Shown here: in pieces, positions 1 to 37,736 of the stretch
How positions within the stretch are numbered: the first letter of the stretch is position 1
Layout: every line of letters begins with the position of its first letter
NCBI GenBank assembly: GCA_031271665.1
Contig: JAISVI010000073.1
Location: 1-37,736, forward strand
DNA from: Oscillospiraceae bacterium
Lineage (GTDB): Bacteria > Bacillota > Clostridia > Oscillospirales > UBA929
Length of the DNA stretch: 37,736 bases
Direction: 5' to 3'
Position numbers and translations under genes: made by a program
The notes under the pieces: model-generated
Databases searched by the model: none
What the model was told of the DNA's origin: nothing
Seen by the model: only the letters and a program-made list of their open reading frames with translations

Positions 1-174
1 CGCCATGCGCGCCTCGGGCAGGGCGGCGAAGTCAATTTCGGCGAAGGAAATGGGGCATTTGCCGTCGTTGACATACGCGGGCATAAGCTCGTTATCAAGA
101 AGCGCCGCCGGACATGGCAACGCGTCAAGCACGCCGCAAAGCAAATCCATTTCCCGCTGCATTCCCTCGGCCAT
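1..174 (-). CDS. N-terminal part of an unidentified (PAS-like?) protein, cut by window edge
   Basis: An open frame starts at the ATG at 174 on the minus strand (first residues MAEGMQREMDLL) and runs off the left edge after 58 codons. A GGGA-type ribosome-binding site lies about 10 bases upstream. The translation contains a stretch around residues 10-33 (LCGVLDALPCPAALLDNELM) that resembles the beginning of a PAS sensor domain, where a short helix precedes a strand of the type 'ALLLD'. Codon use (many GCC, CTT, GCG) matches the neighbouring genes. A sensor or regulator with an N-terminal PAS domain is an inference from a short match; the remainder lies outside the window, so function stays open. 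Confidence 0.5.
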   Translation of the reverse strand, partial: MAEGMQREMDLLCGVLDALPCPAALLDNELMPAYVNDGKCPISFAEIDFAALPEARMA

Positions 175-276
175 TGTGCCATCCCTTTCTTCGCTGTCTT
201 CATAGGGACGGCTCTTGGCCGCCCGCGTTTTTTCAGCCGCGATAAATCTGCGGGCGCACAATGTGCGCCCCAGCGC

Positions 277-442
277 CTTACCCTCCCTGCTCGGGCGGGG
301 CGCTCTTCTGGCTGTCAAGCGTCCTTCGCCCTCGCGGGCGGTCGGCTAAGCCGCTTCCGCTCTGGCCAAACAGTCCGCGCAAGCGCGGCCTTGGTTTGCC
401 CAACGCTACAGCGTCTTACCCTCCCTGCTCGGGCGGGGCGCT
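277..442. repeat. 28-bp perfect direct repeat in two copies (277-304 and 415-442) with hairpins
   Basis: Positions 277-304 and 415-442 are identical over 28 bases and 138 bases apart. Each copy ends in GGGGCGCT and is preceded by AGCG, so each can fold back (AGCG...CGCT). A small perfect palindrome, GGGCGCACA-A-TGTGCGCCC, sits at about 252-270. The whole 175-447 stretch lies between the 3' end of the radC-family gene and the 5' end of the edge gene, both on the minus strand. I see no gene in it; it looks like dispersed extragenic repeat material, perhaps also ending radC transcription. Confidence 0.55.
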
Positions 443-447
443 TTTCT

Positions 448-1146
448 TCATATCCACCCGCTGTCCAAAAACGACACAAAATCGTCCCCGGCTATGACAA
501 GGTGGTCGACAAGCTTTATGCCGACCGCGTCAAGCGCCAAGGCAAGCTTTTCTGTGACGGCGCGATCCTGCGGGCTTGGCATGGCGTTGCCGCCGGGGTG
601 GTTGTGCGCCAGTATGATTTTGTCAGCCCCGCAGTCAAGCGCCATATGTACAAGACGGCGCGGGGTGATGTGGACAAGTTCGGGTTCGTCGTTTCCGCTG
701 ACACGGGCGCACTGTCTGACATGCTGGTCGGCGCTTAGGAAAAGCGCGTACACCACTTCTACGGTATAGCCGAAGAAGTAGTCAAGCAAATAGCGCCCGG
801 CCTTCTCAACGCTGTCAACCACGGCGATGCTGCCCGCGCGCGCGGTTCTGTAACGCCGCGCGATATGCGGTATGAACTTAAGAAGCGTAGCGGCGTGTTC
901 GCCTATGCCGGGAATCGACATAAGCTCGTTTACGTCCGCGTCCAGAACGCCGGTAAGCGTACCGAACCGAACGATAAGCTGGTGGGCAAGCTCGTTTGTG
1001 TCCCGGCGGGGGACGCAATAGAAAAGAAGAAGCTCAAGCAATTGATGGTCGTAAAGCCCGTCCGGGCCATGCCGTAAAAAGCTTTGCTTAAGCCGATCGC
1101 GGTGTCCGGAATGCGCCGGATTTTCCGGCGGCTGTTCCCGTGCCAT
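448..1146 (-). CDS. radC: RadC-family JAB/MPN metallo-domain protein
   Basis: A 232-residue protein of the RadC (DUF2466) family, close to the usual length of about 225. The N-terminal part has a helix-hairpin-helix-like segment (MSIPGIGEHAATLLKFI, about residues 76-92). The C-terminal JAB/MPN domain keeps the metal-binding set H181-x-H183 and D194 in AHNHPGGNAMPSPQD. The family was once linked to DNA repair, but its biochemical role is not established; the JAMM motif predicts a zinc-dependent hydrolase fold. The usual HNHPSG is HNHPGG here, a mild change. It starts at the ATG at 1146 with AAGGA roughly 13 bases upstream. It is divergent from purL; a candidate promoter (TTGCGC/TATAAT, 1211-1239 minus) overlaps the purL promoter. 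Confidence 0.88.
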   Translation of the reverse strand: MAREQPPENPAHSGHRDRLKQSFLRHGPDGLYDHQLLELLLFYCVPRRDTNELAHQLIVRFGTLTGVLDADVNELMSIPGIGEHAATLLKFIPHIARRYRTARAGSIAVVDSVEKAGRYLLDYFFGYTVEVVYALFLSADQHVRQCARVSGNDEPELVHITPRRLVHMALDCGADKIILAHNHPGGNAMPSPQDRAVTEKLALALDAVGIKLVDHLVIAGDDFVSFLDSGWI

Positions 1147-1191
1147 AATAATACACTGTCCTTCCCGACAGTAAGCTTTCTTGCATAGGCT

Positions 1192-1220
1192 TTGACAAAG
1201 CTGTCATAATATTATATAAT
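1192..1220 (+). promoter_or_regulatory. Consensus sigma-A promoter of purL
   Basis: TTGACA at 1192-1197 and TATAAT at 1215-1220 are separated by exactly 17 bases, a perfect housekeeping promoter. It lies 34 bases before the purL start codon. The palindromic core ATTATATAAT (1211-1220) also gives TATAAT on the minus strand at 1211-1216, with TTGCGC at 1234-1239 at 17-base spacing, so a divergent radC promoter may share the same -10 region. I see no purine riboswitch in the short leader. Confidence 0.85.
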
Positions 1221-1253
1221 GCTTTTCTACAATGCGCAAGGGAGAGGCATACA

Positions 1254-4200
1254 TTGGGAAAAGTTTTTCGTGTGGCGGTGGAGAAAAAAGAGGCATTCCG
1301 TTCAGAGGCGGCGCGGCTTCTGTCCGATATGCGCGGCTTTTTGGGCGTCGCGGCGGATTCGCTTCGCATCTTCAATGTCTATGACGTCGAGCGCTTTGGC
1401 GAAGACGCGGACGCCGCGCAGCTTGAAAGCGCATTTTATACCGTGTTCAGCGAGCCTGTTACAGATAACATATGGCCGCACGGGCTTCCCGCTCTCGACC
1501 CGGATACGCGTATCCTTTGCTGGGAGGCATTGCCCGGTCAGTTTGACCAACGCGCGGACTCCTGCGCCCAGTGCCTTCAGCTTTTGTGGGGCGGCGAGCG
1601 CCCGCTTGTAAGATATATACGCGCCGCCGCCTTCACGGGAATTGACGAAGGCGGCCTTGACCGTCTGCGTGAACATCTGATAAACCCCGTGGACTCGCGC
1701 GAGACGACGCTTGAGATGCCGGAAACTCTTCGCGCGGTTTTTGACCCGCCCGCCGCAACCCCTGTTTGCGCGGGCTTCCGGGAACTTGACGGCGCGGGGC
1801 TTGACGGCTTTATAAGGGAACACGCCCTTGCCATGGATCGCGCCGACGCGCAGTGCCTGCGGGATTATATGCGCCTTGAGAACCGCGACCCCACTTTGGC
1901 GGAGGTGCGCGTCGTTGATACGTACTGGTCAGACCACTGCCGCCATACCACGTTCCTTACGCGGCTTACTGATATCGAAGCCGAGGATTCAAGAGCCGCC
2001 GAAAGTCTTGCGCTGTACCGCGAGCATATGCCGGACGGGGCGGTGACGCTTATGCGCATTGCCACGGCGGGCATGAAGGCGCTTAAACGCGCGGGAAAGC
2101 TTCCAAATCTTGACGAAAGCGACGAGGTAAACGCCTGCACGGTAAAGGTAAAGCTTAAACTGGCGGGCGGCGGGCAGGAGGACTGGCTTCTGCTTTTCAA
2201 GAACGAAACGCACAACCACCCCACGGAGATAGAGCCTTTCGGCGGCGCGGCCACCTGTATCGGCGGGGCGATACGCGACCCGTTAAGCGGCCGGGCGTTC
2301 GTCTATCAGGCTATGCGAGTTACGGGCGCGGCCGACCCGCGCGCCTTGCTTAAAGACACGATACCCGGAAAACTGCCCCAACGCGTGCTTACAGTCACCG
2401 CCGCCAACGGCTACAGCTCTTACGGAAATCAGATAGGTCTTGCCACAGGGCATGTTACCGAGATATACCATCCCGGCTATGCCGCCAAGCGCATGGAAAT
2501 CGGCGCGGTTGTCGGCGCGGCTCCGGCGCGTAACGTGGTGCGCGAGCAGCCGCTTCCGGGCGACGCCGTAATACTTGTCGGCGGGCGCACCGGGCGGGAC
2601 GGTATCGGCGGGGCGACCGGCTCGTCCATGACCCACAATAAGCAAAGCGTGACCGAATGCGCCGCGCAGGTGCAGAAGGGCAACGCGCCGGAAGAGCGCA
2701 AACTCCAGCGACTTTTCCTTGACCCGCAGGTTACGAAGGTCGTAAAACGCTGCAACGATTTCGGCGCGGGCGGCGTCGCCGTCGCCGTGGGCGAGCTTGC
2801 CGACGGGCTTTGCATACAGCTTGACAGCGTTCCAAAAAAATACGAGGGGCTTGGCGGTGCCGAGCTTGCCATAAGCGAATCGCAGGAGCGCATGGCGGTC
2901 GTCGTGCGGCGCGAGGACGTTGACTTCTTCATCGGGAAGGCCGCGGGCGAAAATCTGGAGGCCACGGTTATCGCAGAGATCACACAGGAAAAGCGCATGC
3001 GCATGGTTGCGGGCGGCGAAACGATTGTTGACCTTTCGCGCGAATTCCTTAACTCCAACGGCGCGGAGAAAACGGCGCGCGCGGTTATCCCGAAAGCCCA
3101 AGCGCCCGCGCCGCGCGCGTGGGAGAAGGCCGCAACGCTTGCCGAGGGCTGGCTTCTGCTTGCAAGCGACCTTAACTATTGCTCGCAGAAGGGGCTTGTC
3201 GAGCGCTTTGACGGTTCAGTCGGCGCGTCAAGCGTGCTTATGCCGCACGGCGGAAGCGAAATGCTGACCCCCGCGCAAAGCATGGCGGCGCTGCTGCCCG
3301 CCGACGGGGCGGAGACCGCCTCGGTGATGAGTTTCGGTTTTGACCCGCAGATTTCCCAATCAGACCCATTCGGCGGCGCGGTGTACGCGGTAGTAACCTC
3401 CGTTGCGAAACTTGCTGCCTGCGGGGTGTCGCCGGACACGGCATACCTTACGTTTCAGGAATACTTTCCGCGTCCGGGAAGCGACCCGCTTCGCTGGGGG
3501 CTTCCCGCCGCGGCGCTGCTTGGCGCGTTCCACGCCCAGATGGGGCTTGGTGTGGCGTCCATAGGCGGCAAGGATTCCATGAGCGGAAGCTTTGAGAATA
3601 TGGACGTTCCGCCCACACTGGTGTCATTCGCGGTCGGCACGGCGGACGCCCAAGATATTATCTCGCCCGAATTTAAGGCGGCGGGCAATCCCGTATACTT
3701 GTTCTCCGTTCCCGCAAAAGAGAACGGACTTCCCGACTATCCCGCTCTGCGCGAGATGTGGACGAACTTCAGCGCTCTTGCGCGAAAGGGCTTTATAAAG
3801 TCCGCGTGGGCGATTGAGACGGGCGGAGTATCCGGCGGCATTATAAAAATGGCGCTTGGTAACAATGTCGGCTTTGCCTTTGACGACGGCTTTTCCGGCT
3901 TCTTTGACGCGCCGTGGGGCGGAATATTGGCGGAGTGTTCCGGCAGGGGTGTACCCGGCGGAAGCGAAACAGACGGGGATGTATCCGGCGGGCGGCAGAA
4001 CGCCGCCCCTACAGGCGCGGTGCTTGTCGGGTATACGCAGGAAAAGGCCGAGCTTACGCAAAGGAACGCGCGCGCGCCGCTTGCGAGTTTGCTGGTGGCT
4101 TGGACAGCGCCGCTTGAGGACGTGTTCCCGACACGCCCGGCGGACGCGGATACCGCAAGCGTTCCCGTGATAGCAAGCGCGAAAGCCCCGGCGGTTTTCA

Positions 4201-5015
4201 GGGGCGCGGGTATGCCGAAGCCTTTGGCGGTGATAACCGCCTTCCCCGGAACGAACAGCGAGCTTGACACCGCCCGCGCGGTACGCAATGCCGGGGGCGC
4301 GGCGGACGTCGCGGTTATAAGAAATCTAAAACCCGAATGGATTGACGAATCAGTAAATCTGCTTTGCGAAAAGATAAGCGCCGCGCAGATGCTTATAATC
4401 CCCGGCGGCTTTTCCGCGGGGGACGAGCCGGACGGCTCGGCCAAATATATCGTGTCGTTTTTCCGCAATCCCCGGGTAAGCGAGGCGACGCGCGCCCTTT
4501 TGGCTCGGGGCGGGCTTATCCTTGGAATATGCAACGGGTTTCAGGCGCTTATTAAGCTTGGGCTTGTACCGTTCGGCGACATCCGAACGCCGGACGAATC
4601 CTCTCCCACGCTTACCTTTAACAATATCGGGCGGCATCAGTCGCGCTATGTCTTCACGCGCGTCGCGTCAACGCTTTCGCCGTGGCTTTCAAAGTGCGCG
4701 CTGAACAAAGTTTACGCGCCGCCCATATCGCACGGCGAGGGGCGCTTCGCCGCCTCGCCGCAAACGCTTCGCTCTTTGGCAGAGACCGGGCAGATCGCCC
4801 AGCAGTACTGCGACGCCTTTGGCGTTCCTAGCATGGACATAAGGCATAACCCCAACGGCTCGGACTGGGCTGTCGAGGCCATATCAAGCCCGGACGGGCG
4901 CGTGCTTGGCAAAATGGCGCATAACGAGCGCACCGGCCCGAATGTCGCGATAAATATCGCCGGAGATAAGCTTCAGCCCATTTTCGAGGGCGGCGTCGGC
5001 TATTTCAGTCTGTGA
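1254..5015 (+). CDS. purL: Phosphoribosylformylglycinamidine synthase, single-chain PurL
   Basis: The fourth step of purine synthesis: FGAR + ATP + glutamine to FGAM. At 1253 residues this is the large fused type, containing PurS-like, synthetase and glutaminase parts. Visible motifs include HNHPTEIEPFGGAAT in the synthetase half and a C-terminal class-I glutaminase beginning near residue 990. The catalytic triad is Cys1093 (GICNGF), His1223 and Glu1225 (MAHNER). Translation starts at TTG 1254, preceded by GGGAGAGG. The reading frame carries an unusual insert at residues 895-920 (3936-4013) that contains a dispersed repeat also found at 18369-18391. The stop codon overlaps the GTG start of the next gene, so the two are probably translationally coupled. 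Confidence 0.96.
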   Translation: MGKVFRVAVEKKEAFRSEAARLLSDMRGFLGVAADSLRIFNVYDVERFGEDADAAQLESAFYTVFSEPVTDNIWPHGLPALDPDTRILCWEALPGQFDQRADSCAQCLQLLWGGERPLVRYIRAAAFTGIDEGGLDRLREHLINPVDSRETTLEMPETLRAVFDPPAATPVCAGFRELDGAGLDGFIREHALAMDRADAQCLRDYMRLENRDPTLAEVRVVDTYWSDHCRHTTFLTRLTDIEAEDSRAAESLALYREHMPDGAVTLMRIATAGMKALKRAGKLPNLDESDEVNACTVKVKLKLAGGGQEDWLLLFKNETHNHPTEIEPFGGAATCIGGAIRDPLSGRAFVYQAMRVTGAADPRALLKDTIPGKLPQRVLTVTAANGYSSYGNQIGLATGHVTEIYHPGYAAKRMEIGAVVGAAPARNVVREQPLPGDAVILVGGRTGRDGIGGATGSSMTHNKQSVTECAAQVQKGNAPEERKLQRLFLDPQVTKVVKRCNDFGAGGVAVAVGELADGLCIQLDSVPKKYEGLGGAELAISESQERMAVVVRREDVDFFIGKAAGENLEATVIAEITQEKRMRMVAGGETIVDLSREFLNSNGAEKTARAVIPKAQAPAPRAWEKAATLAEGWLLLASDLNYCSQKGLVERFDGSVGASSVLMPHGGSEMLTPAQSMAALLPADGAETASVMSFGFDPQISQSDPFGGAVYAVVTSVAKLAACGVSPDTAYLTFQEYFPRPGSDPLRWGLPAAALLGAFHAQMGLGVASIGGKDSMSGSFENMDVPPTLVSFAVGTADAQDIISPEFKAAGNPVYLFSVPAKENGLPDYPALREMWTNFSALARKGFIKSAWAIETGGVSGGIIKMALGNNVGFAFDDGFSGFFDAPWGGILAECSGRGVPGGSETDGDVSGGRQNAAPTGAVLVGYTQEKAELTQRNARAPLASLLVAWTAPLEDVFPTRPADADTASVPVIASAKAPAVFRGAGMPKPLAVITAFPGTNSELDTARAVRNAGGAADVAVIRNLKPEWIDESVNLLCEKISAAQMLIIPGGFSAGDEPDGSAKYIVSFFRNPRVSEATRALLARGGLILGICNGFQALIKLGLVPFGDIRTPDESSPTLTFNNIGRHQSRYVFTRVASTLSPWLSKCALNKVYAPPISHGEGRFAASPQTLRSLAETGQIAQQYCDAFGVPSMDIRHNPNGSDWAVEAISSPDGRVLGKMAHNERTGPNVAINIAGDKLQPIFEGGVGYFSL
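3991..4013 (+). repeat. Dispersed palindromic repeat copy inside purL
   Basis: These 23 bases are identical to 18369-18391 in the rapZ/murB intergenic region. The core is an inverted repeat GGCGG-cagaa-CGCCG followed by CCCTACA. The same CGCCCCTACA end occurs in the larger palindrome at 7373-7451. Within purL the element is read in frame (SGGRQNAAPT) without a stop, at a place where PurL relatives, as I know them, have a short loop. Confidence 0.75.
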
Positions 5016-6205
5016 GCGGGCGGAAAAAAATTCTGATAGCAGTGTCGGCATTTGTTGTCTGCGCGGGTTTGGTATGGCTTCTTATCTCGGCGCTGCCGCC
5101 GGGGGACGCAAATGACCCGCAGCAGATCATGCTGTCGTCGGAAACTCCCAAGGACAGCACCGAACCGCCGGAGACGTCCGCCCCTGCGCCTTCACCGTCA
5201 CCTATACCAACGCCCGCGCCTACGCCGTCGCCTACGCCCGCGCCTACACCTACCCCGACGCGGCCGCCAATCGAGATGTTCTTTACCGGGGACGTGCTGC
5301 TTGACCGCGCCGTCGGCAACATTATATTACGCGACGGTATAGACGCGCCGATTTCGGACGGACTGCGGGAGATGCTTCACGGCGCGGACTGGGTGGGCAT
5401 AAACCTTGAAAACCCGCTGTCCGACCGCGGCGAGAAGGACATTACCAAAGACTTCACATTCCGCGCAAGACCCGAAACGGCAGAGCTGCTTGACCATATG
5501 GGCGTGACGTTCTGCGCGCTTGCTAATAATCACGTCCTTGACTATGGCGAACAGGCGATGTATGACACGATGGATATTCTGGAGGGGCGCGGCATCGGCC
5601 ATGCCGGGGCGGGCGAAAACCTTGCCGCCGCAAGCGCCCCCGCCGTTTTTGAGATAGACGGGTATACCATATCGGCATTAAGCGCGTCGCACCATATGCC
5701 GTTCCTGTCATGGTACGCAAAAGAGGACAGACCCGGAATGCTTGCAACCTATAACCCCGCCCAGTACGTCGAGGCAATTAAGAAGGCGAAGGAGGAAAGC
5801 GATTTCTGCGCCGTATTCGTACACTGGGGCGTCGAGCGCGACACTTTTCCGGAGAAATATCAGCACGAGCTTGCCAGGGCGTATATCGACGCCGGCGCGG
5901 ATATCGTTATCGGAAGCCATCCGCACGTATTACAGGGATTCGAGTGGTACAAAGGAAAGCTTATCGCCCACAGTCTTGGCAACTTCATCTTCACGAACAC
6001 AAGCATGGATACCGCCGCGCTTGGCGTCACGATTGACGGGAACGGCGATATGCGCGCCTTTCTGCGCCCATGCAAGATTGTTCGCTATTCAACGGGACTG
6101 ACCGAGGACGAAGAGGAGAAAAAACAGCTTTTCAAGCAGATTACAGACAGATCATTTGGCGCCAAGATACTTGAAACCGGGGAAATCGTCGCGGCAGACG
6201 AATAG
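5012..6205 (+). CDS. CapA-family membrane-anchored metallophosphatase-like protein
   Basis: A 397-residue protein with an N-terminal membrane anchor (about residues 5-27, ILIAVSAFVVCAGLVWLLISAL), a Pro/Thr/Ser-rich linker (about 55-87, PTPAP-type repeats) and a C-terminal CapA domain. The domain begins at FFTGDVLLDRAVG and includes NLENPLSD, LANNHVLDYG, VHWGVE and GSHPHVLQG, the metal-ligand motifs of the CapA/PgsA family. Relatives act outside the cell in poly-gamma-glutamate or capsule metabolism; the exact substrate here is unknown. The start is GTG 5012, overlapping the purL stop by four bases (GTGA). Coupling a surface enzyme to purL has no obvious functional reason and may only reflect gene packing. 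Confidence 0.88.
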   Translation: MSGRKKILIAVSAFVVCAGLVWLLISALPPGDANDPQQIMLSSETPKDSTEPPETSAPAPSPSPIPTPAPTPSPTPAPTPTPTRPPIEMFFTGDVLLDRAVGNIILRDGIDAPISDGLREMLHGADWVGINLENPLSDRGEKDITKDFTFRARPETAELLDHMGVTFCALANNHVLDYGEQAMYDTMDILEGRGIGHAGAGENLAAASAPAVFEIDGYTISALSASHHMPFLSWYAKEDRPGMLATYNPAQYVEAIKKAKEESDFCAVFVHWGVERDTFPEKYQHELARAYIDAGADIVIGSHPHVLQGFEWYKGKLIAHSLGNFIFTNTSMDTAALGVTIDGNGDMRAFLRPCKIVRYSTGLTEDEEEKKQLFKQITDRSFGAKILETGEIVAADE

Positions 6206-6227
6206 ATTGCGAGTGGGGTGATAGCTA

Positions 6228-7295
6228 ATGAGGTATGTACCGGCGGAGCAATTGACCGAGGGTATGGTCTTGGGGAAACCAGTTTACAATGACAACGGAA
6301 ATGTTCTTCTTCGCGAGGGCGTCGTCCTGACAATGGGTTATATATCCAAAATCGTAGAGATGGACGTTTCCGGCCTTTATATTGATGATGTATTCTCCAA
6401 AAAAATCGAGGTCAAGGACGTTATTTCCGAGGAACTGCGCTCTAACAGCGTAAAGGCGGCGCGGCATCTGCTTCTTGAGACGGGCAATGGCAAAAATTAT
6501 CAAAAAAGCATGGAAGAAGTGGACAAGTGCATTGAGAAGATAATGGACGAGATACTTTCCACTGACAGCGCGGTTATTAATATGATAAACGTCAAGTCCC
6601 ACGACTTATATACTTATCAGCATTCTGTAAATGTATGTGTACTAAGTTGCATAATCGGCCTTGCCTGCGAGATGTCGCGCGCGCAGCTTAAAAAGCTTGC
6701 CACGTCGGCGCTGCTTCACGACATAGGGAAGGTTTTCATTGACAAGGCCATCCTGAACAAGCCCGGAAAGCTTAGTCAGGACGAATGGGAGACAATAAAG
6801 ACGCACCCCGAGCTTGGCTCGGAATGCGCCGGGAAGAAGTACCGCTTTCCTACGGCGATATGCCGCTCGATTTTAATGCACCACGAAAGATACGACGGGA
6901 CAGGCTATCCGTCCGGGACAGGCGGCGAGGACATACCGATTTTCGCCCGCATCATCGCTATATCAGACGTATACGACGCGATAACCTCCAGACGCCCCTA
7001 TCACGAGGCGGTTTCCCCCGCCGAGGCGTATGAGTACATAATGGGAAACTCCGGCCGGCATTTCAGCCCCCATATCGTCGATATTTTCACAAGGAAAGTC
7101 GCCCCGTTCCCCGAGGGGTTAAGCGTAAAGCTTTCCAACGGGATGAAGGGCATCGTCTTCAAGAACTACGAGGACTGCCTTACGCGCCCGGTAATCAAAC
7201 TCTACCCCGAACCCGGACACCCCGAAGATCGCTTCCTTGACCTTAAAAACGACCCCTGCGCGCTTGATATAACGGTGCTTGAACTGCTGTCATAG
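6228..7295 (+). CDS. HD-GYP domain protein, predicted cyclic-di-GMP phosphodiesterase
   Basis: A 355-residue cytoplasmic protein. A short N-terminal domain (residues 1-60, VPAEQLTEGMVLGKPVY) of the kind often preceding HD-GYP is followed by the catalytic domain at about 125-290. Key residues are H164-D165 (LLHDIGK), H218-H219-E220 and G226-Y227-P228 (YDGTGYPSG). Family members hydrolyse c-di-GMP to GMP or pGpG. A C-terminal extension (about 300-355) is unassigned. The start ATG 6228 has GGGGTG nine bases upstream, and it follows the CapA gene after 22 bases, suggesting one transcript. It has no receiver domain, so its input is unclear. Confidence 0.93.
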   Translation: MRYVPAEQLTEGMVLGKPVYNDNGNVLLREGVVLTMGYISKIVEMDVSGLYIDDVFSKKIEVKDVISEELRSNSVKAARHLLLETGNGKNYQKSMEEVDKCIEKIMDEILSTDSAVINMINVKSHDLYTYQHSVNVCVLSCIIGLACEMSRAQLKKLATSALLHDIGKVFIDKAILNKPGKLSQDEWETIKTHPELGSECAGKKYRFPTAICRSILMHHERYDGTGYPSGTGGEDIPIFARIIAISDVYDAITSRRPYHEAVSPAEAYEYIMGNSGRHFSPHIVDIFTRKVAPFPEGLSVKLSNGMKGIVFKNYEDCLTRPVIKLYPEPGHPEDRFLDLKNDPCALDITVLELLS

Positions 7296-7372
7296 GAAAA
7301 ATGTTATATGGTAGTTGCTCATACAGTCGTTTGCATCATGGAAAGAATATGTATGTATGCCCGAAAACGAAA

Positions 7373-7451
7373 TGTAGGGGCGGTCGTCCCCGACCGCCCG
7401 CAACCACTACCCCCTCGCAAGCGCGGGCGACCGAGGACGGTCGCCCCTACA
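7373..7451. repeat. 79-bp imperfect palindrome, MITE/REP-like
   Basis: The left arm starts TGTAGGGGCGGTCGTCCCC and the right arm ends GGACGGTCGCCCCTACA, complementary with a few mismatches. It lies in the 204-base gap between two convergent genes (HD-GYP, plus; small ORF, minus), and nothing else is seen in that gap. Its end sequence matches the repeats at 3991-4013 and 18369-18391. It could also act as a bidirectional terminator. Confidence 0.7.
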
Positions 7452-7499
7452 TGGGGCTGACGGCTTTCGTGTGTTATGTACGTTTATTTGTCAACACGG

Positions 7500-7682
7500 T
7501 CATTTGGATAACCGCTCCATTCTAACATCATCTAGGTCAACATCTTCCGGCAGAGTTCCGAATAACTGCTCAACAGATGTAATCTTTTCGGGCAGTTTTT
7601 TCATGCGTAAAGATTTCTTGTCCTTCCGCACAGTTTTTACAGTTTGGCTATCATCCTTCGCAATGTTTTCATTCTCCTTCAT
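7500..7682 (-). CDS. 60-aa protein with an antitoxin-like C-terminal tail
   Basis: The ATG at 7682 overlaps the stop of the FetB-like gene (ATGA), which argues for translational coupling. The N-terminal half is polar and charged (Lys, Asp, Glu). The C-terminal half, KITSVEQLFGTLPEDVDLDD, followed by VRMERLSK, resembles the toxin-binding tail of type II antitoxins (the form 'SLFGILP..IDLDEAR.ERL'). No DNA-binding fold precedes it, and no toxin gene follows in the 7296-7499 gap. It may be the remnant of a toxin-antitoxin module joined to the ABC operon, or a small real protein. Function not assigned. Confidence 0.5.
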   Translation of the reverse strand: MKENENIAKDDSQTVKTVRKDKKSLRMKKLPEKITSVEQLFGTLPEDVDLDDVRMERLSK

Positions 7683-8452
7683 ATGAAAAACTGCCCCCTT
7701 TTGTTATAAAGCGTTTGCGCGCCGAAGTACAGCGAGCAGAAAACGGAAAGGCATGTGACGGCGCATATGGCGATTATAATCGCTATTTGATAGAGTATGG
7801 CCGTGGTGGGAAGCGTCCCCGACAGTATTTGACCCGTCATCATTCCCGGAAGCGATATAACCCCCATGCCAAGCATGGAGTTCATCGTCGGAAGCAGCGC
7901 CGTTTCAAGGGCGCTGTTTACGATTGGGGAGAGTATCCTTTTCGGCTTGGCGCCGATGCCTGTAAGCGTTTCTATCTTTGCCCGGCTTTCGCAGATGCTT
8001 TGGTTAAAGGTTTTAAGGCCAAGACTTACGCCCGTCATGGCGTTGCCCATAATCATGCCGCTTATGGGTATCGTATATTGCGCGTTAAAGAAGTTTACGC
8101 CCACCACGGCAAGAATGAAAAACGCCACCATGGCAAGCCCGGACGCGGCAAGCGAAACCGCGACTGTAATCTTGAAATTGCGGTTTATCCCCCTGTTCCT
8201 TGAAAGCGCGGTGTAAATCGCGAATCCGGTCATTAAAACGAGATACATCACAGTAAACGCGGGATGCGGGTTTTGGAAGATGTACGTAAGCGCAAGCCCC
8301 GCAAGGACAAGCTGTACCGTCATGCGAACGCTGGCGACGATTAAAAGCTTGCTTTGGTTAATCCCGCGCTTTTTCATTATCGCGAGTACAACTATAAGCA
8401 AAAGATAGATAAGCCCGAACTGAAGCAGATTAAGCTTATGTATGCCGTTCAT
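7679..8452 (-). CDS. fetB: FetB-family (UPF0014) ABC transporter permease
   Basis: A 257-residue integral membrane protein with about seven hydrophobic segments, matching FetB/YbbM in length and composition. The characteristic central motif is present: ALETALLPTMNSMLGMGVISLPGMM, then TGQILSG (about residues 188-212). FetB pairs with FetA; in E. coli the pair is implicated in iron export and resistance to oxidative stress. The start overlaps the end of the ATPase gene by four bases, so the two are coupled. Iron as substrate here is inferred from family membership only. Confidence 0.88.
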   Translation of the reverse strand: MNGIHKLNLLQFGLIYLLLIVVLAIMKKRGINQSKLLIVASVRMTVQLVLAGLALTYIFQNPHPAFTVMYLVLMTGFAIYTALSRNRGINRNFKITVAVSLAASGLAMVAFFILAVVGVNFFNAQYTIPISGMIMGNAMTGVSLGLKTFNQSICESRAKIETLTGIGAKPKRILSPIVNSALETALLPTMNSMLGMGVISLPGMMTGQILSGTLPTTAILYQIAIIIAICAVTCLSVFCSLYFGAQTLYNKRGQFFI

Positions 8453-9078
8453 CGCGCGCCCCTTTCCAAGACGATCATGTCGTCGGCGTACTTCTCCGAA
8501 AGCGCCCTGTCGTGGCAGACGATAACGGGCGTAATGCCGTTACCCGCGCAGAACCCGATAACGCCGGACAGCAGACCGTCGGCGGTCTGCCCGTCAAGCG
8601 CGGCGGTGGGTTCGTCAAGCATGATTACTTTGGGCAGGAAGGAAAGGCAAATCGCGATAAACACCCTGTGCCTCTCGCCGCCGGACATCGTGACGCAGGG
8701 CGCGTCCAAGCCGAACTCAAGGCGGCACAGCGCAAGAAATTCACGCATTCTGTCCGTGTCCGGCGCTTTCTGCTCTCTGTATCCGTAGAACTGCCTGAAA
8801 TTGCCGCCGACAGTGTCGTCAAACAGAAAGACTGACTGCGAGCAAAGCAGGATTTCCTTTCTAAGGGTGATGGGGTCGTATTTCCCGGTATCTTTCCCCA
8901 GATATTCAACAGTCCCGCCGCTTGGCGTTATCACGCCGCTGAACAGCTTTAAAAGCGTACTTTTCCCACAACCGCTTTCGCCGCAAATAAACGCAGCTCG
9001 CCCCGATATGATTTCCATATCGGGGTACGCTATTTTATCGAGAAATGTAAGCCCGCGCGTCTTTATAAGCGTGTCCAT
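8449..9078 (-). CDS. fetA: ABC transporter ATP-binding protein, FetA-like
   Basis: A 209-residue ATPase with Walker A GESGCGKST (33-41), Q-loop SQSVFLFDDTV (80-90), signature MSGGER (131-136), Walker B VIMLDEP (151-157) and an H-loop VCHD near 190. It is fused to no membrane domain and is immediately followed, with a four-base overlap, by the FetB-like permease. Its compact length fits FetA (about 210-225). It energises transport by the partner. The paralogous assignment (FetA rather than another short ABC ATPase) rests on the gene pair. Confidence 0.87.
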   Translation of the reverse strand: MDTLIKTRGLTFLDKIAYPDMEIISGRAAFICGESGCGKSTLLKLFSGVITPSGGTVEYLGKDTGKYDPITLRKEILLCSQSVFLFDDTVGGNFRQFYGYREQKAPDTDRMREFLALCRLEFGLDAPCVTMSGGERHRVFIAICLSFLPKVIMLDEPTAALDGQTADGLLSGVIGFCAGNGITPVIVCHDRALSEKYADDMIVLERGAR

Positions 9079-9092
9079 TACAAACGTCCCCT

Positions 9093-9138
9093 TAGAGCCT
9101 GTTTACTATACGCGAACAGATGGTAAACAGGCTCTTAC
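9093..9138. repeat. Dispersed hairpin repeat, copy 1 of 2
   Basis: An inverted repeat of about 46 bases: GAGCCTGTTTAC at the left pairs with GTAAACAGGCTC at the right. A close relative with the same arms and the same centre inverted (CGCGAACAGAT) lies at 27235-27280. This copy abuts the stop codon of the butyrate kinase gene (TAA 9137-9135), and the other abuts the stop of a response-regulator gene. It is probably an extragenic palindromic element; a secondary role in 3'-end formation is possible, although it lacks a U-tract. Confidence 0.7.
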
Positions 9139-10559
9139 ACAAACGACTGCCGGGATTCGTATTCCGTGGGGGTTATCTCGCCGCGAAGCACCCTGAGCGC
9201 CCCGTCCAAAAGCGCAAGCATTTCATCCTCGCCCGGGAAGACATGTACGGGCGCGAAAGTGTCCACGCGCTGTTTAATCGCGCCGGTGAACCGGCTTGAG
9301 TGGGCAAGCCCGCCGGTAAGGATAATGGCGTCGATTTTGCCTTCCAGCACCGCCGCCATCGCGCCGATTTCCTTTGACACCTGATATGCCATCGAGTCCA
9401 TCACAAGGGCGGCGAACTCGTCGCCGTCGTTTATCATTTTCTGCACCCCGCGCAAATCGTTCGTTCCCAGATAGGCTCTAAGCCCGCCGCTTTTTACTAC
9501 GCGGTCAATCATTTCCTCCTGTGAAAACTCGCCCGAAAAGCACATGCGGATAAGCGGGACGGCGGGGATACCGCCGGAGCGCTCGGGCGTAAACGGGCCT
9601 TCGCCGGACAGCGCGTCGTTTACGTCAATCACGCGCCCGTAACGGTGCGCCCCCACCGTAATACCCCCGCCAAGGTGCGCCACAACAAAGCGGCAATTCT
9701 CATAGGGTTTATTAAGCTCAAGGGAAAGACGCCGCGCCACCGCCTTTTGGTTAAGCGCGTGGAACACGCTTGAACGCTCTATACCGGGAATCCCCGTAAG
9801 CTTCGCGTTCCTGTCCATCTCGTCCACAACGATTGGGTCAACAACAAAGGCCGGGATTTGAAGTTCCGCCGCTATTTCACTCGCGATAACCGCGCCCAAA
9901 GCGGACGCGTGTATCGCCGCCGTCGCGCGCCGCAAATCCTCAAGCATCGCGCCGTTAATACGATAGGTTCCGCTTTCAATCGGTTTAAGAAGCCCGCCCC
10001 GCCCCGCGACAGCATCAAGCGTCCCCATATCCAGCCCTGCCAAGGCAAGGTCGTTTATGACGCAGCGCTTGCGAAACTCCTTCTGGTCAAGCACCGAGCC
10101 GAACGCCGCAAGCTCTTCCTTATCGTGGCGCACGATTTTAAGAAGCATAAGGGTTTCGTCGTCGTAAAGCGCAAATTTAGTGGAGGTAGAGCCGGGGTTA
10201 AGCGTAAGAACCCGGTACGTCCCGTCGGTCTTAGGCGGGATGACGGCGCGCTCCTCTCCGTTTTCGTCCGGGGCGGTCTGCGCCTCGGCCTTTCTTTCTC
10301 TTGTAACCGTTTCGCCGTCCCGCAGTATACTTACGCTTAGTACGCAGTCAAGGTTTAAAAGCTGTTCCATCATGCCCGCAAGCTTCGTGTGCGTTCCCTC
10401 GATGGTGATTTCCATACGCGAGACTTGAGGGTTTTCAGTTTCGTCAACATAAAGACGTTTTATATTCCATCCCTCGTGACGGATATGAACGACCACCCTG
10501 TCAAGCGCTCCGGGGATGTTTTTAACGTTCATCCAAACGCTTTCCGCCGCTTTATCCAT
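9135..10559 (-). CDS. buk: Butyrate kinase with fused N-terminal ACT domain
   Basis: A 474-residue protein in two parts. Residues 1-80 look like the ACT domain of acetolactate synthase small subunit IlvN: NIPGALDRVVVHIRHEGWNI, VDETENPQVSRMEITIEG. Residues 114-474 are a full-length butyrate kinase of the ASKHA fold (NPGSTSTKFALYDD at 121-134, AHLGGG, then DVNDALSGEGPFTPERSG). The kinase interconverts butyryl-phosphate + ADP with butyrate + ATP; branched-chain acids are also substrates in some family members. A 30-residue charged linker joins the halves in one frame, and GGAGAAG precedes the ATG at 10559. No ptb gene is adjacent. The ACT domain suggests control by an amino acid, possibly a branched-chain one; that is inference. 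Confidence 0.93.
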   Translation of the reverse strand: MDKAAESVWMNVKNIPGALDRVVVHIRHEGWNIKRLYVDETENPQVSRMEITIEGTHTKLAGMMEQLLNLDCVLSVSILRDGETVTRERKAEAQTAPDENGEERAVIPPKTDGTYRVLTLNPGSTSTKFALYDDETLMLLKIVRHDKEELAAFGSVLDQKEFRKRCVINDLALAGLDMGTLDAVAGRGGLLKPIESGTYRINGAMLEDLRRATAAIHASALGAVIASEIAAELQIPAFVVDPIVVDEMDRNAKLTGIPGIERSSVFHALNQKAVARRLSLELNKPYENCRFVVAHLGGGITVGAHRYGRVIDVNDALSGEGPFTPERSGGIPAVPLIRMCFSGEFSQEEMIDRVVKSGGLRAYLGTNDLRGVQKMINDGDEFAALVMDSMAYQVSKEIGAMAAVLEGKIDAIILTGGLAHSSRFTGAIKQRVDTFAPVHVFPGEDEMLALLDGALRVLRGEITPTEYESRQSFV

Positions 10560-10685
10560 TTTAACTTCTCCAAAGTATATAAGATTTCAAGGTTTCGTTT
10601 TAGAAAAAAGGGTGCAGACCGCAGTCGGCGGGAGTTTTGACCGTGGGGGACAAGGGCAATCGCAACGCGTTTTTCGCGCGCGCCT

Positions 10686-11936
10686 CTACTCAATTTCCGG
10701 TTCGTTGCGGAAAATGCGGCGCGCGAAGGCGGCGATGCCAAGCACTATAAGGAACACGCCCAGAATCGGGTAGTAAAGGTGGTTTTTAAACGCGCCGAAA
10801 ATAAAGCCGTAGGCGACCTGGCCAAGCGGCGCCACGCATTGGGCGGCGGCCATCGTTATCGCCATGACCTTTCCAAGGTTCTCGTTGGAGGTGACGCGCT
10901 GCATCTTGGCAAGGACGATTATTGAGATTATGGTTCCCGCCATCGCTATGGGAATCGCCCCGCCCATAAAAAGCGCGAAACTTGGCAGATAGCCAAGCCT
11001 TAAAACAGGCGGCACAACGGCGGCGGCCATCGGCAGAAGGAACAGCGCAACCATAGATATTTCGCGGTAAATCGTGCGTACGTGAATCCTTTTCGCGAAA
11101 ATGCCGATGGTAAGCGCGCCCAAAATACTTGAAAGGCCAATCAGCGCGATGCCGACGCCCTGCATCATATCGCTGCTTTGCATGGTGACGCGCAGAATAA
11201 TAGGCGCGCCGACGACCATAAGCGGAATAAGCGCAAAGTTAAAAATCGCGGCAAGAGTCACCGACTTTAATATAAACGACTGCTTCACCACATAGGCAAT
11301 GCCGTCTTTCATGTCCTTCGCGATAACTTTAATGATATTGGAATCCGTTTCGCGTTTGACAAAGGGGATTTTGATAAAAATCTCCATAACGGCGGACGCG
11401 AAAAACGCGGCGCAGCTTATCAGCACAAGGGTGCGTATCCCCGCAACGCCATAAAGCCCCCCGCCAAGCACCGGTGCGGCTACGTTTGAAATGGCGGGTA
11501 CCGCTTGGACGATGCCGTTCGCGCTTTCAAGCCTTTCATTTTCCACCAGAAGCGGGATGCTCGCCGTGACCGTGGGCGTATACAGCGAGCTTATGAACGC
11601 AAGTATAACCATAATAACCCCGATTGGCGCGACCGCGTGAAGTCCCGCGGAAACAAGGAAAAACAGGCCAAGTATTACCCCGCTGCTTGTAAAATCAAAG
11701 ATCACCATCAAATTGCGGCGGTTAAACCGATCCGCAAACGCCCCGCCAAGCGGCGACAGCAGTACGGGTACGCTTGACATCCCGTAAAGCGCCGCGTAAG
11801 TCTCGGGACTTTTCGTAATGTCCAGCACAAAAAGCGAAAGAGCGAAGCGAAGCAGGGAAGCGCCGAATATTGATATAATCTGCCCAAGTACCACAAGGCT
11901 GAAGTTTTTATTGTTTAATATCCACGGTTTGCGCAT
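10686..11936 (-). CDS. MFS transporter (drug/macrolide efflux-like)
   Basis: A 416-residue membrane protein with about 12 hydrophobic segments. The loop-2/3 motif GGAFADRFNRRNLMV (about 64-78) is typical of the major facilitator superfamily and of the MFS_3/enterobactin-exporter or macrolide-efflux branch. The substrate cannot be told from sequence. The ATG at 11936 begins four bases after the dnaE stop, and its ribosome-binding site (AAGGGATGA) lies in the dnaE end, so it is expected to be translated from the dnaE transcript. The 126 bases between it and buk (10560-10685) show no clear feature. Confidence 0.9.
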   Translation of the reverse strand: MRKPWILNNKNFSLVVLGQIISIFGASLLRFALSLFVLDITKSPETYAALYGMSSVPVLLSPLGGAFADRFNRRNLMVIFDFTSSGVILGLFFLVSAGLHAVAPIGVIMVILAFISSLYTPTVTASIPLLVENERLESANGIVQAVPAISNVAAPVLGGGLYGVAGIRTLVLISCAAFFASAVMEIFIKIPFVKRETDSNIIKVIAKDMKDGIAYVVKQSFILKSVTLAAIFNFALIPLMVVGAPIILRVTMQSSDMMQGVGIALIGLSSILGALTIGIFAKRIHVRTIYREISMVALFLLPMAAAVVPPVLRLGYLPSFALFMGGAIPIAMAGTIISIIVLAKMQRVTSNENLGKVMAITMAAAQCVAPLGQVAYGFIFGAFKNHLYYPILGVFLIVLGIAAFARRIFRNEPEIE

Positions 11937-11940
11937 TAAA

Positions 11941-14900
11941 TCATCCCTTCAGCACCACGTTCTCCGCCCCGGCAGTCAGTCTAAGGGCGGCAACAAGGCG
12001 CTCGTCTGCGTCGCATACGCCGCCAAGCCTCTTTTGCGTATCCGCGCAGTATATTATAACCGGCGTGTCGCCCGGAAAAAGCGCTATACAGCGCATAACG
12101 GTGTCGGCCTGCGGGCTTTTCTCGGAAGTAAGCTTTATATAAAGCTTTTGGTGCTTTTTCGCTTCCGGCATCGGCTCAAGCGGTTCGTAGCTTTTAAGAA
12201 GCCGGACGTCGTCGGCGAGTATCTGCGGCTCTTTCTCGTCTCTATAGCTTATTTTGCCCGTGACGATTACCACATTGTCATTCTTTATAAGCGGGCCGGT
12301 GCGCGTAAGCACGTTCGGGAACAGCAAAAGTTCTATGGCGTCGGTCTTGTCCTCTATGGTGGCATAGGCCATAAGCGAACCCTTTTTTGTCGCCTTGGTT
12401 CTCACCCCGGACAGGAAGCCCGCCACCCGGACAGTCTCGCCGTCGGGGTACTGCTCGGGCTTGTCGGATTTTATGCGGCGTATGGGCGCTGCCCGCGTAA
12501 CGTGCAGTTCGCGGCTGTAGGCGTCAAGGGGGTGGCCGGACAGGTACAGCCCCGTGGTTTCGCGCTCCATCGCCAAAAGCTCGCTTAACGGGTACTCCTC
12601 TAAATCCGGCAGGCGCATCTGCGGCATCGCCGCGCGTTCACCGAACAAATCGACCTGACCGCTCATTGTCGTTTTTGCAATGCGGGAAGCGCCTTCAAGC
12701 ACCCGCTCGCAGACCGTCATAAGCTGGCGGCGGTTGCCGTTCCTTCCGCCCCCGGACAGCCCGTCGAACGCGCCGCACTGGATAAGGCTTTCCGCCGCGC
12801 GCCTGTTTACGTCATGGCATGCCCCGCGCTCGGCAAAGTCCGCGAACGAGGTATACGGGCCGTTGCGGCGGCGCTCGGCCATAATATCCTCGATAAGCTT
12901 ATGCCCGACGTTCTTCACCGCCGCAAGGCCGAAGCGTATCACTCCGCCCGCGATGACAAACCCGGCTTCGGACTCGTTTATGTCCGGCGGCGCGACGGTT
13001 ATGCCCATAAGCTGGCACTCGCCGATATAGTGCCGGACGGCGCGCATGTCCCCAAGCACGTTTGTAAGAAGCGCGGCCATGTATTCGCGCGGATAGCGGC
13101 ATTTGAGATAGGCGGTCTGGAACGCGATAATCGCGTAGGATATGGCGTGCGTCTTATTAAAGCCGTAGTCTGCAAATTCCATAATCTCGTCAAAAATGGA
13201 CTGCGCCGTGTTTTCGGGGATATCGCGCTCTTTGCACCCAAGCAAAAACGCCTCGCGCTCTTTGGCAAGAAGGTCGTGCTTTTTCTTGCTCATTGCCCGC
13301 CGGACAAGGTCGGCGTGTCCCATTGTAAACCCGGCAAGCTTGCGCAGTATTTCCAAAACATGCTCCTGATAGACGATACAACCGTACGTCCCTTCCAGTA
13401 TCGGCTTTAGAAGCGGGTGTTTATACCTTACCGTTTCCGGGTGGCGTTTGCCCTGTACAAACCGGGGAATCGAGGCCATAGGACCGGGACGGTACAGCGC
13501 CACAACCGCGCCGATATCCTCTACCGACTGCGGCCCAAGCTGTACGCAGACGCTTGTCATGCCCTCGCTTTCAAGCTGGAACACGCCGCTTGTCTTTCCC
13601 TCGCCAAGCATTTTGAAAGTCTCGCCGTCCGCCTCCGGTATACCGGCGAAAGAGGAGTCGCCAGACTTTATAATATCCTCGGCGTCGCGGATAATCGTAA
13701 GGTTGCGAAGCCCCAGAAAGTCCATTTTCAGAAGTCCCAGACTTTCAAGCGTGTCCTTTGGGAACTGGGTGACGATGCTTTCGTCGTTCCGGGCAAGGGG
13801 GACAAAGTCGCTTACCTCGCCCGCCGTAATGACAACGCCCGCCGCGTGGGTGGTGGTGTTGCGGGGCATCCCCTCCAGAACGGCGGCGGTGTCTACAAGC
13901 GTTTTCACGCGCCCGTCGCCCTCGTACATCTCTTTCAACACGGGGGATTCCGAAAGCGCGCGTTCAAGCGTCATGGTCGGGGCGAACGGCACGGCCTTTG
14001 AAACCGCATCCGCCTCGGCATAGGTATAGCCAAGCGCGCGTCCCACGTCCTTGACCGCCGCGCGCGCTTTAAGCGTACCGAAGGCGATAACCTGGGCCAC
14101 ATGGTTCGCGCCGTACTTCGCGGCGACGTAATCCATAACCTCGCCGCGCCGCCTTACGCAGAAGTCAATGTCAATGTCCGGCATACTTACGCGCTCGGGA
14201 TTCAAAAACCGCTCGAAGTAAAGCCCATAGCGCATCGGGTCAATGCCCGTAATGCCAAGGCAATAGGAACACATGCTGCCGGGGGCGCTTCCCCTGCCCG
14301 GCCCGATGGGGATATCGCGCGAACGCGCGAACGCGATAAAGTCGCCGACGATAAGGAAATACTCCACAAAGCCCATCTGGGCAATCATGCCAAGCTCGAA
14401 ATGAAGCCGCTCACGGTATCCCGGCGGGTCTTCGGGGTATTTCTCGCGATAGCCCGCCTCGCAAAGCTCGGTAAGATAGGCAAGCGCGTCGGTCTTGCCC
14501 GGCGGCAGATGGAACACGGGGAGATGGTACTCCCCGAACACAAACTCAAAACTGCACCTTTCCGCGATAAGCGCCGTATTGTCTATGGCCTCCGCCGGGA
14601 AAAGCGCGCGCATTTCCTCCTCGGATTTAAGGTAGAACTCTTCCGTTTCAAAGCGAAGCCTGTCCTCGTCGTCAACGTTCTTGCCCGTCTGCACGCACAT
14701 AAGCACATCCTGATAATGCGCGTCCTCGCGGCGCAGATAGTGCGCGTCGTTCGTGGCGACAATTGGCATGTCAAGTTCTTTGGAAAGCGATAAAAGGTGG
14801 CGGTTCACCTTTTTCTGCACGGGTATGCCGTGATCCTGAAGCTCCAAGTATACGTTCCCGTCACCGAAGATACCGCGAAGCCGCAAGACCGTTTCGCGGG

Positions 14901-15387
14901 CAAGCGTTATCTGGTCGCCGGCAAGATGGCGCGAAACCTCGCCGGAAAGGCAGGCGGTAAGGCAGATAAGCCCCTTTGAGTATTTCTCAAGAAGCGCCCA
15001 GTCCACGCGCGGGCGCGAGTAAAATCCGTCCACAAAGCCAATCGACACAAGTTTGCAAAGGTTGCGGTATCCCGTTTCATTCTCGCAAAGCAGCACAAGA
15101 TGGAACGGGTCAGAGTCATGCTCGTGTTCCTTGTCAAGGTGCGTACGGCGCGCGACATAGACCTCGCACCCGATTATGGGCTTGACGCCCTTCTTTTTGG
15201 CCGCGAGGTAGAAGTCAACCACACCGTACATGTTGCCGTGATCCGTTATGGCACAGGCCGTCTGCCCAAGACTAAGGCACTGCTCGAAAACGCCCCTGTA
15301 GCGGCCGCGTCCGGACAGGTCGTCTATACGGCAGGCGCCGTCTAAAAGGCTGTATTCAGTGTGGACGTGAAGGTGAACAAACGCCAT
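11941..15387 (-). CDS. dnaE: DNA polymerase III subunit alpha, DnaE type
   Basis: A C-family replicative DNA polymerase of 1148 residues, the usual DnaE size. It opens with the PHP domain (HLHVHTEYSLLDGACRI, then AITDHGNMYG). The catalytic core has PGRGSAPGS and PDIDIDF with the metal-binding aspartates. The C-terminal part has an OB-fold region (VRVAGFLSGVRTKATKKGSLMAYATIEDKT). In Firmicutes DnaE usually works beside PolC, extending primers before handover. The ATG at 15387 has GGAGG nine bases upstream and overlaps the whiA end by 32 bases. This whiA-dnaE link is common in Clostridia. Confidence 0.96.
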   Translation of the reverse strand: MAFVHLHVHTEYSLLDGACRIDDLSGRGRYRGVFEQCLSLGQTACAITDHGNMYGVVDFYLAAKKKGVKPIIGCEVYVARRTHLDKEHEHDSDPFHLVLLCENETGYRNLCKLVSIGFVDGFYSRPRVDWALLEKYSKGLICLTACLSGEVSRHLAGDQITLARETVLRLRGIFGDGNVYLELQDHGIPVQKKVNRHLLSLSKELDMPIVATNDAHYLRREDAHYQDVLMCVQTGKNVDDEDRLRFETEEFYLKSEEEMRALFPAEAIDNTALIAERCSFEFVFGEYHLPVFHLPPGKTDALAYLTELCEAGYREKYPEDPPGYRERLHFELGMIAQMGFVEYFLIVGDFIAFARSRDIPIGPGRGSAPGSMCSYCLGITGIDPMRYGLYFERFLNPERVSMPDIDIDFCVRRRGEVMDYVAAKYGANHVAQVIAFGTLKARAAVKDVGRALGYTYAEADAVSKAVPFAPTMTLERALSESPVLKEMYEGDGRVKTLVDTAAVLEGMPRNTTTHAAGVVITAGEVSDFVPLARNDESIVTQFPKDTLESLGLLKMDFLGLRNLTIIRDAEDIIKSGDSSFAGIPEADGETFKMLGEGKTSGVFQLESEGMTSVCVQLGPQSVEDIGAVVALYRPGPMASIPRFVQGKRHPETVRYKHPLLKPILEGTYGCIVYQEHVLEILRKLAGFTMGHADLVRRAMSKKKHDLLAKEREAFLLGCKERDIPENTAQSIFDEIMEFADYGFNKTHAISYAIIAFQTAYLKCRYPREYMAALLTNVLGDMRAVRHYIGECQLMGITVAPPDINESEAGFVIAGGVIRFGLAAVKNVGHKLIEDIMAERRRNGPYTSFADFAERGACHDVNRRAAESLIQCGAFDGLSGGGRNGNRRQLMTVCERVLEGASRIAKTTMSGQVDLFGERAAMPQMRLPDLEEYPLSELLAMERETTGLYLSGHPLDAYSRELHVTRAAPIRRIKSDKPEQYPDGETVRVAGFLSGVRTKATKKGSLMAYATIEDKTDAIELLLFPNVLTRTGPLIKNDNVVIVTGKISYRDEKEPQILADDVRLLKSYEPLEPMPEAKKHQKLYIKLTSEKSPQADTVMRCIALFPGDTPVIIYCADTQKRLGGVCDADERLVAALRLTAGAENVVLKG

Positions 15388-16258
15388 TTAACGCCTCCAA
15401 TTTTCTGAATCGGTGGTTAAGCGCCGAGCGTCCTATGCCAAGGGTTTCGGCAAGCTCTGACAAACTTGCGTCCGGTGCTTCCAGCCTGGCAAGGGCGGCG
15501 GCTTTAAGCGGTTCGGGAAGCCCGTCCCACTCCCGCGAGCGGCGAAGCCGCCCGAAACCGTCTATCTGCCGCGCGGCGGCGTCAAGCGTACGCACGAAAT
15601 TGCGCGTTTCACAGTTGACCTGACGGTTGACATTGTTGCGGACTTCCTTCATCTGCTTTATCTGCATAAGTTCAAGCGAGGCAAGCGGCGCGCCCATAAA
15701 GGTAAGAAAGTCCTCGATACTTTCCGACGACTGGAATATAAGGCCGTACACGCCGCCGCGCGACGTCTGCTTAGGCTCGAAGCCGTATTCGTGAAGAACC
15801 GGAATCAGTTCCCGCGTAAGGTGTCGGTGCGGCGTAAGGATTTCCAGATGGTACTTTTTCTCCGGGTCTGTCATAGAGCCGCCGGACAGGAATACCCCCC
15901 GGCAGAACGCGCTGCGGCAGCAGTTGTCCTCAAGCGCCGCGTGGTTAAGGTGTATCGACTGCCCCGCAATACGCTCAAGGCCGAACGCGCCGAACACCGC
16001 GTCAAGCTTTTTCGCGTCGTGAATCACCAGTGACCGTCCGCCGTGTCCGCCCGCTTCGTCAAACTCAAACCCCAAGCGGCGAAGCATAAGGGCGCGAAGG
16101 CGGGCGGGCAAATCCGGATGCGTCGTGACGACGCGCAGCAGTTCGGCATTCCACGTCTGCCCCATCAGAAACACACCGTACAACTCCGCCGTGACGCAGC
16201 ACATTTTTCCCTGCGGCGCGGCGCAAAGCTCGGCTTTCAAGCGTGAAGAAAAGCTCAT
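15356..16258 (-). CDS. whiA: WhiA, DNA-binding sporulation/cell-division regulator
   Basis: A 300-residue WhiA homologue. The N-terminal part is the degenerate LAGLIDADG homing-endonuclease-like fold (MSFSSRLKAELC, AELYGVFLMGQT, RSAFCRGVFLSGGSMTDPEKKYHLEI). The C-terminal HTH region contains LSELAETLGIGRSALNHRFRKLEAL (about 265-289). In Streptomyces WhiA is needed for sporulation septation; in Bacillus it affects chromosome segregation and division. It overlaps the yvcK stop by four bases and sits in the conserved rapZ-yvcK-whiA cluster. Confidence 0.96.
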   Translation of the reverse strand: MSFSSRLKAELCAAPQGKMCCVTAELYGVFLMGQTWNAELLRVVTTHPDLPARLRALMLRRLGFEFDEAGGHGGRSLVIHDAKKLDAVFGAFGLERIAGQSIHLNHAALEDNCCRSAFCRGVFLSGGSMTDPEKKYHLEILTPHRHLTRELIPVLHEYGFEPKQTSRGGVYGLIFQSSESIEDFLTFMGAPLASLELMQIKQMKEVRNNVNRQVNCETRNFVRTLDAAARQIDGFGRLRRSREWDGLPEPLKAAALARLEAPDASLSELAETLGIGRSALNHRFRKLEALNGVCSPSRPH

Positions 16259-17322
16259 GTCCGCTCCTCACTAAGCGCTTCTTTAAGCCACTGGACGACG
16301 ATGGCGTCTATATCGTCAAAATGCCCCCTTCGGGGTCGCGTCTGACGCAGCGTTTCAAAAAGCGCGAGAGAAATCCCAAGCGGGTTGTGGCGCACCTTGC
16401 CGTCCTCGAACCGCGCGAGAGAACGGCGGACAAGCTTTATCCCGGCCGCCTTGAAAAGCCCCTCGTCCACGCGCGTGGCCGCCGCGCTTTCCGCGGCGTA
16501 GCGCTCTAAAAGCTCTTGCGGTATGTCCGAGTCGCACGTTATGCAGACGTCTATACACTCCGGCGGCGCGTGCGCCAAAAGCGCCTTTACGTGGTCAAAG
16601 GCGGAGTACCCCTCGGTTTCGCCCTCCTGCGTCATTATGTTGCAGACATAGACTTTAAGCGCGCGCGAGGCGGCGACCGCCTGGGCAACGCCCCGTACAA
16701 GCAGGTTCGGTATAACGGATGTATAAAGGCTTCCCGGCCCAAGCACGATAAGATCCGCGTCATCTATCGCGCGAAGCACATCGGGGTGGGCGGCCGGGCA
16801 GTCGGGGGTAAGCGAAACGCGCAGTATGGCGCATTTCTGCTGTTTCTTAAACGCGAATATCTTCGACTCGCCAAGCACCTTTCTGCCGTTCTCAAACTCC
16901 GCGACAAGGAATACGTTTTCCTCGGTGACGGGAAGTACGCGCCCCGTCACCGCCAAAACGTCGGAAAGCTGTCTTACCGCCTCGTCAAAGCTGCCGCTTA
17001 GGCCGGTCAGCGCGGCGAGGAAAAGGTTGCCGAAACTCTGTCCGGCCATAATCCCCTCGGGGAAGCGGTAGTTAAGCAGTTTTTCCATCGTCGGCTCGGT
17101 GTTGGCAAGGGCAAGTATGCAGTTGCGTATGTCGCCGGGCGGAAGCATTCCAAGGTCGTACCTAAGCGTCCCGGAACCGCCGCCGTCGTCGGATACGGTC
17201 ACAACGGCCGTTATGTTCTCGGTGCATTTTTTAAGCCCCCGGAGAAGCGTTGCCATCCCGGTTCCGCCGCCTATCGCGACAACGCGCAAGTCCGAACCCC
17301 TGTCGTACGGAAAATAGGCCAT
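16255..17322 (-). CDS. yvcK: YvcK/GlmR-family gluconeogenesis factor (CofD-like)
   Basis: A 355-residue protein of the CofD/YvcK fold. The N-terminal nucleotide-sugar-binding loop VVAIGGGTGMATLLRGLK and the motifs TVSDDGGGSGTLR and GDIRNCILALA are all present. In Bacillus, YvcK (GlmR) binds UDP-GlcNAc and helps direct carbon to cell-wall precursors on gluconeogenic substrates. I chose the ATG at 17322 (MAYFPYDRG), because AGAGGTG lies eight bases upstream. The longer open frame to 17439 runs through a palindromic repeat and would add 39 residues unlike the family. It overlaps whiA by four bases. Confidence 0.94.
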   Translation of the reverse strand: MAYFPYDRGSDLRVVAIGGGTGMATLLRGLKKCTENITAVVTVSDDGGGSGTLRYDLGMLPPGDIRNCILALANTEPTMEKLLNYRFPEGIMAGQSFGNLFLAALTGLSGSFDEAVRQLSDVLAVTGRVLPVTEENVFLVAEFENGRKVLGESKIFAFKKQQKCAILRVSLTPDCPAAHPDVLRAIDDADLIVLGPGSLYTSVIPNLLVRGVAQAVAASRALKVYVCNIMTQEGETEGYSAFDHVKALLAHAPPECIDVCITCDSDIPQELLERYAAESAAATRVDEGLFKAAGIKLVRRSLARFEDGKVRHNPLGISLALFETLRQTRPRRGHFDDIDAIVVQWLKEALSEERT

Positions 17323-17343
17323 CAGTTCACCTCTGCCAGTCGC

Positions 17344-17451
17344 CTCTAAAAACCCCCGCTCCGGCTCGCGATGCCGCGGCATAGCCGCCTGTTCGCAAGC
17401 CTGCGCTCGTTCATGTTGGGCTTCGCCAAACATGAACATGGGTTTTCAGAG
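17344..17451. repeat. 108-bp element with inverted ends and internal hairpin
   Basis: Its outer ends, CTCTAAAAACCC (left) and GGGTTTTCAGAG (right), are inverted copies with one mismatch. Inside, GTTCATGTT and AACATGAAC (about 17409-17437) form a further hairpin. It fills the 134-base gap between rapZ and yvcK without disrupting either gene. No coding capacity of its own is seen. A MITE-like non-autonomous element or an RNA processing site are the two simplest readings. Confidence 0.6.
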
Positions 17452-17456
17452 TTCCT

Positions 17457-18332
17457 TTATTTATCAACGTCCCTGTGGCGTATCGCGCTTCTGTACTCGC
17501 GCTCCAACAAAAACTCATGCAAATACTGCGCGACAGTAACACTTCTGTGGCGTCCGCCGGTACAGCCAATCGCGGCGACAAGGTTGCTTTTGCCCTCGGC
17601 GATATACTGCGGAAGCAGGAATTCCATCATATCCCCCAGTTTATGCAGGAATGCGTCGGTTTGCGGCCATTTAAGCACAAAATCCCGTATCGCGCCGTCA
17701 AGTCCTGACAGCGCGCGAAGCTCGTCGATATGATAGGGGTTTGGAAGGAAGCGTACGTCGAACACAAGGTCGGCCTCCTGCGGAAGGCCGTATTTGAAGC
17801 CGAACGAGATTACGCTTACCAAGATGTTTCCGCGTGTCTGCATGGAAAGCAGGCTTGCGATATGGTCGCGCAACACCGTACCGCCAAGCATCGTGGTCGT
17901 GTCTACGATCCATGTGGCCTTGGCGCGGACGGGTTCAAGCAGCCCGTACTCCCGCGATACGGTTTGCTCAAGCGACTCGCCCTCTTGCGCAAGCGGGTGG
18001 CGGCGGCGCGTTTCCTTATAGCGCCGTATGATGACATCGGCTCTTGCCTCCAGATACAAAAGCCGGTATTCGCAGTTCATCGCGCGTATAAGCGCAAGCG
18101 AGGAGAAAAGCGAGTCAAAGCTTTGCCCCGCGCGCACGTCGGTCACAAGCGCCACTTTGGCGAACCTTGTCCCGTCCGTCCGCGCGCCGTGCGATTGCAT
18201 ACACATCTCGGCAAACGGCGGCAGAAGCACCATCGGCATATTGTCCACGCAGTAATAGCCCAAATCCTCCAGTATCCTTGCCACATGGCTTTTACCCGCG
18301 CCGGACATGCCGGAAACAATAAGGAATTCCAA
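17457..18332 (-). CDS. rapZ: RapZ/YvcJ-family RNase adapter, P-loop protein
   Basis: A 291-residue protein, the family's normal size. Walker A is GMSGAGKS (8-15). Other motifs are GYYCVDNMP, VTDVRAG, YLEARADVIIRRYKETRRRHPL and C-terminal IGCTGGRHRSVTVAQYL. In E. coli RapZ presents GlmZ RNA to RNase E in response to glucosamine-6-phosphate; in Firmicutes the YvcJ form binds and hydrolyses nucleotides and its role is less clear. Its place next to yvcK and murB fits a link to cell-wall precursor supply. Confidence 0.95.
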   Translation of the reverse strand: MEFLIVSGMSGAGKSHVARILEDLGYYCVDNMPMVLLPPFAEMCMQSHGARTDGTRFAKVALVTDVRAGQSFDSLFSSLALIRAMNCEYRLLYLEARADVIIRRYKETRRRHPLAQEGESLEQTVSREYGLLEPVRAKATWIVDTTTMLGGTVLRDHIASLLSMQTRGNILVSVISFGFKYGLPQEADLVFDVRFLPNPYHIDELRALSGLDGAIRDFVLKWPQTDAFLHKLGDMMEFLLPQYIAEGKSNLVAAIGCTGGRHRSVTVAQYLHEFLLEREYRSAIRHRDVDK

Positions 18333-18368
18333 TCGCGCACTCCTTCCGCCCCTATGGCGCAGGTTACT

Positions 18369-18391
18369 GGCGGCAGAACGCCGCCCCTACA
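18369..18391. repeat. Dispersed palindromic repeat copy, rapZ/murB gap
   Basis: Identical to 3991-4013 inside purL over 23 bases. It is followed within 12 bases by a run of short TTGTCAA/CAATTG units (18403-18438) which reaches into the end of murB: the last two murB codons and its stop are part of this repeat. The whole 18333-18428 gap is therefore repeat-derived. Confidence 0.75.
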
Positions 18392-18428
18392 ATCCATCCC
18401 CAAATTGTCAATTGTCAATTGTTCATTG

Positions 18429-19295
18429 TCAATTGACAAGCGTCTTTATCTCCGGCTGTAATTCCACGCCCGTGGCCTTATATACGACAGACGCCGTATG
18501 TTCAAGAAGGCGCAGGACGTCGTCGCAGGACGCCCCGCCAAGGTTTATTATGAACCCCGCGTGTTTCTCGCTTATCGCCGCGCCGCCGATACGAAAGCCC
18601 TTCAACCCGCATTTCTCAATTATCTCTGCGGCAAAGCCGTCCTTGGGGCGCTTGAAGGCGCTTCCCGCGCTTGGCCACTCGGTCGGCTGCTTTTCGCGGC
18701 GGCGGAGTGACAAATCGTCCATGCGCGCGCGAATCTCCGCCGGGTCGTCAGGCGTAAGCGCGAAGACTGCGGACAGCACTGTCTTTCCGGGGTCGTCGGC
18801 GTATACGCTTCCCCGGTAGCGGAAGGCGTGTTCATGTTGGGTCGCCTGCGCGCCGTCCCGCAAAAAGCGGCTTTCGGTGACTACTCCGGACATCTCGCCG
18901 CCATAGGCTCCGGCGTTCATCACAAGGCCGCCGCCCACTGTGCCGGGTATGCCGGTGGCGAATTCAAGACCCGCCAGGCCAAGCTTCCACGCAAACGCCG
19001 CCGCTGCGGGAAGAAGCGCGCCGCACTCGGCAAGAATATGCGTTTCGTCAAGGCGCGTAAGCGCGCGCATGTTCACCGTGGAAATAACCATGCCGCGTAA
19101 CCCTGCGTCCGGGCACAGAAGGTTGCTTCCGTTGCCGATAATGCGCGCGTCAGGACACGCCGCAAGCAGTGCCGTAAGCTCTTTTTCCAAGGCGGGCAGA
19201 GCGAAATACTCTGCGGGGCCGCCAATGGCGATAGTGGTGTGCTTTGAAAGGGGTTCATCCTCTAATACTACGGGGCACAGTCGCTTGTAATCCAT
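18429..19295 (-). CDS. murB: UDP-N-acetylenolpyruvoylglucosamine reductase
   Basis: MurB reduces UDP-GlcNAc-enolpyruvate to UDP-MurNAc with NADPH and FAD, in cytosolic peptidoglycan precursor synthesis. At 288 residues it has the short (type II) form typical of Gram-positives. Visible motifs are HTTIAIGGPAEYF, IIGNGSNLL (FAD binding), GLEFATGIPGTVGGGLVMNAGAYGGE and the catalytic-serine loop PSAGSAFKRP, ending with GVELQPEIKTL. The C-terminus is formed by a TTGTCAA-type repeat. It follows glucokinase after about 80 bases. Confidence 0.96.
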   Translation of the reverse strand: MDYKRLCPVVLEDEPLSKHTTIAIGGPAEYFALPALEKELTALLAACPDARIIGNGSNLLCPDAGLRGMVISTVNMRALTRLDETHILAECGALLPAAAAFAWKLGLAGLEFATGIPGTVGGGLVMNAGAYGGEMSGVVTESRFLRDGAQATQHEHAFRYRGSVYADDPGKTVLSAVFALTPDDPAEIRARMDDLSLRRREKQPTEWPSAGSAFKRPKDGFAAEIIEKCGLKGFRIGGAAISEKHAGFIINLGGASCDDVLRLLEHTASVVYKATGVELQPEIKTLVN

Positions 19296-19374
19296 CGTTA
19301 CACTCCCTGCATCTTAACTGTGCATTCCGTGTGATCTATCCGCATATCTCTCTAACTCTCAGCAAACGGGCGCT

Positions 19375-20319
19375 TTAATCTAATCCAAGGAATCCCGCGC
19401 CGATAATCCCGGCGTCGTTGCCAAGCGTGGCAAGACGCAAGGCCGTCGCCTTATCCCCGGCCTTGAATACACCGCCGTAGACAAGCGGCGAAAGCGCGTC
19501 CAGAAACGGCTGTCCCTCGCCGGCGATACCGCCGCCGATACATACCGCCTCGGGCTGCAGTATGTCGATAATGTTGGTGATTCCGATTGCAACATAGTTA
19601 AGGTACTCGTCCACCACCGCCCTTCCCGCCGCGTCCCCGGCGCGCATCGCGTCAAACGCCGTTCTTCCGCCGACCTTGCCATGCTCGCGGGAAAGCCGCC
19701 ACATAAGGCTTTCCGGCGCGCTGTCCATAGTCTTTTTGGTAAGGCGTATAAGCCCCGTTGCCGAGGCGTACTGCTCCCAGCAGCCCTTGCGCCCGCATTT
19801 ACAGGGAACGCCGTCGGCGACGATAACATGGTGGCCGATTTCGCCCGCGCCGCCGTTAAACCCCGTGTATATCTTCCCGTCTATTATAATGCCGCCGCCG
19901 ATACCCGTCCCAAGCGTGACGCATACGCTCGAAGCGTATCCTTTCGCGCCGCCCGCGGCGGTTTCGCCAAGCGCGGCGGCGTTCGCGTCGTTTTCAAGGT
20001 GTATTTTCGTGTCCGGCAAATGGGCGCGTACCATATCCGCAAGGGGTACGTCGGCAAACCCCAGATTGTACGCGTTAAGCACCCTTCCCGCCGCGCTGTC
20101 AACCGCGCCGGGGGAACCGATTCCGACCCACCTTACGGCGGATATATCCGTCCCGGACTGCTCGCAAAGGTTTAAGCATATGTCCGCTATATCCTTCGCG
20201 ACGGCTTCCGGCCCGCGTTCGGACAAAGTCTTTACGCAGGCGCGGCGCAGTATCACGCCGCTTTCGTCCGTAAGTCCGGCGGCGATGTTCGTTCCGCCCA
20301 AGTCAACACCGATAAACAT
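19375..20319 (-). CDS. glcK: ROK-family glucokinase
   Basis: A 314-residue sugar kinase of the ROK family. It has the phosphate-binding loop GVDLGGTNIAAGLTD (4-18), the sugar-binding ENDANAAALGE, TLGTGIGGGIIIDG, and the ROK zinc motif CKCGRKGCWEQYASATGL. It should phosphorylate glucose to glucose-6-phosphate with ATP in the cytosol; the length and motifs fit GlcK rather than a ROK repressor, as no HTH is present. It lies between hprK and murB, in line with carbon control and cell-wall supply. Confidence 0.93.
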   Translation of the reverse strand: MFIGVDLGGTNIAAGLTDESGVILRRACVKTLSERGPEAVAKDIADICLNLCEQSGTDISAVRWVGIGSPGAVDSAAGRVLNAYNLGFADVPLADMVRAHLPDTKIHLENDANAAALGETAAGGAKGYASSVCVTLGTGIGGGIIIDGKIYTGFNGGAGEIGHHVIVADGVPCKCGRKGCWEQYASATGLIRLTKKTMDSAPESLMWRLSREHGKVGGRTAFDAMRAGDAAGRAVVDEYLNYVAIGITNIIDILQPEAVCIGGGIAGEGQPFLDALSPLVYGGVFKAGDKATALRLATLGNDAGIIGAGFLGLD

Positions 20320-20346
20320 ATCTCACATTCTCCGGTTCTTTCGTAG

Positions 20347-21357
20347 TTATTGCGCCTTCGTTTCTTTCTCCCGCTGCTTTTCCTCTTCAAGCGCCTGTTT
20401 CGCGGACGCGGCCTCGAAGTGCTGTTGGATGCGGTCGGTAAACTCCTTGGCGGCGTTATAGCCAAGCTTCTTGTGGCGGTTGTTCATGGCCGCGACCTCG
20501 ATTATCACGGCAAGGTTGCGCCCCGGCTTTACCGGTATGGTCAGCGACGGGATATCAACGCCCAATATTGACGTCGTCAGTTCCTCAAGCCCAAGGCGGT
20601 CGTAAATCGCTTTGTCCTTCCACTGTTCGACATGGATTACAAGGTCGATTTTTTCTGTCGGTTTTATCGCGCCCATTCCGAAGATGCGCCGCACGTCCAC
20701 AACGCCGATACCCCGCAGCTCGATATAGTGCCGCAGCAGCTCCGGCGCGCTTCCGACAAGGCTTTTGGCCGATACGCGCTTTATCTCCACCGCGTCGTCC
20801 GCGATAAGGCGGTGTCCGCGTTTTATAAGCTCTATCGCCGTTTCGCTTTTACCAACGCCGCTGTCGCCAAGCATAAGGATACCCTCGCCGTATACCTCGA
20901 CCAGTACGCCGTGGCGTGTGATGCGCGGCGCGAGCGACACTTTAAGCGAGGCGATCATCGCGCTCATCGCGTATGACGTCTGCTCTTGCGTGGACAAAAG
21001 GGTTATGCCGTACTTGCGCGCCATTTCAACGCATTCGTCAAACGGCGTAATGCCCCGCGTTACTATAAGCGCGGGAATCGGCTGGCTTAAAAGGCGCTCG
21101 AAGCTTTCAAGCCGCTTTTCCGGCGAAAGCTGTTGGAGGTAAGAGGTTTCGACAAGCCCGATCATCTGTATCCGGCTTGGGTCGAAATAGTCATAAAAGC
21201 CCGCAAGCTGAAGCGCCGGGCGGTTTACGTCGTCGGTATAGACAAGCACCTCGTCCATGTTCTCCGGCGCGTAAAGCACCTCAAGGTGAAACTCGTTAAT
21301 AAGGGACGAAAGCGGGGTGCTGTGCTTAACGCTGTACGCGCTTGTCATATCGTCCAT
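20347..21357 (-). CDS. hprK: HPr kinase/phosphorylase
   Basis: A 336-residue bifunctional enzyme that phosphorylates Ser46 of HPr and reverses it, the sensor of carbon catabolite repression in Firmicutes. Motifs are ITRHGVLVEVYGEGILMLGD with His149, Walker A GDSGVGKS (164-171), DDAVEI and the signature HYIELRGIGVVDVR. The C-terminus has an extra charged tail (about 310-336, rich in Lys/Glu). The ATG at 21357 has GGAGGA ten bases upstream. A promoter and two hairpins lie upstream (21381-21482). Confidence 0.96.
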   Translation of the reverse strand: MDDMTSAYSVKHSTPLSSLINEFHLEVLYAPENMDEVLVYTDDVNRPALQLAGFYDYFDPSRIQMIGLVETSYLQQLSPEKRLESFERLLSQPIPALIVTRGITPFDECVEMARKYGITLLSTQEQTSYAMSAMIASLKVSLAPRITRHGVLVEVYGEGILMLGDSGVGKSETAIELIKRGHRLIADDAVEIKRVSAKSLVGSAPELLRHYIELRGIGVVDVRRIFGMGAIKPTEKIDLVIHVEQWKDKAIYDRLGLEELTTSILGVDIPSLTIPVKPGRNLAVIIEVAAMNNRHKKLGYNAAKEFTDRIQQHFEAASAKQALEEEKQREKETKAQ

Positions 21358-21380
21358 AAGACTTTGTCCTCCGTAGATTC

Positions 21381-21408
21381 AGATGGCGACGCCCTCGGCG
21401 CGCCATCT
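21381..21408 (-). promoter_or_regulatory. Strong hairpin in the hprK leader
   Basis: AGATGGCG (21381-21388) pairs with CGCCATCT (21401-21408), and the inner CGCC/GGCG continues the stem to 12 pairs with one bulged A and a three-base loop. It lies nine bases upstream of the hprK ribosome-binding site. No U-tract follows, so a simple terminator is unlikely. It could affect leader stability or translation. Confidence 0.5.
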
Positions 21409-21433
21409 AAATTGCGGCTTTGTCTGCGACTTG

Positions 21434-21482
21434 AAATATCCGCCCGCGCGGATATTTTACCAGACTCAGGCGCAGAACGCAA
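21434..21482 (-). promoter_or_regulatory. Predicted hprK promoter overlapped by a perfect palindrome
   Basis: On the minus strand TTGCGT (21482-21477) and TAAAAT (21459-21454) are 17 bases apart. The -10 box is overlapped by a perfect palindrome AAATATCCGC-N4-GCGGATATTT (21434-21457), whose centre falls where transcription should begin. This is a plausible operator geometry; the same palindrome could instead be the foot of a transcript hairpin. Confidence 0.5.
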
Positions 21483-21571
21483 GTGGCAAGCAAAAACGGA
21501 AACCGTCGGCAGACGGATACGGAATCGTCCCCTGCGGCATTAGGAAACGCGGGACGTCCGATAGACCGTCC

Positions 21572-21865
21572 CTATAAAAGGTGTTTGGCAACATACATTC
21601 TCCCGTTTATAATTCTGTGAATATCAATCATTTTGGTTTCGTCGTTAACGACATAAAACACAAGGTAGTCATCAACTGTCATTTTTCTGTATACCGGTAC
21701 TTCCTCATAAACTGGGTATATCATCGGCATATCGGCAAGCCGCAATATCTGTTTATCAAGCGTCTCGAAAAACCTTGACGCTTTTACAGGGTACTTTTCA
21801 AGATTCGCGTCTATTTCGAGAAGGTCTAAATCTGCGAGCGGCAAAAACCTGATTCTATACCTCAT
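21572..21865 (-). CDS. RelE/ParE-superfamily toxin
   Basis: A 97-residue protein of the RelE/ParE fold: MRYRIRFLPLADLDLLEIDANLE, a helical hairpin, then strands with YRKMTVDDYLVFYVVND and a C-terminal IDIHRIINGR. The pattern of basic residues near the end is usual for ribosome-dependent mRNA interferases, but a ParE-type gyrase poison cannot be excluded. I chose the ATG at 21865; the longer open frame lies inside the antitoxin gene. It overlaps the antitoxin stop by 11 bases, the usual antitoxin-first order. Confidence 0.85.
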   Translation of the reverse strand: MRYRIRFLPLADLDLLEIDANLEKYPVKASRFFETLDKQILRLADMPMIYPVYEEVPVYRKMTVDDYLVFYVVNDETKMIDIHRIINGRMYVAKHLL

Positions 21866-22148
21866 ATCTATGTTTCTCTCTAAATTTCGCAAAGACGTCG
21901 TCTTGCCCAAGCCATTTTGTGTCAGTATTATTCGCCTGTGTCTGTGCCTCTTCCAGCTTGGTCCTTATCAATTTCCTTTGCGCGCATTCATCGGACATAA
22001 GCTCGAAAGGCAGCTTGCCTTCCCTAACCGTAGCCTTCATAAAGGCGTTAAGCAGCCCTGTCACAGGCAGTCCCATATCCGAAGCAATCGCTTCAAAACA
22101 CCGTTTCAGCTCGTTATCCGCGCGAAAAGTAATACTTGTAGTCGGCAT
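21855..22148 (-). CDS. RelB/DinJ-family antitoxin
   Basis: A 97-residue protein starting MPTTSITFRADNELKRCFEAIASDMGLPVTGLLNAFMKA, the ribbon-helix-helix pattern of RelB/DinJ antitoxins. The C-terminal part is charged and presumably wraps the toxin. The ATG at 22148 has AGGAAGGGG upstream and lies just downstream of a consensus promoter; the longer frame to 22232 would begin upstream of that promoter's -10 box. It should repress its own promoter, as is usual in this family. Confidence 0.87.
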   Translation of the reverse strand: MPTTSITFRADNELKRCFEAIASDMGLPVTGLLNAFMKATVREGKLPFELMSDECAQRKLIRTKLEEAQTQANNTDTKWLGQDDVFAKFREKHRYEV

Positions 22149-22173
22149 CGCAAGCAGCCCCTTCCTGTAAGTC

Positions 22174-22202
22174 ATTATACATCTGATAGCATACGGTGTC
22201 AA
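22174..22202 (-). promoter_or_regulatory. Consensus promoter of the toxin-antitoxin pair
   Basis: On the minus strand TTGACA (22202-22197) and TATAAT (22179-22174) with a 17-base spacer form a perfect sigma-A promoter, 25 bases before the antitoxin ATG. Confidence 0.85.
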
Positions 22203-22225
22203 TGAAGTTTTTCTCCTTACCTTAA

Positions 22226-22254
22226 TTGACATGCGGCGTCTTTGGTGATATCAT
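22226..22254 (+). promoter_or_regulatory. Predicted promoter of the histidine-kinase run
   Basis: TTGACA (22226-22231), 17 bases, TATCAT (22249-22254), on the plus strand. It is divergent from the toxin-antitoxin promoter and 29 bases before the kinase start chosen below. Confidence 0.6.
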
Positions 22255-22283
22255 CAATCTTACATGACGGGCGGTGTATTTCT

Positions 22284-24041
22284 TTGAGAAAATTTAACCT
22301 TTTGTACATAATAGTAGTTTTTCTAATTCTGTTGCTCGTGCAGAATTTTTTGATTTTGCGCGACGTGCGGCAAATGACCGGCGACGCGCGCGTTGTCAAC
22401 TACTCCGGGCTTGTGCGCGGGGCGACACAGCGTTTGGTGAAACTAGAGCTTTCCCGCCACCCAAACGACGAACTGATGTCAAGGTTAGAGGAATACCTGT
22501 ACGGGCTTGCCGGTCACGAAAATAATTACAACATCGCCTATATGGACTATGAACCTTTTCAAAGTTCTGTGGCCGACCTTCTTGTAATCTGGGACGAACT
22601 TAAAGCGTCTATTTATGATTACCGCGCGGGTCATGCTTCGGGAGAGGGGCTTTTAGAGGTAAGCGAGCGTCATTTCGCGAAGGCCGACGAAGCGACGCAT
22701 AACGCCGAATACGGCTCTGAGAGCAAGCTTGGCGGCACGATGATGCTAATCCGCGGCGGGGTGATTGTCGTCACCGTTATCGTTGTGATAGTGGCCGTTC
22801 TGATATATCTCCTCCAACGCGCGGAGCGCAGGCATGTGGAACTGTTGCAAGGGAAAAACAAGCAGCTTGAAACCGCCATTGTCGAGGCAAACGAGGCAAA
22901 CCGCGCCAAAAGCAGATTCCTTTCCAACATGTCCCACGATATCCGTACACCCCTTAACGGGATAATCGGCATGACGGCCATCGCCTCTGACAATCTGGAA
23001 AACCCCGAAAGGGTTCGCGATTGCCTTCACAAAATAAAACTCTCCTCCCGTTTACTGCAAAGTCTTGTAAACGATGTGTTGGACATGTCAAAAATCGAAA
23101 GCGGCAAGTTCTTTTTAAACACCGCCGACGTCTTCCTGTCCGAGTTCACGCAGGGGCTTGTCAGTATCATCGACCCGCAGGCGAAAGCCAAGAACCAGAC
23201 ATTCAGCGTAAGCATAGTTGACACTGCCCATGAGAATATAATAGGCGACGAGCTTCGGCTTAATCAGCTTCTTATCAACATACTGTCTAACTCGGTTAAG
23301 TTCACGCCGGAAGGCGGCAAGATCAGGCTTGCGATAAAAGAGCTGCCTTGCGAACGCGAGGGGGTTACCCGTTTTGAGTTTGTTTGCAGTGACAACGGGA
23401 TAGGAATGAGCGCGGAGTACGTTCAGCATGTTTTCGAGTCCTTCTCGCGGGAAAGGGATTCGCGAATCGACAAAACCGAGGGTTCCGGGCTTGGCCTTTC
23501 CATTACGAAGCGGCTTGTTGACTTGATGGGCGGCATGATAAATGTTGAAAGCGAAAAGGACAAAGGCACGGTGTTCACCGTTACGCTTGATTTCCCAATC
23601 GGCAAATCGGACGCCGTACCCGATGCGCCGGATAATTCGGCGCAAAAGCCCCGGCGGCGTCTTGACGGCGTTCGCGTGCTGCTTGCCGAAGACAACGAGC
23701 TTAACACCGAAATCGCCGTTGAGATTCTATCCTCTGCGGGACTTCTGGTTGACTGCGCGTCAAACGGCAAAGAAGCCGTGGAGATTTTCAACAGTTCCGA
23801 GCCTTCCGCCTACGCAGCCATACTGATGGACATGCAGATGCCCGTTATGACGGGCTGCGAGGCGGCGGCGTCTATCCGCAAACTGCCGCGCGCCGACGCG
23901 GCGTCGATTCCCATTATCGCGATGACGGCGAACGCTTTCGAGGAAGATATCCGGGAAGCCCTTGCCGCCGGAATGAACGCGCATGTGTCCAAACCCGTCA
24001 ACTTTGAAACGCTGAAGGCCGTTATTCTGAAATATATATGA
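22284..24041 (+). CDS. Hybrid sensor histidine kinase with C-terminal receiver
   Basis: A 585-residue membrane kinase counted from TTG 22284 (MRKFNLLYIIVV). Two membrane spans (about 7-26 and 157-177) enclose an extracellular helical sensor region, whose segment SGLVRGATQRLVKLEL recalls NIT/PilJ-type sensors. Then follow HisKA (SNMSHDIRTPLNG, His218), HATPase (NILSNSVKFT, DNGIGM, GSGLGLSI) and a receiver domain (LLAEDNELN, phospho-acceptor Asp516 in LMDMQMP, Lys570 in SKP). The alternative start TTG 22242 overlaps the predicted promoter. Downstream Hpt and Hpt-like/REC proteins (25844-27236) could complete the phosphorelay. Confidence 0.92.
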   Translation: MRKFNLLYIIVVFLILLLVQNFLILRDVRQMTGDARVVNYSGLVRGATQRLVKLELSRHPNDELMSRLEEYLYGLAGHENNYNIAYMDYEPFQSSVADLLVIWDELKASIYDYRAGHASGEGLLEVSERHFAKADEATHNAEYGSESKLGGTMMLIRGGVIVVTVIVVIVAVLIYLLQRAERRHVELLQGKNKQLETAIVEANEANRAKSRFLSNMSHDIRTPLNGIIGMTAIASDNLENPERVRDCLHKIKLSSRLLQSLVNDVLDMSKIESGKFFLNTADVFLSEFTQGLVSIIDPQAKAKNQTFSVSIVDTAHENIIGDELRLNQLLINILSNSVKFTPEGGKIRLAIKELPCEREGVTRFEFVCSDNGIGMSAEYVQHVFESFSRERDSRIDKTEGSGLGLSITKRLVDLMGGMINVESEKDKGTVFTVTLDFPIGKSDAVPDAPDNSAQKPRRRLDGVRVLLAEDNELNTEIAVEILSSAGLLVDCASNGKEAVEIFNSSEPSAYAAILMDMQMPVMTGCEAAASIRKLPRADAASIPIIAMTANAFEEDIREALAAGMNAHVSKPVNFETLKAVILKYI

Positions 24042-24057
24042 TTAAAGGGGTTCACCG

Positions 24058-25155
24058 ATGAGAAACATTAAATCCACGCTGTGCGTATTTGTCGCGTTTA
24101 CTATGCTTTCTGCCATGCTTATCGGCTGTAAAACGTCGGAAACCGATATGCCCTCCGCGTCTGCGGAAACACCCGCCGATACGGCGTTCAGCTACAGCGA
24201 CGGTATCGACGAAAACGGATATTGGGACGGCATAAACGCGCGCGACTATGTCGAGATGTTCGACTACGGCGCTTTGCGCGTCCCGGCGGACGCGGCGCGG
24301 CCAACCGATGAAGAGGTTCAAAGCGAGATAGCCAATATACTTGCCCGCTTTGAGGAAGAGCGCAGACTGACTGACCGCGCGGTCATAAACGGCGATACCG
24401 TCAATATTGACTTTGTGGGAAGCATTGACGGAGTGGAGTTCGCGGGCGGTTCCACAAACGGGGCCGGAACTGATGTAACTATTGGTGTGACAAGCTATAT
24501 AGACGATTTCCTTGAACAGCTTATCGGCCATATGCCCGGGGAAACCGTGAATGTCGAAGTCACCTTCCCCGATGACTATCAAGAGACGTCGCTTCAGGGA
24601 AAGGACGCGCTTTTCGTAACGGTGATAAACTATATAAAAGGCGCGGCGACAGACGATTTCGTCGAAAAATACCTGTCCGGAAAACACGGTTGGAAGACAG
24701 TGGCGGAGATGGAGTCCGGCGTTTCGGAAATACTTGTCAAGCGGATGTATATCGAGAATTACTTCACCTCCGGCGTATCTGTCAAAGAAGTCCCCAGTCC
24801 CCTTATAGACTATCAGGAAGACGCAATGATTGCCTATTACGAAGCGGTTGCGTCATACTATGGGATGGAGCTTATGGAGTTTGTCAACAGTTCTGTTGAC
24901 CCGGACGCTTTGACAGAGGAAGATTTTTTGGCGAACTTTCAGGACATAAGTCTTAGAAACGCGACATTCTATCTTGTAGTTCAGGCGATAGCCGAGGATC
25001 TTGGCTTGACGGTAAGCGAAGACGACCTTGTCTATTACTTCATGACAAGCGACTATGCGGCGCTTGCGCAAGATCGCGGATTGCCCTTTTATAAACAAAA
25101 TCTCATTGTCCAAAAGGTTATGGATTACACTGTTGAAAACGCCGTTGCGGAGTAA
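24058..25155 (+). CDS. Trigger-factor-like FKBP-type peptidyl-prolyl isomerase lipoprotein
   Basis: A 365-residue secreted lipoprotein: signal sequence with lipobox LIGC (Cys24), a Ser/Thr/Asp-rich linker, then an FKBP-like domain (AVINGDTVNIDFVGSIDGVE, then IDDFLEQLIGHMPGETVNVEVTFP, about 114-190). A helical C-terminal region (about 210-360) resembles the trigger-factor chaperone arms. Trigger factor itself is cytosolic; such lipid-anchored relatives in Clostridia probably help extracellular folding. AAAGGGG precedes the ATG. It lies between signalling genes without evident link. Confidence 0.85.
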   Translation: MRNIKSTLCVFVAFTMLSAMLIGCKTSETDMPSASAETPADTAFSYSDGIDENGYWDGINARDYVEMFDYGALRVPADAARPTDEEVQSEIANILARFEEERRLTDRAVINGDTVNIDFVGSIDGVEFAGGSTNGAGTDVTIGVTSYIDDFLEQLIGHMPGETVNVEVTFPDDYQETSLQGKDALFVTVINYIKGAATDDFVEKYLSGKHGWKTVAEMESGVSEILVKRMYIENYFTSGVSVKEVPSPLIDYQEDAMIAYYEAVASYYGMELMEFVNSSVDPDALTEEDFLANFQDISLRNATFYLVVQAIAEDLGLTVSEDDLVYYFMTSDYAALAQDRGLPFYKQNLIVQKVMDYTVENAVAE

Positions 25156-25183
25156 GACATATTCTTTTTGAAGGGAGCGCCCC

Positions 25184-25828
25184 ATGGCGTACGATATCTA
25201 CCTGTTCGACCTTGACGGGACACTGTCTGACCCCAAAACCGGCATTGTGAATTCTTACCGCTATGCGCTGTCCGCGTTTGGGATACAGCCGGAAACTGAA
25301 AGCCTTACACAGTTTATCGGTCCTCCTCTGCGCGAGGTTTTTATGAAAGCGTACGGATTTTCGGCGCAGGACACGGAAAGGGTCGTGGCGAAGTACCGTG
25401 AATACTTTTCCGTAACCGGGCTGTTTGAAAATACGCTTTACCCCGGTATCGCCGATACTTTGGCACAGCTTAAGTCGCGCGGCAAAACGCTTGGGGTCGC
25501 CACAAACAAGGTTACGGTCTACTCCAAGCAGATTTTGCGGCACTTTGGCATTGCAGAATATTTTTCATGTATTTCCGGGGACGAAATGGACGGCAGCCTT
25601 TCAAGGGGCGGCAAGCAGAGTATTATACGCGTCGCGCTTGAAGCGCTTAACCCGCGCGGCGAGAAGGCGGCCGTTATGATTGGCGACCGCAAGCATGACA
25701 TAACCGGGGCCAAGGCGGCCGGAATCGACAGCATAGGGGTCACTTGGGGCTATGCCCCGCAAGGAGAGCTTGAAGCCGCCGGGGCGTCGTTTATCGCAAA
25801 CTCGCCCGCGGAATTGCTGAAGTATTAG
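25184..25828 (+). CDS. HAD-superfamily phosphatase (phosphoglycolate phosphatase-like)
   Basis: A 214-residue HAD hydrolase. Motif I is YLFDLDGTLSD (nucleophile Asp9, acid Asp11), the cap has a helical subdomain, motif II is LGVATNKVT, motif III a lysine region near KQSIIRVALEAL, and motif IV is MIGDRKHDITGAKAAGI. The size and the cap type fit the Gph/PpaX branch acting on small phosphate esters; substrate undetermined. AAGGGAG precedes the ATG. Twenty-eight bases separate it from the lipoprotein gene. Confidence 0.9.
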   Translation: MAYDIYLFDLDGTLSDPKTGIVNSYRYALSAFGIQPETESLTQFIGPPLREVFMKAYGFSAQDTERVVAKYREYFSVTGLFENTLYPGIADTLAQLKSRGKTLGVATNKVTVYSKQILRHFGIAEYFSCISGDEMDGSLSRGGKQSIIRVALEALNPRGEKAAVMIGDRKHDITGAKAAGIDSIGVTWGYAPQGELEAAGASFIANSPAELLKY

Positions 25829-25843
25829 AGAAGGTGTGAGATT

Positions 25844-26488
25844 ATGCCGGACGGACGCGGCTTTACGGCGGTTCTTTCGGAAATTCCGGGTATTTTATGG
25901 GAAAAGACTTTGGAAGCGTTTGGCGGTTCAGTTCCCATTTACGAGAAAGTGCTGCGCGTGACGGCGCGGCTTCTGCCGGAGAATATTGCGCGTCTGGAAG
26001 ATTTATACGAAACCGCCGTACCCGAATCGCTTGAACTCTATTCTCTCGAGGCGCACGGGCTGAAGGGCGTACTCAGGAACATCGGCGCGTATGAACTTGG
26101 CGAAACGTCCTACTGTCTGGAACTTCTGTCTAAAGAGAATGATTTGGCCGCCTGCGCGAAAATTCATCCCGGTTTTATACGCGAACTGACCGCGTTCTCA
26201 AACGAGTTGTCACGGATTCTGTCCGATCCAAACCGTGCCGTAAAGCACGGCGACGCGAGCGGTGTCTTAAAGGCTTTGCCGACGCTGATGCAGGCGGCGG
26301 AAGCATTTGACGGCGATTCGGCGCTTAAGGCTCTTTCCCGTCTGCGCCGCTTTACCTATGGTGAAGACATTGACAGAACAATAGCGGATCTTGAAAACAT
26401 GTTTGAACGCTTTGCCTTCGGAGAGGCACTGAAACTGGTTGAAAAATTAAGAGAGTTGGTCGAGACAAATGGGCAGCACGGCGTATGA
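25844..26488 (+). CDS. Histidine phosphotransfer (Hpt) domain protein
   Basis: A 214-residue, all-helical protein. The Hpt signature is clear: SLEAHGLKGVLRNIGAYELGE with His71 as the phospho-acceptor. The second half (about 110-214) is a further helical region without a recognised motif, possibly for dimer formation. It carries no kinase or receiver domain, so it should pass phosphate from a hybrid kinase receiver (as in 22284-24041) to another receiver. Its end overlaps the start of the next gene by 20 bases. Confidence 0.8.
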   Translation: MPDGRGFTAVLSEIPGILWEKTLEAFGGSVPIYEKVLRVTARLLPENIARLEDLYETAVPESLELYSLEAHGLKGVLRNIGAYELGETSYCLELLSKENDLAACAKIHPGFIRELTAFSNELSRILSDPNRAVKHGDASGVLKALPTLMQAAEAFDGDSALKALSRLRRFTYGEDIDRTIADLENMFERFAFGEALKLVEKLRELVETNGQHGV

Positions 26489-27236
26489 TATAGCAAAGCT
26501 TGCAAAAATCAGCGAGTTCAGCATGGACGCCGCAATCAAGAATTTCATAAGCTATGGGGAGTATTTCGAGGCGCTTGACGCCTTCGCGGAAAAGGCGCGG
26601 CAATATCTGCGCGACTACACGCCCAAAGTGGTGACATGCAGCGATGAAACGCGCAGGAACTTTGTTGACGATGTTCACGCGCTTCAGCGCGAGTTTGTAA
26701 ATCTTGGTATGCTGATTTCCGCCTCGGCGCTGACCGACCTTATAAGCGCGGCGGCAAAAAGCGACGCCGAAAGCCTTGAAGACGGGCTTCGTATTTTTTA
26801 CGCCGATATGGAGCTTATGGCGAAACTCGTCGTCTCGGCGCGGCTTCAACCGCCAAAACCGTCTTCTAAGGAAAAGCCGGTAGTCCTTGCCGTTGACGAT
26901 AAACCGGAAATACTTACAAGCGTGACAGGGGTACTTGGAAGCCACTATAAGGTCATCGCCGTGACAAGCGGCGCGGCCGCGCTTGAGGCCGCGCGCAAAT
27001 ACCGTCCGGCGCTGTTTCTGCTTGACATCGAAATGCCGGAGATGAACGGGCTTGAACTGGCGAAGGCTCTGCGCGAGCTTCCGGAACACAAAGATACGCC
27101 GCTTATGTTCCTTACCGACAACTCAGCGCGCGACAACGTACTTGCCGCGAAAGCGCTTGGCGTGCGGGAGTATTTTCTGAAGCCCGTGAACAAGGAACTC
27201 CTGCGCGGCAAGATAGACCCGTACTTCGGGCTTTAG
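26469..27236 (+). CDS. Response regulator with N-terminal Hpt-like domain
   Basis: A 255-residue protein. Residues 1-125 are helical and contain VHALQREFVNLGMLISASAL, which follows the Hpt pattern with His70 but with QRE in place of the usual KG. Residues 136-255 are a receiver domain: acidic pair Asp142-Asp143, phospho-acceptor Asp186 (LFLLDIEMPEMNG), Thr216 and Lys238 (FLKPV). No DNA-binding or enzymatic output domain is present. It could be a phosphate sink or relay partner of the preceding Hpt protein. The stop codon abuts a dispersed hairpin repeat. Confidence 0.82.
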   Translation: MGSTAYDIAKLAKISEFSMDAAIKNFISYGEYFEALDAFAEKARQYLRDYTPKVVTCSDETRRNFVDDVHALQREFVNLGMLISASALTDLISAAAKSDAESLEDGLRIFYADMELMAKLVVSARLQPPKPSSKEKPVVLAVDDKPEILTSVTGVLGSHYKVIAVTSGAAALEAARKYRPALFLLDIEMPEMNGLELAKALRELPEHKDTPLMFLTDNSARDNVLAAKALGVREYFLKPVNKELLRGKIDPYFGL

Positions 27237-27280
27237 AGCCTGTTTACCATCCGCGAACAGATAGTAAACAGACTCTTAGA
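27235..27280. repeat. Dispersed hairpin repeat, copy 2 of 2
   Basis: Nearly the same inverted repeat as at 9093-9138 (arms GAGCCTGTTTAC and GTAAACAGACTC), starting at the response-regulator stop codon. The remaining bases up to 27427 hold only the tRNA promoter. Confidence 0.7.
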
Positions 27281-27309
27281 GAACAGCGCTTTGTGAGGTG
27301 AAAAAGCGC

Positions 27310-27338
27310 TTGACAACACGCGGCCAAGCGTGTAGAAT
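27310..27338 (+). promoter_or_regulatory. Promoter of tRNA-Ser
   Basis: TTGACA (27310-27315), a 17-base spacer and TAGAAT (27333-27338) lie about 90 bases before the mature tRNA start. Confidence 0.75.
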
Positions 27339-27427
27339 AAAGCCGGTTCACAAAATAGAATACGGGGCGGTTTCACACGGCACAGCGTATGGCTGCCGGT
27401 GTTTCCCGTCCGTTTGTTCTGCCGCAT

Positions 27428-27518
27428 GGAGAAGTACTCAAGTGGCCGAAGAGGCGCCCCTGCTAAGGGCGTAGGCCGGGAAACCGGCGCCGGGGTTCAA
27501 ATCCCCGCTTCTCCGCCA
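27428..27518 (+). tRNA. tRNA-Ser (anticodon GCU)
   Basis: A 91-base serine tRNA with encoded CCA. The acceptor stem GGAGAAG/CTTCTCC is perfect, the anticodon loop is CTGCTAA (anticodon GCT, reading AGC/AGU), there is a long variable arm (GCCGGGAAACCGGC) and a T-loop GTTCAAATC. Phage genes begin soon after its 3' end, which makes this tRNA the likely integration site; the matching right-hand copy is not in the window. Confidence 0.96.
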
Positions 27519-27595
27519 GATTATACGCTATCCGAACCCCGATTTATCTTTGTAAATGGGCTGTTCGGAATGGTTGTCTATAGATAATAGGCAAC

Positions 27596-27635
27596 AAAAA
27601 ACGCCCGCCGCTGTAATTGTAGCGGCGGGCGTTTT
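27596..27635. terminator. Bidirectional intrinsic terminator
   Basis: An 11-pair GC stem CGCCCGCCGCT/AGCGGCGGGCG with an 8-base loop, flanked by AAAAAA on the left and TTTT on the right. It can end the tRNA transcript (plus) and any late phage transcript running in on the minus strand. Confidence 0.85.
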
Positions 27636-27657
27636 ACTTCTGAAAGGCGGGTTGATT

Positions 27658-27873
27658 ATGCTTGAATTACTGAATATTATTAAGTCTGTCCCTGCGGAAA
27701 ATTTTGCGGCTTATGGGGTCGCGGTCGGCTTTAATGAAATTTATGCCGCTTCGGGAATGAATAAGGACGATTTAAGCCGCGAACTCCGCAAGTTGGAAGC
27801 AAGCGGAAAAATTAAGTTGTGCGTCAATGAATTTAACGACGAAACTTTAATTATTGCCGTCAAGCTCGTTTGA
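27658..27873 (+). CDS. 71-aa hypothetical protein, possible winged-helix
   Basis: The only plus-strand gene of the phage part. Start at ATG 27658 (MLELLNIIKSVP) with AAAGGCGG upstream; the longer open frame runs through the terminator and is rejected. The pattern NEIYAASGMNKDDLSRELRKLEASGKIKL resembles a small winged-helix domain (helix, turn, recognition helix, wing). It ends ...IIAVKLV and overlaps the end of the next minus-strand gene by 27 bases. A small regulator is possible; the family is not recognised. Confidence 0.6.
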   Translation: MLELLNIIKSVPAENFAAYGVAVGFNEIYAASGMNKDDLSRELRKLEASGKIKLCVNEFNDETLIIAVKLV

Positions 27874-28560
27874 GCGCGGGCGCGTGTTCGCGGCATAGAT
27901 TGAAGCGTAAGTTAAATAGCTTATTATCCTGTCCGCGTTTATTGTGTCCGGCTTTTCCCCGCTGACAAGCTCAACGATTTTCATAAATCGTTCAAGCTCG
28001 TTGTAAACCATATCAAAATCCGCGTTGTTGTAAAAATTTTCAATGATTTCTTTTGATATGGGTATGGCTTCTTCTGCCGTCAAGGTAATATTGCGCGGCT
28101 TTCGCTCCATGTCAATCCCTCCGAATACACCCGCCGGGTTATCTTGAAGCGTATCAGGCGAATTTTCGTTGACGATAACCCGAACCAACACATACGGGCA
28201 AGCCGGGTCAATGTCGATTATTACCCGCTTCGGTGTTTTGTTGTTCTCCCGGCGCAAGCTCATACTCGACGCCCCCAAGCGCAACGTCCTACTATCTGTT
28301 ATAGGCGGTATTTCTCCCGCTTGTAACGCCTTGTTTACCGTGTCAAACTCTGTTTCATCAATGGCGCAACTCATAAGCCGCTCGCAACCCGCAATATGTC
28401 CGAAGTGCTTTTCAGCTTCCGCAACCTTGCGGGCTTTTTCTTTGAAATAGTCAATATAAATGTCCTCATAGCCGGGGGCTTCCACCCGCTCGCGGCATTT
28501 ATCGCATATATCAAGCCCCGCTTCTTTGGGGCAAGTGCATTTCCAACCGTTATTGTTCAT
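27847..28560 (-). CDS. Hypothetical phage protein with N-terminal Cys cluster
   Basis: A 237-residue protein not recognised. Near the N-terminus is a cysteine set (C9-x-C11-x8-C20-x2-C23 in CTCPKEAGLDICDKC) that could bind a metal. The rest is mixed alpha/beta and acidic. GGAGG lies just before the ATG at 28560. It is separated from the holin gene by a strong terminator, so it may be expressed apart from the lysis genes; a late-acquired (moron-like) gene is an inference. Confidence 0.65.
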   Translation of the reverse strand: MNNNGWKCTCPKEAGLDICDKCRERVEAPGYEDIYIDYFKEKARKVAEAEKHFGHIAGCERLMSCAIDETEFDTVNKALQAGEIPPITDSRTLRLGASSMSLRRENNKTPKRVIIDIDPACPYVLVRVIVNENSPDTLQDNPAGVFGGIDMERKPRNITLTAEEAIPISKEIIENFYNNADFDMVYNELERFMKIVELVSGEKPDTINADRIISYLTYASIYAANTRPRSNELDGNN

Positions 28561-28577
28561 GCTGTAACCTCCAAATA

Positions 28578-28614
28578 AAGCCCGCCGCGGCTCGTTGTGA
28601 ACCGTGGCGGGCTT
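28578..28614 (-). terminator. Intrinsic terminator after the holin gene
   Basis: The stem AAGCCCGCC/GGCGGGCTT, extended by further CGG/CCG pairs, is followed on the minus strand by TTTATTT. It lies 30 bases past the holin stop and should end the late/lysis transcript. Confidence 0.85.
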
Positions 28615-28644
28615 GTGTGTATGTGTCCGAATCGGACACGGGCG

Positions 28645-29025
28645 TTATTGCCCCGTGCTGTCAATGCTTGACACGCTCGGGGTCGGCGGGTTGCCGCTGA
28701 TGTAGTCGCGCAATAGCGGGTTCTCCGCCCATTTCTTTTTAGCGGCGGCAAGCGCGGAATCTAAAAGCCGCTCAATCAGGCTTCGGGAAATGAAAAGCGT
28801 TAAGATTCGCGGCAACCGCTCATAAACCCAATCAATGACGGTTGCGCGTTTCAATGCGCCGGTCCCGCCGCCGAAGTCTTTTTCAGCTTGAATAACAAGT
28901 TTGAAAAGCAAGTTTTCAAGAAAAGCCGTTTCTCCGCGGCGGATAAGCACGACAACGCCCGCGGCAACCGAAAGCACAACAAGAACGCTATCCCAATTCG
29001 CCAAGAGGAAGGTTATAATTTTCAT
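28645..29025 (-). CDS. LLH-family phage holin-like protein
   Basis: A 126-residue protein with one N-terminal membrane span (about 5-28, LLANWDSVLVVLSVAAGVVVLI) and a cytosolic part with AVIQAEKDFG-like LVIQAEKDFGGGTGALKRATVIDWVYERLP. This is the pattern of the LLH holin group (superfamily 6). It would permeabilise the membrane to release the endolysin. AGGAGG precedes the ATG. It directly follows the endolysin gene (15 bases). Confidence 0.75.
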   Translation of the reverse strand: MKIITFLLANWDSVLVVLSVAAGVVVLIRRGETAFLENLLFKLVIQAEKDFGGGTGALKRATVIDWVYERLPRILTLFISRSLIERLLDSALAAAKKKWAENPLLRDYISGNPPTPSVSSIDSTGQ

Positions 29026-29040
29026 GGTCCTGGTCCTCCT

Positions 29041-30627
29041 TTATATTTTTACAGTCGCGCCAAGCGATACCCAACCCGCGCCGCTTTTGAGCTTGCCGAA
29101 GCCGCCTTGTTCCTCGACAATGGTATACACCCCGCCGTCTTTGATTGTCCCGGCAACGGCGGAACTCTCCGCCGGTCCCTTACGGTAGCTTGTCCCCCTC
29201 GCTATCTTCACGGTATAGGGAACTGCGTTTTGTGCGCCCGCTCCAACGTCCGCCGCCGCAACCCAACCCCACACGCCGCCGTTGTCCTCCGAAACAAGAT
29301 GAAGCGGGTATTTCGCGCCGCTGCTTAACTGCGTAACCTTACAACGGCTTGCGTCCTTCGCGGTGGCGGCTGTGGCGGCGTTAGACGATTTATAGACGCT
29401 TCCGCCGTTGAACTGTACAATGTCCCCCACTTTGTAAGCCGGGGGCGTGGCGGGCGTTGTAGGGGTCACGGGCGCGGTCGGCGGCGCGACGGTCGCGCCT
29501 TTTCCGGCGAACTTGTTATAATAGGTCTGCCCGTACTCCGCCCGCTTCGCCTGTACCGCCGCGCCCATGTCGGCGGGCTTTTCGTATTGCGTAAGTATCA
29601 GGTTGGAAGCCTGTAAAATGGACGTTGCGCTTTTAAGCGCGGTCACGATTCCCGCATAGCCCTGAAGCTCTTTCCATAAGAAATTGAGCTGTGCCGACAA
29701 GTCCCCGATTGACGCGCCCGCCGCTTTCACGAAGTCAAGCAACGCCTGTTTTCTGCTCCAAAACGTCCATTGCGCTAACCCATAGCCCGCGCTATCCCTT
29801 ACGAAGTTTGAATACGTCCCGTTGTCCACGGCGGCGGTATAGGTGGCGTCGGTGTAGCTTAATTTGTTTTCATAGCTGTTTTGGAGGTTGCGCGGGTTTA
29901 ATGCGCTTTCGGCAAATAGATTCCCCATTAAGCCCGCCGCCCCAAAAGCGTTCAAGCCTTTAGCAATGAGGAAGTCCCATATTGTTTTGTCAACGTCCCC
30001 GGTCGGCGCGGCGGGCGTCGGCGTTGGCGCGGGCGTTGCCGCCGCTCCGCTCTTTTTGGCAATGCTCAACGCGGCGGTGATTGCCTTAACAACGGCGGCG
30101 GCTATCGCGTCTTTGCTGTCAATAATCCATTGTGCCGTTGTCGTGTTGTCGTGGAAATTCACTTCGATTAAAACGGGCTGAACGCCCTTTTGCATGGGGG
30201 ACCGTATTTCCCCATACCCCGAACCCTCGAATTGCGTCATGCCGGACGCAACTTGCGAAGCCCTGTTTGACTTGTGCGGGCATACGGCGTTAAGCTCTTT
30301 GACAACCGCTTCCGCTATGGCTTTGCTTTTCGCGCTGTTCGGGTGATAGAACGCAACCGCGCCCGCCGCCGTGCATGGAGGTTTCCCGCCCGCTGCGTTG
30401 CTGTGAATCGCAATGTAAAAATCGCAACCGCTGTTTTTGGCTTCCTGTGGGCGTTCGTTCGCGCTGATTCCCATTGACAAGGTAGCCATAACGGTATCAC
30501 AAGAATAATCGCGGTCAAGCAACGCCTTAACCCTCGCGGCAACGGCTTCCATTTCTATTTTTTCCGTTGTGTTTCCCACAACGTACTTGTTGGCGGGCTG
30601 ATTGCTCGGGCTTAAATATAGCTTCAT
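29041..30627 (-). CDS. Modular endolysin: amidase + lysozyme-like domain + SH3-like repeats
   Basis: A 528-residue cell-wall hydrolase. Residues 1-190 are an N-acetylmuramoyl-L-alanine amidase (Amidase_3 type: FYIAIHSNAAGG, then VLIEVNFHDN with metal-ligand/catalytic residues). After a Pro/Ala/Thr linker (about 195-210) comes a phage-tail-lysozyme-like domain (about 212-345: GLMGNLFAESALNPRNLQ, GYGLAQWT). A second proline-rich linker leads to two SH3-like wall-binding segments (about 395-460 and 465-528). Two catalytic parts plus binding domains is typical for phages of Gram-positives. AGGAAA precedes the ATG at 30627. Confidence 0.9.
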   Translation of the reverse strand: MKLYLSPSNQPANKYVVGNTTEKIEMEAVAARVKALLDRDYSCDTVMATLSMGISANERPQEAKNSGCDFYIAIHSNAAGGKPPCTAAGAVAFYHPNSAKSKAIAEAVVKELNAVCPHKSNRASQVASGMTQFEGSGYGEIRSPMQKGVQPVLIEVNFHDNTTTAQWIIDSKDAIAAAVVKAITAALSIAKKSGAAATPAPTPTPAAPTGDVDKTIWDFLIAKGLNAFGAAGLMGNLFAESALNPRNLQNSYENKLSYTDATYTAAVDNGTYSNFVRDSAGYGLAQWTFWSRKQALLDFVKAAGASIGDLSAQLNFLWKELQGYAGIVTALKSATSILQASNLILTQYEKPADMGAAVQAKRAEYGQTYYNKFAGKGATVAPPTAPVTPTTPATPPAYKVGDIVQFNGGSVYKSSNAATAATAKDASRCKVTQLSSGAKYPLHLVSEDNGGVWGWVAAADVGAGAQNAVPYTVKIARGTSYRKGPAESSAVAGTIKDGGVYTIVEEQGGFGKLKSGAGWVSLGATVKI

Positions 30628-30638
30628 TTCCTTTCCTC

Positions 30639-31025
30639 CTATGGATTGATGTTGTTCACGTCAACCGGGATTCCCGCGGTTTCCTCGGGGTTGTCCTTTT
30701 TAATCTTGACAATGTTTTCCGCCTTTGCCTTCCATGCGTAAAAGCCAATGGCAACGGCGGTCGGCGTACCGATAAAGGCAAGCAAAACGCCTAATTGCGA
30801 AAAGTCAATAAAGGCGATTTTCACGCCCACGAACACGCCCACAAAATATGTCAACATAACAAGCGCAAGAATGAGTTTTATATACTCAAACTTGCGCCGC
30901 TTTTTCTCGGGTTGCCCCTTCGCCTTGCGGCGGCGGGCGTTGTTCGCCCGGATAGCCGCCGAAAGGACGAACGCGGCAACAATCACGCCGATAACGAACG
31001 CCGCCGCGCCGATTATGATATACAT
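30639..31025 (-). CDS. Small membrane protein of the lysis module
   Basis: A 128-residue protein with two or three hydrophobic segments (about 3-25, 50-70 and 75-95) separated by a very basic loop (RANNARRRKAKGQPEKKRRKFEYIK). I chose the ATG at 31025, since AAGGGGG precedes it. It sits between other membrane proteins and the endolysin; a holin, antiholin or accessory role is likely by position, but the family is not recognised. Confidence 0.65.
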   Translation of the reverse strand: MYIIIGAAAFVIGVIVAAFVLSAAIRANNARRRKAKGQPEKKRRKFEYIKLILALVMLTYFVGVFVGVKIAFIDFSQLGVLLAFIGTPTAVAIGFYAWKAKAENIVKIKKDNPEETAGIPVDVNNINP

Positions 31026-31038
31026 GATTTCCGCCCCC

Positions 31039-31533
31039 TTATGTGAACTTCGCCAAGATGTAGGCAAGGACGGCGGCAACGATTATCCCCGTGACTTGTT
31101 TTACAAGGTCTTTCCATTTGTTCGCGGGTTCTTTGTCGATTTCGTCAAGCCGCTTCTCACACTCCGCAAGCGTCTTGTTGTTCTGCTCGATAAGCAAAAC
31201 GGATTTTTCCAATGCGTCAAGCCGCTTGTCGTGTTCATCAAGCGTCTTTTCGTCCCGCTGATATAGGGCAATGGCTTTTTCGATATTGCCTATCCGCTCG
31301 CCCTGTATCTTCTGTCCTTTTTCGATACGTTCAACGGCGTTGTCCACGTTCTTTGTCAACATGTTCACTTCCGCCGCCATACCCGCAACGCTTGTCGCAA
31401 GCTCATGTATGCCCGAAGCGATTTCTCCAACCTCGCCTATGCGCTTATGGGCGGACTTCGCGCTTTCCGATACTGCAACAATCTTTTCGCCCTGTTCCCG
31501 GACGATAGCCGCCAATTCTTCCGCTGTTAGCAT
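31039..31533 (-). CDS. Coiled-coil protein with C-terminal membrane anchor (XhlA-like)
   Basis: A 164-residue protein starting at ATG 31533 (MLTAEELAAIVREQG) with GGGGTGAT upstream; a longer frame would read through a hairpin. Heptad-like coiled coil covers about 20-135 and a single membrane span lies at the end (about 140-162, VTGIIVAAVLAYILAKF). This layout is that of XhlA/haemolysin-like phage lysis accessory proteins. It lies 14 bases before the next membrane protein. Confidence 0.7.
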   Translation of the reverse strand: MLTAEELAAIVREQGEKIVAVSESAKSAHKRIGEVGEIASGIHELATSVAGMAAEVNMLTKNVDNAVERIEKGQKIQGERIGNIEKAIALYQRDEKTLDEHDKRLDALEKSVLLIEQNNKTLAECEKRLDEIDKEPANKWKDLVKQVTGIIVAAVLAYILAKFT

Positions 31534-31552
31534 ATTATCACCCCAAAATGAA

Positions 31553-31582
31553 CCCCCGGCGCGGTTCAGCTCGCGCCGGGGG
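31553..31582 (-). terminator. Perfect hairpin between tail-side and lysis-side genes
   Basis: CCCCCGGCGCG (31553-31563) pairs with CGCGCCGGGGG (31572-31582), 11 perfect pairs, 8-base loop. On the minus strand it is followed by TTCATTTT, a weak U-tract, and lies 20 bases before the ATG of the coiled-coil gene. Partial terminator or RNA-processing/stability element are both possible. Confidence 0.6.
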
Positions 31583-31590
31583 CTTGTCAT

Positions 31591-32067
31591 TTACTTTCCT
31601 GTAAAGAAGTCCGCATAAACGCGGCGTATTGTGTAAGGCGGGTATTGCGGGGGCGGTCCCGTTGAGCGGCGCAAGAGCTTGTCCCATGCGTGAATAAGCC
31701 AACGCCCGGTATCTTCCGCCCATATCGCAAAGGGCATTAGGAAAACCCATAGAACGGCGTACCCGGCGCAAACTTGCCCTAAGATGTTGCCGAACTGCCC
31801 GGAATAGTCCCATACCCCAAGCCCAAGCCATAGATTAAGAACGCAACCGCTCAAAAACTCGACAATCAGGACGATAGCCGCGCCTATGAGCGATTGCACA
31901 ACAACGGGGGCGCGGTAGAATCGGGGAATCTGATTGATAAGCCCCACCAACACGCCGCAAAGCCCGCCGACAACGAACATTGACGGGTGCGTGTGTCCGC
32001 GCCACAATACTTCAATCGTGACGTAAGCCGCCCCCAAGACAATCCATAATATCAATATTCTTTTCAT
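31591..32067 (-). CDS. Multi-span membrane protein (CmpB-like, PF06541 type)
   Basis: A 158-residue integral membrane protein with four to five hydrophobic segments. The motif VVQSLIGAAIVLIVEFLSGCVLN and LGVWDYSG recalls the putative ABC-transporter type IV (CmpB) family, which also occurs in phages of Clostridia. Its phage function is not known. The ATG overlaps the stop of the preceding gene by four bases. Confidence 0.65.
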   Translation of the reverse strand: MKRILILWIVLGAAYVTIEVLWRGHTHPSMFVVGGLCGVLVGLINQIPRFYRAPVVVQSLIGAAIVLIVEFLSGCVLNLWLGLGVWDYSGQFGNILGQVCAGYAVLWVFLMPFAIWAEDTGRWLIHAWDKLLRRSTGPPPQYPPYTIRRVYADFFTGK

Positions 32068-32549
32068 GCCGTACCGCCCGCCGCCGCAAGAATCGCGCCC
32101 ATACTCTCCGCAAGGTCGGCGGGTAACTCCGCGCCGTATGTTATCGCGTCAAGCTGTTTAAGGGTCGCTTTCTTAATCCATGCGTTTACATGGTTGCAAT
32201 ATGTCCTATGATAGAACACATGCGCCGTTGCCGCCGCCGCGATTGCGCCGAACTCCGCGGCGGGGTACATGCGGCAAAGCTCCCCGTCTGCGTGGTAGGG
32301 GACCGCTGCCGCGCCCTCTTTGATTGTCTGAAGCTGTGCCATAAGCTCCGTTTGGTCGTGTTCGGTCAAACTGTAATGCTTGCCGCCAACCTCCACCCCG
32401 GCATAAATGGCGGTGGTGCAAGCCGCGCCGATTTCCGCTTTCTTGACGGCGCGAACTTGCGTAACGCTATTCCAGTTGTCGGGCGGCGTGATTCCCATAT
32501 TGACAAGCCGCCGGTCCCTTATGCTGTCCTCTTTATGCTGTACGCTCAT
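32064..32549 (-). CDS. Probable tail-fibre accessory protein (DUF4376-like)
   Basis: A 161-residue protein with YHADGELCRMYPAAEFGAIAAAATAHVFYHRTYCNHVNAWI near its centre, a pattern I associate with DUF4376-like proteins downstream of tail-fibre genes. It overlaps the end of the variable-protein gene by four bases. A role in fibre assembly or attachment is inferred only from position. Confidence 0.55.
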   Translation of the reverse strand: MSVQHKEDSIRDRRLVNMGITPPDNWNSVTQVRAVKKAEIGAACTTAIYAGVEVGGKHYSLTEHDQTELMAQLQTIKEGAAAVPYHADGELCRMYPAAEFGAIAAAATAHVFYHRTYCNHVNAWIKKATLKQLDAITYGAELPADLAESMGAILAAAGGTA

Positions 32550-34276
32550 TCAAAATTACCCCCTAACCCGGCAATGAACAAATCGCCCTGGGCGGTTTGC
32601 CTGTCTGCCTTAATTCGGATATTGAAGCCCCAATTCGTCGCGGTTTTGGTCGTGTTCGTGAGGAAGAACTTGCTCCCGGCGATAACGGCGGCGGTCACGT
32701 CCTCCCATGTGGGCGTTGCGTCGAAGCCGTTGTTGCACACTTCAACGCTAAAGGTCGCGCCCGCGGGAATCTGCCGGGACACGTTCATAATCCCCTTCGT
32801 AACGGCGGCGTCGGCGGAAAGCGGCGTTGCAAGTGTAAACTCTATTTGCGTTTCGCTCTTGCTGAAGGTATATTGCCGGGTTGCGGTATCGCCGTAATTG
32901 TCCGTGACGGTGATTGTTAAGGTGTGCGAACCGTTGGTAATGGTGCGCCATTCGTCCGCCGTGACGCTGAAAGTATTTGTCGCGCCGGACGTTGCGGTAA
33001 AGCTCCGCTTCTGTTTGGCGTCGATTTTCTCAACAACCGTCAAGGTTTTTGTAATGCCGCTGTCCGGGTTCGTCACGTTGTAGGTCTGCGAAAACGCGCC
33101 CGTTTTCGCGCCCAAGTCGGCGTTGCTCCCGCTGATGGTCGGCGGGTTGCTGTTTATTACCGTTTGAACGCTCGCGGTCGTGTATGCGCTTTCGGCGTTG
33201 TTGTTGTCGTAGGCTTTCACCCGGTATTGAACCGAAGTCAACCCCGCCGTTATGGTGTCGGTATATGTGCGGTTGATACCCTTGTAAATTTGCGCGAACG
33301 CGCCCCCGTTGGTGGCGCGTTCGGCGATATAGCCGCTTATGCTCCCGTCCGAATCCGTGGACGCGCCCCAACTTATCGTTGCGGACTTCCCGCCCAACGC
33401 GGTTGTCGGCGGCGTTATGCCGTTCGGCGCGGTCGGGGGCTGATTCCATATAATCGTGTATGCGCCGTCACTATCAACGGAATCAGATACCAAGATTTCA
33501 GATGACAAATTACAAAGCGGACGAACGCCCCAGTGGCCGTGGTACGCGGTGTAGTAGTTCAGCGTCCCGGACGTGTAGACGTTGCGGACGATGTACGAAT
33601 TGGCGGCGGTGGGTGTTCTTAACCACCAATACCAAGCCGCCCCGGTGTTGAAGCTCGAACTTGTATAGTTACTGTTCGCCACGGCTTCGGCGGTCGGGTA
33701 CGCAAGCCGGGAAGTGTTGTCGCTGTATGCCGCTAAAATTGAACCCTCGGCAACGCTGTTTTCGTTGGTAAGCCCAACCTCTGTATTGGACGCAAGAAAG
33801 ATTTTGTCTGTAGCGGTTTCGCTCCCGCCGCCGTCCGTGACGGTGTTCTTCGCCACGGTTAGGGTTGTTTCCATTAGAGCGGCTTTCAGGCTCGCGGAGA
33901 AGCCCGCTAAAAAGCCCGCTTCCGTGTCATAGCCATTATAGTTTGCGCTGTTGGCGGTCGTCGGGGGCGCGTCTGCGGTATGTTGGGCGGTATACCATGC
34001 GTTAGCCGCCTTGTCGCTGTTTAGCCATTGCCGCAAGTTGCTATGTATATAGCGGTTGTTGCCGTAATTCTTGCGGTTGGCGTCGCTGTTGCTCGCTTCC
34101 TTGCCGTCAAAGGCTTTGAGGGCAATAATTTTGTCCGTCTGCAACGTGACGGAATTTGCGGGGTAGCCCGCATGGTTCTTGTCAACAACTCGGAAAATAA
34201 TAGGTTTCCCGAAGTAAAGGCTATTGGCTTCCTTTACCTTTGCGCCGACAAGCAATGCGCTTAACTTTTGGGGCAT
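32546..34276 (-). CDS. DGR variable protein, probable phage receptor-binding protein
   Basis: A 576-residue protein. Residues about 20-275 resemble DUF6273, a C-type-lectin-like/formylglycine-generating-enzyme-like fold (NNRYIHSNLRQWLNSD, WYWWLRTP, GVRPLCNLSSEI). The variable repeat encodes T221-L254, with substitutions relative to the template at 223, 229, 234, 241, 242, 243, 246, 248 and 249. Beyond it are a fibronectin-III domain (about 280-370), an Ig-like domain (about 375-470) and a C-terminal beta-rich region. The ATG at 34276 overlaps the RT gene by 16 bases with GAGG upstream, so the two should be co-translated. DGR targets usually have the variable repeat at the C-terminus; here 322 residues follow it. 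Confidence 0.9.
   Translation of the reverse strand: MPQKLSALLVGAKVKEANSLYFGKPIIFRVVDKNHAGYPANSVTLQTDKIIALKAFDGKEASNSDANRKNYGNNRYIHSNLRQWLNSDKAANAWYTAQHTADAPPTTANSANYNGYDTEAGFLAGFSASLKAALMETTLTVAKNTVTDGGGSETATDKIFLASNTEVGLTNENSVAEGSILAAYSDNTSRLAYPTAEAVANSNYTSSSFNTGAAWYWWLRTPTAANSYIVRNVYTSGTLNYYTAYHGHWGVRPLCNLSSEILVSDSVDSDGAYTIIWNQPPTAPNGITPPTTALGGKSATISWGASTDSDGSISGYIAERATNGGAFAQIYKGINRTYTDTITAGLTSVQYRVKAYDNNNAESAYTTASVQTVINSNPPTISGSNADLGAKTGAFSQTYNVTNPDSGITKTLTVVEKIDAKQKRSFTATSGATNTFSVTADEWRTITNGSHTLTITVTDNYGDTATRQYTFSKSETQIEFTLATPLSADAAVTKGIMNVSRQIPAGATFSVEVCNNGFDATPTWEDVTAAVIAGSKFFLTNTTKTATNWGFNIRIKADRQTAQGDLFIAGLGGNFE
33514..33615 (-). repeat. DGR variable repeat (VR)
   Basis: 102 bases matching the template at 35479-35580 except for nine changes, all where the template coding strand has A: AAC to ACC (twice), ATC, TAC (three times), CAC (twice), and AGG to TGG. 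The 3' end on the coding strand is an 18-base invariant GC-rich stretch before the sequences diverge, in the position of the initiation-of-mutagenic-homing (IMH) site. No BPP-1-like cruciform is obvious immediately after it. Confidence 0.97.
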
Positions 34277-35310
34277 TTTTCCTCACACTCCTTAAATAGT
34301 TTCGTGAAATATGCGTCCATATCGCGGACAAGATGGTAAGTGTTCCCGTGTTGCGCGTGTCCCCTCCAACTCTGATATGAGCTTTGAACCTTCTTAAAGC
34401 TCAACCCGCCCTTGACAAGCAAGCCCTTCATGCGTTTAAGCCGCCGCCGTGCGTTGTTCTTGCTCTTGCGGCGAATCTTGCGAATGACTTTGCCCGTTTC
34501 GGTCAAATAGGTGTGGAAGCCTAAAAAGTCAATGCCGTTCCGCAATGGGAAAAGGTTTGTCTTGTTGTTGAGCGATAGCCCCAACTCGCTTACGCGCTTT
34601 TCAATTTCTCCGCGGCATTTCTGCAAGTATTCCCTGTCCTCATGGATTAAGAAAAAATCGTCCATGTAACGCCCGTAATACTTGATTCCCAACTTTTCCT
34701 TTATGAAATGGTCTAAGCCGCTAAGATAGAGAACGGCGAACCATTGGGAAGTTTGGTTGCCTATCGGGATTCCGGGGCTTTCGGTTGAATCAATAATTAA
34801 ATCTATCAACCACAATGTATCTGTATCGGTGACGAACTTTCGCAACTGCTCTTTTAGAACGTCGTGCCGAATTGAATAGAAATATTTGCTTATGTCACAT
34901 TTGAGAACCCAACCGTCCATGCCGTGAAGCCTGTAATATTGGCGCATGAACCCTTCCAAGCGGTCAAGCCCGAAGTGTGTTCCCTTGCCGCGCTGTGTGG
35001 CGTAGTTGTCAAGGATAAAGGATTTCGACAACCGTTCTTCAAGCACGTTATCGCAAATTGAATGATGAACGATTTTGTCTTTGAACGCCGCGGACATTAC
35101 CGTTCGCCGTTTCGGTTCGTAAACCTCAAACGTCAAGTACGGGGACATTCTATAGGTCTTTCCCGTAAGCATGACATGGAGAAGGTGGAGGGCTTCAAGC
35201 AAATTCGCTTCAAACTTTGCGACGCTATCTTTCCCGCGCTTTCCCCGGCGTGATTTCTTAAACGCGGTGTGCAAGCTCTTGAACCCGCACACCTTTTCAA
35301 AGTCTGTCAT
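34261..35310 (-). CDS. DGR reverse transcriptase
   Basis: A 349-residue group-II-intron-like RT without maturase or endonuclease domains. Motifs are LKCDISKYFYSI (Asp139, domain 3), the DGR-type GIPIGNQTSQW (180-190; SQ instead of the SP common elsewhere), YMDD (215-218) and a basic thumb/C-terminus (about 272-300). It makes cDNA from the template repeat RNA with errors at adenines. I chose the ATG at 35310 because AGGAG lies nine bases upstream; an in-frame TTG at 35379 lacks such a site and would add 23 residues. The stop lies inside the variable-protein gene start. Confidence 0.95.
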   Translation of the reverse strand: MTDFEKVCGFKSLHTAFKKSRRGKRGKDSVAKFEANLLEALHLLHVMLTGKTYRMSPYLTFEVYEPKRRTVMSAAFKDKIVHHSICDNVLEERLSKSFILDNYATQRGKGTHFGLDRLEGFMRQYYRLHGMDGWVLKCDISKYFYSIRHDVLKEQLRKFVTDTDTLWLIDLIIDSTESPGIPIGNQTSQWFAVLYLSGLDHFIKEKLGIKYYGRYMDDFFLIHEDREYLQKCRGEIEKRVSELGLSLNNKTNLFPLRNGIDFLGFHTYLTETGKVIRKIRRKSKNNARRRLKRMKGLLVKGGLSFKKVQSSYQSWRGHAQHGNTYHLVRDMDAYFTKLFKECEEKCPKS

Positions 35311-35383
35311 ATAAAAATGCTCCTTGTCGCTTATAGCCTTTACCTTGCCAAAAATTGCGCAATGTATCAGCGTCAACAATCAT
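35297..35383 (-). CDS. 28-codon leader ORF overlapping the RT start
   Basis: ATG 35383 (MIVDADTLRNFWQGKGYKRQ...) with AAAGGCGG ten bases upstream ends at a TGA inside the first codons of the RT gene (ATGACAGACTTTGA), in a different frame. Its ribosome-binding site is part of a perfect inverted repeat CCGCC-TAAA-GGCGG. It may couple or throttle RT translation; expression as a peptide is unproven. Confidence 0.35.
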   Translation of the reverse strand: MIVDADTLRNFWQGKGYKRQGAFLYDRL

Positions 35384-35478
35384 GTATTTACCGCCTTTAG
35401 GCGGCGGCGGTGATATGCTTTCCTTTATTGGTGGTCCTCTGCTTTCAGCGTATAGCTTACTCGTTCGCGGTTTCCACT

Positions 35479-35580
35479 AAAGCGGACGAACGCCCCTGTT
35501 GCCGTTGTACGCGTTGTTGTTGTTCAGCGTCCCGGACGTGTTGACGTTGCGGACGTTGTACGAATTGGCGGCGTTGGGTG
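35479..35580 (-). ncRNA. DGR template repeat (TR) within the Avd-RT intergenic RNA
   Basis: A 102-base non-coding template between the avd-like gene and the RT gene. Read in the VR frame it contains ten AAC codons plus one AGG; eight AAC codons and the AGG differ in the VR. AAC mutated at its adenines can never give a stop, the usual DGR design. It contains 28 adenines on the coding strand, nine of them changed in the VR. The wider 35311-35608 gap also carries the leader ORF and hairpin above. Confidence 0.96.
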
Positions 35581-35608
35581 ACTAACAAAGCATACCCCAA
35601 GCAAGAAA

Positions 35609-36013
35609 TTAGCGCGGAATCCCGCGCCGCTCTTTCTCTTGCTTCTTCCATTTGGCTGTCATGTACTTTACATCAAGCACATATTTAGCCCAATGCTGAC
35701 TACTTTCAATGCTGATACACCCCCTTTCATGTGACAATTCTATGAAAAACAAAACTGTCTTACATAGCGTAAGTATGCGCCCCTGTAACCGTTGCCGCTC
35801 CGCGAACTCCCGCGGGTCGGATAGCTGTAACTCGTTGGCTTCCTCCACACACTCGAATATGTCAAGCGTTCGGTCGTAAAGCCGTTCGGTCAAAGCGCGG
35901 TATTTCTTCGGGTATCTCTTTTCCGAAGTCATGGCGAAAGTGTGTTTTACAAGGTCTTTCGCCTTCGTGATAATCAGAAATTCGGACGGCTGTTTATTAT
36001 CGTTTTGCGCCAC
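35609..36013 (-). CDS. avd: Avd-like DGR accessory protein (four-helix bundle)
   Basis: A 134-residue helical protein of the bAvd/23S-rRNA-intervening-sequence-protein type: FLIITKAKDLVKHTFAMTSEKRYPKKYRALTERLYDRTLDI, then long helices ending in a basic tail. In the Bordetella phage DGR the Avd pentamer binds RT and template RNA and is essential for mutagenic homing. The start is GTG 36013 with GAGGTG eight bases upstream; it overlaps the previous gene by 17 bases. It ends 29 bases before the template repeat. Confidence 0.88.
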   Translation of the reverse strand: MAQNDNKQPSEFLIITKAKDLVKHTFAMTSEKRYPKKYRALTERLYDRTLDIFECVEEANELQLSDPREFAERQRLQGRILTLCKTVLFFIELSHERGCISIESSQHWAKYVLDVKYMTAKWKKQEKERRGIPR

Positions 36014-36236
36014 TAATACACCTCGTTTTGCGGATTTCGTTCAAGTCCTCCGCGTCCCCGTCAAAATAAAGCCCGTCTTTGCCTATGAAAAGAACCGCCC
36101 GTTGCCCGGTGTAGGACGTTCCGCAAATTATTATTTGCTCTTTGTCCTCACATAAGGCGCATGGCGATTCTAATTCAATAAACAAACTCCCGATTATACA
36201 TGAAAGCTCTTTTGCGGTACACGCAAATTTTAACAT
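35997..36236 (-). CDS. 79-aa cysteine-rich hypothetical protein
   Basis: The ATG at 36236 overlaps the stop of the fibre-like gene (ATGTTAA) and the end overlaps avd by 17 bases, so it is packed between the fibre and the DGR. It has six cysteines (6, 13, 26, 29, 38, 73), with C26-x2-C29 in LESPCALCEDK. The family is not recognised; it may be a phage protein or part of the DGR cassette. Confidence 0.6.
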   Translation of the reverse strand: MLKFACTAKELSCIIGSLFIELESPCALCEDKEQIIICGTSYTGQRAVLFIGKDGLYFDGDAEDLNEIRKTRCISGAKR

Positions 36237-37441
36237 TCCACCCTTGCCCTCTCGTTATTCCAGATTCCTTTGACAAGGTTTAACCCTGAAAGGCTGTCAA
36301 ACGCCACGGTGAAGGGGTTGCCCGTGATGTTGTTGAAAAGGCTATCTTCAATCCGGGCAAGCCGGGTTTCGTATTGGTTCGCGTTCTCGCTTGCCGTTCC
36401 CGCAAGCGTCAAGGCTTCGTCCGCCGTGTCCGCGCCCTCGGTCCAACGGGCTTTGTCCGCCGCCGTAACGTGAATGTCCATGTCCTCAACGTGAAGAACC
36501 AATTCGCCCATAGCCGTATTGATATTGTCCATTTGCCCCGGCTGTGTGTGAAGCCCCATGTCCCCGATATGGGCGTAAAGCTCCGTGGCGATATACGCCC
36601 GCCCGCTCTGAAGCTGTGTAATGGCGTCGGCTATGCTCTCCGCGCTCCCCGGCGTAAGAAAGATGTTTTGCGCCGTGTTCGTTTCCATGAACGGGACAAA
36701 TACCCTATTCACCTTGTCGTAGTAGTGCGCCAAGAAAAAGTATATCGGCGCGGCGGGCGTTTCGGGGTCGGTCGGGTTGTCCGGGTCCTCAATATCGCCG
36801 GGGCTTGCGGGGTCAATCGTGCTTTGTCCCGTTGGCTTTAGCCATATTTCGCAAGGCTCGGTTGGCTCTGCTTCTGATATGAGGATAACGGGAATCTTGT
36901 TCACGCCCTGGGCGGCAAGGATTTCTATAACCTCTTGAACGCTGTCCGCCCCGATTCCGCTTACGCTGTCGTTATAGCTGATTTCGTCCGCTGTGGTCGA
37001 ACGGACGATTGTTGCCGTGACGTTTGCCGCTGTTCCGATTGCCGTTACAATGTCAATCGTCTTTTCGATAACGTCACTTCCGCCCACGGGCGTTATTTTC
37101 TCCGCGAAGTCCCCGGCGTTGCCGTAACAATAAAGAACCTCCGCGCCGGAATCGTCCTCCGCGAAAAGCGCAAGCTCGCGGTAAAAAAATTCGGTTTGAA
37201 TGTCGGCGTTTGAGAACACGCCGCCAATAACCGCCGTACCGTCGGCGTTGATTCTCTTTTTGGAAATAGGCACGTTCACAACGCCGTGAACAACGTCCGT
37301 CATGTCCCGCGGCGCGGTATCGGCGGGAAGGTAGCCGTCACCCATAACAATCCGTGTAAAGTTTGTTCTGCCCCCTAAATAGGTTTTGGCAATGAGAAGC
37401 CGCCCGCCGTTGGTAATGTCGCTGTTAATAAATGCGCTCAC
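36230..37441 (-). CDS. Phage tail-collar fibre-like protein
   Basis: A 403-residue protein. The N-terminal 150 residues follow the tail-collar fibre pattern (FINSDITNGGRLLIAKTYLGGRTNFTRIVMGDG, VNVPISKKRINADGTAVIGGVFSNADI, FFYRELALFA), which attaches fibres to baseplates. The middle has a Pro/Asp-rich low-complexity segment (about 215-232) and the C-terminal part is helical (LYAHIGDMGLHTQPGQM). GTG 37441 is preceded by AGGAGGAATAAAC. It lies upstream of the DGR and may carry the variable protein on the virion; that is inference. Confidence 0.8.
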   Translation of the reverse strand: MSAFINSDITNGGRLLIAKTYLGGRTNFTRIVMGDGYLPADTAPRDMTDVVHGVVNVPISKKRINADGTAVIGGVFSNADIQTEFFYRELALFAEDDSGAEVLYCYGNAGDFAEKITPVGGSDVIEKTIDIVTAIGTAANVTATIVRSTTADEISYNDSVSGIGADSVQEVIEILAAQGVNKIPVILISEAEPTEPCEIWLKPTGQSTIDPASPGDIEDPDNPTDPETPAAPIYFFLAHYYDKVNRVFVPFMETNTAQNIFLTPGSAESIADAITQLQSGRAYIATELYAHIGDMGLHTQPGQMDNINTAMGELVLHVEDMDIHVTAADKARWTEGADTADEALTLAGTASENANQYETRLARIEDSLFNNITGNPFTVAFDSLSGLNLVKGIWNNERARVEC

Positions 37442-37443
37442 GT

Positions 37444-37736
37444 TTATTCCTCCTTTATGGTGTGACGTTCCGCCGTGCGCTCATAACGCATTGTGCCGAA
37501 CGACAAGTTTATTTCGCCGCTGCCGAAAATGGTTTGTTCGTGTGTCCGCTGAATCGGCAACGCTTTGAAATACATGTTCAAGCTGTCTTTCTTCCCCATG
37601 ACGTGGCTTTCCGCCGTCCGCTCAACGTGGACTTGTGCCAAGTTGACGGTCAAGAGCTGGTCTATAAAGTCTTGCGGCGCGATTAAATGGGCTTCGCGGG
37701 TGTACTCATGGAGAATCACCCCCAAGAATAAATTAG
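37444..37736 (-). CDS. Phage protein, C-terminal part only (runs off window)
   Basis: At least 93 residues, open to the right window edge with no good start, so the beginning is missing. Two related segments, VERTAESHVMG and YERTAERHTIK, suggest an internal repeat. It ends three bases before the fibre start. By position it is a tail or baseplate component; the family is not recognised. Confidence 0.55.
   Translation of the reverse strand, partial: NLFLGVILHEYTREAHLIAPQDFIDQLLTVNLAQVHVERTAESHVMGKKDSLNMYFKALPIQRTHEQTIFGSGEINLSFGTMRYERTAERHTIKEE

Follow-up and report, generated by a model that had tools for sequence, protein, structure and literature searches.

What would an amino-acid-sensing ACT domain do on a butyrate kinase, and is the joint gene a real one? 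The question is raised by a single open frame in a stretch of 37,736 nucleotides from an Oscillospiraceae bacterium (the window, by which we mean the whole stretch of DNA that was analysed). A first reading of its letters, the original prediction, described an IlvN-like ACT domain at residues 1–80 and a complete butyrate kinase (Buk) at residues 114–474, joined in one frame by a charged linker and preceded by a good ribosome-binding site. All of this is borne out; the original prediction left only the strand, which is minus, unstated. The features of the gene are as follows.

9135..10559, minus strand: ACT–butyrate kinase fusion gene of 474 amino acids, an open frame with an ATG start and its stop codon at 9135–9137
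10320..10559, minus strand: ACT domain of the AHAS small-subunit type, residues 1–80 (Pfam match, alignment, predicted fold)
10221..10319, minus strand: linker, residues 81–113, charged, poorly conserved and predicted to be disordered (pLDDT 33 at residues 91–100)
9138..10220, minus strand: butyrate kinase domain, residues 114–474 (TIGR02707 match, invariant catalytic residues)
10568..10571, minus strand: GGAG, a Shine-Dalgarno-like motif in the sequence 8 nt before the ATG of the fusion gene

Residues 78–124, around the linker, contain no stop and no ATG, GTG or TTG codon. Hence the kinase part of the window gene cannot be started separately, and with neither a start nor a stop in the linker the ACT part is not a separately translated product. 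The ACT-then-Buk order is the same in the 29 other aligned open-frame fusions, and both Pfam families are matched by all 27 members of the fusion alignment A1.

The window also carries, at 32546–35580 on the minus strand, a diversity-generating retroelement. Its parts and the phage gene near it are:

34261–35379, minus strand: reverse transcriptase ORF (RVT_1)
32546–34276, minus strand: target ORF (DUF6273)
33514–33615 (in the target) and 35479–35580 (beside the reverse transcriptase), minus strand: copies of a 102-nt repeat
29041–30627: phage tail lysozyme/amidase gene

The repeat copies differ at nine positions, all nine at adenines of the template copy. With the phage tail lysozyme/amidase gene nearby, the retroelement probably lies within a prophage.

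The N-terminal part of the fusion belongs to the ACT domains of AHAS small subunits. In a Pfam search ACT_AHAS_ss (PF22629) matches residues 10–74 with 39.0 bits against a cut-off of 27 (E 9.4e-10), and every one of the 27 members of A1 matches it at E 0.001 or better. The AlphaFold model, made on 27 fusions (mean pLDDT 69.7), has the beta-alpha-beta-beta-alpha-beta order of an ACT fold, with strands at residues 4–13, 32–40, 46–55 and 73–80 and helices at 18–28 and 57–68. Model residues 2–84 superpose on AHAS regulatory subunits with Z 13–14 and rmsd 1.2–1.9. The best solved relative is E. coli IlvH (2f1f, Z 13.2, 37% identity over 79 residues), and the valine-bound plant AHAS complex 6vz8 is matched with Z 13.3 and rmsd 1.2.

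In E. coli IlvH the residues L9, N11, L16, N29 and V35 are tied to valine binding in a passage of PMC11893703, after Kaplun et al. 2006, and G14 is named the most important one for valine inhibition in a passage of PMC13158618. A gap-free alignment places IlvH L9, N11, G14, L16, N29 and V35 at V12, N14, G17, L19, N32 and V38 of the fusion. We compared these positions among 30 open-frame fusions, namely 26 of the 27 contig loci together with L006, L007, L008 and the window gene; L037 was left out for its frame shift, L005 because it shares its contig with L013, and L009 because its match contains one TAA. N14, G17, L19 and N32 are kept in all 30, V12 and V38 in 29. Conservation of all six positions by chance has P = 0.0016 against the baseline of all 80 ACT columns, 29 of which are conserved in at least 29 of the 30 fusions. 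In nine pairs of fusions dS, wherever it is computable, greatly exceeds dN for both the ACT and the Buk part, with the near-identical pair L015/L016 as the exception to a clear difference (0.025 vs 0.049 in the ACT part), and the linker evolves faster than either domain in eight of the nine pairs.

Judged from these alignments, the ACT domain is under selection and its predicted valine-type pocket is intact. The allosteric control by an amino acid that the original prediction suggested is well supported, as a prediction, by a pocket kept in 29–30 of 30 fusions. The conserved Gly and Asn may partly be due to the ACT fold itself, and the pocket could hold another small amino acid instead.

An ACT domain of this family might also serve acetolactate synthase in trans, as a substitute for IlvN, with the fusion tethering or coupling both enzymes. 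Three fusion genomes (G029, G033 and G040) have an AHAS large-subunit-like gene and no separate IlvN over the cut-off, as such a substitute would lead one to expect. However, a separate IlvN passes the cut-off in 25 of the 31 fusion genomes, with ilvB and ilvN adjacent in G000, and the fusion misses the threshold of the IlvN family TIGR00119 (43.9 vs 56.9 bits), matching profile positions 8–85 of 158 only and having no IlvN C-terminal domain. We hold a role as IlvN substitute to be very improbable. The related idea that the fusion stands in for a missing AHAS was rejected as well, the AHAS large subunit being over the cut-off in 25 of the 31 genomes and a separate IlvN likewise.

The C-terminal part is by sequence a butyrate kinase. 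TIGR02707 matches residues 116–464 with 499.3 bits against a cut-off of 289.1 (E 5e-150, profile positions 1–349 of 351), and the best solved relative is Thermotoga Buk2 (1x9j, Z 32.1 to the model); the model is of low confidence in places within the kinase, which makes a fine comparison of the active site unsafe. Eight positions taken as the catalytic site of the acetate/butyrate kinase family (N121, R187, H217, H267, H295, R327, E444 and E446) are invariant in all 33 fused kinase domains and are kept in 96–97 of the 97 plain ones. At a further 19 positions the fused domains share, with few or no exceptions, a residue that is seldom seen in plain ones, and several of these residues occur also in the unfused kinase of G629. 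Sequence likeness of this kind makes activity with butyrate or with branched C4–C5 acids putative.

If the gene were an assembly artefact or a chance read-through, in which the loss of a stop or mis-assembly had merged two adjacent genes, it should not recur. Within the window's family the full-length fusion is present in 6 of 18 genomes (the window's own, G005, G006, G007, G012 and G013). In a further genome of the family, G004, a piece of the fusion lies at a contig edge, where presence cannot be judged, and the single congeneric relative of the window's genome is without the fusion. Over 398 genomes across the phylum a Buk match was found in 165, and among the matches listed, in order of score, the ACT part is covered only in the window's own genome. 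In the order of the spirochaete carrier G030, 89 of 390 genomes have a Buk match, and in 16 the match reaches into the ACT part.

A scan of public genome contigs, in which the best 80 of 166 confirmed loci were used and more divergent fusions could thus be missed, extends this range. Its top 27 loci (L012–L038) cover both domains and, like the full-length relatives in five genomes of the family, are 61–71% identical to the window protein; the remaining 53 of these 80 cover the kinase only, at identities of at most 55%. The titles of the fusion records name Treponema, Spirochaetaceae, Spirochaetia, Oscillospiraceae, Christensenellaceae, Peptococcaceae and unplaced Bacillota or Clostridiales, and carriers span two phyla, Bacillota and Spirochaetota. 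The accessions of five of the 27 fusions (WQ and WR) lie in the range deposited by a study of higher-termite guts, as given in a part of PMC7024585; other fusion loci with similar sample codes are taken, without proof, to come from termite guts also. At least one fusion locus comes from a reactor. A plasmid search with the fusion returned 19 records, none of them covering 80% of the query. Rather than being common and annotated, the fusion is rare in the sampled genomes, and neither NCBIfam nor Pfam has a model for it.

Most carriers are metagenome-assembled genomes and the two parts of L037 stand in different frames, which is what an artefact could look like. However, 32 distinct intact fusions from two phyla form one clade, both domains are under purifying selection, and no unfused buk locus examined has an ACT gene nearby. 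Because the fusion recurs independently, we regard the artefact as refuted and its remaining probability as negligible.

The kinase trees bear on how the fusion came about. In a tree of 130 domains all 33 fused ones lie on one side of a branch with support 84, and in a careful tree of 53 domains the all-fused grouping has support 94/85, or 97/94 without L037. One change suffices to explain the fusion in 97% of 200 bootstrap trees of the 53-domain set. As far as sequences can tell, this supports a single origin. The sister of the fusions is an unfused kinase from G629 at 59% identity; no ACT gene lies near it, and the frame upstream is Fic-like. A precursor with an ACT gene beside a plain buk was sought in 195 sequences, namely 194 loci, some of them duplicates, and the window's first 20 kb; none was found, and the idea was rejected. 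L037, at 1063–2548 of its record, is the deepest-branching fusion and the one relative with its parts in different frames: the ACT frame (1063–1482) and the Buk frame (from 1424) overlap out of frame, which would reflect faulty assembly, a damaged gene or a form with its two parts separate.

Twenty spirochaete fusions form, with one Bacillota sequence, a group with support 99/94 that is nested among Bacillota. The simple reading of this nesting is that the fusion passed from phylum to phylum at least once; a tree in which the spirochaete fusions form a clade of their own is not rejected (p 0.34). In the 53-domain tree a Bacillota fusion, L008 from G007, groups with the Treponema fusion L030 at 96/88, possibly by a transfer back or by a binning error.

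The fusion has left the ptb–buk partnership. Among contig-scan loci whose flanks reach at least 1.5 kb in both directions, a Ptb/Pta-family gene lies within 3 kb of 40 of 45 plain buk genes and of none of 20 fusion genes (Fisher p 2e-12, relatedness ignored). Without the flank rule ptb is nearby in 49 of 58 plain loci and in none of 28 fusion loci. We also counted genome content in 31 fusion genomes (L035 left out), telling Ptb from Pta by profile scores. A Ptb-type gene is present in eight (G005, G006, G028, G029, G030, G031, G033 and G036) and was not found in 23, among them G000, which is 94% complete. Since many of these genomes are incomplete, each single absence is provisional; the overall pattern is not.

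Pta or PduL is present in 28 of the 31 genomes, and AckA passes the cut-off in 27, which led us to reject the idea that the fusion replaces acetate kinase. Where Ptb is missing, Pta or PduL would have to provide the CoA step, unless the acyl phosphate is used in some other way.

In five of the eight genomes with a Ptb-type gene, ptb lies next to an ordinary, unfused buk at a site apart from the fusion (G005:C60, G028:C367, G031:C24, G033:C220 and G036:C4); such genomes provide a natural contrast for the role of the fusion.

The neighbours of the fusion are mixed housekeeping genes, with no conserved neighbour that names a pathway. Only a Treponema group shares neighbours, two or three genes. 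In this group (L019, L020, L022, L024, L034 and, partly, L018) two genes of clusters C2 and C1 precede the fusion on the same strand, a glycogen-debranching-like gene and a small HAD-like gene.

The decoupling from Ptb, in neighbourhood as well as in genome content, would suit a kinase whose function has shifted, either to a different carboxylate or to a role independent of Ptb in which, for example, its acyl phosphate serves as a signal or donates acyl groups, and whose ACT domain reads branched-chain amino acids as a sign of nutrient supply. The 19 positions that set fused domains apart point the same way, and so do the closest unfused relatives, G629 and L039, which have no ptb nearby either. 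Against such drift stand the TIGR02707 score, far above its cut-off, and the unchanged catalytic positions. We consider it unlikely.

The original prediction had also offered a role in branched-chain acid fermentation. This is weakened, since the required phosphotransacylase partner adjoins ordinary buk genes and not fusion genes, and most fusion genomes are without Ptb. Butyrate kinases yield ATP in fermentation, and in a catabolic version of the enzyme branched-chain amino acids would activate the kinase, and the branched acyl phosphates formed in their breakdown would yield ATP and branched-chain acids. Genes like those of 2-oxoacid oxidoreductases, present in 38 of 38 genomes searched, would fit, although relatives that lack the fusion carry IOR genes too; in G000 an IorAB set occurs together with phenylacetate-CoA ligases. 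In G033, IOR alpha, ptb and a plain buk lie within about 5 kb, plausibly as a degradation module. This module with its Ptb adjoins the ordinary buk while the fusion gene is elsewhere, which, with the lack of ptb at all 20 fusion loci, counts against the catabolic version. We think it improbable, if slightly less so than drift of the kinase.

We suggest, with rather more confidence than doubt, that the fusion is an acyl kinase of the butyrate type under allosteric control by a branched-chain amino acid, most likely with feedback inhibition of branched-chain acid activation. We infer the ligand, the sign of the effect, the direction, the substrate and the assignment of the CoA step to Pta or PduL. 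The proposed working is as follows.

Step 1: The N-terminal ACT domains would pair, with Val, Leu or Ile bound at the interface, as in the AHAS small subunit. Binding of the amino acid would change the activity of the kinase through the flexible linker.

Step 2: The kinase would interconvert a short or branched carboxylic acid and ATP with acyl phosphate and ADP. The most likely sense of the control would be feedback inhibition of the activation of isobutyrate, 2-methylbutyrate and isovalerate.

Step 3: Pta or PduL would supply the CoA step, and the activated branched-chain acids would feed the synthesis of branched-chain amino acids or of fatty acids.

In Listeria, Buk–Ptb activates extracellular 2-methylbutyrate, according to a section of PMC10026030. 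Given this precedent, and carriers that mostly make their own branched-chain amino acids, end-product inhibition of acid activation is modestly favoured over a gain of ATP. Two points count against the proposed working as a whole. AHAS in 25 of 31 carriers means that salvage is not their sole source of branched-chain amino acids, and with Ptb missing from 23 of 31 the conversion of acyl phosphate into acyl-CoA would depend on Pta or PduL, neither of which appears in G006, G020 and G025.

Both halves of the fusion are known families. Like Buk (TIGR02707; Thermotoga maritima Buk2, 1saz and 1x9j) it has the whole kinase domain, about 50% identical by Foldseek and with Z 32, and keeps the catalytic residues; unlike Buk it has about 113 extra N-terminal residues with the ACT domain, no adjoining ptb and the 19 positions fixed differently. 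It shares the ACT fold and the valine-related positions with the AHAS small subunit IlvH/IlvN (2f1f, 6vz8), from which it differs in being covalently joined to a kinase of another family, in having no small-subunit C-terminal domain and in scoring below the family cut-off. In aspartate kinase, threonine deaminase and PGDH an ACT domain is likewise attached to a metabolic enzyme and expected to bind an amino acid, and these enzymes make the amino acid or a precursor of it. We know of no short-chain acyl kinase of the acetate kinase family among ACT-regulated enzymes. In the open full-text literature, from which subscription journals are mostly missing, no paper joins 'butyrate kinase' and 'ACT domain'; what a search for ACT domain, acetate kinase and fusion returned concerns acetyl-CoA synthetase, by title and start of abstract; among the papers listed on butyrate kinase and allostery none is about such regulation by title, and those on ACT architectures include nothing that fits. 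As far as we have found, the combination and its separation from Ptb have not been described.

Databases probably label the fusions as plain butyrate kinase, since they pass that model. Genome-based predictions of butyrate production would then overlook the regulation and perhaps the pathway as well. If the regulation is true, the fusion would also be an acyl kinase with built-in allosteric control, available for engineering.

Butyrate and acetate kinases are usually regarded as governed by mass action and gene expression. A conserved sensor fusion would make one branch of the family a regulated metabolic valve. More speculatively, and with considerable doubt, we propose a distinct, horizontally spread class of acyl kinases that carry out the first step of a Ptb-independent activation of branched short-chain acids and are feedback-inhibited by branched-chain amino acids. 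Termite-gut and sludge bacteria would thereby choose between taking up such acids and making branched-chain amino acids from pyruvate, the sensor module of acetolactate synthase having been borrowed for another route to these amino acids. The fusion suggests an undescribed feedback link from branched-chain amino acids to an acyl kinase in some gut and sludge bacteria, which would tie their short-chain acid metabolism to branched-chain amino acid status.

Follow-up and report, generated by a model that had tools for sequence, protein, structure and literature searches.

The window analysed here comprises 37,736 nucleotides of contig JAISVI010000073.1 from the MAG of an Oscillospiraceae bacterium (GCA_031271665.1). 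It carries the cassette of a diversity-generating retroelement (DGR) with the order avd, template repeat (TR), reverse transcriptase (RT) and target, all on the minus strand (Table 1). The cassette is located at the prophage end of the contig, and the genes neighbouring the target are tail-fibre-like. The contig stops at position 37736 within the tail region, and a search of the MAG for TerL, which covered the family PF03354, found none; the prophage is therefore possibly incomplete. A second tRNA-Ser 3' end as an att site was not detected in the MAG, and Rfam gave no match. The initial annotation had assigned a complete DGR to the interval 33514-36013. Its parts were confirmed, but the target gene extends beyond this interval to 32546.

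Table 1. Positions of the cassette features in the window
Feature	Position	Strand	Description	Evidence
avd, accessory variability determinant	35609-36013	minus	134 aa, GTG start	PHROG 3206, fold
Upstream helix arm	35587-35598	minus	GGGGTATGCTTT; pairs with 35409-35421	covariation
TR	35479-35580	minus	28 A; translates to PNAANSYNVRNVNTSGTLNNNNAYNGNRGVRPL when read in the VR frame	alignment
TR-RT spacer	35311-35478	minus	168 nt; conserved in the family; holds the downstream helix arm	alignments
Downstream helix arm	35409-35421	minus	AAAGCATATCACC, one A bulged	covariation
DGR RT	34261-35310	minus	start ATG 35310, 349 aa; frame open from 35379	RVT_1, PHROG 1423, PDB 8ub7, tree
Tentaclin target gene	32546-34276	minus	576 aa; DUF6273/C-lectin-like, then three Ig/Fn3-like domains	
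VR	33514-33615	minus	tentaclin codons 222-254; 9 differences to TR	alignment
Candidate cis element	33484-33513	minus	about 30 nt past VR, GTAATTTGTCATCTGAAATCTTGGTATCTG	fixed codons in relatives

Genes of the cassette

The RT had been proposed to be of the DGR kind from its YMDD and GNQTSQ motifs, and the PHROG, Pfam and PDB searches agreed with this. The motifs IPIGNQTSQ and YMDD fit the pattern [IVL]GxxxSQ plus YMDD of the DGR clade. The best PDB match was the BPP-1 DGR RT 8ub7, one of the BPP-1 RT-Avd-RNA structures 8ub7-8ube, with an E value of 6.7e-38, and the best group II RT scored 6.3e-10. When a tree was calculated with DGR, retron and group II RTs, as had been asked for in the annotation, the RT was found inside the DGR clade together with BPP-1 Brt (support 95/96), and the group II intron and retron RTs were placed outside. 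The deep branching order is unsure because of some long branches. ATG 35310, with the ribosome binding site AAGGAG, is the most likely start codon of the RT, in place of the first TTG in its open frame; this start position is kept in the alignment of the relatives. A small ORF of 28 codons from 35384, between TR and RT, was dropped since the relatives do not conserve it.

For the protein flanking the template, previously described as Avd-like with four helices, profile and fold agreed. It matched PHROG 3206 'Avd protein of DGR' with an E value of 1.1e-20, and the NCBIfam Avd model gave 5e-4, which is below the cut-off of that model. The AF2 model was a four-helix bundle with a pLDDT of 88.8. 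Foldseek aligned it to 4dwl and to chain B of 8ub7 (TM 0.70 on the query, probability 1.00, E 0.08-0.17), and the S23/IVS-type proteins 2gsc and 2rld obtained better E values than these Avd structures.

In the target protein, Pfam DUF6273 covers the residues 41-258 (E 1.3e-35) and includes VR. This domain has been reported as C-lectin-like (PMC10743442). The AF2 model had a pLDDT of 85 with a confident core, and the top of the fold search was without a named C-lectin structure. Over its full length, the protein was 52% identical to the nd4 and nd12 tentaclins and matched PHROG 10993 'Hoc-like head decoration'. The Hoc-like name derives from this PHROG alone; Hoc of T4 is without a lectin domain and has a different anchor (PMC10743442). 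VR is internal and not C-terminal: it belongs to the 5' half of the tentaclin gene, with 321 codons downstream of it. Neither this position nor the tentaclin identity of the target had been noticed in the initial annotation. The element is almost certainly a phage-encoded, prophage-borne DGR of the tentaclin type. This kind is already known from the gut phages nd4 and nd12 (PMC10743442), and the present copy is an added member.

Adenine-specific variation and activity of the lineage

TR and VR aligned without gaps over 102 nt with nine mismatches, and the similarity ended sharply on both sides. On the coding (minus) strand all nine were at an A of TR, five being A>T and four A>C, and none of the 74 non-A positions differed, which reproduced the earlier reading of the two repeats. 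By chance, all nine mismatches would hit the 28 A among the 102 positions with a probability of 3.0e-6. All nine were nonsynonymous and replaced eight N and one R. In the relatives and the present window, 1411 of the 1415 TR adenines were at codon position 1 or 2. The search of the whole MAG returned TR itself and one copy, such that a single VR was found. The 3' part of TR is identical to VR up to the boundary, and by the BPP-1-type criterion the IMH in VR is not distinguishable from the IMH* in TR.

VR variants, which the annotation had proposed to look for in related genomes, were then collected from 46 relatives. Two loci of Oscillibacter sp. 1-3 and ER4 (L008 and L011) also have this cassette. 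VR was changed at 654 of 1415 template A positions, but nearly never at the others (14 of 3235). In four clear pairs of near-identical phages with identical TRs, VR differed at 10 (L025/L026), 19 (L030/L032), 21 (L045/L047) and 19 (L054/L055) sites, all of them template A, and the flanks were without any difference over 298 nt on the upstream and 300 nt on the downstream side. Since VR differs between relatives whose cassettes are identical while about 600 flanking bases are unchanged, we conclude that the tentaclin DGR lineage is active. The lack of non-A changes in the present copy had been taken as a sign of recent activity. This did not hold, because the family background already predicts about 0.3 non-A changes in 74 sites, and the activity of the copy can therefore not be dated in this way.

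As RT, target and repeats adjoin, a plain duplication followed by drift or gene conversion could have yielded the repeats without a retroelement. This is exceedingly improbable, since the mismatches are limited to the A of one strand and all change an amino acid, and the same bias is seen across the 46 relatives. The A-biased variation of the relatives and the position of the RT in the tree support instead the original proposal of a complete DGR with adenine-specific retrohoming. It could also be that the DGR was formerly active and is now inert, with VR as its frozen last product in a decayed prophage. Only one VR state is visible, the changed adenines (9 of 28, 32%) are under the family mean of 46%, A>G changes are missing (0 of 9, compared to 59% of the family changes), and the PF03354 terminase is absent from the MAG. 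However, the frames of avd, RT and target are intact, with the catalytic YMDD and the ribosome sites, TR and VR agree at 74 of 74 non-A sites, the 13 nt spacer features and the helix described below are preserved, and a terminase of another TerL family is possible. A loss of activity is therefore unlikely, and the present copy is presumably active.

RNA helix around TR and the site downstream of VR

In the alignment of the relatives, an RNA helix of 12 bp encloses TR, and 8 of its 12 pairs show compensatory changes. The pairing was kept in 98.7% of the cells, none of 500 shuffles was as good, and the signal was lost when the alignment was slid by one column. Most of the distant DGRs tested had matching helices at about the same position with unrelated arm sequences. 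In a permutation test, 0 of 20000 permutations reached the observed value, both with all 26 DGRs and with the 16 distant DGRs by themselves. With the window alone, the pairing did not differ significantly from shuffles (21 of 200), and duplexfold free energies against shuffles were uninformative. The single-sequence fold of TR and spacer was no better than shuffles (z -0.35), and the helix is therefore drawn entirely from the comparative evidence. These single-sequence results would agree with a pairing that stems from similar sequences or from base composition and not from a helix, and the kinship of sequences can beat shuffles without structure. We regard this as very unlikely given the compensated pairs, the loss of the signal on sliding and the position-matched helices in DGRs with unrelated arms.

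The BPP-1-type target site consists of a GC-rich stem with a GRNA loop, located within some 4-34 nt past VR (PMC3240598). Such a hairpin was present in 8 of 17 DGRs with a terminal VR, BPP-1 among them, but in 0 of 36 loci with an internal VR. After the present VR, the best stem was one of 2 bp closing a 4-nt loop. The window also contains the inverted repeat CTGATTCC, of 8 bp around a loop of 31 nt, which was considered as a homologue of the BPP-1 hairpin and rejected, as the relatives do not conserve it and the GRNA loop is missing. The comparison suggests that the present DGR may target VR without the DNA hairpin of BPP-1. Past VR, the codons are fixed in the relatives; none of 20000 resamples was as low, and a second clade gave p 0.0016. 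By this conservation, the about 30 nt following VR are a candidate cis element that may act in retrohoming in place of the hairpin. It is possible, if somewhat less than probable, that the tentaclin-lineage DGRs including the present one combine a hairpin-free recognition of an internal VR by this coding element with an unusually strong TR-closing helix that sets the cDNA end, the helix being general to DGRs including those of archaeal viruses. The absence of the hairpin went along with a longer RNA helix (Mann-Whitney p 0.006), but no link is claimed since this is confounded by relatedness.

Relation to known DGRs and proposed mechanism

The tentaclin DGRs of nd4 and nd12 (PMC10743442) share the order avd-TR-RT-tentaclin with the present cassette, as well as the TR-enclosing helix, the position of VR within the 5' half of its gene, and a target in which an N-terminal DUF6273 domain, probably a C-lectin, is joined to three Ig-like domains. 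The present RT is 66% identical to that of nd12. nd4 and nd12 have an additional target with VR near the 3' end, whereas the present MAG has one VR, and the prophage and the bacterium are different. The Faecalibacterium phages FP_Brigit, FP_Mushu, FP_Toutatis and Lelie have DGRs with Hoc-like or DUF6273 targets (PMC5883640, PMC11792537). Their targets also contain Ig domains, and the present tentaclin is a full-length PHROG 10993 match; however, the RTs of Brigit, Toutatis and Lelie are only 44-46% identical to the present one and the number of Ig-like domains differs. Avd homologues were found only in Mushu and Lagaffe (PMC5883640). With BPP-1, the cassette has in common Avd, TR, a homologous RT, the adenine-specific transfer from TR to VR and, probably, a C-lectin target. 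The BPP-1 system has been transferred to laboratory E. coli (PMC12875486). In contrast, the target is last here and first in BPP-1, VR is internal and not at the 3' end, and the GRNA-loop hairpin of BPP-1 is missing after VR. The TR-enclosing helix is clear in the present cassette, whereas in BPP-1 this position has only a weak candidate of 8 bp.

On the model of BPP-1, avd-TR-RT-target would be transcribed from the minus strand among the late structural genes. The RNA 5' of TR and the spacer RNA would fold into the TR-closing helix, to which Avd and RT would bind. The cDNA may be primed in the spacer and would be copied through TR with errors at the adenines, probably ending at the upstream helix arm. 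The mutated cDNA would replace VR of tentaclin and diversify a patch of 33 residues on the putative C-lectin domain. The Ig-like domains would form a stalk with the last one possibly serving as the virion anchor. The phage population would thereby display many binding variants, presumably toward bacterial or mucosal ligands.

The near-universal C-terminal VR has been explained by cis-acting DNA elements that have to be located outside the coding sequence (Roux et al. 2021, PMC8144416). The internal VRs break this rule, and the 36 of 36 loci without a hairpin together with the fixed codons after VR make the question of targeting testable. RNA control of cDNA synthesis has so far been studied in BPP-1, and the covarying helix provides phylogenetic support for it in DGRs of bacteria and archaeal viruses. 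The helix is also a search signature for TR where the VR of a DGR is unknown. The present cassette is one more prophage tentaclin DGR, and the comparison that it prompted has a wider use.

The cassette and its genomic setting

The element is a diversity-generating retroelement (DGR) by its reverse transcriptase (RT), its template and variable repeats (TR and VR), its Avd protein and its target. The features are listed in the table below. The genes are transcribed in the order avd, TR, spacer, RT and target, and the cassette order equals that of the gut phage nd12.

Features of the DGR cassette and the flanking phage region
Feature	Position	Strand	Remarks
avd	36013-35609	minus	first in transcription order
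TR	35580-35479	minus	gapless 102-nt alignment with VR
TR-enclosing helix, 12 bp	35587-35598 with 35409-35421	minus	alignment of 26 loci
Spacer, TR to RT	168 nt	minus	after TR, before RT; conserved in relatives
RT	34261-35310 (ATG 35310)	minus	IPIGNQTSQ and YMDD; PHROG 1423; RVT_1
Target gene	34276-32546	minus	last in cassette; start overlaps RT gene end
VR	33615-33514	minus	gapless 102-nt alignment with TR
Phage late-region gene	31591-32067		PF06541 (putative ABC-transporter type IV family) 5.9e-9; PHROG 20274, function unknown
Tail-fibre-like protein	36230-37441	minus	phage region
tRNA-Ser	27428-27518		borders prophage end, after chromosomal genes

The RT matched PHROG 1423 (2.5e-130) as well as RVT_1, and its closest solved structure was the DGR RT of Bordetella phage BPP-1 (8ub7, 6.7e-38), whereas the best group II intron RT scored 6.3e-10. 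The initial annotation had grouped the enzyme with DGRs. This was borne out by a maximum-likelihood tree of DGR, group II and retron-like RTs, which placed it inside the clade holding BPP-1 Brt (95/96) with the group II and retron RTs outside, several deep branches being long. The RT start codon is common to the relatives and is preceded by AAGGAG; the ORF list instead begins at a TTG. Avd matched PHROG 3206 (1.1e-20) and was modelled as a four-helix bundle. The model aligned to one chain of Avd 4dwl with TM values of 0.70 (query) and 0.86 (target), prob 1.00 and E 0.17, and by E-value S23/IVS-type proteins were better matches than 4dwl.

The target is a tentaclin. In the relatives about 217, 320 or 415 codons follow VR (for example in loci L012, L018 and L041), and these steps of about 100 residues fit two, three or four Ig-like modules, as if gained or lost whole. 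The last domain of L018 is seemingly frameshifted or truncated. The DGR of the Tyzzerella MAG locus L014 may have two targets, since the non-A bases of its TR are matched at 38/39 and 33/39 by copies that end at 4780 and 5420, close to the ends of two ORFs.

The window is one complete contig (G000:C6, 37736 bases) of a 2.03-Mb MAG. Up to about 27.4 kb it is bacterial chromosome, encoding a DnaE-type polymerase, MurB, HPr kinase and a hybrid histidine kinase, among others. Beyond about 28.6 kb the contig carries phage genes on the minus strand and breaks off within the prophage; these genes include an endolysin (phage lysozyme and amidase domains), a DUF4376 protein akin to tail fibre PHROG 1348 and the DGR. 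The G+C comparison gave 52.5% versus 55.9%. No integrase was found beside the tRNA-Ser at the prophage edge (27428-28600), and the 3' end of this tRNA gene occurs only once in the MAG. A search of the MAG for terminases of the family PF03354 found none; a terminase of another family may be present.

Adenine-specific variation

The gapless TR/VR match with changes at TR adenines alone, previously noted from the sequence, was confirmed by alignment. VR differs from TR at 9 positions, each an A in TR, which has a chance probability of 3.0e-6 with 28 A in 102 positions. All nine differences change the amino acid, turning 8 Asn codons and 1 Arg codon into T, I, Y, Y, Y, T, H, H and W. A search of the whole MAG with TR returned only TR itself and VR. 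The proportion of changed template A was 32%, under the family mean of 46%. The nine changes were A to T or C and never A to G, which accounts for 385/654 changes in the family with the window included; were that frequency to hold here, the chance of seeing no A to G among nine changes would be about 3e-4. The deficit could reflect selection on this VR or another RT bias.

Recent activity had also been inferred from the lack of non-A changes. This lack says little, because only about 0.3 are expected in 74 sites at the family rate. Relatives were gathered from bacterial genomes and viral contigs by RT similarity; in the window and 46 loci with a detectable pair, VR differed at 654/1415 template A versus 14/3235 other positions. 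The comparison of near-identical phages is a stronger test than this count. In L025/L026, L030/L032, L045/L047 and L054/L055, TR was identical and VR differed at 10, 19, 21 and 19 positions, respectively, all at template A, and no flanking position changed (298 nt upstream, 300 nt downstream). A further pair, L010/L034, showed 20 VR differences, all at A, with unchanged flanks and one TR difference. Variation confined to VR and to A is what continuing mutagenic retrohoming predicts. Judged from these alignments, activity is shown for the lineage, not for the window copy.

An RNA helix around TR

RNAalifold on the relatives predicted a long-range helix in which bases just ahead of TR pair with spacer bases. 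When 26 loci from two clades were aligned without using structural information, 98.7% of cells in the 12-bp helix were paired and 8/12 pairs showed compensatory changes. The columns were picked from pairing seen in alignment members; this biases the paired percentage upwards, but it does not create compensatory changes between arms of unrelated sequence. The covariation score was 0.61 versus 0.27 in shuffles, with 0/500 shuffles as high, and the signal was lost on sliding by one column.

Distant phages were analysed by the best contiguous pairing, compared with upstream and downstream arms crossed between different DGRs. The mean score was 24.0 versus 16.3 for crossed arms in 26 DGRs and 21.8 versus 16.0 in 16 more distant ones, each with 0/20000 permutations, a figure that is no strict probability since the DGRs are related. 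The downstream arm starts +51 to +70 after TR in 23/26 DGRs, versus 39% of crossed pairs. The helix has 13 bp in the archaeal virus ANMV-1, 12 bp in Roseburia phage Shimadzu, 14 bp in FP_Brigit and 7-9 bp, with differing sequences, in four Vibrio or Aeromonas phages. Some helices are not significant singly, including that of BPP-1 (8 bp at -19/+63). In most DGRs examined (window 35409-35598; L071-L117), TR lay inside such a helix, with arms at about -15 and +58 that showed compensatory changes.

In BPP-1, the spacer folds and recruits RT-Avd, a spacer adenine primes cDNA synthesis, and a motif at the avd 3' end terminates it (PMC12875486). The upstream arm of the helix sits where this termination motif would be and might, by inference, act as the stop for cDNA synthesis. 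RNA on both sides of TR is reportedly essential in the cryo-EM complex of BPP-1, where the helix may be visible. No report of the covariation was found in the openly accessible literature searched.

Possible target recognition past VR

An important element for retrohoming in BPP-1 and several phages is a GC-rich hairpin that carries a GRNA loop and lies downstream of VR at a distance of 4-34 nt (PMC3240598). We scanned 75 nt after VR for stems of at least 6 pairs with a 4-nt loop. Such hairpins, with GATA, GGTA or GAAA loops, occurred in 8/17 DGRs with a terminal VR (0.24 expected), and by the same scan in 0/36 loci with an internal VR, the window included (0.55 expected). The hairpin is also missing after the second VR of nd4 and of nd12, which is near-terminal in both; therefore, the loss tracks lineage and not only the internal position.

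Over about 30 nt past VR (window 33484-33513), the synonymous sites of the relatives hardly vary, in contrast to those in the remainder of the gene. S259, I261, L262, V263 and S264 each use one codon in all 16 tentaclin genes, which share 50-64% protein identity. Codon entropy at invariant residues 255-270 was 0.33 versus 0.90 elsewhere (0/20000 resamples as low), and the second clade showed a weaker effect (0.58 versus 0.85, p 0.0016). The two target genes of nd12, like those of nd4, agree at 26/35 nt directly downstream of VR, beyond which the match drops to chance level; the encoded proteins are similar in this stretch as well. Shared ancestry of the lectin end, exchange between targets or another constraint are possible explanations. 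We favour a putative cis element embedded in the coding sequence just past VR.

The window differs from BPP-1 in the VR position, in having no hairpin after VR and in having no IMH/IMH* difference (the BPP-1 sites in VR and TR). None of these defines DGRs as a whole, and an internal VR is rare but already published (PMC10743442). Taken together, the window element adds a member to an already described kind of DGR, and the helix and target-site observations, computed evidence awaiting experiment, are more interesting than the element itself.
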